Assembly (NCBI GenBank): GCA_029706075.1
Contig: JAINUG010000026.1
Span: forward strand, 2,153,001 to 2,217,000
Length of the DNA: 64,000 nt
Direction: 5' to 3'
Source: Aldrovandia affinis
Lineage: Eukaryota > Chordata > Actinopteri > Notacanthiformes > Halosauridae
In this document: in pieces, positions 1 through 64,000 of the stretch
Numbering within the stretch: position 1 is the stretch's first letter
Layout: every line of letters begins with the position of its first letter
The notes under the pieces: generated by a model
What the model saw: only the letters and a program-made list of their open reading frames with translations
Database searches by the model: none
Told to the model about the DNA's origin: nothing
Made by a program: the position numbers and the translations under genes

Positions 1-1370
1 AGAGAATGATACGGCCTGCTAATGACTTAATTGGCCATTATAAAAATTGAAATCAGTAGGGATGTACTGCAGATTCATTTAACTACAAATGAGCCCTGAC
101 ATTTAATAGCCATAACTGTTTTGTTTTTATTCTTCTTTTTTAGTTAAATGGTATGTATTGACCAATTTCAGTTTTCGGCAAGCAGAATCAATATATTATC
201 AGAATGTATTTACGCAGTATTCAGTCCTGTGCTGCATTACATGCGAATTCACTGTTTCTCTGTGACTTGTGTTTTGTACCACAGTAAAGGCATATGCTCT
301 GATTCTCCAAGTCTTTTGTTCTGCACTGCTCTGCAGGAGGTGCACTGACTCTGCATTTGAGTGCAATAAGGCCCAGCAGTTTTGCAAATGTCTCTTTCTA
401 TCTTTCTTTGGCTGCCTTGGCCAAGGACTGCTTTGGCCTCCATTATCTGAAGGTAGTGCAACAGAGTGGTACAATGTCAGTCACGGATATATAACATAAA
501 ATAATTGTTTAGACTTTTTATTTATGCTAATGTGCCCAAATATTTTGAATCTATCTATTTTGAAATAAAAACTGACCTCAATGGCAAGTAAGAGGGTGTT
601 CACTCTCCTGAAATGAAAAAAAAAACTGTTGGTTTTGGCGGAATTGACTTACTGTTTCAGAAAATTTTAGCACATGTTCAATGCAATAGCTATACTTGTC
701 TGCATACAAGTTTAACTATCAAACACATGTAACATTGGCATGTGAGTGACACAGCAAGTTTTGTTAAAGGTTTCAATTGAAATATTTTTTTGATGTCTCA
801 AAGGTATCTCTTTAGTGGTGTTTAGTGAGCATTGCATATTCACTGATATGGACAGAGGCACACATTATTCAAACGAATAGGACATTTTTCCTGCTGTCTG
901 ACATAATATAGCAGAAAGGTAATTTTCTTAATGTAATGATGGTTTTCATTGTTCTGTAATTTATGTTACTTCCTATGATCCTGGAGTGCTTTTACTCAGA
1001 GGGGTGCTTAACCTTAAAAAATCTATGTATTCCTTAATTTGTTGGGGGGGGGGGTTAATTTTGTATTTGGCTGCTGGAGTTAGTGTGAGGTGCACACACA
1101 TAGGCGTAGGTTTCGGGGAGGGGGGAGAGTGTGTTAAATTGCCCCCCTCAATAATGTCCATTCCTAAAAAGTTATGCACTTTTGTCTGCACCATAAATGG
1201 TTATGGTAGCAGTAAAAAAGACCAACAGGATGCTGGGATATTGGCCAGATATTTAGGAAGCTAGCTTGCAAACTAACTGTCTCACTAGCTAGCTAGATAC
1301 AAACGGTTGTATCAACTCAAGACAACTTAGCTTTGAACATTGGGTATTTCCTGTTACACGTGTTGTTTGA
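1..1370. other. AT-rich stretch, no gene recognised
   Basis: Only short reading frames with no recognisable motif are present. The one notable local feature is an 11-base G run near 1044-1054. The right-hand end may contain the untranslated leader of the LINE that follows, but no boundary can be fixed. Confidence 0.6.
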
Positions 1371-1584
1371 AAACGCTCGCGCGCTTTTTACTCTCTATTA
1401 CAGCTACTTCGAAATAACTTTCGAAATAACTTTTGCACGTAAAATATCAAATATATTGGCAGCAAAACTTTAATTTTATTCATAACCATCGTCGAATCTG
1501 CGTGAATTTTGTAAATTAAGGGACTCCAACCCCGTGGTTTTCTGTTCGACGGCCAAGAAAACAATTACGGTAAGGAATTCGACT

Positions 1585-2452
1585 ATGGCTTCCTCCCTTG
1601 TTTCCTGCTTGGAGTGCAATATGTTTAGTATTAGTTCTGACGCCAAGTTTAGCGTAACTGGTATATGTAGTAAGTGTCAACTCAATTTAGAATTGGCTCA
1701 GAAAATAGTTGAGCTTGAGGACCGCGTCCGGACGCTTCGCCAGATTCAGGAAGGAGAGAGTTACATAGAGTCTTTTCTGCAAGAACCGGACGCACCAGGG
1801 AGTTTAAATAGCCTAGACATCAGTGCTATTCCCCCAGCAGAGCCTTCGCAGCAAGGCGTTTTTGTCACGGTTTGAGGGAGGCATAGTCGCCGTCCCAAGG
1901 AGGTCATACACAAAACTCACGTTTCGAATCGTTTTTCCCCACTCAGTAATACACCTACTGAGAAAGCTCTGATTATTGGCGATTCCATTTTACGAAACGT
2001 GAGGATAGTCACCAGCGACCATAGTCCAATGTTTGCCTGGGGCCAGAGCTACCGACGTGGAGGCAAACTTAAAGGTACTAGCTAAGAATAATCGTAAATA
2101 TTCTAAAATTATTATCCAAGCTGGCACCAACAATGTTTGACTTAGGCAGTTGGAGATCACTAAAAATAATTTTGTTTCGGTGTGTAAGCTCGCTAAAACA
2201 ATCAGTCGGGAAGTAATTATCTCTGGCCCTATCCCTGCCCGTAGGAGTGACGAAGTCTACAGTAGACTCACGTCGCGAAATCGCTGGATGGCTAACTGGT
2301 GTACTGACAACGACTTGGGCTTCATAAACAATTGGCCCACTTTTTGGGGAAAGCCTGGCTTACTGAAGAGAGACGGACTCCACCCGAACTGGAGAGGTGC
2401 TCTTCCATTATCTAGAATTTTTTCCCGTAGTATAAACTCGCAAAATGTATGA
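1585..2452 (+). pseudogene. L2 LINE ORF1 (zinc-ribbon-like and SGNH esterase), broken
   Basis: The frame opens with an ATG at 1585 (MASSLVSCLEC); an in-frame ATG at 1534 is also possible. Two CxxC pairs (CLEC and CSKC), about 25 residues apart, are followed by a short acidic heptad-like segment (ELEDRVRTL), suggesting metal binding and oligomerisation. A TGA ends this part at 1875. Downstream, in other frames, are the blocks of an SGNH/GDSL esterase: IIGDSILRNV near 1972-2003, AGTNN near 2123, and DGLHPN near 2375. Known CR1/L2 ORF1 proteins carry such an esterase domain, thought to help retrotransposition. Here the domain is interrupted by stops, so no functional product is expected. The assignment to ORF1 is firm from order and motifs. 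Confidence 0.78.
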
Positions 2453-2649
2453 CCTCTCAGAGCGCTAGCCAGGCAGCAGACTTCTGGTCCTAAACTACTG
2501 TCTGCTAGCTTTCAAAAACCTGTGACTAGCTTAGCTATTAAGACTGTGTCTGTCCCTCGTTTTGGAAATGGTTTTAGAAGTAAAACGCTATCTGAGCACA
2601 CTGGCTGTCGTGGCATTTGTGTACATAATCTTATTTATATTAAAACCTC

Positions 2650-5457
2650 TCAGCCTGCAGTAAGTGTTGCCTGTAATAAGACGCATCTTAAATGTGGATT
2701 GTTAAATGTTAGATCACTTTCCCCCAAGGCTGTTCTTGTGAACGAACTAATCACGGACCATAGTTTTGACCTGATTAGTTTCACTGAAACCTGGCTTAGG
2801 CCTAACGAATACAGTACACTCCACGTCTGTCCGGTAGAGGGGGCGGTGTTGCTGTGATTTTTTTCGACAAAATTTAGTTTCACACCTAAATGTGGGGATA
2901 AGTTATCCTCTTTTGAATCACTTGCTATGCTTTCTGGACGGTCAAAAGATATAGTTACCTCAGTGCAATCCTTCCTCTTAGTAACTATTTATAGACCACC
3001 TGGACCGTATACTGTCTTTCTTTCTGAGTTTGCAGTTTTTATCAAGCTTGGCAACTATGGCAGATAAAGTTGTGATTGTTGGAGATTTCAACATACATGT
3101 TGATAATGACAGTGACCCTTTAGGACTAGCTTTTGCAGCTATTATTGACTCTGTTGGTTTTATTCAAAATATATCTGAACGAACCCACCGCCACAACCAT
3201 ACCTTAGATTTAGTCTTATCCTATGGTATCGATGTCAAGAATATCATTGTGTCTCCCCATAATCCTGTACTATCGGATCACTTTTTGATTACTTTTGAAA
3301 TTCAGGTAACTATTCCTATTCAATCGGAACCTAGATACTATTCCAGCCGCTCTATAAATTCATTGACGGCTTCAAAATGTATAAACTTACTTCCCGAATC
3401 GTTAGTATCAAGTCAGGACCCAAATAGCTTTTTGTCAATTGATCATCAAACAGATGCGCTAAATCACATTTTACGGAATACACTTGATGCGGTCGCACCC
3501 CTCGAGGAAAAAATGCAGTCAGAAGAAACTTGCACCCTGGTTTACTGACCATACCCGTGCCCTTAAACAAGTTTCCAGGAAATTAGAACGCAGATGGCGC
3601 TCTACCAATTTAGAGGTTTTTCGCTCTGCTTGGAAGGACAGCCTCATAGAATACAAGCACGCCCTTATTACAGCTAGGTCATCGTACTTCTCAAAATTAA
3701 TTGACCAGAATAAAAACAACCCAATATTTCTATTTAACATGGTAGCTAAACTGACAAAAAAACAGTCTTCAGTTTCCATCAGTTATCCTTCTAACTATAA
3801 TTCCAATGACTTCATGAACTCGTTTACTGATAAGATTGAGACAATCAGAGAACAAATTATGAAGTCCCAAGATAGCACAGGGCTATCAGGAGCAGGGTTG
3901 CGTAGAGACCCTTTAGTTTTTCACTCTCTTGGATCTGGACAAATTTAGTAAACTAGTTATGTCCTCCAAATCATCTACATGCCTGTTAGACCCCATACCA
4001 ACAAAGCTTATTAAAGAGCTTTTGCCTGTGCTAGGCCAGCCCAAGTTAGATATCATAAATACATCCCTATTATTGGGTTGTGTACCTAGGTCTTAAAAGT
4101 GGCAGTAATCAAGCCTCTTCTAAAGAAACCAAATCTTGACCCTGTTAATCTGAAGAACTATATGCCCATTTCAACTCAAACATTTTAGAGAAATCTGTAG
4201 CTCAACAATTAACTGCTTTCCTAAAAACGAATAATCTGTATGAAACACTACAATCAGGTTTTAGACCAAACCATAGCACTGAGACGGCACTTATTAAAGT
4301 TGTAAATGACTTACTGTTAGCATTGGACACTGGTTGTGTTTCTATTCTAGTGCTCCTTGACATAAGTGCTGCTTTTGACACTATTGACCACCAGATTCTC
4401 CTTCATAGGCTAGAAAACCTGGTTGGTTTGCGTGGACGGGCACTCTCATGGTTTAAATCATACTTATCAGACAGGTTTTAATTTGTGCAATTAGATCAAG
4501 AGTTCTCTGACTACTCTCAGGTTAAATATGGTATTCCACAAGGCTCAGTGCTGGGACCATTACTGTTCTCATTATACTTGCTACCACTGGGTAATGTTAT
4601 TCGTAAACATGGTGTGAATTTCCATTGCTATGCAGATGATACACAGCTGTACATATCAATGAAACCAGGTGAAATACTTAAACTAACTCAATTAGAGGCT
4701 TGTATCTCTGATATAAAGAATTGGATGACAGTACATTTCCTGTTTTTAAATTCAGAGAAAACAGAGATGATGGTTTTGGGCCCCAAAAATTAAGGAACAA
4801 GTTGGATCTGCAGTTAAATGCAGGTGGTTGCATAGTTACATCTATCTTATGGTTAAGAACCTTGGTTTTATTATTGATCAGGACCTTACATTTGACACTT
4901 CCAGAGTAGCTTTCTTTCACCTAAGAAACATAGCTAAAATTTGGCACATTCTGTCATTAGAGGATGCAAAAACCTTGATGCATGCTTTTGTCGCATCGAG
5001 GCTAGACTATTGTAATGCCTTATTATCCGGCTCCTCTAGTAGCTCTCTAAAGAGTCTTCAACTAGTACAGAATACAGCGGCATGTATTTTGACTAAATCC
5101 AAGAAGTATGAGCACATTACTCCAGTGTTAGCATCACTACATTGGCTTCCTATTAAATATCGGGCTGATTATAAAGTACTGTTGCTAAGTTTTAAAGCAG
5201 TGACCGGACTTGCACCTTTATATCTGACCGAAATGATTGCCCCCTATAAGCCGACACGACTGCTTCGTTCACAAGAAGCCGGCCATCTATTACTCCCTAG
5301 AATTTTGAAAAGCACAGCTGTTGGTAGAGCCTTCTATTTTAGACCTCCTCTGTTGTGGAACGGTTTACCAAGGCATGTTAGGGATTTGGACACAGTTTCA
5401 ATTTTTAAGCGTAGATTAAAAACATATCTTTTCAGCCTAGCCTACTGCCAAACATAG
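2650..5457 (+). pseudogene. L2 LINE ORF2 endonuclease-reverse transcriptase, broken
   Basis: The N-terminal APE-type endonuclease is recognisable from LLNVRSLSPK (near 2700), the ETW motif (near 2785), GDFNIH (near 3080) and the catalytic SDH motif (near 3276). The reverse transcriptase follows: SGFRPNHSTETAL near 4256, LLDISAAFDT near 4353, [13 protein letters not shown] near 4530, and the catalytic YADD box near 4630. The C-terminal region includes SRLDYCNALLSG near 4996 and FKRRLKTYLF just before the stop at 5457, which is typical of L2/CR1 elements. Several frameshifts (near 2857, 3548, 3948, 4120-4480 and 4793) and stops separate these blocks. The YADD catalytic pair is intact, so decay is through reading-frame damage and not active-site loss. 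Confidence 0.85.
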
Positions 5458-6170
5458 TCTAGGTGGAGAGATGGAGAAGGCCGTGCCCTAGTGTCTTATG
5501 GAGTGAGAAACTTTCCATACTGTCACCTCCTCAATGTGTTACCACCACTGTTATGCTGGTTATCCTTGATCAGGTGTGGATGGTTTGGAACTCTCTCATG
5601 GCTGTGTGTTTTCTCTGTCCCTCTCCTAATAGGTATGCTGCCATAGCTTACACCTGTTGGGGCTATCTGTATATTTCCTATGCTTGTGCTCCCTGCTCTT
5701 ACATAATGCTACTGGCTATAGCACTGCTTTTTTTTCTGACTGCATGTTCTCTTCTCTGCCTCGGCCTCTGACTCGGGGGCATCTGCCCCCGAGCCCTAGA
5801 TCCTCTGAGAAGTGTGAGCTGCCCCCATCAACCCTCACCCCCACGCCAACCCCAGTTCCTGGATCTGGACCCTCTCCGCATGGTTTGCCCCCCGCTGACT
5901 ACCTAACTAAGGAGGGGCAAAGTCTTTCAGCCCTGAGCCACCTTGGACTGACCATGACATGGTCTTTTTTTGGACATACCCTGTGCCGGCCAGAAGAGAA
6001 TGGGCTCCCCCCCTTTTTAGTCTGGTTCCTCCCAAGGTTTCTCCCTACCAAGGGAGTTTTTCCTTGCCACTGTTGCCTCTAGGCTTGCTTTTGGGGGTCT
6101 AGGCCTGGGTTCCCCCTCTGTTAAGCGTTTTGTGACAATTCTATTGTGAAAAGCGATATACAAATAAATG

Positions 6171-6204
6171 TGATTTGATTTGATTTGATTTGATTTGATT
6201 TGAT
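6171..6204 (+). repeat. TGATT pentanucleotide tail of the L2 LINE
   Basis: About seven perfect units of TGATT follow the AAATAAATG end of the LINE 3' UTR. L2 LINEs end in short tandem repeats and not poly(A), so this marks the 3' terminus and the element's strand. Confidence 0.9.
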
Positions 6205-6258
6205 AGAAGCAGTGTCCCCCTCCAATGTGTGGTTTTACATATTCACATATTGTGACGG

Positions 6259-6305
6259 TTCTAGTTAGTAAGTAGTTAGTTAGTTAGTAAGTAGTTAGTA
6301 ACTAA
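6259..6305. repeat. TAGT/AAGT simple repeat
   Basis: Imperfect tandem TTAG units with AGTAAG variants lie between the LINE tail and the next transposon. No function can be read from it. Confidence 0.6.
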
Positions 6306-6320
6306 TGTTAGTAGACATTA

Positions 6321-7454
6321 GCCCCTTTCCCACATGCACCTTAACCCGTAAATGTTCCGGTAATTTTCCGTATTGGCATCATGTGGGAACAGGAGCTGGA
6401 GCCGCTTTTCCGTGTAATACACTGGCAATTTTCCGGGTCAGGACCAAGTAAGATTTATATGGAAATCTTCTGCCACGGCCCTAGTGGGAACAAACGCACG
6501 CGAACGCTTACGACGTTCTTACGTATGAGGGTTTTACGTTGGCAGATAACGGTGCATTCATAATATAATATTATATATATGACAATAAAATATTATATAA
6601 TATAATAAGTTATGTTAATGCACTAGCCAGCTAGCTTGTTAAATGATCAAACCAAACATTTAAACTATTTAAATCACATGTTAGCGAACTAGCATTTCAC
6701 ATCCAGCACGCTACTGACGCTAGTTTATGGACGCTGTTTTCCTAACATTTCACATCCATCTATCTGATAGCAATTAGCTGCAATATAAAAATCTGATTAC
6801 ATTATGCAAATGAATAGCTATGTGGCATAGGAGCATTGCATTAACTAATCACATTGCCAAATAGTGAATATTAGCTAGCTAGCCGATTGATAGCTGGGTA
6901 GTATTTAATGTTGCCAGTAGTTTTGTCAAGTTTTGTCTTCTATGTGCATAGTTAAGAAATGTGTAACCTTTGTCAGTTGACTCTTGAAATGTCATAAAAT
7001 GTGTTAAATATATGGTTCAGTGGCCTCAGCATCAACATCCATTGTACCTAACGGTAGTTAGCAGTGTCTTTGTTTTAACTACTGAACATGTCTGGAAATT
7101 GGACGAACTCCGAGACAAGGGAACTTTTGTCTATCCGTGCAGATCATGCAATTAACCTACAGCTCTGTCCCACCCTCAGAGACGCCGTGGTCTACGACAA
7201 AATAACATCTTACGCGAACGAGGTATAAAGTGACAGAAGGCCCAGATCATTAGCAAACTAAAAAGTCTGCATAAAAAACGTATTCAAATAAATACGTCCT
7301 GCATTGACTAATCTATCCAGAACAATCATGTCATGTGGGAAAAGACTACACAGAATTTTTCTGTATAGGAGACCTATATGAGAGTGATGAAAAACACTAC
7401 CTTACCTGGATAATTGAACCCGGCAGTGTTCCGGAATCCATGTGGGAAGGGGGC
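6321..7454. mobile_element. Non-autonomous DNA transposon, probably PIF/Harbinger-like
   Basis: The ends form a 16-bp terminal inverted repeat with one mismatch: GCCCCTTTCCCACATG at 6321-6336 and its complement ending at 7454 (read inward GCCCCCTTCCCACATG). CCGG-rich subterminal words (TTCCGG, TTTCCGGG) occur on both sides. The interior contains one Myb/SANT-like exon but no transposase that I can see. Harbinger elements encode a separate Myb-like DNA-binding protein as well as a transposase, which is the reason for the family call. The flanks (TTA on the left, TTT on the right) are not a clean target duplication, so the family remains inferred. An AT-palindromic stretch lies at 6558-6610. 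Confidence 0.6.
7088..7225 (+). CDS. Myb/SANT-like exon fragment inside the Harbinger-like element
   Basis: A 46-residue frame starts with ATG at 7088 and begins MSGNWTNSETRELLSIRADH. The W-T-x-x-E-T-R-x-L-L spacing matches the first helix of Myb/SANT or trihelix DNA-binding domains, and VVYDKITSYANE resembles the second helix. The frame stops at TAA 7226-7228, but GAG|GTATAA at the boundary looks like a 5' splice donor, so this may be a first exon whose downstream exons were lost. In autonomous Harbinger elements this protein partners the transposase to bind transposon ends. No following exon was found, so the piece is probably a relic. It is too short to classify with certainty. Confidence 0.5.
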
Positions 7455-9689
7455 TTTTTTACTAATTTATGAGCTTTAAGAGTTTATAAGCCTAATAATA
7501 GTTGTGTCTAAAATTATTTATAAAGTTCGTTGTTTTGTAAATACTTTACTTTCTTTTTATTTCTTTTTATTTAAAACTCACCTTTTTTGAGCAATCTTGT
7601 CCATGCCTGTCCATACATCCTATCTTGTCCACTTTATATCACAGCTTGTAATTTACACCCAAAAACAAGAATTCAGAAGACTCGCCTGACTGTGATCAAT
7701 GAGAGATCTGTCCGCTCTTTATCCATCAATACATTTTCCTTGTGTGCTGCGTACGTGAAGTTGACAGAATATCAGTGTGTAGTTTAATTGCCTTTGGAGA
7801 AAAGGGGAAGGATGAATCGACCTGTCAGTCAGTGAGAGGATCCAGAGACCCCAAGTTCCATAATCAGTCACTGGGGAGGGGGAAGGGGGCAAGGGGGAAG
7901 GGGGCAATGTTATTGAGAGCCTATGCCTTACTGAAAATCACCCATATCTGTAAACAAACTCTTTGTGATGAAATGTGACGGTTATCTCTAGTGTTCTGGA
8001 GGGGCAGTTTTATGTACAAAACTGAGCAAAGTGGAAATACATGATAAACATCAGCAATATATTTCGCTGCTCATTTTTCTGTATGCTTTAGACAACAGTT
8101 GGGTCCATATCTGCACCTTATCAGAAAGTGATAGAGGAATTTTTTTCGAGATAGCTCTGTATGGCTATGTTTAAACATGATAGATTCTTGTTTTGCAAAT
8201 GCAGTTTGAAGCACCGTAGCATACCTCAAACTGTACACCATACCGTAACATACACCATATTTTGAGAAATATAGTGAATTTACGCCTTGTCCCAAGGGCA
8301 CTGCTGCACCCCCTCATTACTCAAAGCATCCTAAATGATGATCATAACATTTGATTAGAGGCTGATTATAAGGCAGATCTAAGTTCCTCGTTTGGTTGTA
8401 ATGATTGCAACTGACCAGTAACTATTGCAAGGTCTGCTCTAGACCACTTTAGGCTCCATACTGCTCTCCAAATATCAGGACTCACCTGTGATGACTGTGC
8501 CAGTGTCAGACCATTTTCAACTCCTCCATCCTTACACTTCAATGCAGTCCTTGCAGATGTGTGTATCTATTTTATACAATTAAAGAAGTTGAGATCTAAT
8601 CCCAAACAAGGTGAAATGTGTACACTGATACGTTACTCCCTTATAAATAGGCTCATACTCTACATAGAGTTGATCAAATGTCCATTTCCCATGCACATAC
8701 ATGACATGTCAACGCCTCGACCTGGTATATTTTTTTATGGAAACAACAAAATACCTTAGTTGAATACATTTTTTATTCAAGTAACTATTCTTTCACATTT
8801 TTCATAGAGCTTTGTAAAAAGATTATGGATGCCCAAATGTATGCTAATCAGCATAATGCTCCAAGATGAGCTTGTAGTTAAATGTTTCAAATAAATAAGT
8901 CAGCAAAATAATGTTACCTAAGCCTTTAATCATTACTGGAGTTCTTGAGGAGAAACATGTAGTCATGACATGTCATGTCTTTAAAAATTCTGCTGTAGGG
9001 GCCAGGTGTGGCTTTATCACACCAGGTTATATTTATTCAGTCAATTAAATAATTATAATCAGTCTCATGTGATTATTCACTATGAATATATTGATGCTTC
9101 AATGTTTATATCAAAGCTACAACTATTGACAATACACATGAATGAAATGAGAAAATGGGTAGGATATGTTTAAGAAATGTGAGTTATTGTGCATACATGT
9201 GTGTATGTGTATGGATGCCTCCTTGTTAGAGCTTGAATGACACGTGAATCGTTGAAAATTGATCATGCGGAGTAGCCAGCGTTTGCATGTTTTTTCTATT
9301 AACAAAGGGGCAATAGACACATTTGCAGTGTTTTGGTGAATAACGTTATGTTAGTTCCGTGAATAACGTTATGTTAGTTCACTGTGTGAGAGAGAAGTGT
9401 AGCTTCAGCTCCGAAGTGTAGCTTCAGCTCCGTAAGTGTAGCTTATACTACTGACCGAACGTCTAACGAGTTATTTCAATCCTGCGAATTACAGAGATCT
9501 AAAAAGATGGTTAGTTACAGGGTAAATTAGAAAGGCTTAAAATTCATTAACATGCTACTCTGTTAGGGTAGCTACAGTCAACTTCCACTTCACACCTCCA
9601 CCCCACCACTACCCCCCTGGAGAATTCACACCTACACCCCATCCCCCACAACCACCCCTACTGGTATGTCGGAGTCTTGGACTCATAGC
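7455..9689. other. No gene recognised
   Basis: Mixed, mostly AT-rich DNA with only short frames. A purine-rich, G-heavy patch with repeats of GGGGGAA and GGGGGCAA lies at 7873-7907. No coding motif, RNA gene or complete mobile element could be identified. Confidence 0.5.
9337..9444. repeat. Two adjacent short tandem duplications
   Basis: A unit of about 23 bp containing GAATAACGTTATGTTAGTTC occurs twice (9337-9359 and 9360-9380). It is followed by a 19-bp unit GAAGTGTAGCTTCAGCTCC at 9394-9412 and 9413-9431, with a partial third copy to 9444. The copies are almost identical, so the duplications are recent. Confidence 0.75.
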
Positions 9690-9900
9690 CTACCACCCCT
9701 TGGCATCGATGCTTACTGCACTAGCCACTTTACCCTTGTACTTATATTTTATTTTGTAATATGTACCTATTGTAATTGCACCTATTTTTTTGTATCTTGT
9801 GTTTTGCACTATATGGCAGGAAAGAGCTGGAGTAAGAATTCCAATGTACTAGTACTTGTACTTGTTGCAGATGGCAAGTAAAAGTCTTGAATCTTGAACT
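9690..9900 (+). repeat. Possible retroelement 3'-end relic
   Basis: The text runs from a T-rich segment with TTGCACTATATG to AATTCCAATGTACTAGTACT and ends AAGTCTTGAATCTTGAACTT. This resembles a frequently seen teleost repeat 3' end that finishes in CTTGAAT units. No coding part is attached, so the family is not named. Confidence 0.35.
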
Positions 9901-10021
9901 TGGAGACAAGTTAAATAGTTAACTTGTTATTACAATGCTTAATTCAAACACATTTTACACACCATAAACGGTATAATCATCTTAATAATAAATAAATAAA
10001 ATATAATATAACACAATATAA

Positions 10022-11795
10022 CGACGACTATAAGGAGAACGACTTCCGAACGGCTTCGAGGAGGTTCTGGACCACCATCCGGCATCTCAGGAGGGGGAAG
10101 CAGTGCACTGTCAACACTGTGTACAGTGGGGATGGGGCGCTGCTGACCTCGACTCAGGAAGTTGTGGGTCGGTGGAGGGAATACTTCGAAGACCTCCTCA
10201 ATCCCACCGACACGCCTTCCAGTGAGGAAGTAGGGTCTGGGGACTCGGGGGTGGGCTCTCCTATCTCTGGGGGTGAGGTCGCCGCGGTAGTTAAAAAGCT
10301 CCGTGGTGGCAGGGCCTCGGGGGTGGATGAGATCCGCCCGGAGTCCCTCAAGGCTCTGGATGTTGTGGGGCTGTCTTGGTTGACACGACTCTGCAGCATC
10401 ACGTGGACATCGGGGGCAGTGCCTCTGGACTGGCAGACCAGGGTGGTGGTCCCCTAATTCAAGAAGGGGGACCGGAGGGTGTGTTCCAACTACAGGGGGA
10501 TCACACTCCTCAGCCTCCCTGGTAAGGTCTATTCAGGGGTTCTGGAGAGGAGGGTCCGTCGGATGGTTGAACCTCGGATTCAGGAGGAGCAATGTGGTTT
10601 TCGTCCTGGTCGCGGAACTGTGGACCAGCTCTACACCCTCCACGGGGTCCTGGAGGGTGCATGGGAGTTTGCCCAACCAGTCTACACATGTTTTGTGGAC
10701 TTGGAGAAGGCTTTCGACCGTGTCCCTCGGGGAGTCCTGTGGGGGGTGCTCCGGGAGTATGGGGTACCGGGCCCCTTGATACGGGCCATTCGGTCCCTGT
10801 ACGACCGGTGCCGGAGCTTGGTCCGCATTGCCGGCAGTAAGTCGGACCGGTGAGGGTTGGACTCCGCCAGGGCTGCCCTTTGTCACCGGTTCTGTTCATA
10901 ACCTTTATGGACAGAATATCTAGGCGCAGCCGGGGCGTTGAGGGGGTTCGGTTCGGTGGCCTGAGGATTGGGTCACTGCTCTTTGCAGATGATGTGGTCC
11001 TGTTGGCTTCATCGGGCCGTGACCTCCAGCTCTCGCTGGAGCGGTTCGCAGCTGAGTGTGAAGCGGCTGGGATGAGAATCAGCGCCTCCAAATCCGAGAC
11101 CATGGTTCTCAGCCGGAAAAGGGTGGAGTGCACTCTCCGGGTCGGGGAGGAGATCCTGCCCCAAGTGGAGGAGTTCAAATATCTCGGGGTCTTGTTCACG
11201 AGTGAGGGAAGGATGGAGCGGGAGATCGACAGGCGGATTGGTGCGGTGTCGGCAGTGATGCGGACGCTGCATCGGTCTGTCGTGGTAAAGAGGGAGGTGA
11301 GCCTAAAGGCAAAGCTCTCGATTTACCGGTCGATCTATGTTCCTACCCTCACCTATGGTCACGAGTTGTGGGTAGTGACCGAAAGAACGAGATCGCGAAT
11401 ACAAGCGGCCGAAATGAGTTTCCTCCGCAGGGTGTCTGGGCTCTCCCTTAGAGATAGGGTGAGGAGCTCGGTCATCCGGGAGGGGCTCAGAGTAGAGCCG
11501 CTGCTCCTCCGCGTCGAGAGGAGCCAGATGAGGTGGCTCGGGCACCTGGTTAGGATGCCCCCTGGACGCCTCCTTGGTGAGGTGTTCCGGGCACGTCCCA
11601 CCGGGAGGAGGCCCCGGGGAAGACCCAGGACACACTGGAGAGGCTATGTCTCTCGGCTGGCCTGGGAACGCCTCGGGAATCCCCCGGAAGAGCTGGATGA
11701 AGTGGCCGGGGAGAGGGAAGTCTGGGTCTCCCTGCTTAGGCTGCTGCCCCCGCGACCCGACCCGGATAAGCGGTAGAAGATGGATGGATGGATGG
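10022..11795 (+). mobile_element. Rex3-type (RTE clade) LINE, 5'-truncated
   Basis: The copy is flanked by a perfect 9-bp target duplication ACAATATAA (10013-10021 and 11796-11804). Its 3' end carries the GATG tandem tail (ATGGATGGATGGATGG near 11779-11795) that is diagnostic of Rex3. It begins inside ORF2, after the endonuclease, as is usual for incomplete reverse transcription. It is much more GC-rich than its surroundings and has few lesions, so the insertion is probably younger than the L2 at 1370-6205. Rex3 is established as an abundant teleost RTE retrotransposon; assignment is by RT sequence and tail, not by search. Confidence 0.9.
10119..11776 (+). pseudogene. Rex3 reverse transcriptase, one stop and one frameshift
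   Basis: Residues read continuously from 10119 through the RT core to a natural stop at 11774-11776. Visible motifs are GFRPGRGTVDQLYTL near 10600, FVDLEKAFDRVP near 10693, GLRQGCPLSPVLF near 10857, the catalytic FADD box near 10983, and a C-terminal segment with LTYGHELWV near 11348 and GRRPRGRPR near 11603. An in-frame TAA at 10455-10457 interrupts it once. The frame then shifts near 10840-10850, probably by a small deletion just before GLRQGCP. The FADD catalytic residues are intact. The N-terminal endonuclease is absent because of 5' truncation, so this copy could not act alone. The 229-codon minus-strand frame over 10510-11199 is an antisense shadow. Confidence 0.88.
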
Positions 11796-11804
11796 ACAAT
11801 ATAA

Positions 11805-13156
11805 ATGCATTCATTATATCATGACTAGATTAACCTAGCTATTGCCTTTGATGTTTTGTTGGCCTTACTGGAGTCTTTGGTGGCAGCAGAACTTTTGTTC
11901 CAGCTTTGGGAAAGTTATTTCATGTTCGCCTTGTCTTGTGAGGACTAGCGCAGCTTTTAGCTGCCTGACCTTGCAGGAGGTAAGAATGGAATTGAGAGAG
12001 AGTTCTATGTTGTACCAATGGTTTTATTACCTGAGGGGTAATAAAAAAACGGTTGAGAAAACGGCGCTGAGAGATGATGTCATTAGAGTGCATTCCAAAC
12101 TGTTACAGTAGTAGAACTGTTAATGGGCAGAACTGTTCCTTTGATGCTATTGGCCACTGGCAGTGTATCTACACTGCCCTGGAATGAGGGCACATTAAAA
12201 TTGTCATAAAATGCAATGTGATGGCAAGCTAGTTTCCTATCAGCAAAATATTAATGAGTAAAATGTCCCTTAGTGCAATATTGCCAAGTATAGTGAGTTT
12301 TTAAATCTGAAAATGGCATCAACTGTTCAAAAGTAAAGAAAAAAACCATTTTGTGACCTGAGCAAATAGACTTTCAAGTTATTTTACTTTTCCTTTCCAA
12401 TTTATATACAGAATTGCCCAAAACCCCATACACTAACTTTCACAGTATTTTATTCCAAAAAATGTTAGATGCTGCAAATTCTAGATTTGTAATTGTTTAT
12501 GGTATCCATACTTTTATTCAGATTCTGTTCTAATTTAGAACACTACCATTTAACATTACGCACCAAATTTAAGAACAAATGACTCAACGGTGAACTAGAT
12601 TAGCTCATTTTCATATTTATTTGCAAATGCCTCTCATATAGTGACATTTTTTCACACAGCAACTTCCCTTTGATTTTAGATCAGATTTGGTGCATTGATC
12701 TTGCATACCACATTTTGTGTGAATTGAAGCAACCTTCCTCCAAATGGCTTGGAAAATTGCATCATGAATTTTCATATTATTGAATTGTCATCCGATAAAG
12801 TGGCCATTTTTAGTAGCCTTCATTATCTTGGTTTGAGTCTGGGCAAGATGTTTCTCTATGAAAGCAATGTCCTTTATATAGGAACATCATTTATATCATG
12901 ATACATCAGAAATCTATCATTTCAAAGAAGAGCAAAACATAGCATATTGTAAGTGAGACAGAAGGGCCATTTGGGCAACAGTCAATAAAGGTACATTTTG
13001 ACTTAACCAAATAATAGGGGCATGCAAATAAGGAGGATGGACCTATTGTTCATATCTATGGGACAGCATGAGTTGCCAGTAGCAAGCTAATCCAGATGGC
13101 TAGTAAGATGTTGGGTGTTTGTGTCAATTTCTAGCAAATCAAGAGTTATGGACCTA
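11805..13156. other. No gene recognised
   Basis: AT-rich, apparently unique sequence with no coding motif. The longest frame (11842-12111, 89 codons) has no recognisable domain and is probably chance. Confidence 0.5.
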
Positions 13157-13438
13157 CAGTGAGCATCATAATTCATTGGACAGTGACACATTTTTTGTTA
13201 TTTTGGTTCTGTACTCTAGCACTTTGAAACACATCTGTGAAGCCAATTCAACCATGTACAAAAGGTGCTGTCATTTCAAAACGTTTCATCCGATATGGAT
13301 GAAAATACCCTCAAATTAAAGCTGACAGTCTGCACTTCAACCTCATCATCATTGTATCCTTTCAATCTCAAAGTGCTAGAGTACAGAACCAAAATAACAA
13401 AAAATGTGTCACTGTCCAATTAATTGTGGTGCTCACTG
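13157..13438. mobile_element. Foldback MITE, Tc/mariner type, TA duplication
   Basis: Two arms of 70 bp (13157-13226 and 13369-13438) are inverted copies with only about three mismatches, both starting CAGTGAGCA. A TA dinucleotide flanks each side (13155-13156 and 13439-13440), the target duplication of the Tc1/mariner superfamily. The roughly 140-bp interior has no reading frame. The element must have been moved in trans. Long near-identical arms make a stable hairpin likely if transcribed. Confidence 0.88.
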
Positions 13439-13440
13439 TA

Positions 13441-16211
13441 TAAGCCAGTTACACATGTATTATGCGTTTATTATGAATGGAGTTCAGTTCAGAAATATGA
13501 AGTCTGGATTGGATTATGAAAAATCTTCATAACAATGCATACATGTCAGATTTTATAGGAAGCCTGTTGCTGAATTGAGTTGAAGTGACAGTGTAATTTA
13601 ACAGTTACCACAGTACCTAACAGTTGTATCTTATGTATTGTGATGTATAATTGTGAATGGCAAACAAATTAAACACAGTGGTGTAAAATTAATTTTTCTA
13701 AATATACCTATGACAATCTCCATTGTGTTTGCGTACATAGTCCCTTTGGTACCATTTCTGACACATATAGTAATAGAATTGTATTATGTCTGTTGGAAAG
13801 GTCTTGGCAGACCTGTCAGTAGTGATACAATAGGTCTCTCAACAGGAGGAGATTCTCCCTGGTGGCTGACATACTACCTACATTTTTATGCACATAGGCC
13901 TAAATTCAATCAACATTTATCCAGAGCTTTTGCTCACAAAAAAACGCAAAAACATTTTTTTTTTCTTGAAAAGCAGTTTGATGAGTTCAGCAATCACCTT
14001 AATTAACTTGCCACACTGTGATTGTGAAGAAAAAAACACTTGCAGTTCTTTGTAAGTTAGTAATTAAGGACAAAATAATTAAGTAATCTAGGCTACTATT
14101 TCCAGCACTTGATTCTGAGCAAAGCTCACCTTGGTCAGCAATTCATGGTGTCTTCTCTCTCCCACACACAATCACACACACCCACCCACGCACACTCATG
14201 CTATGCCTGAAAATGAGTCAGTTTCGGAGTTTCACTCATTTATCTGAAATTTAAAATGGTTGATTTCCAAATGTTTCCATGCAAAGTGGAATGGGAATGA
14301 TATTACTGCAAGATGATTGCTCTTTGATATATCTAAGAAGTGGAAGACAAGTTTCCCTTGGGTTCTTAATGTGCACGTGAATGTTTGAGTGTTTGTATCT
14401 GCCTTACAAAACTCAAGTCTGCAGATTGCAGTAATGGCCTTTCTCTCATATTTATTCATATACAGAGAGAGAGAGAGGGTGGCTTTTTAGGTAGCATATC
14501 ATGTTTTATGGTTCAGGGAATATTTATGGTTCAGAACTCCCATCAGATATTTCCAGAAGTGTACCGCACAGCACCTGAAAAAACGAAACTGAAATTACAG
14601 AAGGAAATTGTTTTTTATCTAAATCGGTATCCTTACTCAAATCTCAATCTGAATACAAATATGGTACAGTGTTTGTTGAATGCAGTACAAATTTGTATGT
14701 CATTTTTTCTATAACTAGTCCAGACAAAAGTTATGTATTCAGTGACCATAAGAGTTGACAAAGCAAAAACAAACAGGGAAATTAAAGAAAAAAATTATTT
14801 TAAGCTGTTTGAGAGAATTCATGAATCGCAACCAGCCGCAATGACCTGCTGACTGGGGAGCACATTTTGTCTGAAATGAATCCTGAAATGTACAGTACAG
14901 CACCATGCTCAGTGTGTGTTGGAAAGGCTTTACATATGTGGACATGGACATAGGTCAAGTGCCATGGGAATTCCCTGATTCTATGGCTTTGTCACCTACG
15001 GTCACTAAAAGCATAAAACATGTTTGTCTGGAAAAGTCAATATTTGCGCTTAAGTGTACGCTTATGATTTTTTTTTAAAGAGATGTCTGAGGTCAGCTTT
15101 AATACCGTGCAGTAACACAATAAACACATGCACTTTATAGCATTAAATAAGTATGTGAGCCTTATTACTTAAGCTCTAATAGCCTACACACAGGTTATGT
15201 AATGGACTCTATGATTCTTTAAATATAACACAAGTAGATCAACTTAATAAGCATACATTGCAGATCTATACATGCACTAGTATGTACTAGTATGCACTCT
15301 GAATGCTATGAAAATATGCAATGCTTAATGACACCAGGAGGGCCAGTCTTGGATCCATGTTGCAGCTCATCAGCTTTGGTTGGAGAATGTGAAATTCCAA
15401 CTGAGGAAACTGGGGCGTGAAGGGACTGAAAGCCTGTGGTCGGCCTTTGAGGGGGCGTGCAGTTGTAACTCCTCGGAACATGCGAGAGAAGTCCTTTTCA
15501 CATAAACTGCCGGTGCAGCGAAACTTTCTCGGAACACGCGAGAAGTACTTTCCATGTCTATGGCTGCAGGACTCAACACTGTGGATCAGGTCGTGGAGCA
15601 GCTGGCACAGCTGAACTTTCCCGGAATACGCGAGAGAAACTCAGCTGGACTTGGGATGCTTCTCGCCACAACCGGCGCAGGATCAGATGTGCGTCTTCTC
15701 AGGACAACTCTCACCCTCTGTGCTGGATCCGGTGTGTGTCCTGTCAGGAAAGCTCTCAAATTCTGCCCTGTGTTGAATGTGTGCCTTGTCCTTATACCCA
15801 AAGATCAAAGGGGACTGACATCCACACCGACAGTTGGGCCATCAGGTGAGAAAATGGTCTATCTCCAGCATGCGGGACCTCACACCTGCGTGTGGAGACT
15901 GTGTTTGAGGGTTTATAACCCCCCTCCTTTGATGTTCCTCTCTAGGATATTTCAGGCAACAGGGTGTCATCTGAAGCACATTTCCTGTTATTCTGAGGTC
16001 ATTAGGTCTCTGTCCCCAAGAGATAACAATCACAATACATCAGGGCCCTGCATGTGGCTAAAGTGATGTTAGCATGTAAGTCTGAGGAAAAGGCATCATC
16101 AACTAGGGGCAACTGTGGTACAAACCACATACTCATCCACCATCCGTGCATTGGTTCGAGATGCAAGGCAAAACAGACAAGCAATTCTGAATCCGTTGAC
16201 TGATAATAACA
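13441..16211. other. No gene recognised; simple repeats only
   Basis: Contains a CACACA/CCCACCC-rich patch at 14162-14197 and a GA run at 14464-14478. A reading frame at 15554-16066 (170 codons) is the longest but shows no domain, signal peptide or splice context, and I treat it as chance. Confidence 0.45.
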
Positions 16212-16219
16212 GTGTAGGG

Positions 16220-16542
16220 CAGGGGTCACTAACAGGCGGACCGCGGTCCGGGTCCGGACCCAGAAGCCGTCCTATCCGGACCGCGTCCAAAAACCGATAA
16301 ATTATTGAGGGCGCAAAATTTAAGAACATTTTAAAATTTAAGAAAACGTAAAAAAAACAACCTTTTTTGCATCACGGACCGGTTCCGAGGGGCGCATTAT
16401 TTCCTTGCGCACCCCCCCGTGCAGCTTTTAGCACCCCCGTCGACAGAAAATGGGGCGCCGTTACGTGCCTCGCACCACAGGACCTTGGCTTGAGGCCATT
16501 TTATCTAACTGGACCTCTTTGAATTTTACTTGAAGACCCCTG
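16220..16542. mobile_element. hAT MITE with perfect 8-bp target duplication
   Basis: The element begins CAGGGGTCAC and ends GACCCCTG, giving a terminal inverted repeat of CAGGGGTC. The 8-bp duplication GTGTAGGG is exact on both sides (16212-16219 and 16543-16550). An 8-bp duplication with CAG-starting ends is the hallmark of hAT elements. The 323-bp body encodes nothing and has alternating CG-rich (GCGGACCGCGGTCCGG near 16238) and A-rich parts. An active hAT transposase elsewhere must have mobilised it. Confidence 0.9.
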
Positions 16543-16926
16543 GTGTAGGGCTATGAGCAGGCAGTTTCATCAAGCCACGTGGTGGTCCAATGACCTTTTA
16601 AGAGACTTTATGTTGGTGTTTCCTTGGACAGTTAACTGTAGATGCAACATTTTATGGTATTACAGGTTGGAAAATACATGCGTTTTAAATTTTACCACTT
16701 AAATTTGACTTGTTTTTCATATGAAACTAGGTTACTTGGTAGCTAGGTAACTTTAGCGTAATAGCGAACCGTGAACACTCCTACATCAAACCAACAATGC
16801 ATGCATAATCTACAGTCTGCAATTATACTCTCACAAAAAAGGGAGTAGCCACTAACACCACAGAATTTTCTGCAAAGTTTATTACTTTCTGTAAGAATTT
16901 TGTATATGTTTTTAAATACTGATGCA

Positions 16927-17140
16927 GGCGGCAGTATAGTATAATGGTTAGAGAACTGGACTTGTAACTCAAAGGTTGCTGGTTCGATTCCCAGGTGGGG
17001 GCACTGCCGTTGTAACCTTGAGCAAGGTACTTAACCTGAATTGCTTCAGTAAATATCCAGCTATATAAATGGATTGTATGTAAAGAAATGTAAACTGTGT
17101 AAGTCGCTCTGGATAAGAGCGTCTGATAAATGCCTAACAT
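16927..17140 (+). mobile_element. tRNA-derived SINE with L2-type tail
   Basis: The head has RNA polymerase III promoter boxes: an A-box-like TATAATGGTTAGAGAACTGG near 16940 and a B-box GGTTCGATTCC near 16981. A central body (CTTGAGCAAGGTACTTAACC) follows, and the tail GTAAGTCGCTCTGGATAAGA begins near 17100. That tail is the conserved 3' end of many teleost SINEs (HpaI-type), shared with L2-clade LINEs that supply reverse transcriptase. Length is about 210 bp. Target duplications could not be identified. The head is tRNA-like but not a functional tRNA gene. Confidence 0.85.
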
Positions 17141-17144
17141 CATC

Positions 17145-17934
17145 ATAATAACTTTAAATCTAGGTAATGAATTTGAATCAAACTTCATGAAATATACACA
17201 ATTTCAGCAAGTTTAACATGTTGAGATAGATATATGTGTGTGCGTTTCACTGTTTTGTCTGAAAAATGTGAGTACCTCACCACCACGCCTCTGACTGTGT
17301 CAGTGACTAGTATCCCCAGCCTCATTCTCATAGCTTCGTCCTGTCACCTCTCACAGGTCTCGGTGCTTCTGGAGGGTCACGCTGTCTCCCCTTACAGGTC
17401 TGAGGATTCAAATAAAGGCCTCAAGGGCTGTCCTTACACTGATCTCACACACCTCTGAATGTTCCCCTTGAGATGGCTTTGACATTTCATATACAATGTT
17501 TCATTAATTTCTCATATCTACTGGACACATCAATGTCCTCTGAGAACAATGCTCCCTGTCTCTCTCATTATTTTATGGAGGGAGGGTTAAATAAGTGCAG
17601 TTTAAGGGTAATGCACCCTTTATTTTTGCCAGGCTGGCTCAGAAGAGGAGATAAATTCACCCAGAGCCAGAGTAATTCCAAAGCTCTAATTGGATAAGAT
17701 ACTGGTGTAATATAATATTTACCACATAATTGCATTGCTGCGCATGAATGATGAGCGATATTTAAATATTATTTAATATTAAATGTATATTCATAGATTA
17801 GACAGTAGATTATTTATGAAATCAAAAAATAAGGTTGCAGATTACAGACAGTCTGAATATTAGCTCAGTGTTCCTCTGCACTGGGTCTCAGTCAGCTATC
17901 TTGTAGCTGTATGCTGCTGCGAGTCCGCTCAGTC
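17145..17934. other. No gene recognised
   Basis: AT-rich sequence with two frames of about 74 codons at 17234 and 17473 that show no motif. Nothing else is supported. Confidence 0.5.
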
Positions 17935-18494
17935 ATGGCATTTTTCCACCGAGGAGTTATCTGAAGTGGCAAAAAAGAATGCGACCGCTGTGGTGACATT
18001 AGCATTGACATTGTAAACATTTCAGCTCAAATTCACAAAAGCAGAACATGGCTTTTCTCGTAACATTAGCTACAGTTTTCTTACCTCTACCTAGGCGTTT
18101 GGGAGTCATGTCAGGGGCAGCGAGCACAGGAGGTACCATGCAGTGACTTCACCCTAGGCTATATAATCTTTCATATTTATTATTCGGCGCTGGTCTTCCA
18201 ATGAATTGTAATTTACCAAGATCACATTTACACTGCCGAGTTAAAAGGCCTGGGTTTAACTCGAGCATCAGAATGCATTGAAGCAATTCCTATTTCTTTC
18301 TAAAAAGCTATTTATGTGATGAATGAAAATGTTTTAATATGAAAATATGCACTGAGTGGCCACTTTATTAGGTACACCTGTACACTTGCTTGTTAATGTA
18401 ATGATCTAATCAGCTAATCATGTGGCAGCAACTCAATGCATAAAAGCATGCAGACATGGTCAAGAGGTTCAGTTGTTGTTCAGACCAAATATGG

Positions 18495-19569
18495 GGAATG
18501 GGGAAGAAATGTGATCTAAGTGACTGTTGACAGTGGAATGATTGTTGGTGTGAGTGTCTCAGAAACTGCGGATCTCATGGTACTTTCACGCACAACAGTC
18601 TCTAGGATTTACAGAGAATGGTGTGAAAAACAAAAAACATCCAGTGAGCGGTAGTTCTATGGGCGAAAACACCTTGTTAATGAGAGAGGTCAGAGGAGAA
18701 TGGCCAGACTGGTTCAAGCTGACAGGAAGGCGACAGTAAATCAAATAACCACGTGTTACAACAGTGGTATGCAGAAGAGCATCTCTGAATGCACAACTTG
18801 TCGAACCTTGAAGTGGATGGGCTACAGCAGCAGAAGACCACACCGGGATCCACTCCTGTCACCTAAGAACAGGAAAGTGAGGCTACAGTGGGCACAGGTT
18901 CACCAAAACTGGACAGTTGAAGATTGGAAAAACATTGCCTGGTCGATTTCTGCTGCGACATGCAGATGGTAGGGTCAGAATTTGGCGTAAGCAACATGGG
19001 TCCATGCATCCATCCTGCCTTGTGTCAACAGTTCAGGCTGGTGGTGGTGGTGTAATGGTGTGGGGAATGTTTTCTTGGCACATATTAGGCCCCTTAATAT
19101 CAATTGAGCATCGTTTAAATGCCACAGCCTACCTGAGTCTTGTTGCTGACCATGTGCATCCGTTTATGGCCACAGTCTACCCATCTTGTAATGGCTACTT
19201 GCAGCAGGATAATGCGCCATGTCACAAAGCACACGTCATCTCAAGCTGGTTCCATGAACATGACAATGAATTCAGTGTACTCCAATGGCCTCCACAGCCA
19301 CCAAATCTCAGTCCAATAGAGCACCTTTGGGATGTGGTGGAACGGGAGATTCACAACATGAATGTGCAGTCAGTCCAATAGAGCACCTTTGGGATGTGGT
19401 GGAACGGGAGATTCACAACATGAATGTGCAGCCGACAAATCTGCAGCAACTGCGTGATGCTATCGTGTCAATATGGACCAGAATCTCTGAGGAATGTTAC
19501 CAGCACCTTGTTGAATCCATGCCACGAAGAATTCAGGCTGTCCTGGGGGCAAAGGGGGGTCCTACCTAG
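18495..19569 (+). pseudogene. Tc1 transposase (DD34E), broken
   Basis: The N-terminal helix-turn-helix region is scattered over frames near 18554-18740. MARLVQADRKATVNQITT (near 18700) leads to the catalytic core. The usual first catalytic aspartate after EDWKNIAWS (near 18920-18945) is missing because a small deletion joins this directly to RFLLRHADGR in another frame. The second aspartate is kept in QQDNAPCHKA near 19204, and the glutamate in PIEHLWDVVE near 19313. A 62-bp tandem duplication (19308-19431) repeats the glutamate motif and shifts the frame. The natural end, AKGGPT followed by a stop, is at 19569. The protein cannot be functional. Confidence 0.88.
19308..19431 (+). repeat. 62-bp tandem duplication inside the Tc1 transposase
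   Basis: The segment starting TCAGTCCAATAGAGCACC at 19308 is repeated without visible change from 19370. The period of 62 bp is not a multiple of three, so it moves the downstream reading frame. Identity of the two copies indicates the duplication postdates most decay of the element. Confidence 0.92.
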
Positions 19570-20069
19570 TTCAAGAAAGGTGTACCTAATAAAGTGGCCA
19601 TAAAGTGGTATATTCTAATTGCGTTAATGAAAATGAAAATGACAATATTATACTTTGTCCTTTCAAAGAAAACAGAAATTTCAGTTTTTGTAACACAAAC
19701 CTAACTCGCAGTATCACGTAAACCTTAAAATAATGCCAAACTATATATAATACTCTTCGAATAAAACCAATAACCGAAGTGAAGCTGAAAACAAAACATG
19801 GCAGTTGTGTCCGAGCCGGACTGAGGTTTAGCGTGACGATTCTGTGACGATTGCGCTTGACCAATCAATGGTCTGCAGTATTGCTAGCTCCATCCTCAGG
19901 TCCTTGTTCGGCTCACTAGTACCTAAACAGAGCAGTAGCTAAAGTCTGCACGGGTACTTAGGTTCAGTACGGTTCACTTGGCTGTGGAAAAAGCGGCGAA
20001 GCGTAGGAGTACGGATTGGTTACCCTGCCATGCCGTACCGTACTGTGTGGTGGAAAAACGCCATATGTG

Positions 20070-20760
20070 TCTCTACCAGCTTTGCACACTTAGATTGGGC
20101 AACTTTGCCCATTCTTCCTTACAGAACTATTTAACCACAGTCAAATTGTGTGGGGACCGTCAACCTTCAAGTCATTCCACAGGTTTTCAATTGGTTTTAG
20201 GTCAGGGTTCTGACTAGGCCACTTAAGTACATTCAGCTTTTTGTGTTTTAGCTACTCCACTGTTGATTTAGCTGTGTGCTTTGGGTCATTATCATGCTGA
20301 AAGGTGAACTTCCTTCCCAATTTCAATTTTCTTGCAGAGGACAGCAGGTTTTCCTCAAGAATTTTTCGGTATTTTGCTCCATCCATTTCCCCTTCTATCC
20401 TGACTTGTGCCCCAGTCCCTGTGGATGAGAAACACTCCCATAACCAAATTATGCCACCACCATGCTTTACAGTATGAATGGTGTTCTTTGGGTGATGTGT
20501 TGTATTGGGCTGTATTTTTCTTCAGAGTGTTTTCTGCATACCTCAAACGGGACTCCGTGGCTTCCTTTGTGCCACCCTGCCATACACGACCAGAATTGTG
20601 GAGAGCTTTCTGTATTATTTACACATGCACACATTTATCACTCTTTGCCATAACATCCTGGAGCTCCTTCATAGTTGCCATTAGCCTCTTGGTGGCCTCT
20701 CTGATCAGTCTCCTTCTTACTCCAAGGTCATCCAGCTTGGACAGACCTTGGATCTAGGTG
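20070..20760 (-). pseudogene. Second Tc1-type transposase relic, minus strand
   Basis: Read on the minus strand from 20760, the order is linker residues, HGGG.. (near 20455), [37 protein letters not shown] (near 20270-20315), and [18 protein letters not shown] (near 20165-20225). QHDND and PIENLW contain the second aspartate and the glutamate of the DD34E triad. A stop follows KSTVE, and several frameshifts occur. The N-terminal segment (the complement of CCTCTTGGTGGCCTCTCTGA near 20687) matches the Tc1 relic at 39410-39856, so both belong to one subfamily. Terminal repeats are not recognisable. Confidence 0.8.
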
Positions 20761-21465
20761 TGACTGGTGGGCAAATCCTGCATTGCTTTGGTAAACTAAA
20801 CTAAAAACTTAGTTTGCTATAACAGTGTGCACAGCAAACTATGTGGTACTTTTCTAGAACGTTGTTGTACTGCAAACCCACAGGTTTTACTGTATGTACC
20901 TGTTCTTGCAATGCATTATTGTTTTAAGGTAATTACCCACTGATTTAGTGGAGCAGACTGTTGTTTGGTTGGGGGGGGGGGTTAGTCTGTAGCGGTGTTT
21001 CCCTCAATGTTTGATTGCATGCAAAAGATAATTGCACAGAATCACCTGTTTGGCACTTGTTTGTCTTTCAGAGAGGTTGCGCAAGGGTGGTAAGTAATTG
21101 TGCACACGTGAATAACCCCTAGTGGTGATTATACCTCCTCCCCAAACGGCTCTCAGCCCACTTTTTGGCACCATTTAGTAGAGCGGACTGCTACATTTTT
21201 TTCTTTTATACTATTGATTGGTACACTGGAAGAGATGGTAATGTATTGTTAGCCTGTAATGTATTGTTAAAAGAGGAGCTAAGTCTCATATACTAAATTG
21301 TAATAAAATCTGCCTCATTTCAAGGCTCTTTCTAACAGCTTCCACTGGCTGTCATTGATTACTCCCTTTGCATATGCTCCCAGTGATCCAGATTTAAACC
21401 TTTTGCAGTGATCCAGATTTAAATCTTTTTAATAAATTTAAGTTTTATTTTTGAATCACGTCTCT
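20761..21465. other. No gene recognised
   Basis: AT-rich stretch with a G run near 20970-20979. The segment AGTGATCCAGATTTAAA occurs twice at 21381-21423, a small tandem duplication. Nothing coding was seen. Confidence 0.5.
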
Positions 21466-22756
21466 GGGCCCTATTTTCGTGCTGGCGCTAAGTGGCGTTA
21501 TGCCCTAGCGCAGGCGAATTGCCACTGTTGCGAACTGAATATTTCCTGTCTCCGTCGAGTTTGGAAATTTTGTGGTGCGCAATGAAGGCGTTTGCGCGAC
21601 TATGGGTTTGGCGGCACAATAGGGGGTGTGACAATGAAAACAGTCGGGCGCTATGCAAGTTTGGTGTCAAATAATGAGTGCGTTAACGTCCAACTAGACC
21701 ACCTCTTAGCGCAAACGCTGGCGCTCTGTGCAATTTGGTGACTTTATTGATGCGCACATATGAACATGAGGTTATCTGAAATCACAGGAGAATGTTTTGT
21801 GAATATTGTGAATTTCCCCCCTTGTTGAGGCAAATCATCCAATCCATGGGTAACTTGCAAGCGTAATCAATTAAGCTAAAAACTATTTCACCACAGCTTG
21901 TGGTTATTCAATGCACGGACATGAAAGACTGAAGCTAGCAGGCCAGCCATCGATACAGTAAGATACACCTGTTAAATAAATATATGTTTGTATGCACATT
22001 GTTTTTCTTATGTGAAAGGGTTTTATTCTTTCCATTTGCACTACAGAAAATTGAGTACATAATTGGACGCCGAAGGCAATACCGTGAGCGATACCCTGGG
22101 TTTGGTAGCTGGTGTTGGCCAGACGGCTATCAGTTCGGCTGTACATGCAGTTTCTTCCAGTCTTGTCCAACATGCAAAAGTTTATTACTTTTCCTACACC
22201 CGACAGCCAGCAGAGAACTAAACAGGATTTTTTAACATTAAGTTAGAAGAAAAGAAATGTTGTTTTTTAAGTTGGAAAGCCTACAAATAAGGAAAAAGAG
22301 ATGGTAAAATAAAACACTTTCTTTTAAAAATGTAGGTCTCAAAATATAAACTCAAATCATGAAAATAACAAATGAATGTAATGTTTTCCCCCTCTGATTC
22401 GTGCGCCAACTTTTCCGCACCTCCTCGCTCTCCTCTTTTGAGAAGCGCTCCCTGGCGCAGAAGCGCAAAACTGTCATGCATGTCAGGAAATTGCCAATTT
22501 GCTATAGCGTTAGCGTACTGGTATTTAAAGGGATAGAAAATCTGTGTTCTGATTGGCCATTATGAAACCAAACCCCCACCACACCCACATGTATTTTTTT
22601 AAAGTTAATCCAACCTCTTTTGCAACTGCACCGGATGTGCGCTATCATCCTAAATCACGAAATTACCGAAATTGCGTTAGACACGCCCTAAAGCGCCACC
22701 ATCTTCGCTTTGCGTCTGCGTTACCACCACCATCCTAATTCACCAAAATAGGGCCC
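21466..22756. mobile_element. DNA transposon with GGGCCCTATTTT ends, non-autonomous
   Basis: The element starts GGGCCCTATTTTCGTG at 21466 and ends CACCAAAATAGGGCCC at 22756, an inverted repeat of 16 bp with one mismatch. TCT flanks both sides and may be a 3-bp target duplication. Both subterminal regions are rich in GCGC, GGCGCT and GCGTTA words on an otherwise AT-rich background. This could be a binding array for the mobilising transposase. No transposase was found; the frame at 21984-22235 has no recognisable domain. The superfamily is left open. Confidence 0.72.
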
Positions 22757-22928
22757 TCTGTCTTCCTTACTAAAAAATAACCTTTTGGAACCCGTATTGT
22801 GTACCTCAGGTGTAGGAATTACTTACTGTGAAAATATTTCCTTGGCATAGTCTGGCTAGGTGGTTTAAAGGTAGTTTTCTTTTATTATTTTTCTCTCCTG
22901 CTTGTAAAAGTTACTCCATTGCTACTAT

Positions 22929-23717
22929 GGAGGAAGAGCTGCAACAATTGAGAGAAATGCCAATATACAGGTAACAGAACGTCTAGTCTATGCTCCTAGG
23001 GAAAGGAAATGCTCAGAGTTTAAAGGGAAAACTAGCATAAGTATAACTGAAAGGCTGGAGGAAGTCCAGTCTTGTATGCGTGCTCACCACTTATCTACTG
23101 CTGACCAAGCTTTTTTATTTAGCAACACGAGGGTGCGGCCCTAATGGCATGCCTAACTTATCTGTTTTGCTGCATAAACAATTTGTAGAGAATATTCTTG
23201 ATTGTGCCCTCCACAGGGAATTAAAGCAGTTGGTTCGCGATCACCAAACTTACACCTTGCTGGATGGTTGTGCGAAGGCTATAAGGTGGGAGCAGGGGGG
23301 TATGCCAGGGGTTGGGCAAGTTTTTATGTCCCATCATCATTTGGTACACAGTACATGGTTCTGGGAATGCCCCCTATACTACCAGGTAACACTACTTCAG
23401 GGTCTGATTTAGCAGAGCTAAAGGAAATTCTGAAAAGGCAACAGGATCAGCTTAATCAACTCACTCAGAGCCTTGCACTCCTACAGAACCCGCTTAAGGA
23501 AACTCAGTTTAGGCATAATGGGTCTGTTATTTGCCAGAGGTGCCAACAACTAAGCCACTTTGCTCTGGAACGTGACAATGAATGTGTCCCTTCACAGGTT
23601 AGACCTCCTATCCCCTATCCTTCTCACTCTCAGACAAGTGGGCCCCAGATCTCCAGTCAGCCGATGGAAACTAACTTCAGAGGGCATTCTTCCTGGCTCA
23701 AGTGCTTTTGTTAAGGG
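22929..23717 (+). pseudogene. Ty3/gypsy-type gag relic, broken
   Basis: Starting near an ATG at 22929, the relic shows RLVYAPRERKCSEFKG near 22983, an amphipathic stretch ending LSTADQAFLF near 23090, then after an internal deletion QFVENILDCALHRELKQLV near 23180 and AIRWEQGGMPG near 23276. A Gln/Leu-rich coiled segment (ELKEILKRQQDQLNQLTQSL) follows at 23416-23475. A CCHC zinc knuckle, CQRCQQLSHFALERDNEC, lies near 23530-23585. This order (capsid-like domain, then knuckle) is that of Gag in LTR retrotransposons. Multiple frameshifts and stops prevent expression. It is directly interrupted at 23718 by an LTR, and its protease continues after that LTR. Confidence 0.78.
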
Positions 23718-23825
23718 TGTTACGCACCTGTGTTTCGCAGAGGACACATTCTCCAGGTGGAGCTGATTGACTGATTGTGATTGACACCCAACTGTGAACA
23801 CCTGCTTGCCTGATTGCCCTAGAGC

Positions 23826-23832
23826 ATAAAAG
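23826..23832 (+). promoter_or_regulatory. TATA-like box of the solo LTR
   Basis: ATAAAAG lies about 110 bp inside the LTR, in AGAGCATAAAAGCCGG, the usual position of a U3 promoter box. Confidence 0.55.
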
Positions 23833-24719
23833 CCGGACTATGCCAGCCCCTTTGTCCTAGCTCCTGTTTTGGAAGACTGTTTAGATTGCTTATAGACTGT
23901 GATCCGCTGGCCTGCTCTGGGGTGCCCTGGGGTACCCCAAGTGGGTACTGTGGGAAGACAGGATGTCGGCAGTGGGCAGGAGGGTGAGAGTGTTAACTCC
24001 TGCCCGACTGTTTCACAAGTTTAGAGGTAGGGTTGGGGAAAGGGTAAGAATGGACAGGGTGGCACATGGGAAGGGTTGGGTGTGGGAGCATTGGGAGCCT
24101 TTGGGCCGTTTGTTTTGATGTGTGTTTTTTTTGGTTGTGTTTTGTTCTGTTGAAAGGTGTGCACTGTGGTATGGATAATGTTTTGTGTGTATTTTTTCTG
24201 TATTGCGTGGTTGTGTCTTGGTTTAGTTTGCTTGTGTCTTGTGTCGGAGTGTTGTGTTGGTTTTGTGTGTTTTCTTGTATTGTGGAATTTGTCTTGGTGG
24301 AATTTGCGTGTCATGTGTTGAGAATGTTGTTTTTTGGTTTTGTGGGGTTTTTTGTATTGTGCCGAGAGTGGCTTTGCTTTGAAAAAATGATGTCATGGTT
24401 TATTTAATTTAAAAAATAGACGAATTGTGTGCCGTGTGTGTAGGTTGCGGTTGCAGTTGCGGTTGTATGTACAGAGTTTTCTTTGTTTTGCCACCTTATT
24501 AGGAAAGCGTAGATCAGAGTAGGGAAGCAGCTTCCCAGAAGACTCACTCTTTTTCCTTTTGCCCCGGTAGTGAGGGATAGGAGATCTTGTTACTAGGATA
24601 GGAGTAGCATAGCTGTCTCTCGCTGTTTTGCCTAACCTGTAGCCTTACGTTTATGTCAGGTACGTTGTTCTGTTTGTGATTGCTTGTCTCCTCTTGTTTG
24701 ATTTTTGTAGATGTGTTGT

Positions 24720-24725
24720 AATAAA
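24720..24725 (+). terminator. Polyadenylation signal of the solo LTR
   Basis: AATAAA in TTGTAATAAACATTTGTTGC lies about 85 bp before the LTR end, fitting an R/U5 boundary. Confidence 0.6.
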
Positions 24726-24814
24726 CATTTGTTGCACTACTTATTTTGAGTGTTTTTTGGTTGCCTGGTGGCCTTGGTGTTGTGTCCGGTGTTCCCCGGT
24801 TATTGTAACAAGGG

Positions 24815-25828
24815 TGAATTTTAAGATGTAACAAGGGGAGCCAAGACACCACAACTAAGTTGTTAGGTTCCTGCCCTAATGTAACTGTTGGATTGGGGGG
24901 GTTAGGGTCCCATGTTTGTTAGACACAGGGTCAATGGTGTCAACAATAACTGAAAGCTTATTTTCCCAGAATTTTTTACATTGGGGCTGTGGAAAAACTC
25001 CATTCTTGTCAGTGGCTACAGCTTAGGGTGGCCAATGGCCTGGACATCCCATATATTGGCTACTTGGAGCTCAATGTTGAGGTCTTTAGCAAGGTAATCC
25101 CAAAGCGTGGCATTTTGGTTGTTAGATCTCCCTAACGCTTTGTCAAAGCAAAAGGTTCCAGGTGTCTTGGCATGAATGTCATTAGGGGATGTTATAACAA
25201 GTTGTTCAGACAGTATGATCATACTGGTTCTGTGTGGCTCAGTAGGTAGAGTAGGTAGAGCACAGCGTTGACAATGTTGACAACGCTTAGGTTGTGGGTT
25301 CGATCCCCACTGGGACCACATATACTGAAAAATGTATGCATTCAATACTGTAAGTCTCTTTGGATAAAATCGTCCGCTAAATGGCATATATTATATTATA
25401 CTCTGAGTGAAATTTGCTCCAATGAAGCAATTTTCTCACCCATGGCAGGAAGTTTTGCAGCAGTGCCATCAGGCCCAAGTCACACAGCCTGTCATAGTGT
25501 ATGAGCAAGGGGTAGTAGGGTCTTTTGTGTGCCTCGTGGCACTGAAGTTGATGGCAACTGCATGCTCCTAACAACATTTTGAGCCTTGTGAGGTGGTAGT
25601 TGTGCCTCCTAGAGGTGGTTTACCTGCTGATCTATTCATATCCCCAGCTCAAGTGACTTGAGGCACAGCCTACATACTCATAGTTAAAGTAGGAGTTACA
25701 TATGTTTTGCTTTGCCCATGCAGTGTTATTGGCACCCTGAGTCAGGCACCTATCGTGAGTTTGCCAGTAGGCATTACTGAGATTAGTGAGGGGGTTTCTG
25801 CCACAGTTTCTTCTCAGGTTGCCACATA
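24815..25828 (+). pseudogene. Ty3/gypsy-type aspartic protease region, broken
   Basis: The catalytic motif LLDTGSMVS is at about 24916-24942. A frameshifted continuation reads VANGLDIPYIGYLEL near 25029 and VIPKRGILVV near 25092, then KQKVPGVL near 25148. These are the blocks that follow DTG in retroelement proteases. The relic is interrupted by a SINE at 25227-25391 and then resumes with PPRGGLPADLFISPAQV near 25609-25660 and a segment ending VSLPVGITE near 25757. Stops are present throughout. No reverse transcriptase follows because a Tc1 fragment abuts at 25829. The protease belongs with the gag at 22929-23717 by order and similar decay. Confidence 0.75.
25227..25391 (+). mobile_element. 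tRNA-derived SINE inserted in the protease relic
   Basis: The head TGTGGCTCAGTAGGTAGAG (A box) and GGTTCGATCCCCACTGGGAC (near 25298, B box plus acceptor-like stem) is close to a real tRNA in outline. It is followed by the tail GTAAGTCTCTTTGGATAAAA near 25350. The tail is the same type as in the SINE at 16927-17140, although the heads differ. Two tiny internal tandem duplications (GTAGGTAGA, and GTTGACAAT/GTTGACAAC) disturb the D-arm and anticodon regions, so it is not a working tRNA gene. Confidence 0.8.
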
Positions 25829-26110
25829 TTAATAAACAGCTGATTTTATTCTGAAATGATCAGAATCACTACAATTGAACACAAGGCCAATTAACTTAGT
25901 GTGTGATCTGGAAGGTGATTGGTTACCCCTAGGATAGTTTACAATTGCTATGATGTGGGGCGTAGACTTAAGAAATTGAGATTGTTTTGCACTTTGAAGT
26001 TGTAGGGTAAAATGTGTAATTAAAAGTGGAAACATTTGTCTGACTTACTGTGTTTTAAGTTCAGGCTGTAAAACAACAAAAGGTGGAATTTGAGACAGGG
26101 TGTAGACTTT
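25829..26110 (-). mobile_element. Tc1-type transposon fragment, left end only
   Basis: The complement of this segment aligns along its length with 39075-39365: both contain TACACCCTG, TTTTACAGCCTGAA-like text, AATTGTAAACTA, GGGGTAAC, CTTCCAGATCACACAC and AGAATAAAATCAGCTGTT. It is therefore the untranslated left end of the same Tc1 subfamily in opposite orientation. No transposase codons remain. Confidence 0.75.
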
Positions 26111-26559
26111 AAAGGGGCACTGTACATAAATATACTGCTGCTTAGACACAAACTGAGGCCATGTAGCAAGGTAATTATTTTACTCTGGGGGAATTCTGCA
26201 TGACTGTGCCTTACAGAATTTGCACCAAATTTATTTTACCCACAGGATGTCACTTTTCCCTGCAGAATTTGATCATTTTTGACCCCCATAATAGCAATGA
26301 GAACACATCAGTAAGTGACGATAGTGAGTTGCCTGTCTAATATCCGTGATTCACATTTGTACTGTTACAAATCCAGTGAACATAAAGAAAAAATACAAGT
26401 AATATTTGTCCAATATTTGTAGCAAGGCCCTTGTAACAAATTCGTAGGACATTATCTTTATTGGAAATTACAAACACATTGATTTGCTAGCTATATATGT
26501 GTGTAGCATGTTTTGAAAATGATTCTGGAAGTGAAGTGACAGTCTAAGTTTCTGAAATA

Positions 26560-27644
26560 CACTATATGGCCAAAAGTCAGTGGACACCTGACCATCACAC
26601 CTATATGAGCTTGTTGGACATCCCATTCCAAAACCATGGGCATTAATATGGAGTTGGACCCCCCTTTGCGGCTATGACAGCTGCCACTCGTCTGGGAAGG
26701 CTTTCCACAAGATTTTGGAGTGTGTCTGTGGGAATTTGTGCCCATTCAGCCAAAAGAGCATCTGTGAGGTCAGGCACTGATGTTGGATGGGAAGGCCTGG
26801 CTCGCATTCAGCGTTCTAATTCCTCCCAAAGGTGTTTAATGGGGTTGAGGTCAGGGCTCTGTGCAGGCCAATCGAGTTCCTCCACACCAAACTCATCTAA
26901 CCATGTCTTCATGGACCTCGCTTTGTGCACAGGGGCACAGTAATGCTGGAACACCAAAGGGCCTTCCCCAAACTGTTGCCACAAAGTTGGAAGCGCCCAA
27001 TTGGCTAAGATGTCTTCATATCCTCTAGCATTAAGAATACCCTTCACTGGAACTAAGGGGCCTATCCCAAACCCTGAGAAACAGCCCCAGACCATTATCC
27101 CTCCTCCACCAAACTTTACAGTAGGCACTATGCATTCCAGAAGGTAGCGTTGCCATGGCTGCTCAGCCATGGAAACCCATTCCATGAAGCTCCCGACGCA
27201 CAGTTCTTGTGCTGATGGTGCTTCCAGAGGCAGTTTGGTACTCTGTAGTGAATGATGCAGCAGATGATAAGCGATTTTTACGCGCTATGCGCTTCAGCAC
27301 TCGTCGGCCCCGCTCTGTGAGTTTGCGTGGTCTACCACTTCGTGGCCGAGCTGTTGTTGCTCCTAGGCGCTTCCACTTCACAATAATAGCACTTACAGTT
27401 GACTGGGGCACATCTAGTAGGGCAGAAATTTCACGAACTGACTTGTGGCAAAGGTGGCATCCTATGAAAGTGCCGTGTTTAAAGTCACTGAGCTCTTTAC
27501 GAACCATTCTGAATTCTAAATGTTTGTCTGTGGAAATTGCATGGCTATGTGCTGGATTTTATGCACCTGTTGGCAATGGGTGTGGCTGAAACACCTGAAC
27601 TCAATAATTAGTAGGGGTGTCCACTGACTTTTGGTCATATAGTG
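26560..27644 (-). mobile_element. Tc1-like transposon with TA duplication, inactive
   Basis: The termini are CACTATATGGCCAAAAGTCA at 26560 and its near-perfect complement ending at 27644, with TA on both sides (26558-26559 and 27645-27646). The length of 1085 bp is slightly short because of an internal deletion in the transposase. The coding strand is minus. Sequence is well preserved at the ends. Confidence 0.92.
26643..27507 (-). pseudogene. Tc1 transposase with all three catalytic positions lost
   Basis: From the ATG at 27507 (MVRKELSDFKHGTFIG) a paired-type helix-turn-helix is intact: SVREISALLDVPQSTVSAII, the GRPRK AT-hook-like linker, and a second helix set ending [12 protein letters not shown]. 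Then comes a deletion and frame change near 27170-27185, removing the region around the first catalytic aspartate. The core resumes at [23 protein letters not shown]. The second catalytic position reads [10 protein letters not shown] (Tyr where Asp is expected). The third reads NPIKHLW (Lys where Glu is expected). A stop follows ELER near 26805, and the remaining frame ends KGGPTPY at 26643. DNA binding could be preserved in principle, but cleavage could not. Confidence 0.88.
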
Positions 27645-27646
27645 TA

Positions 27647-28999
27647 TGTGACTATTAAAAACATGTAGCCTTACCAATAGAATAGCCAATGAAGACACTA
27701 TATTCTGGAAAGGTTTACACATTTTCTATTTGCAAATGACAGTGTAAACTGTTGTTATACAGTAGTTCCCAATGAACATAGCTGTGCAACAGCTTTAATT
27801 TTTGGTTTGAAAAACTGTGAAAACAATGTATAATTGGGACATTCGTGCCTGTTGACTAATCAACGATGTTAAAAGGGAAATTAAGTAAATGCTAATCAAG
27901 ATGTACCTAAATGGCATTTTTGAGCATTTATGCAAGACTTCAGACCCGATTCCATGGAATCAATGCTTAGTAGACAAAGCATTCTCTCTGCATCTCTTCT
28001 CTGTTCATGGGTCACATATTACAGGAGTCACAGATGTAATATTGAAAGCAATATTTTCTCATAAGGTGTAATGTTATGGCTACATTTTACAAAAGTTACA
28101 GCACTTAAGAGGCCAGCTGGGTATAAAAGGGCCCCACAGCTCATATCTATGTTATTCAGATCACTCTCTTTAATAAGAGTCTGACCTTGGACAATCCTTG
28201 GATACTAAACCTGGAGGAGATAAAGTTCCCTACAAACCCAGAAGCACAGGCTGTATTGAGGTCACGCATTCCCCTAATGACTCAATGAAAGGAACTAGAA
28301 CTGCTCCTTTTGGCTCATCCTTGGCATTTCCCTTTTTAGTACTTTATTGTGACTTTTACACCAGGTTCAGACAAAAATAAATACATCAGCTAGGAACACT
28401 TTCTGACTTTATTGAGTAAACAATTTGTGTAGTAAATAGCCCAGGATCAGGAGGCAAGGCCAGTGTACAAAGTATGTGCTGACACACTGACCTCTGTTCT
28501 TCTCTGGCAGCATTACTTTATTAAATGAAAAGTGCTTCAACCACCACAGGTCTTCTGTTTCGGAGGGCACATGACTTCAGATTATATTTTTATTAAGGAA
28601 AGCACCACTGTTTCCTAACCCAGGGAATATATATTGTAGACACTTCTTTCATGATTGATGTATGGTGTATCTGTCAAGCGCAAGCACTTCAGACAGGCTG
28701 AAAGTGTCCAAATAGCAATTTTCCATGCATTTAATAGGCTTTCTAATGTTTTATGATTCAGGAAAAGTATACATCTGATTTTAAGCTCACACTGCAATAA
28801 CTCTGCCTGTATCTGTCCAATATGCAGGTGGAGAGAAGCTAACCCCAATGGGAAATACCTTGTTGCAAAACAGGAATTAGAATTTGCCTGGCAACCATTT
28901 GGGATCTTTCTTCTGATGGGGCCTTCAGGAGTTCAAGGTTTAAAAATATGTTTTATTTCCACATCGATCATCATTCTAAATCCAGGTTTAAAACTCAGG
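27647..28999. other. No gene recognised
   Basis: AT-rich, apparently unique DNA. A TATA-like TATAAAAG at 28122 is isolated and not attached to a reading frame. Confidence 0.5.
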
Positions 29000-29310
29000 C
29001 GTTGGCTTATTGAGCCCTTGTCAGACCCAATGCTCCAACAGGGCCTCTTCTAACTCTGGTTGCTTGGCAGTTCCACTGGGTCTTTCCTCCTCTCCACCCT
29101 GATCCCACAGTGGTGGAATGAGACTGGACTAGTCAGGACTGCAGTGTAACTATCAGCCTTTAAGCATAGGCTGAAAACCTACTCTGCCTACTCTGTTTGG
29201 TACTAGTAGTTATCCTAATTATTTTGTCTTGGTGTTGTTTGCCATATTTCCATATTGGCCATGGAGGACACTTTAGCATCTCACAAATAAATCAATGTAA
29301 ATGTATTTTA
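29000..29310 (+). mobile_element. LINE 3'-end relic (CR1/Rex1/L2 group)
   Basis: In the plus-strand reading near 29106-29190, PQWWNETGLVRTAV and, after a stop, SAFKHRLKTYS resemble the extreme C-terminus of CR1/L2/Rex1 ORF2 proteins. The 3' UTR ends with CAAATAAATCAATGTAAATG. No upstream RT is present, so this is a heavily 5'-truncated copy. The exact family is uncertain. Confidence 0.5.
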
Positions 29311-32300
29311 AAGCATTTATAGGCTGAAGAGTACCAGATGTTACCAGGGTTCATAGGCACGTTTTCCTTTAACATTGGGATCATATTCTAGCTAACTATG
29401 AGCAAATATTTTATCTGGCCAGTCGGATGATAAATCAAAGATAAAATAGAACGTTAATCACCCTAGAGGTTTCTCTGGCAGCTATTTGGCAGTGATTTTG
29501 CTAGTAGGTAACATTGTGTCATGTGTCATTTAGGGTGCCTTCCAGGTCTTACAATTGATGCTACTGAATCCCACTGGATCATAATCATGTAAAAACAGAT
29601 GTGGCATTGACACCTGACTTTTATGGTCTACATTAGTCTTTGTGATATAGGATGTTTTCAAGGTCCATGTGACAATAGCCTATTCATTGTCTATGTATTG
29701 CTGAATGTAATGTCTGATCATCTATCCACTGAGGCCTCAGGTTTGAAAGTCTCTCTCTGTATAAGCATGTTGCAGATATCGTATGAGAGGGCAGTCACAG
29801 CAAGATGGCAGTGTAACCATAAAACTATTCCTAGTGCTCAATTAAGCCCCAATATCACTGCTTTTGCTTCCCGTCACTTTCCTCTATTCTGCATATGAGA
29901 AGAATGTGATGAACTCTGTTATTAGTGTCCTGTATTCTTCCCATGCTGTAGGGAATTGTGCCAACTCTTTTCTGACTGACGAAACCAAAGTTCACAATGA
30001 GGACAAAGTTGGCTGGGTTTAGCACACAGACATACAGTATCTATTACACTCAAAAACTGACCTGCCTGTTGCTGAATTTTTATTTAGTCCTCAATGTAGT
30101 AAATAGGCCATATAATAATGTGAGGGCAATTACATCTCTCAGCATGAACAACCTCTGTACTCTTAACTTGAGGCTAACTTTGTTATCTGGACTCATAGAG
30201 AAGGATTTTAGGTGGAACAGATGGGAGAAAGCCAATGGGGTAGAAAGATTTTCAGCAAAATGAACTTTAATGCTTTTTAAAACCATCCTTGAAACCTGGC
30301 CTTTTGAGACCACCTAAACTTTTCACTGCCTCATTCACTGAGAGTTCAAAACCATGAATGAATTAATACTTGACTATCCGATCTGGGAAATATAGCTACC
30401 TGGGAATTTTAGAAACATAATTAATTTATCAGATTTATTGTGTGTGTATGTCTGTCACCTGATTTTTTCAAAAGTATATTTTATTGAATTAGTTTTTCAC
30501 AATATGCCAAACTTGAAGCTGCTGAATGCTTTGAAGGGTTCCAAGGCTATAAAACAATTATTTCAAAAGGGAAAAAATGCAAAGCAGTTTGTGCAGTCAA
30601 TGTACTCGGAATGCAATGGTAATCTAACTGCCTTTCACAACGTTCAGAACATTGAGTGTTCATGGAGCATTATAAAATGGATAATTCCGGTCCTGGATGC
30701 TGATTGGTCAGCCAGACTTCCTGGCAGTGCCAATATTCATGAATAGAATGTTCGTACATCATTTTAATATCATTGCGCCTTCCACTAACAAACATCCTTG
30801 ATATGGAATATTTTAAGCTGTCAATCATAATAAAAATGTCGAATTTTAAAATCTCATTCAGCTGCCTTCTCATTCAATTTCCAGTCTGAGCATCTCCCAG
30901 GGTCTTTAGATCAGATACCTAACTAAGATATAGTAATTTAAGTCTTTTTAATATTTTTGTTTCATATAACATTTATTATTATTACTGACCACCCATTAAA
31001 CTAACTTACACTATTTAACTGGCTACATAGTTGTCATTAGTTATCTATTTAAAATAGTGATTATTAGATTCTTCATTTAAATGTCATGTTTTTGTTTCTG
31101 TGTTTTCCTTAATGTATTTGTGTTCGGCACTCTGCGGTCACGGTAAAATGCATGGGTTAATGTAGTTCCAAAGTAAGAGGTGGCTGCAATTGTGGTGGGT
31201 GATCTTCATTTCATACTTCCCAGTTAAGATTCCTGTGAATCTAACAGGTACTATCAAAAAGTGATCCAGATAAACAGTGTGTTAAAGGTACTGAATTTGC
31301 ACAGATGAACTCTGCATTAAAGAGCCTGTATATCAAGGTTTTGGGGAGGCTTTAGCCCCTCTGTCTTTCATCTCAGCCCCCCTGAAAATGTTTAGTCATT
31401 CTTTTATAAAAAAACATTTTAACTTATCTATTTACTCTATAAATAATATCTATTTAAAAAAATACCACAGATAGAGAGTGGTATTTCAATTTGAGACGAC
31501 CACCATTGTGGTGTTTTTGTTTTGGGGAATGTAACAGTAAATTAATAAAAAATGTAGGCTTGTGCTTTGCATGTGTACATCTCACATTCTCATTGGGGGC
31601 TGTGTCCCACTAAAGGTCAAATCCTAGAATTGCCCCTGGTACACAGCAGTATTTGATTTCTCAGCTCAGAAAAAAATGCAAATTCAGAAGGACAAGCACG
31701 TACAGGTGCAAACAAATCACATCCACAAACAAACATTTTCAAATGTCTGAACCCTTTCTGAGTGGCATCAGCATCCTTTGAACTACTGAGTCTTTATTTT
31801 CTCATTCACAATGAGGACAGCACAGGGTAAAACCCATCTCAGCATTTGTTTCACTTCCCTCACTAATAAAACCATACATAGCCATCCGGGTGGTTTATCA
31901 ATGTGCATCCCTGTTCTATTGCTGATTTACATGCACATTTTTACAATCTGTGTCCAGAAACAACAGGATATTAGGCTGCCCCTGCAGGGGATATGTTTCA
32001 TTTAATCCATATTAGAACTACACATATTTTGGTTTTGTTTAAACAGATAAGGTGTACAGTTAAAGCATTATAAACCAAAGTGCGTGAATGGGAACCCCAG
32101 ATATTGGTATTACCATGCATAGACTCATTCTGTTGATCGCATTCTTGTTTGGTTGGTTTGTTTTCATGCTGTCCTGAGGACTGTGCAAATGAAAGACAGC
32201 ATTGCATACTAACGTGTATTCAGTGAGGCAGACATCAGAGAGAGGGGTTTACTGCTACCTACAGGGCAACAGGGGAATGTATTTTTTTCTCTGTTTCTCT

Positions 32301-35300
32301 CTCACACAACTAAGGGGCATAGATCAGAAGGCATTTGACAGGCTGGACAAGCTTTTCCTAGTCAGGAATGTAGAGGTAGAGCATTTAGGTAGGGGCATAT
32401 GTTATAACATACAGTATGTGAAACTTCGGAAGGCATTCTCAAAGTTAAAAATGTCCTCACAAGTCCTTTACCAGTCCCCAGATGGATCAGACAGAGGCGC
32501 CTCTTTTAGGGGCTGCTGTACGCTCTGTTCCGACGAGTCATGACCTCAGGGGTTCTTGGGTCTGTCAAACACATCATACAAGGATGATGAAAAGACAGAG
32601 GGACTTTTTGAGTGATGGCCTCTGCTTGTATTAACTATAACAAATCTGACAAACAGTGGGAGAGTGGAAAGGGAGAGCACCCCTGATCAAACCACGTCCA
32701 GTGGAACAGACTGGACCTTTCTTTGGAGGTGATTTTTTAAATATTTTATATTTTTCTCGCCAATGTAGAATCACCAGTAGTGTCTCTGAAGTGGCCACTG
32801 TTCAACCTGTACCCGTACGCACTTTTCTGATGCACTTGCTTGCGAGCCAGCGCCTATTTTACACTCTGTGGGACACACTGTACTGTACTCGCGTATCTGA
32901 TGAGAAGTGTGTCTCTTACTGATGAAAACCTCCCCCAGGAGCCATGCATTTATGAGGAAGAACTGAGAAGGTGTGGAGTGCAAAGCTAAGGCTGGACTCC
33001 AGAGGGAGGGTCCTAATGAAAAAACACCTAACAGCCTCAATACTGGGGCATAAAATTCCTCAGGTGTATAGAGAGATACAGCAGAATGGTAAGAAGGTGA
33101 CCATTGGCTAAATTGATGTGTTACATTTACTTGTTTCAGTGGCAGAGTAGGGCCGGGGTTGGTTTACCTATACAGCAGGATGGCCTCCCTTTGATACTGT
33201 TCCCTAGCTTTAAATTGCTTGTGAAAATCGTGTTCACATCTTGTGAAAAACAGTGGGAGGATGCTCAGGCAAAGGCATTTTTGTGCATGTTGCACAGTGG
33301 GGCTAATAGGGGAAAGGCGGATTATTGTGAGGTTTTGTTAGAGAAGGCTCTCTTCTTCAATCCAATTTTCTCCACTTCAGGTTTCACCCCCAGTTTTTTG
33401 TTTTTTTGTTTTTTTTGCTTCTGCCAAGATGGGAGTCAGTAGTTTCTGGCACCTGATCGATTTCAGGAGCTTCAGGTGGAGGGCTGGGGATGAATTGGCT
33501 GTGCAAATTGCTATTCACTCTGTGAGAACAGTCAAGAATATTATGGAGGGGTTTAATAATACACTTTCCCATGAGAACTCAGATTACATCTCTCAGGTTT
33601 TGGAGGGTCGGTGAATGCCAGAGGGTGCCTTGATCTGAGGGTTAATCCTTTGGAGCATGAGGCAAGTACAGAAGCAGTGCATATATTAAAATTGAATGGT
33701 TTAAAGGATCTGCTTTTTTAAACTGCAGGGTTGAAAAGAAAAAAAACATTCTACCAACTTTGTGTTAAAGCACTTTCTATAGAGCAGCTTCCCAGAGTTC
33801 CCCGATGCAGGGTGGAGGGAAGCGTACATTTAAGAAGTAGTCTTACAAAACTTCACAAACAAATATGAAACACAAATGGACTAATGACTATAAAAACTCT
33901 TTTTTTCATGCTTGCAACTGATGGCATCTATGACAAAGCTGCATGACCTTTTAATAGCTGTTTTCAAAAAGCTGTATTTATAAATAACCTTTGTTCAGCA
34001 AACAACAGATTAGTTGGTTATAATTGTTTAACAATGTGCCATTGCCCTCCAGAAATGTGTGCTTGTGTACCTTTGATTGTCATAACAGCGACAATATAAT
34101 TGCATTTTAAATGTTTAGTAGCTAAGGCAGTAACCCAGAAGCCATGAACTGATTAAATATTGCTGATTAAACTGACTAAAGATTTATCCATTGTCAATTA
34201 AACCTCATTGGTTAACATTAGGCAGGAATTATACTTAATGCTTCAATTAGTCTGTTTTTCTTTTGTATACCTTTTATAGTCCATCATAATATGTTAAATA
34301 GAAAAAATATGAAGATTGAAAGGAACTGGTCATTTTGGTTATTTTGATTGCGCTAACAATCAAGTAAGCGGCTCTATTTCAATTTGTATTTGGTTTCATA
34401 TCCTTATTCTGCATGTTAGAGATCTGTGTATGGTACTTGTCTGATGTATGGGTTGGTGGCATATGCAGGGATGGAGGTGACTACTAGGGTTTATCACTTC
34501 CTCAGTCAAGCAGTGTTTTGATTTTTCACTTCATCTTGGTACCTCTGTGTTGATTTTGCTTCGTATGGGTTTTTAAAGCCAGTATGAGGCGCAGGTGTGC
34601 TCAATGAGGGTGTTGGGTGTTAGACAGAGGATAGACAGACACAGATAAACAAATTTTCAATCCCCTTTTTTGTATTTTTTCTTTTCTCTCAACTTGAAAT
34701 GCCAAATCATACTTGTAAGCCCCTATCATTACTGAAACATCCTTCGTCAATTCGGGAGAGGCACACATTCCGGTTCAAACCATTGCCAGATGTTGATTCT
34801 TTTCACTCTGCAGTCCACCAGCTGCATCACCACTGTGCAGTCATTGCTACACTGGAAGAGTGCACTTCATGCGTAGCTGGTGCAGGCAGACTGCAGACAC
34901 CAGAAGAGTTTATCTTGCATGATGAGATGGAGAGAATCCCGCTAAAGCTTTCCCTCCATGGGTGATGCGACCCTGTTGGGTTTGCAGGCCTTTTTGGCTC
35001 TGGCAGGGTCAGAATACAATAAAGGCTTTAACATGCAAACAGAATGCAAATCATGCGTTAATAGATACCTTTTGTTCACACATAAATGCTTTAGTATCAA
35101 GTCCAGAAGAAATAAATGATCATCCTCTCCCAATATCTATACAATTTAGATGCAGAGAGCTGTTATAATTTACTGAAAATTTTTCATCTTAATCTTTCCA
35201 AATTGAATGAGCCTAAAACTGTTGACTTTGACTAATTTCTCTCCCATGCAGAAGTGCGGGTTCTGCCAGGTCCAGACAGAATTAGCTGTTTCCTGTTCTG

Positions 35301-37124
35301 CTTGCAGCCCTACACTCTGCAATTCATGAATGCAAATTTCACATACACATTAAAACTGGATTAACCTCTTTGATACAAAAATAGGTATCACACATTTTCA
35401 GTCCATTTCATTAATTATTCAAACTATAACCTATACCCTTGAGTTTTGTCACTATGTGTTGATAAATATTTGGAGAATGCTTCATTCTGACCTGTCAGAG
35501 TTTTGAAATTCCATAATGAACAGGCCATAATTTTATTAACATGGTTTGTGTCATGAACGGCAATGCCATGGTCTCTATTGATGACCTTTGGTTGAAATGG
35601 TGGTGGGATGTGGGGAAGTTATGAGAGTTGGGAGGAGGGTGAGAGGTGGGATTTGTGAAGATTGCACTGTACTCTTTATGTTTCTTAGCTCTTTACACAT
35701 TAAAAAATGAATTGATCACAAATATAATTTTTATTAACAAACTCCACAGACACAGAAAGCCCTTCAGTCTGTGGATTCTTACATTGACATTGACAGGGGG
35801 AAAACAAAAAATGCAGATTAAACATTGATGATTTAACACAATTTCCAAGTAGGCCACACATTTTAATTGATGTACGTAGATAGCTGAATCCATAAAGAAA
35901 ATTTCAATCCATTGCTGGTTTTGAACTGACATATGCTAGTGCCATGGTTGGATTTCTGTCGCACCACACGGTCCAGTAAGATATTTTAAATGTGTTAAAA
36001 CATTAAATATAAACCCAGGAAGCTGTGATTATATTTTTTTGGGAAGTGGGATTAAAAAAAATTGAAATTCCCAGAATCCCAGTTCCAGATTATAAACCTT
36101 AATGCTGAGTGAGTGATAAGACCGTTTCCATTTGCAGGACATCAGTACATCCAGTCTTAAACTACCAATACTCTTGACATGAAATTAGAAAGAGGTAAGG
36201 ATTCTCTTGTGGATGACCGAAAAAAGAGGCGTGTTTAATAAAGGGTGAAAAAAGGATCCATTTATGACCAAAAACCGTTGGTTTGAGTCCTGAATAGAGT
36301 CGACTCCATATGTGCGTCACAACACTACGGACTGAAACATTATTGCTCTCAGATGGGTTCATCTTCTGGAGGGTACAGGAATGGGAAATTCAATTACTGG
36401 AGAATTACATTACTGGTTGTATATGTGCACTGCTGTAGAACTGAAAGCAGCACCTTTCAGATGACACTATGAGAACAGTGAAACCCTGTTGTAATAAGAT
36501 TGGAATGGGATTTGTACACCTCTGCTCAAGGGCGACACCTGCACGTTCCTGCACAGAGCCAACCAGCCTGAGTCCTCTGGGTAATCACATGGTGGGTGCC
36601 TCAAAGAGCAGCGGGGCAGACTGGTGTTAGAGAGATGAATGTCAGCCTCCTGTCCATATTCTCTCACCTCAGGCCTGTATCTAACCTTATTTACACATTA
36701 CACCCCTCAAAAACATGACCTCTGTGCCATATGCCTTCTGTTTATCATCATTCACACTCGGTTCTCGTCTCAGGTGGGAAAAGAATCATACCCTTCATAT
36801 TTTTATTAAAAAATGTTCTTGAGAGTTCAATGAGAATTAATTATCAAGTGTCTTTTAACGAAGGAGGCCTTTGACTTCCTGTGCAGGGGCAGATGGCCAA
36901 CCAATTCTCTTAGATGACCCATGAATTCATTATTATACAGTAAGTCTTTTTAGATTAAGACATTGCTGAGTGAGGCATGGCCAGCCCCACATGGCACTAG
37001 GTTTTGTCTGTACCTTCAGAATTTAATGGTTTCCTGAGGCTACAGCAAGAACTGCTTTTATAAAGTTACAAAGCACCTGCTATGTGATTGGAGAATAAAC
37101 CAGATGTTATGTGTATCACATACT
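29311..37124. other. Long sparse stretch, no confident gene
   Basis: Mostly AT-rich DNA with short frames only. Points seen inside: a possible decayed hAT-like MITE around 31330-31640 ending GCCCCTGG; an ORF at 33429-33614 starting MGVSSFWHLIDF; and a Cys-rich frame near 35252-35330 preceded by a pyrimidine tract and AG. None is strong enough to call a gene. AT-rich sections such as 33880-34400 look like ordinary non-repetitive DNA. Confidence 0.45.
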
Positions 37125-37208
37125 CAGATTGGATGAGGAAAATTATATGCAGAAGCTCTATATGGGCGTTATATCAAAGCAGCTTCTCTTAAATATAATT
37201 CACACAAC
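37125..37208 (+). repeat. Dispersed direct repeat, copy 1
   Basis: The segment CAGATTGGATGAGGAAAATT through TCTTAAATATAATTCACACAAC recurs at 37578-37664 with roughly 85 percent visible identity, the same direction and about 450 bp apart. It may be a local segmental duplication or the repeated arms of a decayed element. Confidence 0.75.
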
Positions 37209-37577
37209 ACATCAAAGTAAGCACACATCAAATATAATTAAATTCAGAATAAGTGGATTGATTATGTGAGGTCACTTGGTCACTTACCCACTGTGGCAGA
37301 CTTATCTTGCAAGTGAGCAATATGAGATTTGTACACCATTCAGGATAAAGAACAGATGCTAAGGTATACATTCTAGTTAATACAAAGTCTAAGCCTTTAA
37401 TGCTAGAACATGTTTTTACAAATAGTATTTTATGCACAACTCACAATTTTTCGCACAATATCAGTGGCGGCTGGTGGACTGTAAACCTGAAGAGGCTGAG
37501 TGGGAGAATGTGAGCGCATATCAGCAAGATCCTATCAATTTGTATCTCTCTTCTTAAAGTGTTTCACAAAGAAATCA

Positions 37578-37664
37578 CAGGTCGGATGAGGGAAATTATA
37601 TACAGCAGCTCTATATGGGTGTTATCTCAAAGAAGCTTCCCTTAAATACAGGTCGGCACACAAC
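37578..37664 (+). repeat. Dispersed direct repeat, copy 2
   Basis: Shares GGATGAG, AAATTATAT, AGCTCTATATGGG and GTTAT.TCAAAG.AGCTTC with 37125-37208, including the terminal CACACAAC. It directly precedes the hAT-like start at 37665. CAGTGGCGGCTGGTGGACTG at 37463, between the two copies, resembles the end of another hAT-like MITE. Confidence 0.75.
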
Positions 37665-38310
37665 CAGTGATAATTTCGTTGACTAAAATTATGACAGTTT
37701 GTTGTCAACGACCTGTTTTTTGATGACGAAGATGAGACGTGGTAAAAATGTTCTAATGGGAGGATGACGATGACAAATTAATTGACCATTGTTACTGACA
37801 AAAATATGATGAGACGAAAATGTGTGGTTGTGATGTTTAAAAAGTTTGCCAAAAATAGCTTTCGGTAGTCAAATATCAAATTCTGTGAATCCAATAGTAA
37901 ACATGCATGAGGCAGTAGAATGCTCAATGCATACATGTCATTGGCTGAATACCCTACGTGAAGTTCCTGAACTCAAATGTCCATAGCTGTAATTGTGTGA
38001 TTGCTCATTTGCCCATTGCTTACCTTGCTCACCTCATAAGTTTAGTAATCACTGTTGATTGAACTGTTAGCTTCTCTAGTTGAAGTCAACTGGAATAATT
38101 GTACAGACATGTCCCTTGCCAGTCTTGGGAGGGAAAAATCCCAGGTTTGGCATCATTTTCATCCCAAGAAGACATTTTGCAAATTTAACTTGTGGTCAGG
38201 GAACGATGGTGATAACATTACATACACTGTCAGGGAAAAATATAACCAATCTGAAGAGGCACCTGAAGTTTCACCGGAACGGAACAGTAAGTAGAGAATG
38301 AACAACCAAG
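37665..38310 (+). mobile_element. hAT transposon fragment, 5' part
   Basis: The left end CAGTGATAATTTCGTTGACT has the CAGTG start typical of hAT elements. A leader of about 470 bp is followed by a BED zinc-finger-like exon and a GTAAGT donor at 38287. No matching right end (AGTCAACGAAATTATCACTG) is visible downstream, so the transposase and right terminus are missing. Confidence 0.6.
38133..38286 (+). pseudogene. BED zinc-finger exon of a hAT transposase, frameshifted
   Basis: One frame gives KSQVWHHFHP (near 38134), the aromatic start of a BED finger. After a frameshift, a second gives SGKNITNLKRHLKFHRNG (near 38223-38280), whose NLKRHL...H supplies the histidine end. BED fingers mediate DNA binding in hAT transposases. 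The central cysteine pair is disturbed. The exon ends at AACA|GTAAGT, a good splice donor. No downstream exon was located. Confidence 0.6.
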
Positions 38311-39060
38311 TTTGTGTCATGATTTTGTCTGACTACAGCTACCATGTGATGCTTTCTGAGCTAGTATAGCTAATCCAGCTAGTTTTTCCAAACCAGCTTA
38401 GATGGCAGGCAACGTGTGCTACAGTTGCCGTATTTGAAAATGTTGGTAACAACTGAAACACTCATTTTGATGCAAAGCAATCCTACTTAAATGAGTGTGC
38501 ATATTATGCCTTCTTAGCTATCTGGCACATTTAAGGTGTCATTTTACTTTAGCTGTCGATAGCTGCACTGCAAAATGACCATTTCTTATCCAGGAATCAA
38601 AGATTTCCATTTCCGGTAAGGCACTTGTTCAAAGTGCAGGTTGCTTTATGGGAATCAATGTAATTGTGTTCCTACATTGATTCCAACTTAAACATTTAAT
38701 TTTCCATGCAAACAGCCTGCCTATTGCTTGTTCTATTCTGATAAGAAACAAATAATGTCTGTAATAAAACACCAGATCTCTAAATCTCTAATATGTATGC
38801 CATTTAGCAAATATAACACTAACTTCCATATTAGTATGAGAATTGATCCCAGGGAGTATCAATTCTTTCAAAAAATATTTGATCCTTTCATTAATACATT
38901 TTAAAAAGTATTTCTTCTGAATATGAAAAATATCAATGCCATTTTTCTTTGAAAATGGTCCCCCAGAAGCAGTTTTTGAGTTTTAAAATACAGGGAAAAA
39001 TGAAAATATGATTGATTCAATAAAATGTCTTATGATGGGATGAAAACACATCATTACATA
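38311..39060. other. No gene recognised
   Basis: AT-rich; no coding motif, inverted ends or RNA gene seen. Confidence 0.5.
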
Positions 39061-39860
39061 TACAGTGCCCCACAAATTTGACCTTTTATTGCCTTACAGC
39101 CTGAAATTAAAACATTAAATCAGACTTGTTCCACCTTTATTAACACATTTTCCCCTACGACTTCCAAGTGAAAAACTATTTTTCAATTTCTAAAATTAAA
39201 TAAACTAGAATAACTTTGATTGATAAGTCTACACCCTGCTTATCATACCAATTGTAAACTAGCTCAGGGGTAACTAATCATCTTCCAGATCACACACCAA
39301 GCTAATTGGCCTCCACCAATTGTAGTGATTATGATTACTTCAGAATAAAATCAGCTGTTCCTAGAGGATTCTACTGCTGGGTACTGCATGTCAGAGTAAA
39401 GAGTCCACCATGAGCAACAAGGAGCTTTAAAAAGAACTCTGGGATAAAGTTGTGGAAAGCCACATATCAGGAAACTGGTATAGAAGATTTAAGGCCTAGA
39501 TTTCAAAGGCCTTAAAAATCCATTGGAGCATGGTCCATTGAAGACCATAATTAAGAAGTGGAAGGTACATGGCACCAGCAGGACCTTGCCTAGCTCAGGC
39601 CATCCATCCAAGTTGGACTGATCAGAGAGACCACCAAGAGGCCAATGGCAACTACTGTATCAAGGAGCTACAGGACTTTATGGCAAAGAGTGGTCAATGT
39701 GTGCATGTGTCAATAATACAGAAAGCTCTCCACAATTCTGGTCTGTGTGGTATGCTGGCAAGAAGGAAGCCACTACTCAAATAAGTCCACATTCAGTCCC
39801 ATTTGAGGTATGCAAAAAAACACTGACGATTCTGAAACCATGTGGCAAAAATGGTTGTGT
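39061..39860 (+). mobile_element. Tc1-type transposon relic, left half
   Basis: Left-end sequence (39075-39365) matches the minus-strand fragment at 25829-26110, and the coding part matches the relic at 20070-20760. It carries the leader and the N-terminal half of the transposase, then loses similarity after 39856. The right inverted repeat is absent. Confidence 0.75.
39410..39856 (+). pseudogene. Tc1 transposase N-terminal half, broken
   Basis: Reads MSNKEL at 39410, then a helix-turn-helix with RFKA.ISKALKIHWSMV across a stop and frameshifts. The second helix set follows, with KELQDFMAKSGQCVHVSIIQ near 39658 and KALHNSGLCGMLARRKPLLK near 39722-39781. This is the bipartite DNA-binding domain of Tc1 transposases. 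The catalytic domain is missing. Confidence 0.75.
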
Positions 39861-39969
39861 TGTGTATTGTTGAACAATAAAATCAAGAAAAGAAAAGAAA
39901 AAATCGAAGCTGAAAACCCTCTCCATTGTTTCAGTTGTTTACTCTGTATGAAGTCAAAGGTTTACATTC

Positions 39970-40315
39970 TTGGGTCCCCCGGAGGGCACTTGTTCCCTGT
40001 GCAGGTTTCCCACCGCAGACTGGTTTTGATCACCCCAGCCCGTTGATGGGCGGCAATTGGCTGTCTGCCGCCAGGGGGAGGGGCAAAGTAAGCCAGCGTT
40101 AGCTTGCTGCAGGCTCTGTGTGTATTGGAATCACGGTCAACGGCTTGGCAAGTTCTGTCTCGAAGGAGGCGATTCAGCGTTTTTGTCACTGCCAGTCCCA
40201 GAGTAGTGGCTGGTACCGTAGTTGCAGGGGGAAGGGGTAGTTCAATCAATAAAGGGTACAATTGTCCACCAAATTGGGAGAAAATTGGTGGAAAAATCTG
40301 AAATATTCAACATTT
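39970..40315 (+). mobile_element. SINE-like family, copy A
   Basis: The core shares GGCAATTGGCTGTCTGCCGC, GTGTATTGGAATCACGGTCA, GGCTTGGCAAGTTCTGTCTC, GAAGGAGGCG and the 3' end AAAGGGTACAATTGTCCACC with copies at 40739, 46836 and (in complement) 53396. A B-box-like GGTTTTGATCACC lies near 40021. Its 3' AAAAATCTGAAAT matches that of the 53396 copy. About 345 bp. Confidence 0.75.
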
Positions 40316-40738
40316 TTTCACCACAGCATTGAGAACTTTCACTGAGGCTGTTAAGTTTTTCTGAATCACCGAGATTAATGTTAACCCATTCCGAGTGCAT
40401 AGATTGGTCTGACTAAACCAACAATCCACAAGAACGAGAGATAAGCTTCTCCATCACTGTTCTTTATGACGCCTCCTCAGATCCAACAGCAGCAATTATT
40501 CAAATAATTCCATAACAGTAGTGTCATCATTGTTAATCATATGCAATAAATGTACTAAACTTGTTGCAGTGTATGGAACACCCTTTCCATCCAGTTTTGT
40601 AACAGAGATATATTGCATTTCTTAGGTGTGTTTTTAAATCAAATTACTTTTTTATTGTTTATATCACACGTTAAGGGTCATCTGTACACTGAAAGAGAGT
40701 ACCTCATTCCAAACTGACCTTAAAACTATAAACTGGCC

Positions 40739-40925
40739 ACGCCAGTTTCGGCTCTGGCTGGGAGTGCCACTAGGAAGCAGCAATTGGCTGTCCACCCCAG
40801 GGTGGGGGGAGGGAAACCGATGCGAGTTCGCTGCATATAGGAGTGGCCCTGTGCACGTATACCAGAGTTAGGGTGATGGCTTGGCGGGTTCCAGCTCGAA
40901 GGAGGCGGGGCCCAGCCCCATGTCA
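40739..40925 (+). mobile_element. SINE-like family, copy B (partial)
   Basis: Contains GCAATTGGCTGTCCACCCCA, a GGGGGGAGGGAAAC block, GGCTTGGCGGGTTCCAGCTC and GAAGGAGGCGGG in the same order as copy A. The tRNA-like head and the final ACAATTGGC...AAATTGGGAG segment are missing, so it is truncated at both ends. Confidence 0.7.
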
Positions 40926-41021
40926 CTATATAGCATGACTGAATTATAGATTGGCTACACAAAACTGAAAACCAAGGGACTGACCGTTTCACCGCCACAC
41001 GTGCTCATGCTCCAGGTGTCT

Positions 41022-41052
41022 CACACACACACATACACATACACATACACAC
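41022..41052. repeat. CA microsatellite
   Basis: CACACACACA followed by CATACA variants, about 31 bp. Confidence 0.9.
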
Positions 41053-41422
41053 GCCACACGTACTGCAAGAGTGAAAAAGGTGTCAGTGTACTTCATTAGC
41101 ACTACAACCAATGACAACATGCAGTGTGAGGGACAGGGACCACTATTCTGGAGAATGCCCCACCCACGAGTACGGCCGCAACCGCTCCAAACAAATCTAC
41201 AAAGCAGAAAAGAAGCCAAAGGATTGAATCAGGTCAAATAGAAAACACTGGCGCAATCAGCAACATATACAAATTGCCCATCCAAAGCCTGTACTTGTAA
41301 TAACTTGTACCAGGTGTATATAGGTTACAATACTTAGCCTAAAGCCAGAGTAGCCTGATGTTCACAACAGCTGAGGCTACTCTCATCCTGACAGGAAACA
41401 CTAAAAATGTAAATCTTAGACA

Positions 41423-41666
41423 AAGGAAAGGCTAATGTTATTAAAATAACAGTTTATGAGAAGGCAAAACAATGTTATTCAATTACAACTTCAGAAAAAG
41501 ACAAAGCTACTGGTATTCAAATACATTTTTCAACAAGGCAAAGCAGATGTTGTTCTATTAAAACTTTATAAAAAGGCACAGCTAATGGTATCCAAATACA
41601 ATGTTGGAAAAAGGCAAAACTAATGTTATTCAAATATAATCTTAAGAAAAGGCAAAACAGCAGTGG
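41423..41666 (+). repeat. Degenerate 38-bp minisatellite, about 6.5 units
   Basis: Units start AAGGCAAAACTAATGTTATT and recur at 41423, 41461, 41497, 41535, 41573 and 41611, with a partial unit at 41649. Five units are exactly 38 bp and one is 36 bp. Units differ at many positions, so the array is old. It spaces AAGGCA near the start and an AAA.ACA-like A/T segment near the end of each unit. Confidence 0.82.
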
Positions 41667-44600
41667 CAATGTCCTTAAAATACAGACAAACACCAATTAT
41701 TAAACATGTTATATAAAGGCATCAATTCATTCATTAAGTCATTCACAGTAAAAAAAAATTATAACAAAGTTTACACTGGTTAAAAAGACAATCAGTTCTT
41801 TAACAAATGTGCATTCAATATGCAAGTCATTCAAAATTACATTTCACCATGACGTCGGAAATAATGCATTTTAAGGAGCTGGGGCTTCCACAAAGAATTA
41901 GTTTGGTCTTACCTTTGTCGCAGTACTACATCATCAGTAGGGACAATTCATTTAGCACTGTATGTAGCAATGCATTTAGCCCTAGCGCAACCATTCCGTA
42001 GTGGAAACAGAGAAGAGTTTTAGCCCGGAGGCCATTGAAGGCCCGGAACACACCTATTCCGACCGTCCACGTATTAAAATACAACCAGAGCATACATATT
42101 GAAGCAAATACACAAACAATAAAGCGAACACACCTCTCAGTAACAAACAGCTCCATACAAGAAATGCCATGGCATAGAGAAACCCGGAAACAAGCTTGGC
42201 TACAATGGGTTTTACTGGAGCTATATATACTCTACCCAAAACGAGGCAATTGTCCTGTTACTTCCGTATCCATGCCCGAAAACAAGCAGGGGGGTGTGGC
42301 TGCAGGAGAATAGTACTACGGTAGCTGCATAATTCAAGGTGTATAAATGGGAGATTTATTTCTACCGGTTACATGCTCATAACCTTTGTGGTGCAAAATT
42401 GCTACATTGGTTTTCAGTCTCAGGAACGACAGTGTATCTACAAGTGAACTCCTTTGTTCATTTACTGCAATGTATCTATTGTACTGCTCTTATTTGTACT
42501 TGCACTGATTTGTACTTCATTTGCACTGTTTTTACTCTATTTTTCATTTTTACTTTATTTTTTAATTCTTAATGTATTACTTTATTTTATATTGAGAGAA
42601 GCCACACAAAATTTATTTTGTTTCTGATATCTAAATATAATTATGAATGGACTAAATATAAAACACACGAATGCAAATTGTAATTATACAGTGCCTGCAG
42701 ATGGATGTAGACTGCAGTGTTATCTTTTACACAATTTGCTCTTTAATGTGTCTGCTTGACCTACCATTTACAGTAATATAATCAGTATTATATATCATAC
42801 TAATTGTAATTTTCAGAGGAAATTTTTTTAATAAATGAGGTTTCTCAAGTGGGACCAGTCCAGACATAAGAAGGGTCAAGGCGTCTGTTTCATTAGGGAC
42901 AGAAACAAAACAAAATTATACTACCTGAAGGAGTCAGCAGCCATATTAAACAGAAAACTAGTATTGAAAATAATTTATTTAATTACTAGCAGCACAAGGC
43001 AAGGTTTGGCTCCATTATTTGGGGGAAGCCCTTGTCCATTGCCGGGGAGCCCCACCATGTTGAGGGTTGGAAATACACAGTCTAATGTGGTTGTTTAATT
43101 CAAAACTTCAATGCCTGTTGCTCGACTGAAGTCTGATTTTAAAAAGATGGTGATGATAAAAAGATGGTTTAATTAAATAAACATTTAACCGTACTTTAGC
43201 TATCTGGACTTTGGCAGCGGTGGAACTGATGGGGTCAGAGGGCTTGTCTCCATTTCCTAGTTCATGTCAAGCAATGCATAGAGAATCACAACTATGCACC
43301 TCATTAATTTTTCATCACCATGGATATCACCACGTGTTTTCACAGACCGGCATGGGTTGCAAGAACTGCTTCAAACCATGCAGTGCATATAAGCTCTCCT
43401 AAAGCAAACAACAGCAGCTACCTTCCCTGGAGCCACAGTATCACTCATTAGCTCTCCATCAAAGATATTAGGCTCACAGTGATCTGTCAATTCATGTGCA
43501 GGCTTCACCAATGCGTTTAAAACCCTAAACAGAGGGACAACAAAAGGTAGGAGAGAATGTTGTCTTTTTAAAGCTGACTTTTTTATATAAGGCAATGGAA
43601 GTTAGGTTGCCAAAACAAGCCTTAATTACTACCCCATTTTTAAGAGCTTGATAAATGGACTATTATAAATCTATGATTAGTGAGAAATATATGAAAGGAC
43701 ATGTTGATATGATGCTATTTGATTGATATATGAGCCCATGCTGTCTAATTAAATTAATTGTTTCTAAGGGTTTTTGTAAGGGACTTTACATTTTCTCTAG
43801 AGCAGAAACCTTTCCACTGCATACTCTGACGTGACCTTCTGCTATACAACAGAATCTATTAAACAGCGATGTGATTGCATTTATATAAAGCCATTTATAA
43901 GAAAACCATGAGCATATCACAGAAAGTTAACACACTACTGAGGAAGGTCACGGTCTGCCTCTTATCTATAACCCCTCATTATTACAGGTTGGATTTGTCG
44001 TGACCTTTAGGAGGAGTCCTGCCCCTTCCTCTGTAAGCAGCTGCCCAATTGTGAATACCTGAATTGTGACATTTCCTATTACTGGAACTGCTGTTATGAA
44101 TAGCCAAGGTCAGGAACCTCTTGGGGAAAGTACAAATCACAAAATTTCCCACTGTCTGTAAAATTCAATCAGATTTTGTTTAATAATTCCAAGGTTACAA
44201 CCTACATTATTAAAGGGACATTTTACCTCTTGAAACACATTCTCTGTTGCAAGAGTCTGATATTAAGGGCTATTTCATTATGAAGAAAGTTGGTAGAGAG
44301 AGAGAGTTGGAGGAGGACAATGGTGGCCCATGACATTTTGAGTGCTATTATTTGATAAAATGCAGTATGTGGTGCACTGTGCCTTGTTACAGTATCTGAG
44401 GTACAGTAACTGTCAGGGCAATAATGTGGGAAGTGCAGACATGCAGTACTTTGGAAATTTGACTTGTGACTAAAAGGTTGCAGGTGAAAAAAGTCACTGC
44501 TGTCACACCCAGGGGCATAACTTTGATTTCAAATGTTGGGGGGGGACTTGCTAGCTAGCCTAGCTAAGTTATTGATAGCTATAGATCTATAAAGATTTGC

Positions 44601-46835
44601 TCGTACCACAATGTCTATGAGGGTTGAATGAAGATGACTAGACATTTACCCAAAGCTGACATTAAACATACTTTTGGAAGAGAGGCATCTTTTTCCCGCA
44701 TGGCTCTGGTGTCGTTGCTTCCGCATTGTCTTGGCCCAAGCTAAATTTCAAGATATTTTCAATGTTGTTTTAATTAAGAAAAGGGGTGAGCACGAAATTG
44801 GTCTTTTCAAATTGTGCTGGGGACATTTCTATAACAATTAGAAATAGCTCCATGGACAAAATAATGGGCCAGAGACAGACACGCACACTGTATGTACTGT
44901 ATCACAGAAATCAGGGTCGAAACTGATCTCATAGTTGGAATATGGCAACAGTCCCCAGACATATTAAGTTCAAAGCAGTGCAAGGTTAGTTGAGAGGCCT
45001 TTTCACTTTTGTTGGGCTGTTCAAAATAGAAATATATCAATAGCGAATATGCTTCAGTAAACTTAATTTTACAAGTTTTCTTTTGGGTGTGCTTTTATTT
45101 TAAATGTTTCAGTATACTGGGTAAATGGGGGACCATAAGGCCAAATCCATTTGAATGAAAGGTATTTTTCAGCCTGACTCACAAAGACACTTTTAATCAT
45201 CCTGATGAAGGCAAAAGACTGAGACGTTTGTTTTGTTCCAAAAATCATTCTTCAAACACAGAGCACTGTGTGTTGTTGAACCACAGGGTGAGTTGTTATT
45301 TTTATTTTTGTTTCTGTTTCATGCACCCCAGTAAGCTTGCGATGTTGCACCAGATTTATCTTCCATCCATTCCTCACAAACGCACAGCATGGAAGATATT
45401 CTTTATTCTTATTTTTTGTCTTGGCAGCCAGCCTCATGCAAAACCAACTGAAAATGCCTACAACTTTGCACGCAGAAGCACATCAATCAAAGAAATGTGC
45501 ACACAATCAAACATGAACAACATGACTAATGGTGCAGAACTGTATAATAATTACACAGCACACATAATCGTGCATCGTCTATTCAAATGCAATGTTCACA
45601 TCTCAGCATCACACACACTGAAATGCATTTTCCTACGGTCAAGTGCTAAAAGAGGAACCCGACAGCACTAAGTGACACTCATGGAAGTTGAGAGTCAGAC
45701 TAGAGAAACAGTTGAGGAAGTGGACACCATTGATGCATGGCCAGCAAGCACCTGGACTGTATGCAGCTCTAGGCTGATGGCTCGTTATGATTCAGTCATT
45801 TTACACAGTATGAAAGACAGACAGGGAGAGAGACAAAGCAACAGGGAGATAAGAGAGGGAACAAGATGGGGGAGGGTGGAGAGACACAGGTAATAAGATA
45901 AAAGGAGAGTGGGAAAGAGATATAGTACAACAAGGGAGGGAATTGAGTGAGTGAGAGATAGTGAGAAAAGTGAGAGAATGAGAGAGAGAGGGAGGAATAT
46001 TTATTTGTGAAATTAGTGTTTATCTAGCCAATCCAGCCTTCTCTCTCTCCACCACTGAGGTTGGTGTTACACATTTGACACTGTTGGGGCAACACTCAGG
46101 AAGGAGGATGGTAGCACAGGGCTCTTGAGTTCTTCTGAACAGTTAATACGAGAGCTTGGGGAAGAGGTCACTCGCTGAAAGAAAAGGGAGGAGAGGGTCT
46201 GTAGAGAAGAAAGGGGTGAGGGGGGGGAATTATGTTGTAACTAGATAGAGCCATATGCAGTGCAGCGGAAAGGGGACATATCTAAATGTACCAAATCCTC
46301 TGAAAATAATAATACAAGTGACAGTGTTACCAAGAAATTCCTGTGTCCTCTCACCCTGAACACAATAATGTTATGAGATGGTTTACATATCTCTGAGATG
46401 TATGGGAATGTCTCATGGTGTGGTGGCCCACAGGCAGCAGGGGTGCCAGCTGAGAATCTGTCATTTGTTTTCTGTGACCTTGACAATGTCACCACACAGG
46501 AAAATCTTTGATGGAATGAAATCAAGCAGTCTCCACACTCAGGAATCCCCTGGTGGAGGCATGCACAGACTAGCTGTGGATTACTGTGTTATTTCAGGAA
46601 AACAAATTGGACCAAGGGACACATCATGTGGAAGATTGTATTTATTGTCAGAATACAAAAAAATCTTCTGGACTCAGTTTCCCAGTTTAGATGTTGTGAG
46701 TAATGAAAGCAGTCTGCTTACAAAAAAAATTGTCATTACTTTCCGAAAATATAATAAGACATTTTAGGATACACCCTATGTAGGATGCACCCTAAAATAT
46801 CCCACATGATTTAAATGTAAAAAATGTGAATGGGG
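41667..46835. other. Long sparse stretch, no confident gene
   Basis: AT-rich with short frames. A 147-codon frame at 45228-45671 and a 129-codon frame at 46378-46767 show no domain. A purine-rich (GA) tract with GAGAGAGA words runs over about 45820-45995. At 43730-43770 there is CTAATTAAATTAATTG, a homeodomain-type AT motif. None of this supports a gene call. Confidence 0.45.
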
Positions 46836-47215
46836 GCCTCCGATAGCATAGCGGTCTAACGCACCCGTATTGGCTGGTCCTTGCCCTGGTCCACGAGTGT
46901 GAGCTGCCTATCACGGCAGCGGTTCAAAACCTGACTGTACCAGGCCGGCCCTGGTGGGGAGCCACGATCGGCCAAACGCCACGGCTGTCCGCCCCAGGGG
47001 AGGGGGAAGGGTGAGCCGGCACACATTTGCTGTGAAGCTTGTAAGGGTGACTCCAGAACATGGGGGGGCGAATTCCATCTCGAAGGAGGCGGAGTTCGCT
47101 GCCCTCTGAGAATTAGCTTGCCTTGTAGAGATGAGCAGCAAATTTGTGTGGGGAGGGCAAATCAAAATAAATAGAGGGTATAATTGGCCACTAAATTGGG
47201 AGGAAAACAAATTTC
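46836..47215 (+). mobile_element. SINE-like family, copy C (longest head)
   Basis: The head has TAGCATAGCGGTCTAACG near 46843 (A-box-like) and GCGGTTCAAAACCTGACTG near 46919 (B-box-like). The shared core follows: ACGGCTGTCCGCCCCAGGGG, CCATCTCGAAGGAGGCGGAG, then GAGGGTATAATTGGCCACTA and AATTGGGAGG at the end. About 380 bp. It shows that the family starts with a tRNA-like promoter and is therefore a SINE and not a DNA transposon. Confidence 0.75.
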
Positions 47216-49779
47216 TTGTTTTTTATTATTTGTTTAAAAAAAATGTTTTGTGTTTGTGCAATTTAACATGGGCCATAAGAGGAAAAGTTTTCTTAAGAAG
47301 AAATAGAAGTCTTTATAGAGGAAACAAGCAATCATTTGGCCAGACTAAAACTTCATTTCTACTGAAAGAATATAAAAGCTTTCTGGGAGTCGGTTTCCAA
47401 CAGAGTCATCGTTGTAGGTCTTTGATGTATTGGGCACCCTGAGGCGTTATTGCTCTCAGGACCGTTCAGTGCCCCAGAGTATAAAACTAGGAAAACACCA
47501 GCTGCATTCACCACTGTGCACTGAAATGAACCAGAGGCCACAGAATGCAGCAGAGCAAGTAGCTTGGTGGCTGTAGGGATGGCTCCATTCTGTACCTGGC
47601 TCTAGGTCATCCTGGAGCTTAATTCAATAAGGCGATGATGGCATAACCCGGGAGCTGATTCATTCTTATTGTTTCCTGAAGCATGTCAGATATTGTTATA
47701 TGTGTTGAGAACACTCTTTCCCATCGCAGCCGTAAGACACAGACGATTTTCCCTCCTAACACCACTAACAGCTGCCATGCCATGTGCTTGAATTAAATTT
47801 ACACCTGCTTTCTCCAGTTGTTAAATAATGGGGGCAATCAGTTAAGCCACAATTGTTACCAACATTGATAAATCACATCTAATGGTTCATATGCATATTT
47901 TACATACTCTTCCACAGAAAGGTACTTACAACACCTTAGTAGACACAGAATGTTGGAATTCTACAGGCAGTAAAAGGTCTGTGGCCCCACAAGGCCTTGA
48001 TAAATATGCCCCATAGTGTGTCTATCTGTTATTTCATAATCTATTTACAATTTTAATGAATGCAATAATGAATTATGTACTTTTCCTTGTTTCAAATTAT
48101 TGTGGTCTTATAAATGAATGGTTTTGTCATGGGTGGCCACCGGCTCCCAATGAAATTATTAATTATACTGTAAATCATTAAAATGATAATCTTTTAGGGT
48201 TTAAGTTTCAGAAGTGCTTGAACCATTTTGGTCATGCTTTGAATAGAATATTTCAACTTGTCCTTGGGGTTTTTTGCAGGCTTTTTTGCCCGTTTCCTCG
48301 ATTTCACCATCTTTGTCACAAAGCAAAATAAGCTTTACAGCCTTTACAGATATTTTCTGCAAGATGTTTAATAGAATTAACTTCCCTTTTCCTACCAAAT
48401 ATTTAATAGTTACTGTAGGGGGTGTTTTATGTGGCACTTCAAAGTGTATAGTTGTTCAAATATTAGAACAATTTGTGATTTAAGTTGATACTGAAATGTA
48501 TTTGATATGTTCCTGTACCTTTTTAGTCATAAATGATTTCATACAAATATTTCATAAATAATGACATAACAATACATTAAGAAGCAGTTCTGAGTTCATA
48601 AATGAGGCACCCAAGGATCAAGTAGTGGTTTGAGCACTGGAGTGAAGAATAATAATAAAAAATCTTTACACTCCAGCTTCCATGAAGAAGAAGTTAAAAC
48701 TACTGGAATGAATGCTACCTTACCTGGAAAAGACTAGAAGAAAATATTTCCACAACATGCTGTGGGGAAAGTAGTCCTGAAGACAAACTAATCCAAAGGC
48801 AAAAATGATCTATCTTTAAAAAAACAGAACATATCTCAAAATCACAACTGTTCCACTTTTCCACTTCCACGCTCCATATTTATTTTCAAGCAGTTATCAC
48901 TCCCAATGCCAAGGTTCCACCCGTGTCATCTTTTGGGCAAAACAGAGGAAATCAGAGCATTGTCAAATATACTTTGATGTTGACAGACAGATATAATACA
49001 TCCTTATAAAGCTAGAATTCTGGGCTTTATGATATTCAAAATTATTCCTCTTTGTGGGTGCATATAGTACAAAAGAAATAAAATCCTAAAGCTTTCACTT
49101 TGCACGCAATGTAACATGATTATTTTCCATTTCATCATACGTGCAAAATGAAAAAATATGGGCAAAAGTAATATTTAAGAACTAACAGTCAAATGATTAC
49201 CAAACTTATAAAACAACTTTCACTACTTTCACTCCACAAAACCTTGTAAAACCATGTTAGTATTGTGACAAACCCCGGGGATTGTGGAGTTACTATGACC
49301 ATTCCCCTCACTACTCCCTCCCGGCTGCCACAGTATTTTTGCTATACGTGCTGGCTATGTCACTTAAGAATATATGAAATTTATCTGTAGTTTTCTCATT
49401 TTTTTGTGATTAAGCCAACCTATTTTTACTATATTATGGTGTATAGCCTTAGAGATATTTACTCTGGGAGATGGTTTGCGCTTCCAGAAACCCGAGAATG
49501 TTGTGGCCGCTTCGTTGTGCATTAAAACTAACAATGCGCCCATTGCCTGACGCACCCTGAAAGAGAGTGTTACCAAACCATATAAAAATAATTATGTGAT
49601 ATTACTGATATTGTAGTTGTCATGTTTTATAGTTGCTAAGCTTTTTGTTTTATTTTTTTCCTTTAATTGTCCCCTCTTTTACCGATTTTCAAGAAGTTGT
49701 TAGCTTAGGCTACTAGCTAGCAAACTAGCACTCTTACAGACAATAGCCTAAATATTAATTATTTACTTGAACATTACTA
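47216..49779. other. No gene recognised
   Basis: AT-rich DNA with short frames only; nothing with a recognisable domain or repeat structure. Confidence 0.5.
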
Positions 49780-50338
49780 ATGAGCACTCCAAACTTGAAA
49801 AAGCAGCGGAAAAACAGAAATGAAGGTCAAATAGCAGAAATTGGAGCGTGTGTTTTTGGCCTCCTCCATAAAAAAGGTAAAGATGACGACCACGATTTGA
49901 ACTCTTATCGGACTTATTGGCCTCTCAGCATCATCTCATCGCTGAAAGCTTAAATTAATGAGAGAACTGACACCCTAAAAAAGGTAATTTAAGGCCTTAA
50001 AGAGCCAGTCGGCTTCATGCCAGCAGAGATTAAGGATATTTGAGAGAAAGTGGTGCGGACAGAAAAGAGAGTGTGTATTAGAAAGAAAAATCGACGATTT
50101 GGATGCAAGAGTAACAGAGCTGTCAAGATATAGAAGGCGTTGGAACCTACAGCTGCATGGTGTTGCTGAAGAAGCTGGTGAGAATGTGCGTCAAAAAATT
50201 ATGGACTTACATCAGAACATAGCCCTAACCCACAGAGTGAGAAAGCTTGTAAATTCTGTGCACAGGCTTAGGAAAATGCCCAACCGAGAGGGATTATTAT
50301 GCCATTTACAATGCGTCACTACCGTGTGCGGAATGTAG
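49780..50338 (+). pseudogene. L1 ORF1 (RNA-binding) relic
   Basis: ATG at 49780 opens MSTPNLKKQRKNRNEGQIAE. After frame damage, DARVTELSRYRRRWNLQLHG (near 50102) is the end of the coiled coil and the start of the RRM-like domain. GVAEEAGENVRQKIMDLHQN and VNSVHRLRKM follow. This is the characteristic order of vertebrate and teleost L1 ORF1p. The C-terminal domain is lost. Known role: single-stranded RNA binding and chaperone activity in the retrotransposition particle. Confidence 0.72.
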
Positions 50339-50689
50339 CAAATAATTCACTGTTTCTGCATTGTTTTAGCCACTGATTGAAAAAGTGGGAGGGTACATGT
50401 GCTCATTTTGTTGGGCTGAGAGATGACACTGGGATTCTTATTTTTAAGCAATGGTAAAAATCCTTGTAGCCCTACACATGTTTCCAATGCAATGTTATGG
50501 TGTTTTCCTGCTAAATAATACCTGACCATGGTTAAAAATAAAAATAGCCTTTATTGATTTTATATATTTTTTATATTGTAGCTTATTTCGATTTTATTTT
50601 TGCAACTAAAACCTTCTCTAACACTTTCTTATTTTACACTTCTATTAGTAAAACTTAAGAGGGTGATGCTCCTTTCCTGTTGGGAGATT

Positions 50690-51070
50690 ATTCTTGTTCT
50701 TTCTCCACTGCTTCAGTGGTTTCTAAAATTGCTATTGTATCTTTTAATGCAAGAGGGTTACGTAATGATGTGGAATGGAAAGCTTTATTTCTATACACAA
50801 AAGGGTTAAACACAGGACTCACATTCTGGTCCAAGTGACAACATTTTTTGGAGGTCTCAATGGGAAGATGACGTTTACTTTTCATATGGTTCAAACCATA
50901 TGAATACGGGAGGGGTTCTTCTTTTGAAGTATACATTTAATGATAAAATCCTAGTTGCTCTGATTGACTCAAATGGTCATTACATTATTTTTGTGGTTAA
51001 TGTGATTGCCCTTTTTTTGCTGGGGAATATCTATGGCTTTAATTCCAAGAGAGACAATGCCTTATTACTT
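50690..51070 (+). pseudogene. L1 ORF2 endonuclease N-terminal relic
   Basis: Near 50713-50805 it reads KIAIVSFNARGLRNDVEWKA, the conserved N.RG.R start of L1 APE-type endonucleases. After stops and a frame change, FWRSQWEDDVYFSYGSNHMN (near 50845) and GGVLLLKYTF, then NIYGFNSKRDNALLL (near 51027), are further endonuclease blocks. The catalytic ET motif is not visible, and the frame breaks several times. Reverse transcriptase is absent. Confidence 0.7.
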
Positions 51071-51080
51071 GATTCAAATA

Positions 51081-52844
51081 GAGCATTTCAGCTTTAAATG
51101 TTCTAAATTACAAGGCTTATTATGTTATTTTAACTAAACAATGTCAAATACCTTAGACTGCTCGCCTCCAAAATCAGCTAATAACGGCACGTTTGTTCAT
51201 ACGTTTACATTGCATTTCAATTTGATTAATATTTTGGAGAGAACAAAAACCTCACAAAGCAGTACTCCGAAATCCGAAATCCAGAATCTATGCCAATACA
51301 CTGGAAAAACAGATAATGACAACACCTTTACCAGATCATAAAACCACATTGTTGGTAATAGACATGTCCTCTTCTCAAACAAAGTTGATCAATTGATATT
51401 GTAAGTTGAAGAATTCCTTACTGGTTGATGAAGAAACATCGAAAAGGTCATTTTAAAAACTCAGGAGTTATTCAGTAAAGCTCTCCGTGAAACAAAGGTG
51501 TTGCCACCACTGGGAATGATTAAAGTTGGATGTTTATTTAGAAAAACTGGGGCCAATTAATCCAAATCCTGACTTTTGAACCAAATTAATTCTTTTTATT
51601 TTTATTTGTAACAATGGGATTCAAACAAGTCACGTAAAATCCAATCAACAATGTTCTCCATTGCCGCCACATGGGCATACTATCATTAGCCTGCCAGCCA
51701 AGCTACCTTATTAGCTTCCAGCTAGCAGTAAGGTTGCTAGCTAAATAAAACTGTAGTTTTAAATGAGATGGTTCATCTCAAGGGGTTTATCCTGTTTAAT
51801 AAACAAATTTCAACTACTAGTTAAAACAATTAAACCCTACCCAGCACGATTTTCCAGTTTAACAAGAATAAAACAAAGATTTAAATTCCACTCTCCAGCT
51901 AAACTATTCTCATATACAAATATCCAGTAGTCTCCTCAAGTCATTACACGTTGCTTACAGGGGGACATACACAGGTCAACTTGAACTTAACAATAGGGGA
52001 TTTTAAGATATTCAATAGAGGGCACTATTTTGGCAATTCAATACAGTATTTGTGTGCAATACTGCTTTAAATGTACGCTTATTAAATTGCTTAACAAGAA
52101 AAAAGTGTGGAATATTCAAGACATTTTGGGATTATTTTGGTTTCCCTTACTAATCTGAGCAGCTGCCACTGGACCTATCCATATTGGATGGATACAGATA
52201 ACATTTTATTTCCTTGAATCTTGACAGGTTTGTATTTAGATTTGTTTGTTGTCCCCTTGTGGGTAACAAAACGTATGTATCCTGTGGTACTGCATGTTTA
52301 AGAGCTAGCCGCCCGGTTTGTTGACAGTCATTCACTCACTGTATCAATTATACAATCAATAAAACCATTAGAGACAATATTTTTATTCAATGCGAAATAA
52401 CATTGAGGTCATTTCTTCATGCAAATTGAATCTGATTGAAATTGCATTACCAATAAAAACATTTAATTACAGTGACATACAATGTGCATCTGTAGTGCAG
52501 AGATACTCATTTGGTTAAACCAAATTAACTGGAGTGGCAGACACACAGTCACAATGGAAATGAGTTGGCCATGCATGCTAAATAGCCTTTTTTACAATGG
52601 CTTGGTAAATTGGAAAAGCAAACCTGCACCTGCACCTGTCCCTTTACACTGCCCTGAGCTGAGCCAAATCTACTCCTAATCCTTAACCCTAGCCTGAACT
52701 GAGAAGACTCTGCACTTTAACTCTAACACTTCCATGTGCTAAGCAGACTCTACAATTAACCCTTTACACTGAGCTGTGCTAGGCAGCCTCTACATATAGC
52801 CATTTACACCAACATTTACTGATAATATATATTATCATGATAAT
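51081..52844. other. No gene recognised
   Basis: AT-rich sequence; CTAGCT-rich words near 51700-51740. No domain or repeat architecture could be assigned. Confidence 0.5.
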
Positions 52845-53160
52845 AATAAGTGATTGCATTTATATAGTGCTTTTCATATCATAATCGCAAAGCACTTTTA
52901 ATAGGAAAATCATCCCCACCGATATGTTGCACCAAACTGGGTGATGCACAGCAGCCATTTTGACCCAGAACACTCATTATACATCAAGCTGAGAGGGAGG
53001 GAGTTATTGAGCCAATACAACTGGTGGATGATTAGGTGGCAGGTTGAAAGAGACAAAGGGAATTTTGTCAGGACACCGGGGAACCCCCTACAATAAGTGC
53101 CATGGGATCTTAAATTACCACAGTGAATCAGGACCTTGGCTTTTGGGTGCTGCTAAACTA
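52845..53160 (+). repeat. Teleost dispersed repeat (family not assigned)
   Basis: Begins TTGCATTTATATAGTGCTTT and CGCAAAGCACTTTTAATAGG, and ends CACCGGGGAACCCCCTACAA, GTGCCATGGGATCTTAAATT. I recall this combination as a frequently repeated, non-coding teleost segment. No terminal inverted repeat or tail identifies its mechanism. Confidence 0.45.
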
Positions 53161-53395
53161 TGGATTAAGACCAAGACCCTGAGATAAGAGCAGGCGGAAA
53201 TTATTAGCTTGTCATGGTGTACTATTATGTTCAGGGTAAACTGAAATATGTATTTGTAAATCTGTAAATTCTGTTTAAAATGCGAATTTTAAAAGTACAG
53301 TACATCTTTTAAATATGTTTTAACCCTCTACATTTTGAGTGCCGATTGACTATATTGTGTTGAAAATATTTGTGTAGAACATTTCTAGCTTTCTT

Positions 53396-53754
53396 CTTTA
53401 AATGTTTCAGATTTTTTCTCATTTTGGTAGCCAATTGTACCCTATTTCTAATTAAACTATCCCTTCTGTCGTACTATGGGCTTTCCGCTGCAACCCTGGA
53501 ACCGACAGTGACAAAGGCACCAAACCGCCTCCTCCGAGACGGAACTCGCCAAGCTGTCGACCATAACTCTAATACACACAGAGACACTTTTGCATGCGGC
53601 AAGCTCTTGTCGGCTTCCCTCCCCCCTCCCTCTGAGGCGGACAGCCAATTGCCACCCCTGAATGGGGCTCCTGGCCAGAGGGGGGCTGATGCAGCCGGGG
53701 ATCAGACCCCGGCTGCAGTGGGCAACTTGCACTCCGGGCGAGTGCCTTTACCGT
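53396..53754 (-). mobile_element. SINE-like family, copy D, with 15-bp target duplication
   Basis: Flanked by a perfect 15-bp duplication ATTTCTAGCTTTCTT (53381-53395 and 53755-53769), the signature of LINE-mediated insertion. Read on the minus strand it has a B-box-like GGGGTCTGATCCCC, the core GGCAATTGGCTGTCCGCCTC, GGCTTGGCGAGTTCCGTCTC and GGAGGAGGCGG. It ends ATAGGGTACAATTGGCTACC and AAAAAATCTGAAAC. The 359-bp length defines the full element and lets copies A-C be delimited. Confidence 0.88.
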
Positions 53755-53769
53755 ATTTCTAGCTTTCTT

Positions 53770-54244
53770 TAACCAATTATATTTCTGTTTGAAGGCAACA
53801 ATGAGAGATCTTCAATCAATCAATCAATCAACTTCAATCAAATCATCTTAAAATCATCATCTGCTCAAAGCAATTGCTACAGCTTTTAGTTTTATTATTA
53901 TTTTTAATATTTATTTTTAAATAATTTCTTCAACTTTTAGGTGGAACTTGAAAACTTGAATGATGCCATTAGAAATGGAATTGAGATACAGTTGAACAAA
54001 AGACTGGTATGCTTGTTAGTACCATACTCATAGTAGAGAGCTCATATTTCCAAATGAAGGCAACCGATACCAGGTCTGGTATCTAATATGGATAGAAGTA
54101 TATAAAACAGTCCAAGAGTCTTTCATTGATAGTACTGAACAGATTGGGTTGTGCCCACGGCAATATGCATCTTTGCACCAAATATGGTACCATTTCCACT
54201 TACATCTGTTTAGAAATTGTAATTAGATTACCCAATACACTATA
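53770..54244. other. No gene; short TCAA repeat
   Basis: Contains TCAATCAATCAATCAATCAA at 53813-53832 and otherwise AT-rich DNA. Confidence 0.6.
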
Positions 54245-55260
54245 ATACAATACAATCATTTTATCCAAAGCGACTTACAGAAAGTGTATTCAAGTAAATG
54301 AGCAACCACTTGATGTTATAATGTCTAAGCACATCATTCGTCAAGTGATAATTACAAGGAAATTAACAATAAGTGCAAAAACTTTTTTTTTTTGTAAAGG
54401 TGTGTGGGTTAAGGTCCGAGGTGCAGTCTAAAAAGGTGTGTTTTCAGCCTGCGGCGGAAGATGGGCAGTGATTCGGCTATCCTGATGTCAGTGGAGAGTT
54501 AATTCCACCATAGTGATGCCAGGACAGAGAAGAGTTGTGACCGGGATGAGCGGCCATTGGTCACTCGGCATGAGGGAGTAACCAATTGCCTAGAGGCAGC
54601 AGAGTGCAGTGGTCGGGCTGGGGTGTACGGTCCATTCACTAGGCCAGCACTAGTGTCTTAAAACTGATGTGAGCAGCTACCGGGAGCCAGTAAAGTGTGC
54701 AGAGGAGTGGTGTGGTGTGGGAAAACTTGGGGAGGTTGAATACCAGATGGGCGGCACGGTGGTGCAGTGGATAGCGCTGTCGCCTCACAGCAAGAAGGTA
54801 TCGGGTTCGAATCCAGGCCGGGGGCCTTTCTGTGCGGAGTTTGCATGTTCTCCCCGTGTCGCGTGGGTTTCCTCCGGGTACTCCGGTTTCTTCCCACAGT
54901 CCAAAGACATGCACGTTAGGCTAATTGGAGAGTCTAAATTGCCCGTAGGTATGAGTGTGTGAGTGAATGGTGTGTGTGCCCTGCGATGGATTGGCGACCT
55001 GTCCAGGGTGTATTCCTGCCTCTCGCCCGGAACGCATGCTGGGATAGGCTCCAGCCCCCGCGACCCTGACCAGGAATAAGTGGCTTAGATAATGGATGGA
55101 TGGAATACCAGATGGGCAGCAGCATTCTGGACGAGTTGCAGGGGTCTGATGGCACATGTGGGAGCTCCATCCAGGAGGGAGTTGCAGTAGTCCAGCCACT
55201 CAAATGGACCAAATACCCATGTTGTTAATATTATTGCAAGGTTTATGACGTTAATGATGT
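54245..55260 (-). mobile_element. LINE 3' relic (CR1/L2 group), split by a SINE
   Basis: On the minus strand, WLDYCNSLLDGAPTCAIRPL and LQLVQNAAAHLV (55110-55210) continue beyond the SINE with FNLPKFSHTTPLLCTLYWLP (54665-54735). After stops, AESLPIFRRRLKTHLF follows near 54430-54480. These are C-terminal blocks of L2/CR1-type ORF2. The 3' UTR runs toward 54245 with AAGCGACTTACAGAAAGTG on the plus strand. The RT catalytic part is absent. Confidence 0.75.
54753..55102 (+). mobile_element. tRNA-headed SINE with ATGG tail, 15-bp duplication
   Basis: Flanked by a perfect 15-bp duplication GAATACCAGATGGGC (54738-54752 and 55103-55117). The head GGCACGGTGGTGCAGTGGAT and CGGGTTCGAATCCAGGCC (B box) precedes a body with TTTGCATGTTCTCCCCGTGT and TGCGATGGATTGGCGACCTG. 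It ends AATGGATGGATGG. The GATG-type tail is shared with Rex3, which probably supplied the machinery. The copy is very well preserved, so it is a young insertion into an older LINE. Confidence 0.9.
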
Positions 55261-55274
55261 GCCATATCATGGCT

Positions 55275-57570
55275 GTTCCATGTTTCAGAGTTTTTGTCCA
55301 ACCTCTTGTCCTTTTCTGGTGCTTACTTTCAAATTATATTCATGGTATGTTTGCTTTTGAAAGAATTGTAATTAATACCTACTAAAAAATATATAATAGT
55401 TAGCTATTTATCCTGCAGTGGCTGTGTATCTATGTTAATTAATGGATATTTAAAAGAGAGATCTGCAGTTAATGTTTTCATGGTAATAACATTTGAATTG
55501 TCATACTTTAGAAAATGAGGAGGGAGTGTTACTCTACGGACTGCATAACTTGATTGTACCATTAAAACATTCATAGCAAATAAACACAGTGGATTTGGGG
55601 CTTTAGAGCAGAGATGCTGCTGCTTTGCTTTGTAAATGCAGCTTAACAGGTGTTTATCTGTCAAAATTGTAGGATATAGGATAATTATAGGAATCCCCAT
55701 AGACCCCATACAGTACCTGTGGCCAACTATTTTTTTGTTAATTTGATAGTTCCTTACTAAAAACAATACTAAAAACATAACATTAGTAAGTGATAGGCAA
55801 CGTTGTAAATTAAGTTTAAGTTCCAGGAGATTGCAAGTTCTTTTAATTTCATTTTTTTCAGGAATTTTTTTCATTCTTCTGAGAGAAAATTTCTCCCATT
55901 TTGATTCCACTTTCATACCTGGTCCAACTATATTTCTTGTTGTGTTATGCTGCATAGAGGTGACAGCCCTCTTGGGACTTTTACACCTATAGCCGATTCA
56001 ATAACATGTTATGCTTGTCAGGTTGGAGCACTTAGGTTATGTGCATTCTCTACTCTTTCACTATTGTTTCAGTCTGTGGGGGGCTAATTTCCTGTATTGA
56101 GTATTGAGTAAAGTATTGAGAAAATCACATCCGCATTCTGGGAAGCATCTCGGAGGCTCTATTCACAGGTCGGTAAATGGGAAGCATAACGCAGTCAGAA
56201 TTCCCAAAGTGTTTCACCTGCTCTGAGCTATCAGGAAGCCCCAGCCCCCTGTGTGGAGAACAGAAAAGTCAAAAAGAGCTTAATCTTCCACCGCACACCT
56301 GCAGAAAGGCAGATAACTCTTATATAACTGCTTATATTTGTGAGTAGTTTTTATTTTGTGTGTTTGTTGGGGGCGGGGGTTATGTGCATGTTTGTGTTTG
56401 TATTTGTGCTTATTTATATGTATGTTTGAGACTAAGAGTATGTGCGGCAAGTGAACTTTTGTGGGCATGGGTGTTTGTGTTTGAATGTGTGTACAGGGGC
56501 AGTATACACTTTGCAGGGGGCTCTGATGTTTCACACTGTGAGACAGATGAGTTTAATCTAGGAGCCTGGGCCATGTGCTGCATATCGATGCAGCTGGTGG
56601 ACCTCTTAACCTTTTAAAAAGTATCAGGATTGAGTATCTCTCAAAACATTTATGACAGTCTGTGTAAGTGCCTTATTTTGACTTCTAAGTCCAGTGCATG
56701 GTTAGCTTCCCAGCTGCCCTTGCCTCATCTTCCCAGGAGTAATCTGAACCCACGGAAAGGGAGGGGCTTATTAGTGCTCTGTGCTTCTCATCTCCCGATG
56801 TGAATGTTTCAAACCCCACCCCCACAACCCTCTCCACCCCAAGGGGAAATTTTGGGGGGACTATCAAACTTGATATTCTCAGTTCAGTTGTGTTTCAAAA
56901 AACACAATATTGCCTTGCCAGTAAATGGAGACCCTGGAGTCAGTGTAAGGTTCAAGAACCTTTCGTCAGTCAGATGGAGATGAATGAACTGGTTCAGGGA
57001 ACAAACCTCAATGAAAGCCCATGATTTTGACCCTAAGGAAATGCAGGGCTGTGAGAGCACAGATAGAGTGGGCAGCTTAGAGCTTCTGTGTTTCCAAACC
57101 CTATTGGTGCTGTGTAGATTTTGTGTAGATTTTGATGTATAAAAACAGGGTAGAACTTCCGCCGGGGTGGGCCTTTAGCCTTGACCTTACTATATTTACC
57201 CATGGCACAGTTTGCCAACTCTGTTAACCCTTACCATACAGTTCTGGCCAATGTTATTGGCACCCTTGCATTTTATGTAGATAATGTACTGTATGTGGAA
57301 CTTTCATGGTAAGAATTATATAAACGAGTAAAAGTCCAACATGAGAATGGTATTCTTAAAACCCTAGTAATTAATGGATAACATTGCAGGTACAGGGCTG
57401 TAAAATAAAGTGAAAATTTTAACCTAGTTATTTTGCAGTAATTATTCACTTTCTGCGTTACAAGTTCACATATTTTGTGCTTGTTTATCCAATCTTACCA
57501 GGTAAAAATGTATTTAATGGGTAACATTGAAGGAACAGGACTTCAAAATAAAGTTATACCTTTTACCTTT
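55275..57570. other. No confident gene
   Basis: A 183-codon minus-strand frame (55404-55955) is the longest in AT-rich surroundings but contains no known domain and has no neighbouring exon. GT-rich text lies at 56340-56500. CAGTTCTGGCCAATGTTATT at 57239 resembles a transposon end without a partner. Confidence 0.45.
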
Positions 57571-57572
57571 TA

Positions 57573-57902
57573 GCCAGTGGAGAAAACACCCAGGAGGCTC
57601 ACAAACATGACACAAATTATAGCATGGTGATGTCCAGAGCCTTCGATTTAGAAGTGTTTTTGGCAAGCTCTGAACTCCACCTCCCATCAATCCCTTTGCA
57701 AAAACATTTCAAGGAAGCCAAAAAAAGGGGAACCCACGTATGTGAGACTAATGGGAAAGTGTGGGCTAATGGAGTGGAGGGAAGTGGAGTTCATAAGTAA
57801 CCAAAAACACTTGAAAATCTGAAGTTCTGGACTTCTGGACTCATCCTATGCTATAATTTCTGTAATGTTTGTGAGGCTAACAGGTTTTTTTTCTCCACTG
57901 GC
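57573..57902. mobile_element. Long-armed MITE with TA duplication
   Basis: The left arm 57573-57663 and right arm 57801-57902 are inverted relatives. Both start GCCAGTGGAGAAAA and contain AGGCTCACAAACAT/AGCCTCACAAACAT, AAATTATAGCAT and AAGTGTTTTTGG. TA lies on each side (57571-57572 and 57903-57904). The 137-bp centre is unrelated and non-coding. The structure fits a Tc/mariner-type foldback MITE, different from the one at 13157-13438. Confidence 0.8.
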
Positions 57903-57904
57903 TA

Positions 57905-60211
57905 CCAGTACCTCTCCAGCTAAAGGTGTTTCAAGAAGTATCTTCAGTTCATAAACTTTGTTTGCTTGTTAGCTAGCTTAGTAAACTGCAGTTTTTATTG
58001 AGGAGACAATATGAGGTCATGGCTTCATCTGTAACTGCTATAGATGCCTAGCTAGTTCTAGAAAGCTCAATGCTGGCCAGCTAGATTGCTAGCTAAAGAT
58101 GCTCACAAACTTGCTTTGGTCTGTTAACTTAGACCTTGCTAAAATGTGCGCAGACAATTTTCCATCATCTACAGACTATGGACAGTATACTATAAATATG
58201 CAAAAAAGCTTCTTGTTGTGCTTGGAGAAGTAATTCCTTAATAACAGAGAATCTTGGTAGAAGCTTTTTCTTATGACAAGAAAAGTCTTCATTTGAGAAC
58301 ATGTCTTATAACATATTTTATATTGAGTCCGAAGATCTGTTTCCACGAGAGTATGATGAACATATAAGGTGAGAATGTTAAAATGTGTTTTGCTTAGTAG
58401 GAGTTGTGATATAGTTTAACCAATCAAATAAGGGTACACAATGCATTTTGGAGAGACACTCCTCCTGTATACAGACTTTAAGTATAGCTGCAAGATATTG
58501 TTCGAGGCAGACGAAGCAGGAAAGGAGAAGGATTTTTATATCACTCTTGTATTTTGTTACTCCTGACTCCCTTTACTAACACTTGTCTTTTAGTTCCTCA
58601 TTATAAATCATTTATTCTTCACTCAACTGGACTCTTATAAAGAGTCTTAGATTGCTCTATCACTGTTTGTATTGAACCCATTTGTCATAAGTCATAGCTA
58701 AGGACAAATGTCACTTGAATCAATTCTAATTATTTTCTCTCTCTCTCATTCATTCTCATTCTCTAAATCTCTGCATACATCTCTTTCTCTGTCTCTGTTA
58801 TCTGAAGTTGTAGTCACGCTGAAACTTTAACAGCGTCACATGCTCTAAAACGTTGCACCAAGATCTTAATAATTTTGTCCTGTCGTCGCACCCCATAAAT
58901 GGTCCATTTAAACAAAATAATATTTATAATCGAGAGTGGTGGCTTTCAGTAATCTATATGATTACAATCCAATAACATCTCATCGCCACATGGTGTTGCA
59001 TTGGAAAAAGGCAATCTCTGCATGTCAGCACTTAGCAGCTCTGTGTCTCACAGTCAATCCTTTCATGCACAGGCACTCAGACAATAAGAGTTTTACATTC
59101 ATGTGTCATTTTACGTGTTAATGGCCACACCAGGGATTTTATTCTTGTAATAAATAGTTGCATGCATTCTTTGGTTAAAAGACCCGCTACCCTCATGGTG
59201 TTTTAAAATTTTAAGAATATTAATAATAAATTCTGTCCTTTGAAAAGTGTAGGCTCTGGGCTTCTGTGCTCAACAAAAAATCTAAAAGTGGTAAGAACCA
59301 ACGAGGAAGGGGTGAAATGCAAAAAATAGAGCTAGTAGCAGAGCATGTATACGTATATGTATAAATGATTATTAGAGTATTCTTTTGACTGGTGTCTGTT
59401 CCTGAAGGTGTGAGTTTACTATATCCCTGAGTAAAATGCTCAATCTCAATCCAGATCATTTAAGTGCAGTGCTGACAATATGTGAGAGGTAAATTGGTGA
59501 TCTGTGTATGTCACCCTAAATGAGGCCTCTCATACTGGAGAAGCATACTCATCTTGGGGGGTGGAGGGAGGAGTGGAGAGGGCTGCACCTCACCTTTTGG
59601 CTGCTGTCAGGTGTTCCTGTTCCCTCCCACAGCCTGGAGAGTACTACAGGACCTTGGACAGCAGCAGCCTCACTTACAGGCACGCTCAACTTAGACTAAT
59701 GAGGAATCAATTCAGGTGTTAGCTATTGCCTTCATTAGGCTTTTATAAAAGCCCAGCCTGCCATGCCTGAGGGAGTTTTTTAACAGTCTTTGGGGCATGG
59801 AGGAAGAGGTGCTGTTTTTAAAAATGTTTGTTGTTGTGACCCTCTAATCCAGCTTTTGGTTAAAATGTATTTTTGTGTTTGGTTTTATTTGACTGTTTTA
59901 TAATAATTTAGAAATAATAAACTGGCCATTAGCCTACTGAAGCACTGAATAGTGCAGAATACTTTTACCTTTGTTTTTGCAGTGCGTACTTGACCATAAT
60001 TGTAAGTATCTTGAAATATTTTACCTTTGTTTCTTTATTATGTAACACAATTCTATAATGCATAGAATATATTTCATTCAGTACGATTGAATGGTATTAG
60101 AATGTATACTTTGAATTTCTCACAATTCATAGTCCTGCTTATTTACATGTTGTGTAGCTTAATTGATGGCATTTGTTTAGCACTGTGTTTATCATTTACC
60201 AGTTGAATATA
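57905..60211. other. No confident gene; promoter-like block near 59740
   Basis: AT-rich with CTAGCTAG words near 57970-58100 and a CT-rich tract at 58738-58800. A TATA-like TTTTATAAAAGCCC at 59740-59753 and AATAAA at 59916-59921 are spaced like an LTR, but paired ends and a target duplication could not be shown. Confidence 0.4.
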
Positions 60212-60848
60212 CACTACCGGTCAAAAGTTTTAGAACACCCCCATTTTCCAGTTTTTACTGAAATTTAAGCAGTTCAAGTCCAGTGAATAACCTGAAATGG
60301 TACAAAGGTAAGCGGTAAACTGCCAGAGGTATAAAAAAAAAAGACCATAAGACCTTCTTCCAGTCTTCAGTAGTCCACTGGTGGTGCTTCATGGCCCAGG
60401 CAAGCCTCTTTTTCTTATTTTGCCATCTCGACCTGTCAAACCTGCAGCTCAAAGTCTTCTCTTCACAGTTGAAACTGAGACTTCCTTACTTTGACCAGTG
60501 TTAAGCTGTGCTTGTAGCTGTTGTCCTGTGAGCCGCCTATCACGCAAGCTGTTGACTCTTAGAAACTTGTTTTCTGATTTTGTTGTGGCTTTGGGTCTGC
60601 CAGACCTCTTCCTGTCAGAGTTTCCTCCAGTTTCCAAGTGCCTTTTGATGGTGTAGGAAACTACTCACTGCCAAAAAAATTACATTATTTTTCAGGTTTT
60701 GGTAGCCTAAACTTTTTTTTAAATCCCTGGCAGTTTACCGCTTACCTTTGTACCATTTCAGGTTATTCACTGGACTTGAACTGCTTACATTTCAGTAAAA
60801 TCTGGAAAATGGGTGTGTTCTAAAACTTTTGTTCTAAAACCGGTAGTG
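60212..60848 (-). mobile_element. Internally deleted Tc1-like transposon
   Basis: TA flanks both ends (60210-60211 and 60849-60850). Long inverted arms of about 115-120 bp start CACTACCGG on each side and share AAAGTTTTAGAACAC, AAGCAGTTCAAGTCCAGTGA and ACAAAGGTAAGCGG. The right arm has a small duplication of TTTTAGAACAAAAG. The body of 637 bp is about half of a full element. Confidence 0.88.
60340..60660 (-). pseudogene. Tc1 transposase DNA-binding part, catalytic core deleted
   Basis: The minus strand reads VSYTIKRHLETGG near 60625-60660, the SGRPKATTK linker, LRVNSLRDRRLTGQQLQAQL (second helix set), and SVSTVKRRL ending near 60452. In another frame, KKRLAWAMKHHQWTTEDWKK follows near 60360-60420, and VLWS is where the first catalytic aspartate would come. 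The frame then runs into the terminal repeat. Everything from the first aspartate on is lost, leaving only a DNA-binding module. Confidence 0.8.
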
Positions 60849-60850
60849 TA

Positions 60851-62185
60851 TTCGTTTGAATGTGATGCATCTTGTTGAATTAGGTGCTTAATATTTTCTT
60901 TATGTCATATGCATACTAATGAAATCTCATTTATATTAATTAATTACCAATACTTGTGGAATTTAATGTATTCTGCATTACTTACAACTACCCATTGTTA
61001 GACCATTGCAATACAATAAATGGATCCAAGTTCATCTAATCATAACTCCTGCTGTTGGTTGTGGATTTATTCCTTGAACCCCTATTACCTGAGGCCCTGC
61101 CTCTATCACATTATTATTACTGAGTATGAACTTGTTGAATACCAGGCTAAATGATCAGTCATATATTTAAGGTTTGTAGTGTGAAACCCGTAACCTGGTT
61201 AGGATATCCACAGATTCTGATGGATTATTCCCTTTAACTGAAAATGTAAGGGACATTTCTACTGAACTTTGTACCATGAGCCAGGAACTGGGCAGAATTG
61301 GAGAAACTGAGATGCCCACTGTTAGGCCAATCAGGTAAGAGTGAGTAGTATACATTAATTGAACAATATTCTAGACCGCCTAAAAAAAGACATTCGTAAA
61401 AAAAGACAGTCATAAAAATACATCCTACTGCTGAGAGAGATGCTCCTCAGGGAAAAACTTCAGATCAGCTTTGAATCTCCATTCTTTTAATGAACAATTA
61501 AAAACAATTATTTTAATTATGACTGCTTTACAGGTCCAGATGGTATCCATGATCTATTTTACATTTTCCAACATTGTAGTTGTCAAGCAAAGTAGAATAG
61601 ATCAGGACAGACCTAGACCACCTTGGGAAAGAGGTGGGGTGTGAATCCAGGTCTCTGCTGTTCAACCCTTTGGTCAGTACTCTTTAGCTTTCACACCGTG
61701 ACAGTGAACCAGAAAAGTGGGTCAGACACCATAAAAAATTATTGAAATTAATTTGTGACTGAAACAACCCCCTCTTACTGTGGAGCCTCTCCACAGAGCA
61801 ATGGCCACTGTCCTGGTATAAATTTATTTCATCCTCCTTGGCTAATATTTAGGGATAAGAGATCGACCTGCATAGACCGCAATTATTCCACGAGAGACGG
61901 CAACACAGCAGTTTAGAATCTTATGAAGAGGGGGTGAAGTCAATTCCTTTAAAGTGAGACAGAGGAATCCAGGCTCCTGTCATTGTTATTGCCTCTGTAA
62001 ATGGACAGCCATTTCTGAGCCGCTGGAGGGAACTGTTTACAAGTTGAAATGGGCATAGTGATCTGAATGCTCTAAAATGGGAAGGACATTACTGGTAATC
62101 TTTCCCTGCCATTCATCAGTAGCACTTAAATAGTAAATTACATCCCTTTGCAATAAATTATTTGTATTCAATATAATATATATAT
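60851..62185. other. No gene recognised
   Basis: AT-rich DNA with frames of about 60 codons only. Nothing further could be supported. Confidence 0.5.
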
Positions 62186-62285
62186 TGTGGCGTCCCCAAG
62201 GGTTGGGCGACACTCACTGACCTTTCAGAGGGCGTAGGCAAGTGTAAGAACACTGAGGAGGCAGTAATATCAGCAGAAATTATGA

Positions 62286-62291
62286 TTTATT
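62286..62291 (-). terminator. Polyadenylation signal in the minus-strand LTR
   Basis: AATAAA on the minus strand, about 100 bp before the LTR end. Confidence 0.65.
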
Positions 62292-62454
62292 AAACAAACA
62301 ACACAAAACGCAGGGTGGGGTCTTTTGGGGAATACGAACACAAAGTCCACAATTCTTGTCTCTTTGTCGATGTCCGTTCCAAATTCGCAATCCAGGTCCA
62401 AGTTCCGTTGTCCAGTCCGTAATCCAATTCCAAGTAATCCAATCCAACACAAAA

Positions 62455-62530
62455 ACTCTCTCCAAAAAACTCTCTCCAAAAAACTCTCTCCAAAAATACT
62501 CTCAAACTCTCTCAAAAACTCTCTCTCTCA
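62455..62530. repeat. Short tandem array inside the LTR
   Basis: Units of about 14 bp built on CTCTCTCCAAAAAA and its variants repeat four to five times between 62455 and 62530. They lie downstream of the TATA box in the transcribed part of the LTR. Confidence 0.75.
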
Positions 62531-62637
62531 AAAACACTGGCTGGTCATACGACTTCACAGTTTTCTCTTTTCCTTTCACTCACCAACTCCTCACAACCAC
62601 GTTCCTACTCCTCTCTCCGAACAATGGGCATCAGCCC

Positions 62638-62645
62638 TTTAAATA
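62638..62645 (-). promoter_or_regulatory. TATA box in the minus-strand LTR
   Basis: TATTTAAA on the minus strand, about 155 bp from the LTR start, in GGCCTATTTAAAGGGC. Confidence 0.65.
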
Positions 62646-62790
62646 GGCCTCCAAAATGGCTTCCAGCTGGTCGTTTGTCCAATTTGCCGTGACTTCGTTC
62701 AGGTGTTGCGGTGGCATGCTGGGAAATGTAGTGAAAATGGCTGCCATGTGTTGGAGGCCAGGCAGCCATTTTGGGGTGCAACCCTTCGGG

Positions 62791-63996
62791 CTACCACACA
62801 CCCTCCTCCTCAGCTCTGACCTCGGGGAGGGCCGAGCGGCCTATGTCCAGCGGCCACCAGGAGGGTCCCCCTCTCCAGGTCCACTCAGGAAGTGTCCCCC
62901 CTGGGTCAAACGTCCAGAATCCCCAGTCTCCGGTTCCCTGAAAAAATGTCTGGCAGACATTAATGAGTGACGCAAGTTGCTCACCTTTTCTGCCACAAAA
63001 TGGCCAACAGTGTGTACAGGCTCTGGGCTCCATGGACGGAGCGGTCACCGCTCCTGCTCTGGTCTTCACCAGCCCTCCATGGCTCCTCCGGTATACTTTA
63101 CGCCGTTCCGGAATCCAGTATCCAGGCTTCAGCCTTTTCCTCCACCTCCCTTTTTCTTTCAGGGGGTCCGGTGGAGTAACTGGGGAAAACATGCTCTCTA
63201 ACACGTGGTTAGCGGTATCCTTACATTTCCTTTTTCCATTCGCATTTATTCTCCATAAACGGTTGCTATGGTTAATGCTTTTAATTTTACTTCCGTTCTT
63301 TCCTGAGTTTCTTTTCCAGTGAGACCTTTGAATCTCCATTCCTCTTCTCCGTCTTTTAAATTTCAACTGAAATGGACTTACCACGTCAGGAGATGGTCGG
63401 GTGCTCAAACAGGCCTCGGCCTTAATTAGGAGGCCTTCCTCAACCCTATGGTCCCCCCATAGCTCCTCTAGGCCCCCTTGAAGGTCCGGTAGGCTGAGTG
63501 GGACTGAGGACCACTGTCCCCACTCCAATGTCTGGTCATCATGTCCTCCCAGCTCCGCTGGCTGCGGGACCTCCACCTGCGTGCTAGCGTCTTGGGTGAC
63601 AGGAACACACTTTACCCATTCGAGTTCTGCACTCACCCCTTCCAGTCGGTCTTGTAAGTCCAGCACAGTCTCGGTTTGGACCTTCAGTACTTCCTGAAAT
63701 GATTTCTCTGTGGCCCGCTGCTGAGCTTCTATCTCCGCCATCTTCCCCTGAAGCTGTGCGGTCTGCTCCAGCTGCAGCTTCTGGACCAGCTCCCGAGTGC
63801 GGGCCTTCTCGTTGCGGAGCTGTGAACGGATCTCCTCCTCGGTGCGGTTCTTGTCCTCGTGCAGGCCGCGCAGCTCCTTCTCGTAGCGCGCCCCCACGCC
63901 CAGCACCTCCTTCTCGTGCTGCAGCCGCACGTCGCTCAGCTCTTCCTTGTGCCGCGACTTCTCCTGCGCCACGTCGATGGCCAGCTCGTCCAGCAT
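62791..63996 (-). CDS. Open coiled-coil ORF joined to retroelement 3' sequence, partial
   Basis: An uninterrupted frame of 401 codons, open toward the window edge, so the true start may lie outside. Residues about 1-130 are a charged heptad-rich coiled coil (HEDKNRTEEEIRSQLRNEK, KMAEIEAQQRATEKSFQEV), encoded by GC-rich DNA unlike the rest of the window. Residues 135-205 are acidic/Gly/Trp-containing (ASTQVEVPQPAELGGHDDQ). A basic, NLS-like patch (KFKRRRRGMEIQ, then KRNSGKNGSKIK) covers 213-240. The last 60 residues read through the retroelement, and the polypurine tract encodes AEEEG just before the TAG inside the LTR. No protease, RT or integrase motif is seen. I do not recognise the protein. 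It may be a host or captured coiled-coil sequence, or an accessory frame of the element. Confidence 0.55.
   Translation of the reverse strand: MLDELAIDVAQEKSRHKEELSDVRLQHEKEVLGVGARYEKELRGLHEDKNRTEEEIRSQLRNEKARTRELVQKLQLEQTAQLQGKMAEIEAQQRATEKSFQEVLKVQTETVLDLQDRLEGVSAELEWVKCVPVTQDASTQVEVPQPAELGGHDDQTLEWGQWSSVPLSLPDLQGGLEELWGDHRVEEGLLIKAEACLSTRPSPDVVSPFQLKFKRRRRGMEIQRSHWKRNSGKNGSKIKSINHSNRLWRINANGKRKCKDTANHVLESMFSPVTPPDPLKEKGRWRKRLKPGYWIPERRKVYRRSHGGLVKTRAGAVTAPSMEPRACTHCWPFCGRKGEQLASLINVCQTFFQGTGDWGFWTFDPGGTLPEWTWRGGPSWWPLDIGRSALPEVRAEEEGVW
62801..62817 (-). promoter_or_regulatory. Polypurine tract
   Basis: On the minus strand, GAGCTGAGGAGGAGGG ends exactly where the LTR begins. This is the expected position of the plus-strand primer of an LTR retrotransposon, and it fixes the LTR boundary. 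Confidence 0.65.
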
Positions 63997-64000
63997 GGCC

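Follow-up and report, generated by a model that had tools for sequence, protein, structure and literature searches.

The longest stop-to-stop reading frame of the 64-kb window (the whole stretch of DNA analysed here) begins in sequence resembling a host protein, GRIPAP1, and ends within a long terminal repeat (LTR), raising the question of whether a piece of a host gene has been captured by an LTR retroelement or merely lies beside one. The frame comprises 402 codons on the minus strand (63999-62791; the runner-up in the window has 311 codons). Its stop codon (62793-62791) occupies bases 8-10 of the LTR at 62186-62800, confirming the initial annotation's description of an open frame of about 400 codons that runs into an LTR. 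The 5' end of the frame is open at the edge of the window, which stops inside the GRIPAP1-like part. The following features are discussed below.

63787-63999, minus strand: coding segment resembling GRIPAP1 (GRASP-1), spanning codons 1-71 (54/71 identity to a provisional human sequence; GC3; CpG)
63382-63786, minus strand: second coding-like segment, codons 72-206 (period-3 χ2 42.4; composition breaks; modelled helix)
62801-63381, minus strand: internal tail, open but lacking codon periodicity, codons 207-398 (period-3 χ2 3.6)
63376-63381, minus strand: GTAAGT, a candidate splice donor in codon 207 (5.6 by a provisional donor matrix)
62801-62811, minus strand: polypurine tract directly before the LTR (from reading of the sequence)
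62186-62800, minus strand: 3' LTR of 615 bp with TG...CA ends, TATTTAA at 62645 and AATAAA at 62291

Composition of the frame and the adjoining LTR

By composition the 402-codon frame is a composite of three parts and not one coding unit, because a strong period-3 signal extends to about codon 180-198 and disappears beyond. A three-segment composition model sets the breaks at codons 77-90 and 180-198 (positions scoring within 2 log units of the optimum), and GC3 falls from 0.97, 0.93 and 0.87 over the first three 30-codon blocks to 0.53 in the next, in agreement with the earlier description of a coiled-coil third that is GC-rich and biased at third positions relative to its flanks. The treatment of the whole frame as protein in that description is not borne out for the last ~190 codons, which lack codon periodicity: the tail (codons 207-398) has a period-3 χ2 of 3.6, compared with a background mean of 6.7. 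An open frame of this kind arose in 7 of 100,000 sequences simulated with a first-order Markov model, and such openness argues against a plainly non-coding status. A 28-base tandem repeat lies within it (62846-62900).

Database comparisons of the 402-codon frame returned three Pfam matches (E 0.12-1.2), none above the cut-off and none to GRIPAP1, and five PDB matches (E 0.17-0.79), which were taken as chance and likewise did not include GRIPAP1. A search of viral contigs for relatives of the frame gave 26 pattern matches, none of which was confirmed, and Rfam at gathering scores returned nothing across the window.

The sequence at 62186-62800 has the features that define the 3' end of an LTR retroelement, namely TG...CA ends, a promoter box (TATA-like, TATTTAA) and a poly-A signal (AATAAA) in one sense, here minus, and an immediately adjacent polypurine tract, also in minus sense. 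A 4-6 bp duplication flanking the LTR is absent (TATAT at 62181-62185 versus CCCTC or CACCC), so that a solo LTR beside an unrelated reading frame was rejected; what lies to the right of the LTR is consequently taken as internal to the element. A 5' LTR is expected to be followed by a TGG-type primer-binding site. The right flank begins CCCTCC, with no such site, and the polypurine tract, TATA-like box and AATAAA are all in minus sense, so that a plus-strand element with its 5' LTR at this position was also rejected. These results support the earlier placement of the repeat as a 3' LTR in minus sense with internal sequence on its right. They do not extend to the accompanying Ty3 label, as the visible frame gave no Pfam match above the cut-off to reverse transcriptase, RNase H, integrase or gag, the remainder of the element lying to the right of 64000. 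Nor do they bear out the suggested non-autonomous status, as the 5' part of the element is beyond the window.

Other features were noted in the window. A reverse transcriptase, probably of a LINE, lies at 9996-11776 on the plus strand, with RVT_1 matches at 10458-10850 and 10841-11773; these fall in two overlapping frames, so the element is broken. The earlier statement that every other retroelement frame in the window is broken thus stands for this one element, and as a statement about every frame it goes further than the Pfam scan, which covered 10 of the 45 frames of at least 115 codons. A transposase remnant taken as Tc1-type (DDE_3 at 18881-19378, plus strand, E 5e-11) is accompanied by a second Tc1-type-like remnant in the region 26808-27284 on the minus strand, where DDE_3 scores below the cut-off (26811-27284, E 3e-06). 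There is a perfect 62-base tandem duplication at 19308-19431 and, at 60222-60831, an inverted repeat with 119-base arms that are 95% complementary and separated by 372 bases, resembling a small DNA transposon. A 170-codon frame at 23202-23714 (plus strand) combines a short stretch like a coiled coil with a motif containing Cys and appears gag-like by eye, with no Pfam match. ARAGORN predicts a tRNA-Val (gac) at 25236-25319 (plus strand), which may be a tRNA-derived repeat. The transposase and reverse transcriptase remnants, taken with the teleosts named in the initial annotation, tentatively point to a fish as host.

The GRIPAP1-like and middle segments

Codons 1-71 are identical at 54 of 71 positions to residues 431-501 of human GRIPAP1, the comparison sequence being a provisional one, set down after the window was read and not taken from a database record. 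A tblastn search with this 71-residue segment alone scored 108 bits (E 2.2e-32), compared with a maximum of 28.1 bits for 50 shuffled copies of it. The whole provisional protein sequence gave 118 bits (E 1.3e-29), with an alignment that extends past codon 71 at low similarity; similarity to GRIPAP1 stops at ...KARTREL and none is evident after codon 71. Six peptides from the provisional sequence had no match in the literature searched. The segment has no stop and is intron-free over its 71 codons. The corresponding DNA (63787-64000) has a CpG observed/expected ratio of 1.03 and 24 CpGs, the highest count among 214-base stretches sampled every 20 bases across the whole window. On this similarity to the provisional sequence, GRIPAP1 (GRASP-1) is the probable source of codons 1-71, which lends support to the separate host origin that the initial annotation had proposed for the coiled-coil part.

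Outside 62186-64000, the best match in the window to the upstream 430 residues of GRIPAP1 had an E value of 2.2 and that to the downstream 340 residues an E value of 1.6. The remaining 62 kb thus appear to contain no convincing further GRIPAP1 exon, at a sensitivity that short or diverged exons could escape. Other tblastn matches to GRIPAP1 (E down to 5.8e-6) land on the same coiled-coil frame and are at the level that any coiled coil produces, and a short match at 62876-62811 (E 0.32), located in the tail, contains a stop. As to membership of a GRIPAP1 gene, the 3' side, which is the only side visible, offers neither a convincing neighbouring exon nor a good splice donor where the similarity ends.

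Scored with a donor matrix that was likewise provisional, the sole GT where the similarity stops (CTG/GTCCAG) reaches -5.6 and no donor in codons 1-121 scores above 3. The first that do are at codon 122 (63636, score 5.2) and codon 207 (63381, GTAAGT, score 5.6), the latter about ten codons past the end of the periodic part; the background rate in the window of donors scoring above 5 is 0.29 per kb and strand. The initial annotation named a host exon ending in a normal donor ahead of the element part as evidence that would count against its reading; such an exon is accordingly not seen in the visible sequence, and a plain native exon of this kind was set aside as unsupported. The tail also contains a donor-like AAG/GTGAGC at 62984 (score 6.8).

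From codon 72 to about codon 195 the frame looks coding, with a composition unlike that of the GRIPAP1-like part. No background segment, among as many as 4000, reaches the period-3 χ2 of codons 72-206 (42.4), and 0.2% reach that of codons 87-206 (30.2), while GC3 over codons 91-210 is 0.53-0.63. The ATG at codon 87 (63741) is accompanied by A at -3 and G at +4. No database match to this middle segment was found; it is probably the element's own coiled-coil-encoding sequence.

Both the open frame and its codon periodicity carry on across the GRIPAP1 junction. The first composition break (codons 77-90) comes 6-19 codons beyond the end of the similarity, so that the junction is not fixed to the base; the few codons between have a GRIPAP1-like composition yet do not resemble the provisional protein sequence. 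An AlphaFold2 model from the single sequence shows a helix at residues 2-128 that spans the junction, with pLDDT averages of 86-98 in 10-residue blocks over residues 1-120 and low confidence for most of the remaining frame (mean pLDDT 54.6, pTM 0.29). The prediction fits two coiled coils placed end to end, but single-sequence models of this kind tend toward long helices. A blastn search of the fusion region against the rest of the window gave a single match of 16 bases, and hence no second copy within the window.

Possible capture and competing explanations

The reading favoured here, to which the sequence evidence gives about an even chance, is that a GRIPAP1 coding fragment was captured in sense and in frame within the internal region of an LTR element of which only the 3' end lies in the window. 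It is favoured because the strong GRIPAP1 match (E 2.2e-32) has no convincing second piece in the other 62 kb, because its 71 codons are intron-free with no usable donor at their end, and because GC3 and CpG change sharply near a junction that leaves frame and periodicity unbroken and is crossed by one modelled helix. The LTR, not being solo, has internal sequence on its right, and the KIT-ligand and nectin3 captures described in PMC4299795 provide precedent in vertebrate LTR elements. Element sequence bounding the captured segment is consistent on the 3' side, the 5' side being to the right of 64000. Against capture, the 5' LTR, the primer-binding site and the start of the GRIPAP1-like part all lie beyond the window, there is a single copy in the window, the position of the junction is known only to within several codons, and a same-strand, in-frame join would by itself arise by chance about 1 time in 6. 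The GRIPAP1 comparison, moreover, uses a provisional sequence and not an independent record, and an undegraded, CpG-rich GRIPAP1-like part is also expected of a native exon.

That last point belongs to the main rival, in which the window edge enters a GRIPAP1 gene, native or duplicated, and a 5'-truncated LTR element or a rearrangement abuts one of its exons or lies just after it; the frame past codon 71 would then not be GRIPAP1 protein, or would be exonised element read as far as the 63381 donor. Sequence of this sort most often comes from a native gene, the GRIPAP1-like part is undegraded and free of stops, and the better donors at 63636 and 63381 lie further along. However, this explanation would leave the exon with no good donor where the similarity ends and with no convincing downstream GRIPAP1 exon in the 62 kb to the left, in which short or diverged ones may be missed, and the joining of exon-like DNA to element-internal DNA is not the outcome of a plain LTR-element insertion. 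A native locus is on balance considered rather unlikely, and a GRIPAP1 retrocopy made by a LINE and lying by chance beside a 5'-truncated LTR element is improbable. The absence of an intron over 71 codons and the presence in the window of an RVT_1 reverse transcriptase, taken as that of a LINE, would suit a retrocopy, but the same-strand, in-frame continuation with codon periodicity would not, no poly-A run is found at the junction (codons 60-99), and the copy would need to be truncated at its 3' end here as well. The junction is also close to an abrupt change in composition and next to sequence derived from repeats, as would be expected if the assembly had joined a GRIPAP1 exon to a repeat, but the join is in frame and such a chimera is regarded as highly improbable.

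If capture did occur, the fragment would lie upstream of the probable coiled-coil segment of the element and its 3' LTR. GRIPAP1 mRNA or a read-through transcript may have contributed the fragment by template switching during reverse transcription, and the element could have moved by means of enzymes supplied in trans. RNA driven by the LTR would encode a protein with an N-terminal part forming one long coiled coil, with translation starting either in the GRIPAP1 part beyond the window or at the codon-87 ATG (63741). The GRIPAP1 coil might associate with itself or with the host protein, or may be a passenger. A more far-reaching proposal, put forward as speculative and doubtful, is that a family of non-autonomous vertebrate LTR elements carries along, as it spreads, a captured GRIPAP1 coiled coil joined in frame to a coiled-coil protein of its own. 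A host scaffold for endosome recycling would then serve the family as an oligomerization or trafficking module, possibly in a spliced product ending at the 63381 donor.

Relation to known captures

Capture of host mRNA by retroviruses is described as relatively uncommon, with homologues of KIT-ligand, nectin3, Src and cyclin D among the examples given in PMC4299795, and this locus looks like one more host-gene capture by a retrovirus-like element. Like the present sequence, CrocERV31 (nectin3) and CrocERV29 (KIT-ligand) are vertebrate LTR elements with a host mRNA-derived frame in the internal region. According to that paper, those captures involve a surface protein and a cytokine, have long open frames in several copies and are reported to be under purifying selection, whereas the present case is a piece of an intracellular coiled-coil protein at one locus, with ends beyond view. 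In plants, additional reading frames occur upstream or downstream of gag-pol in LTR elements, some attributed to a process resembling retroviral transduction and in that case limited to one or a few copies, while other families carry the extra frame in all or most copies; none is stated in the accessible text to derive from GRIPAP1 (PMC11963269). In the literature combining GRIPAP1 with retrotransposons or endogenous retroviruses, no such fusion is apparent from titles and the beginnings of abstracts.

GRIPAP1/GRASP-1 is a Rab4 effector, and a stretch at residues 280-300 has been tied to Rab4 binding in PMC2808209; the piece at this locus matches residues 431-501 of the provisional sequence and lies outside that stretch. 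Should the locus prove to be a native gene, an element would have broken or exonised a gene for neuronal trafficking. If the capture is real, a Rab4-effector scaffold joined in frame to a coiled coil of the element would be cargo of another kind than the earlier examples and would hint at a connection between the assembly of retroelements and endosomal recycling.
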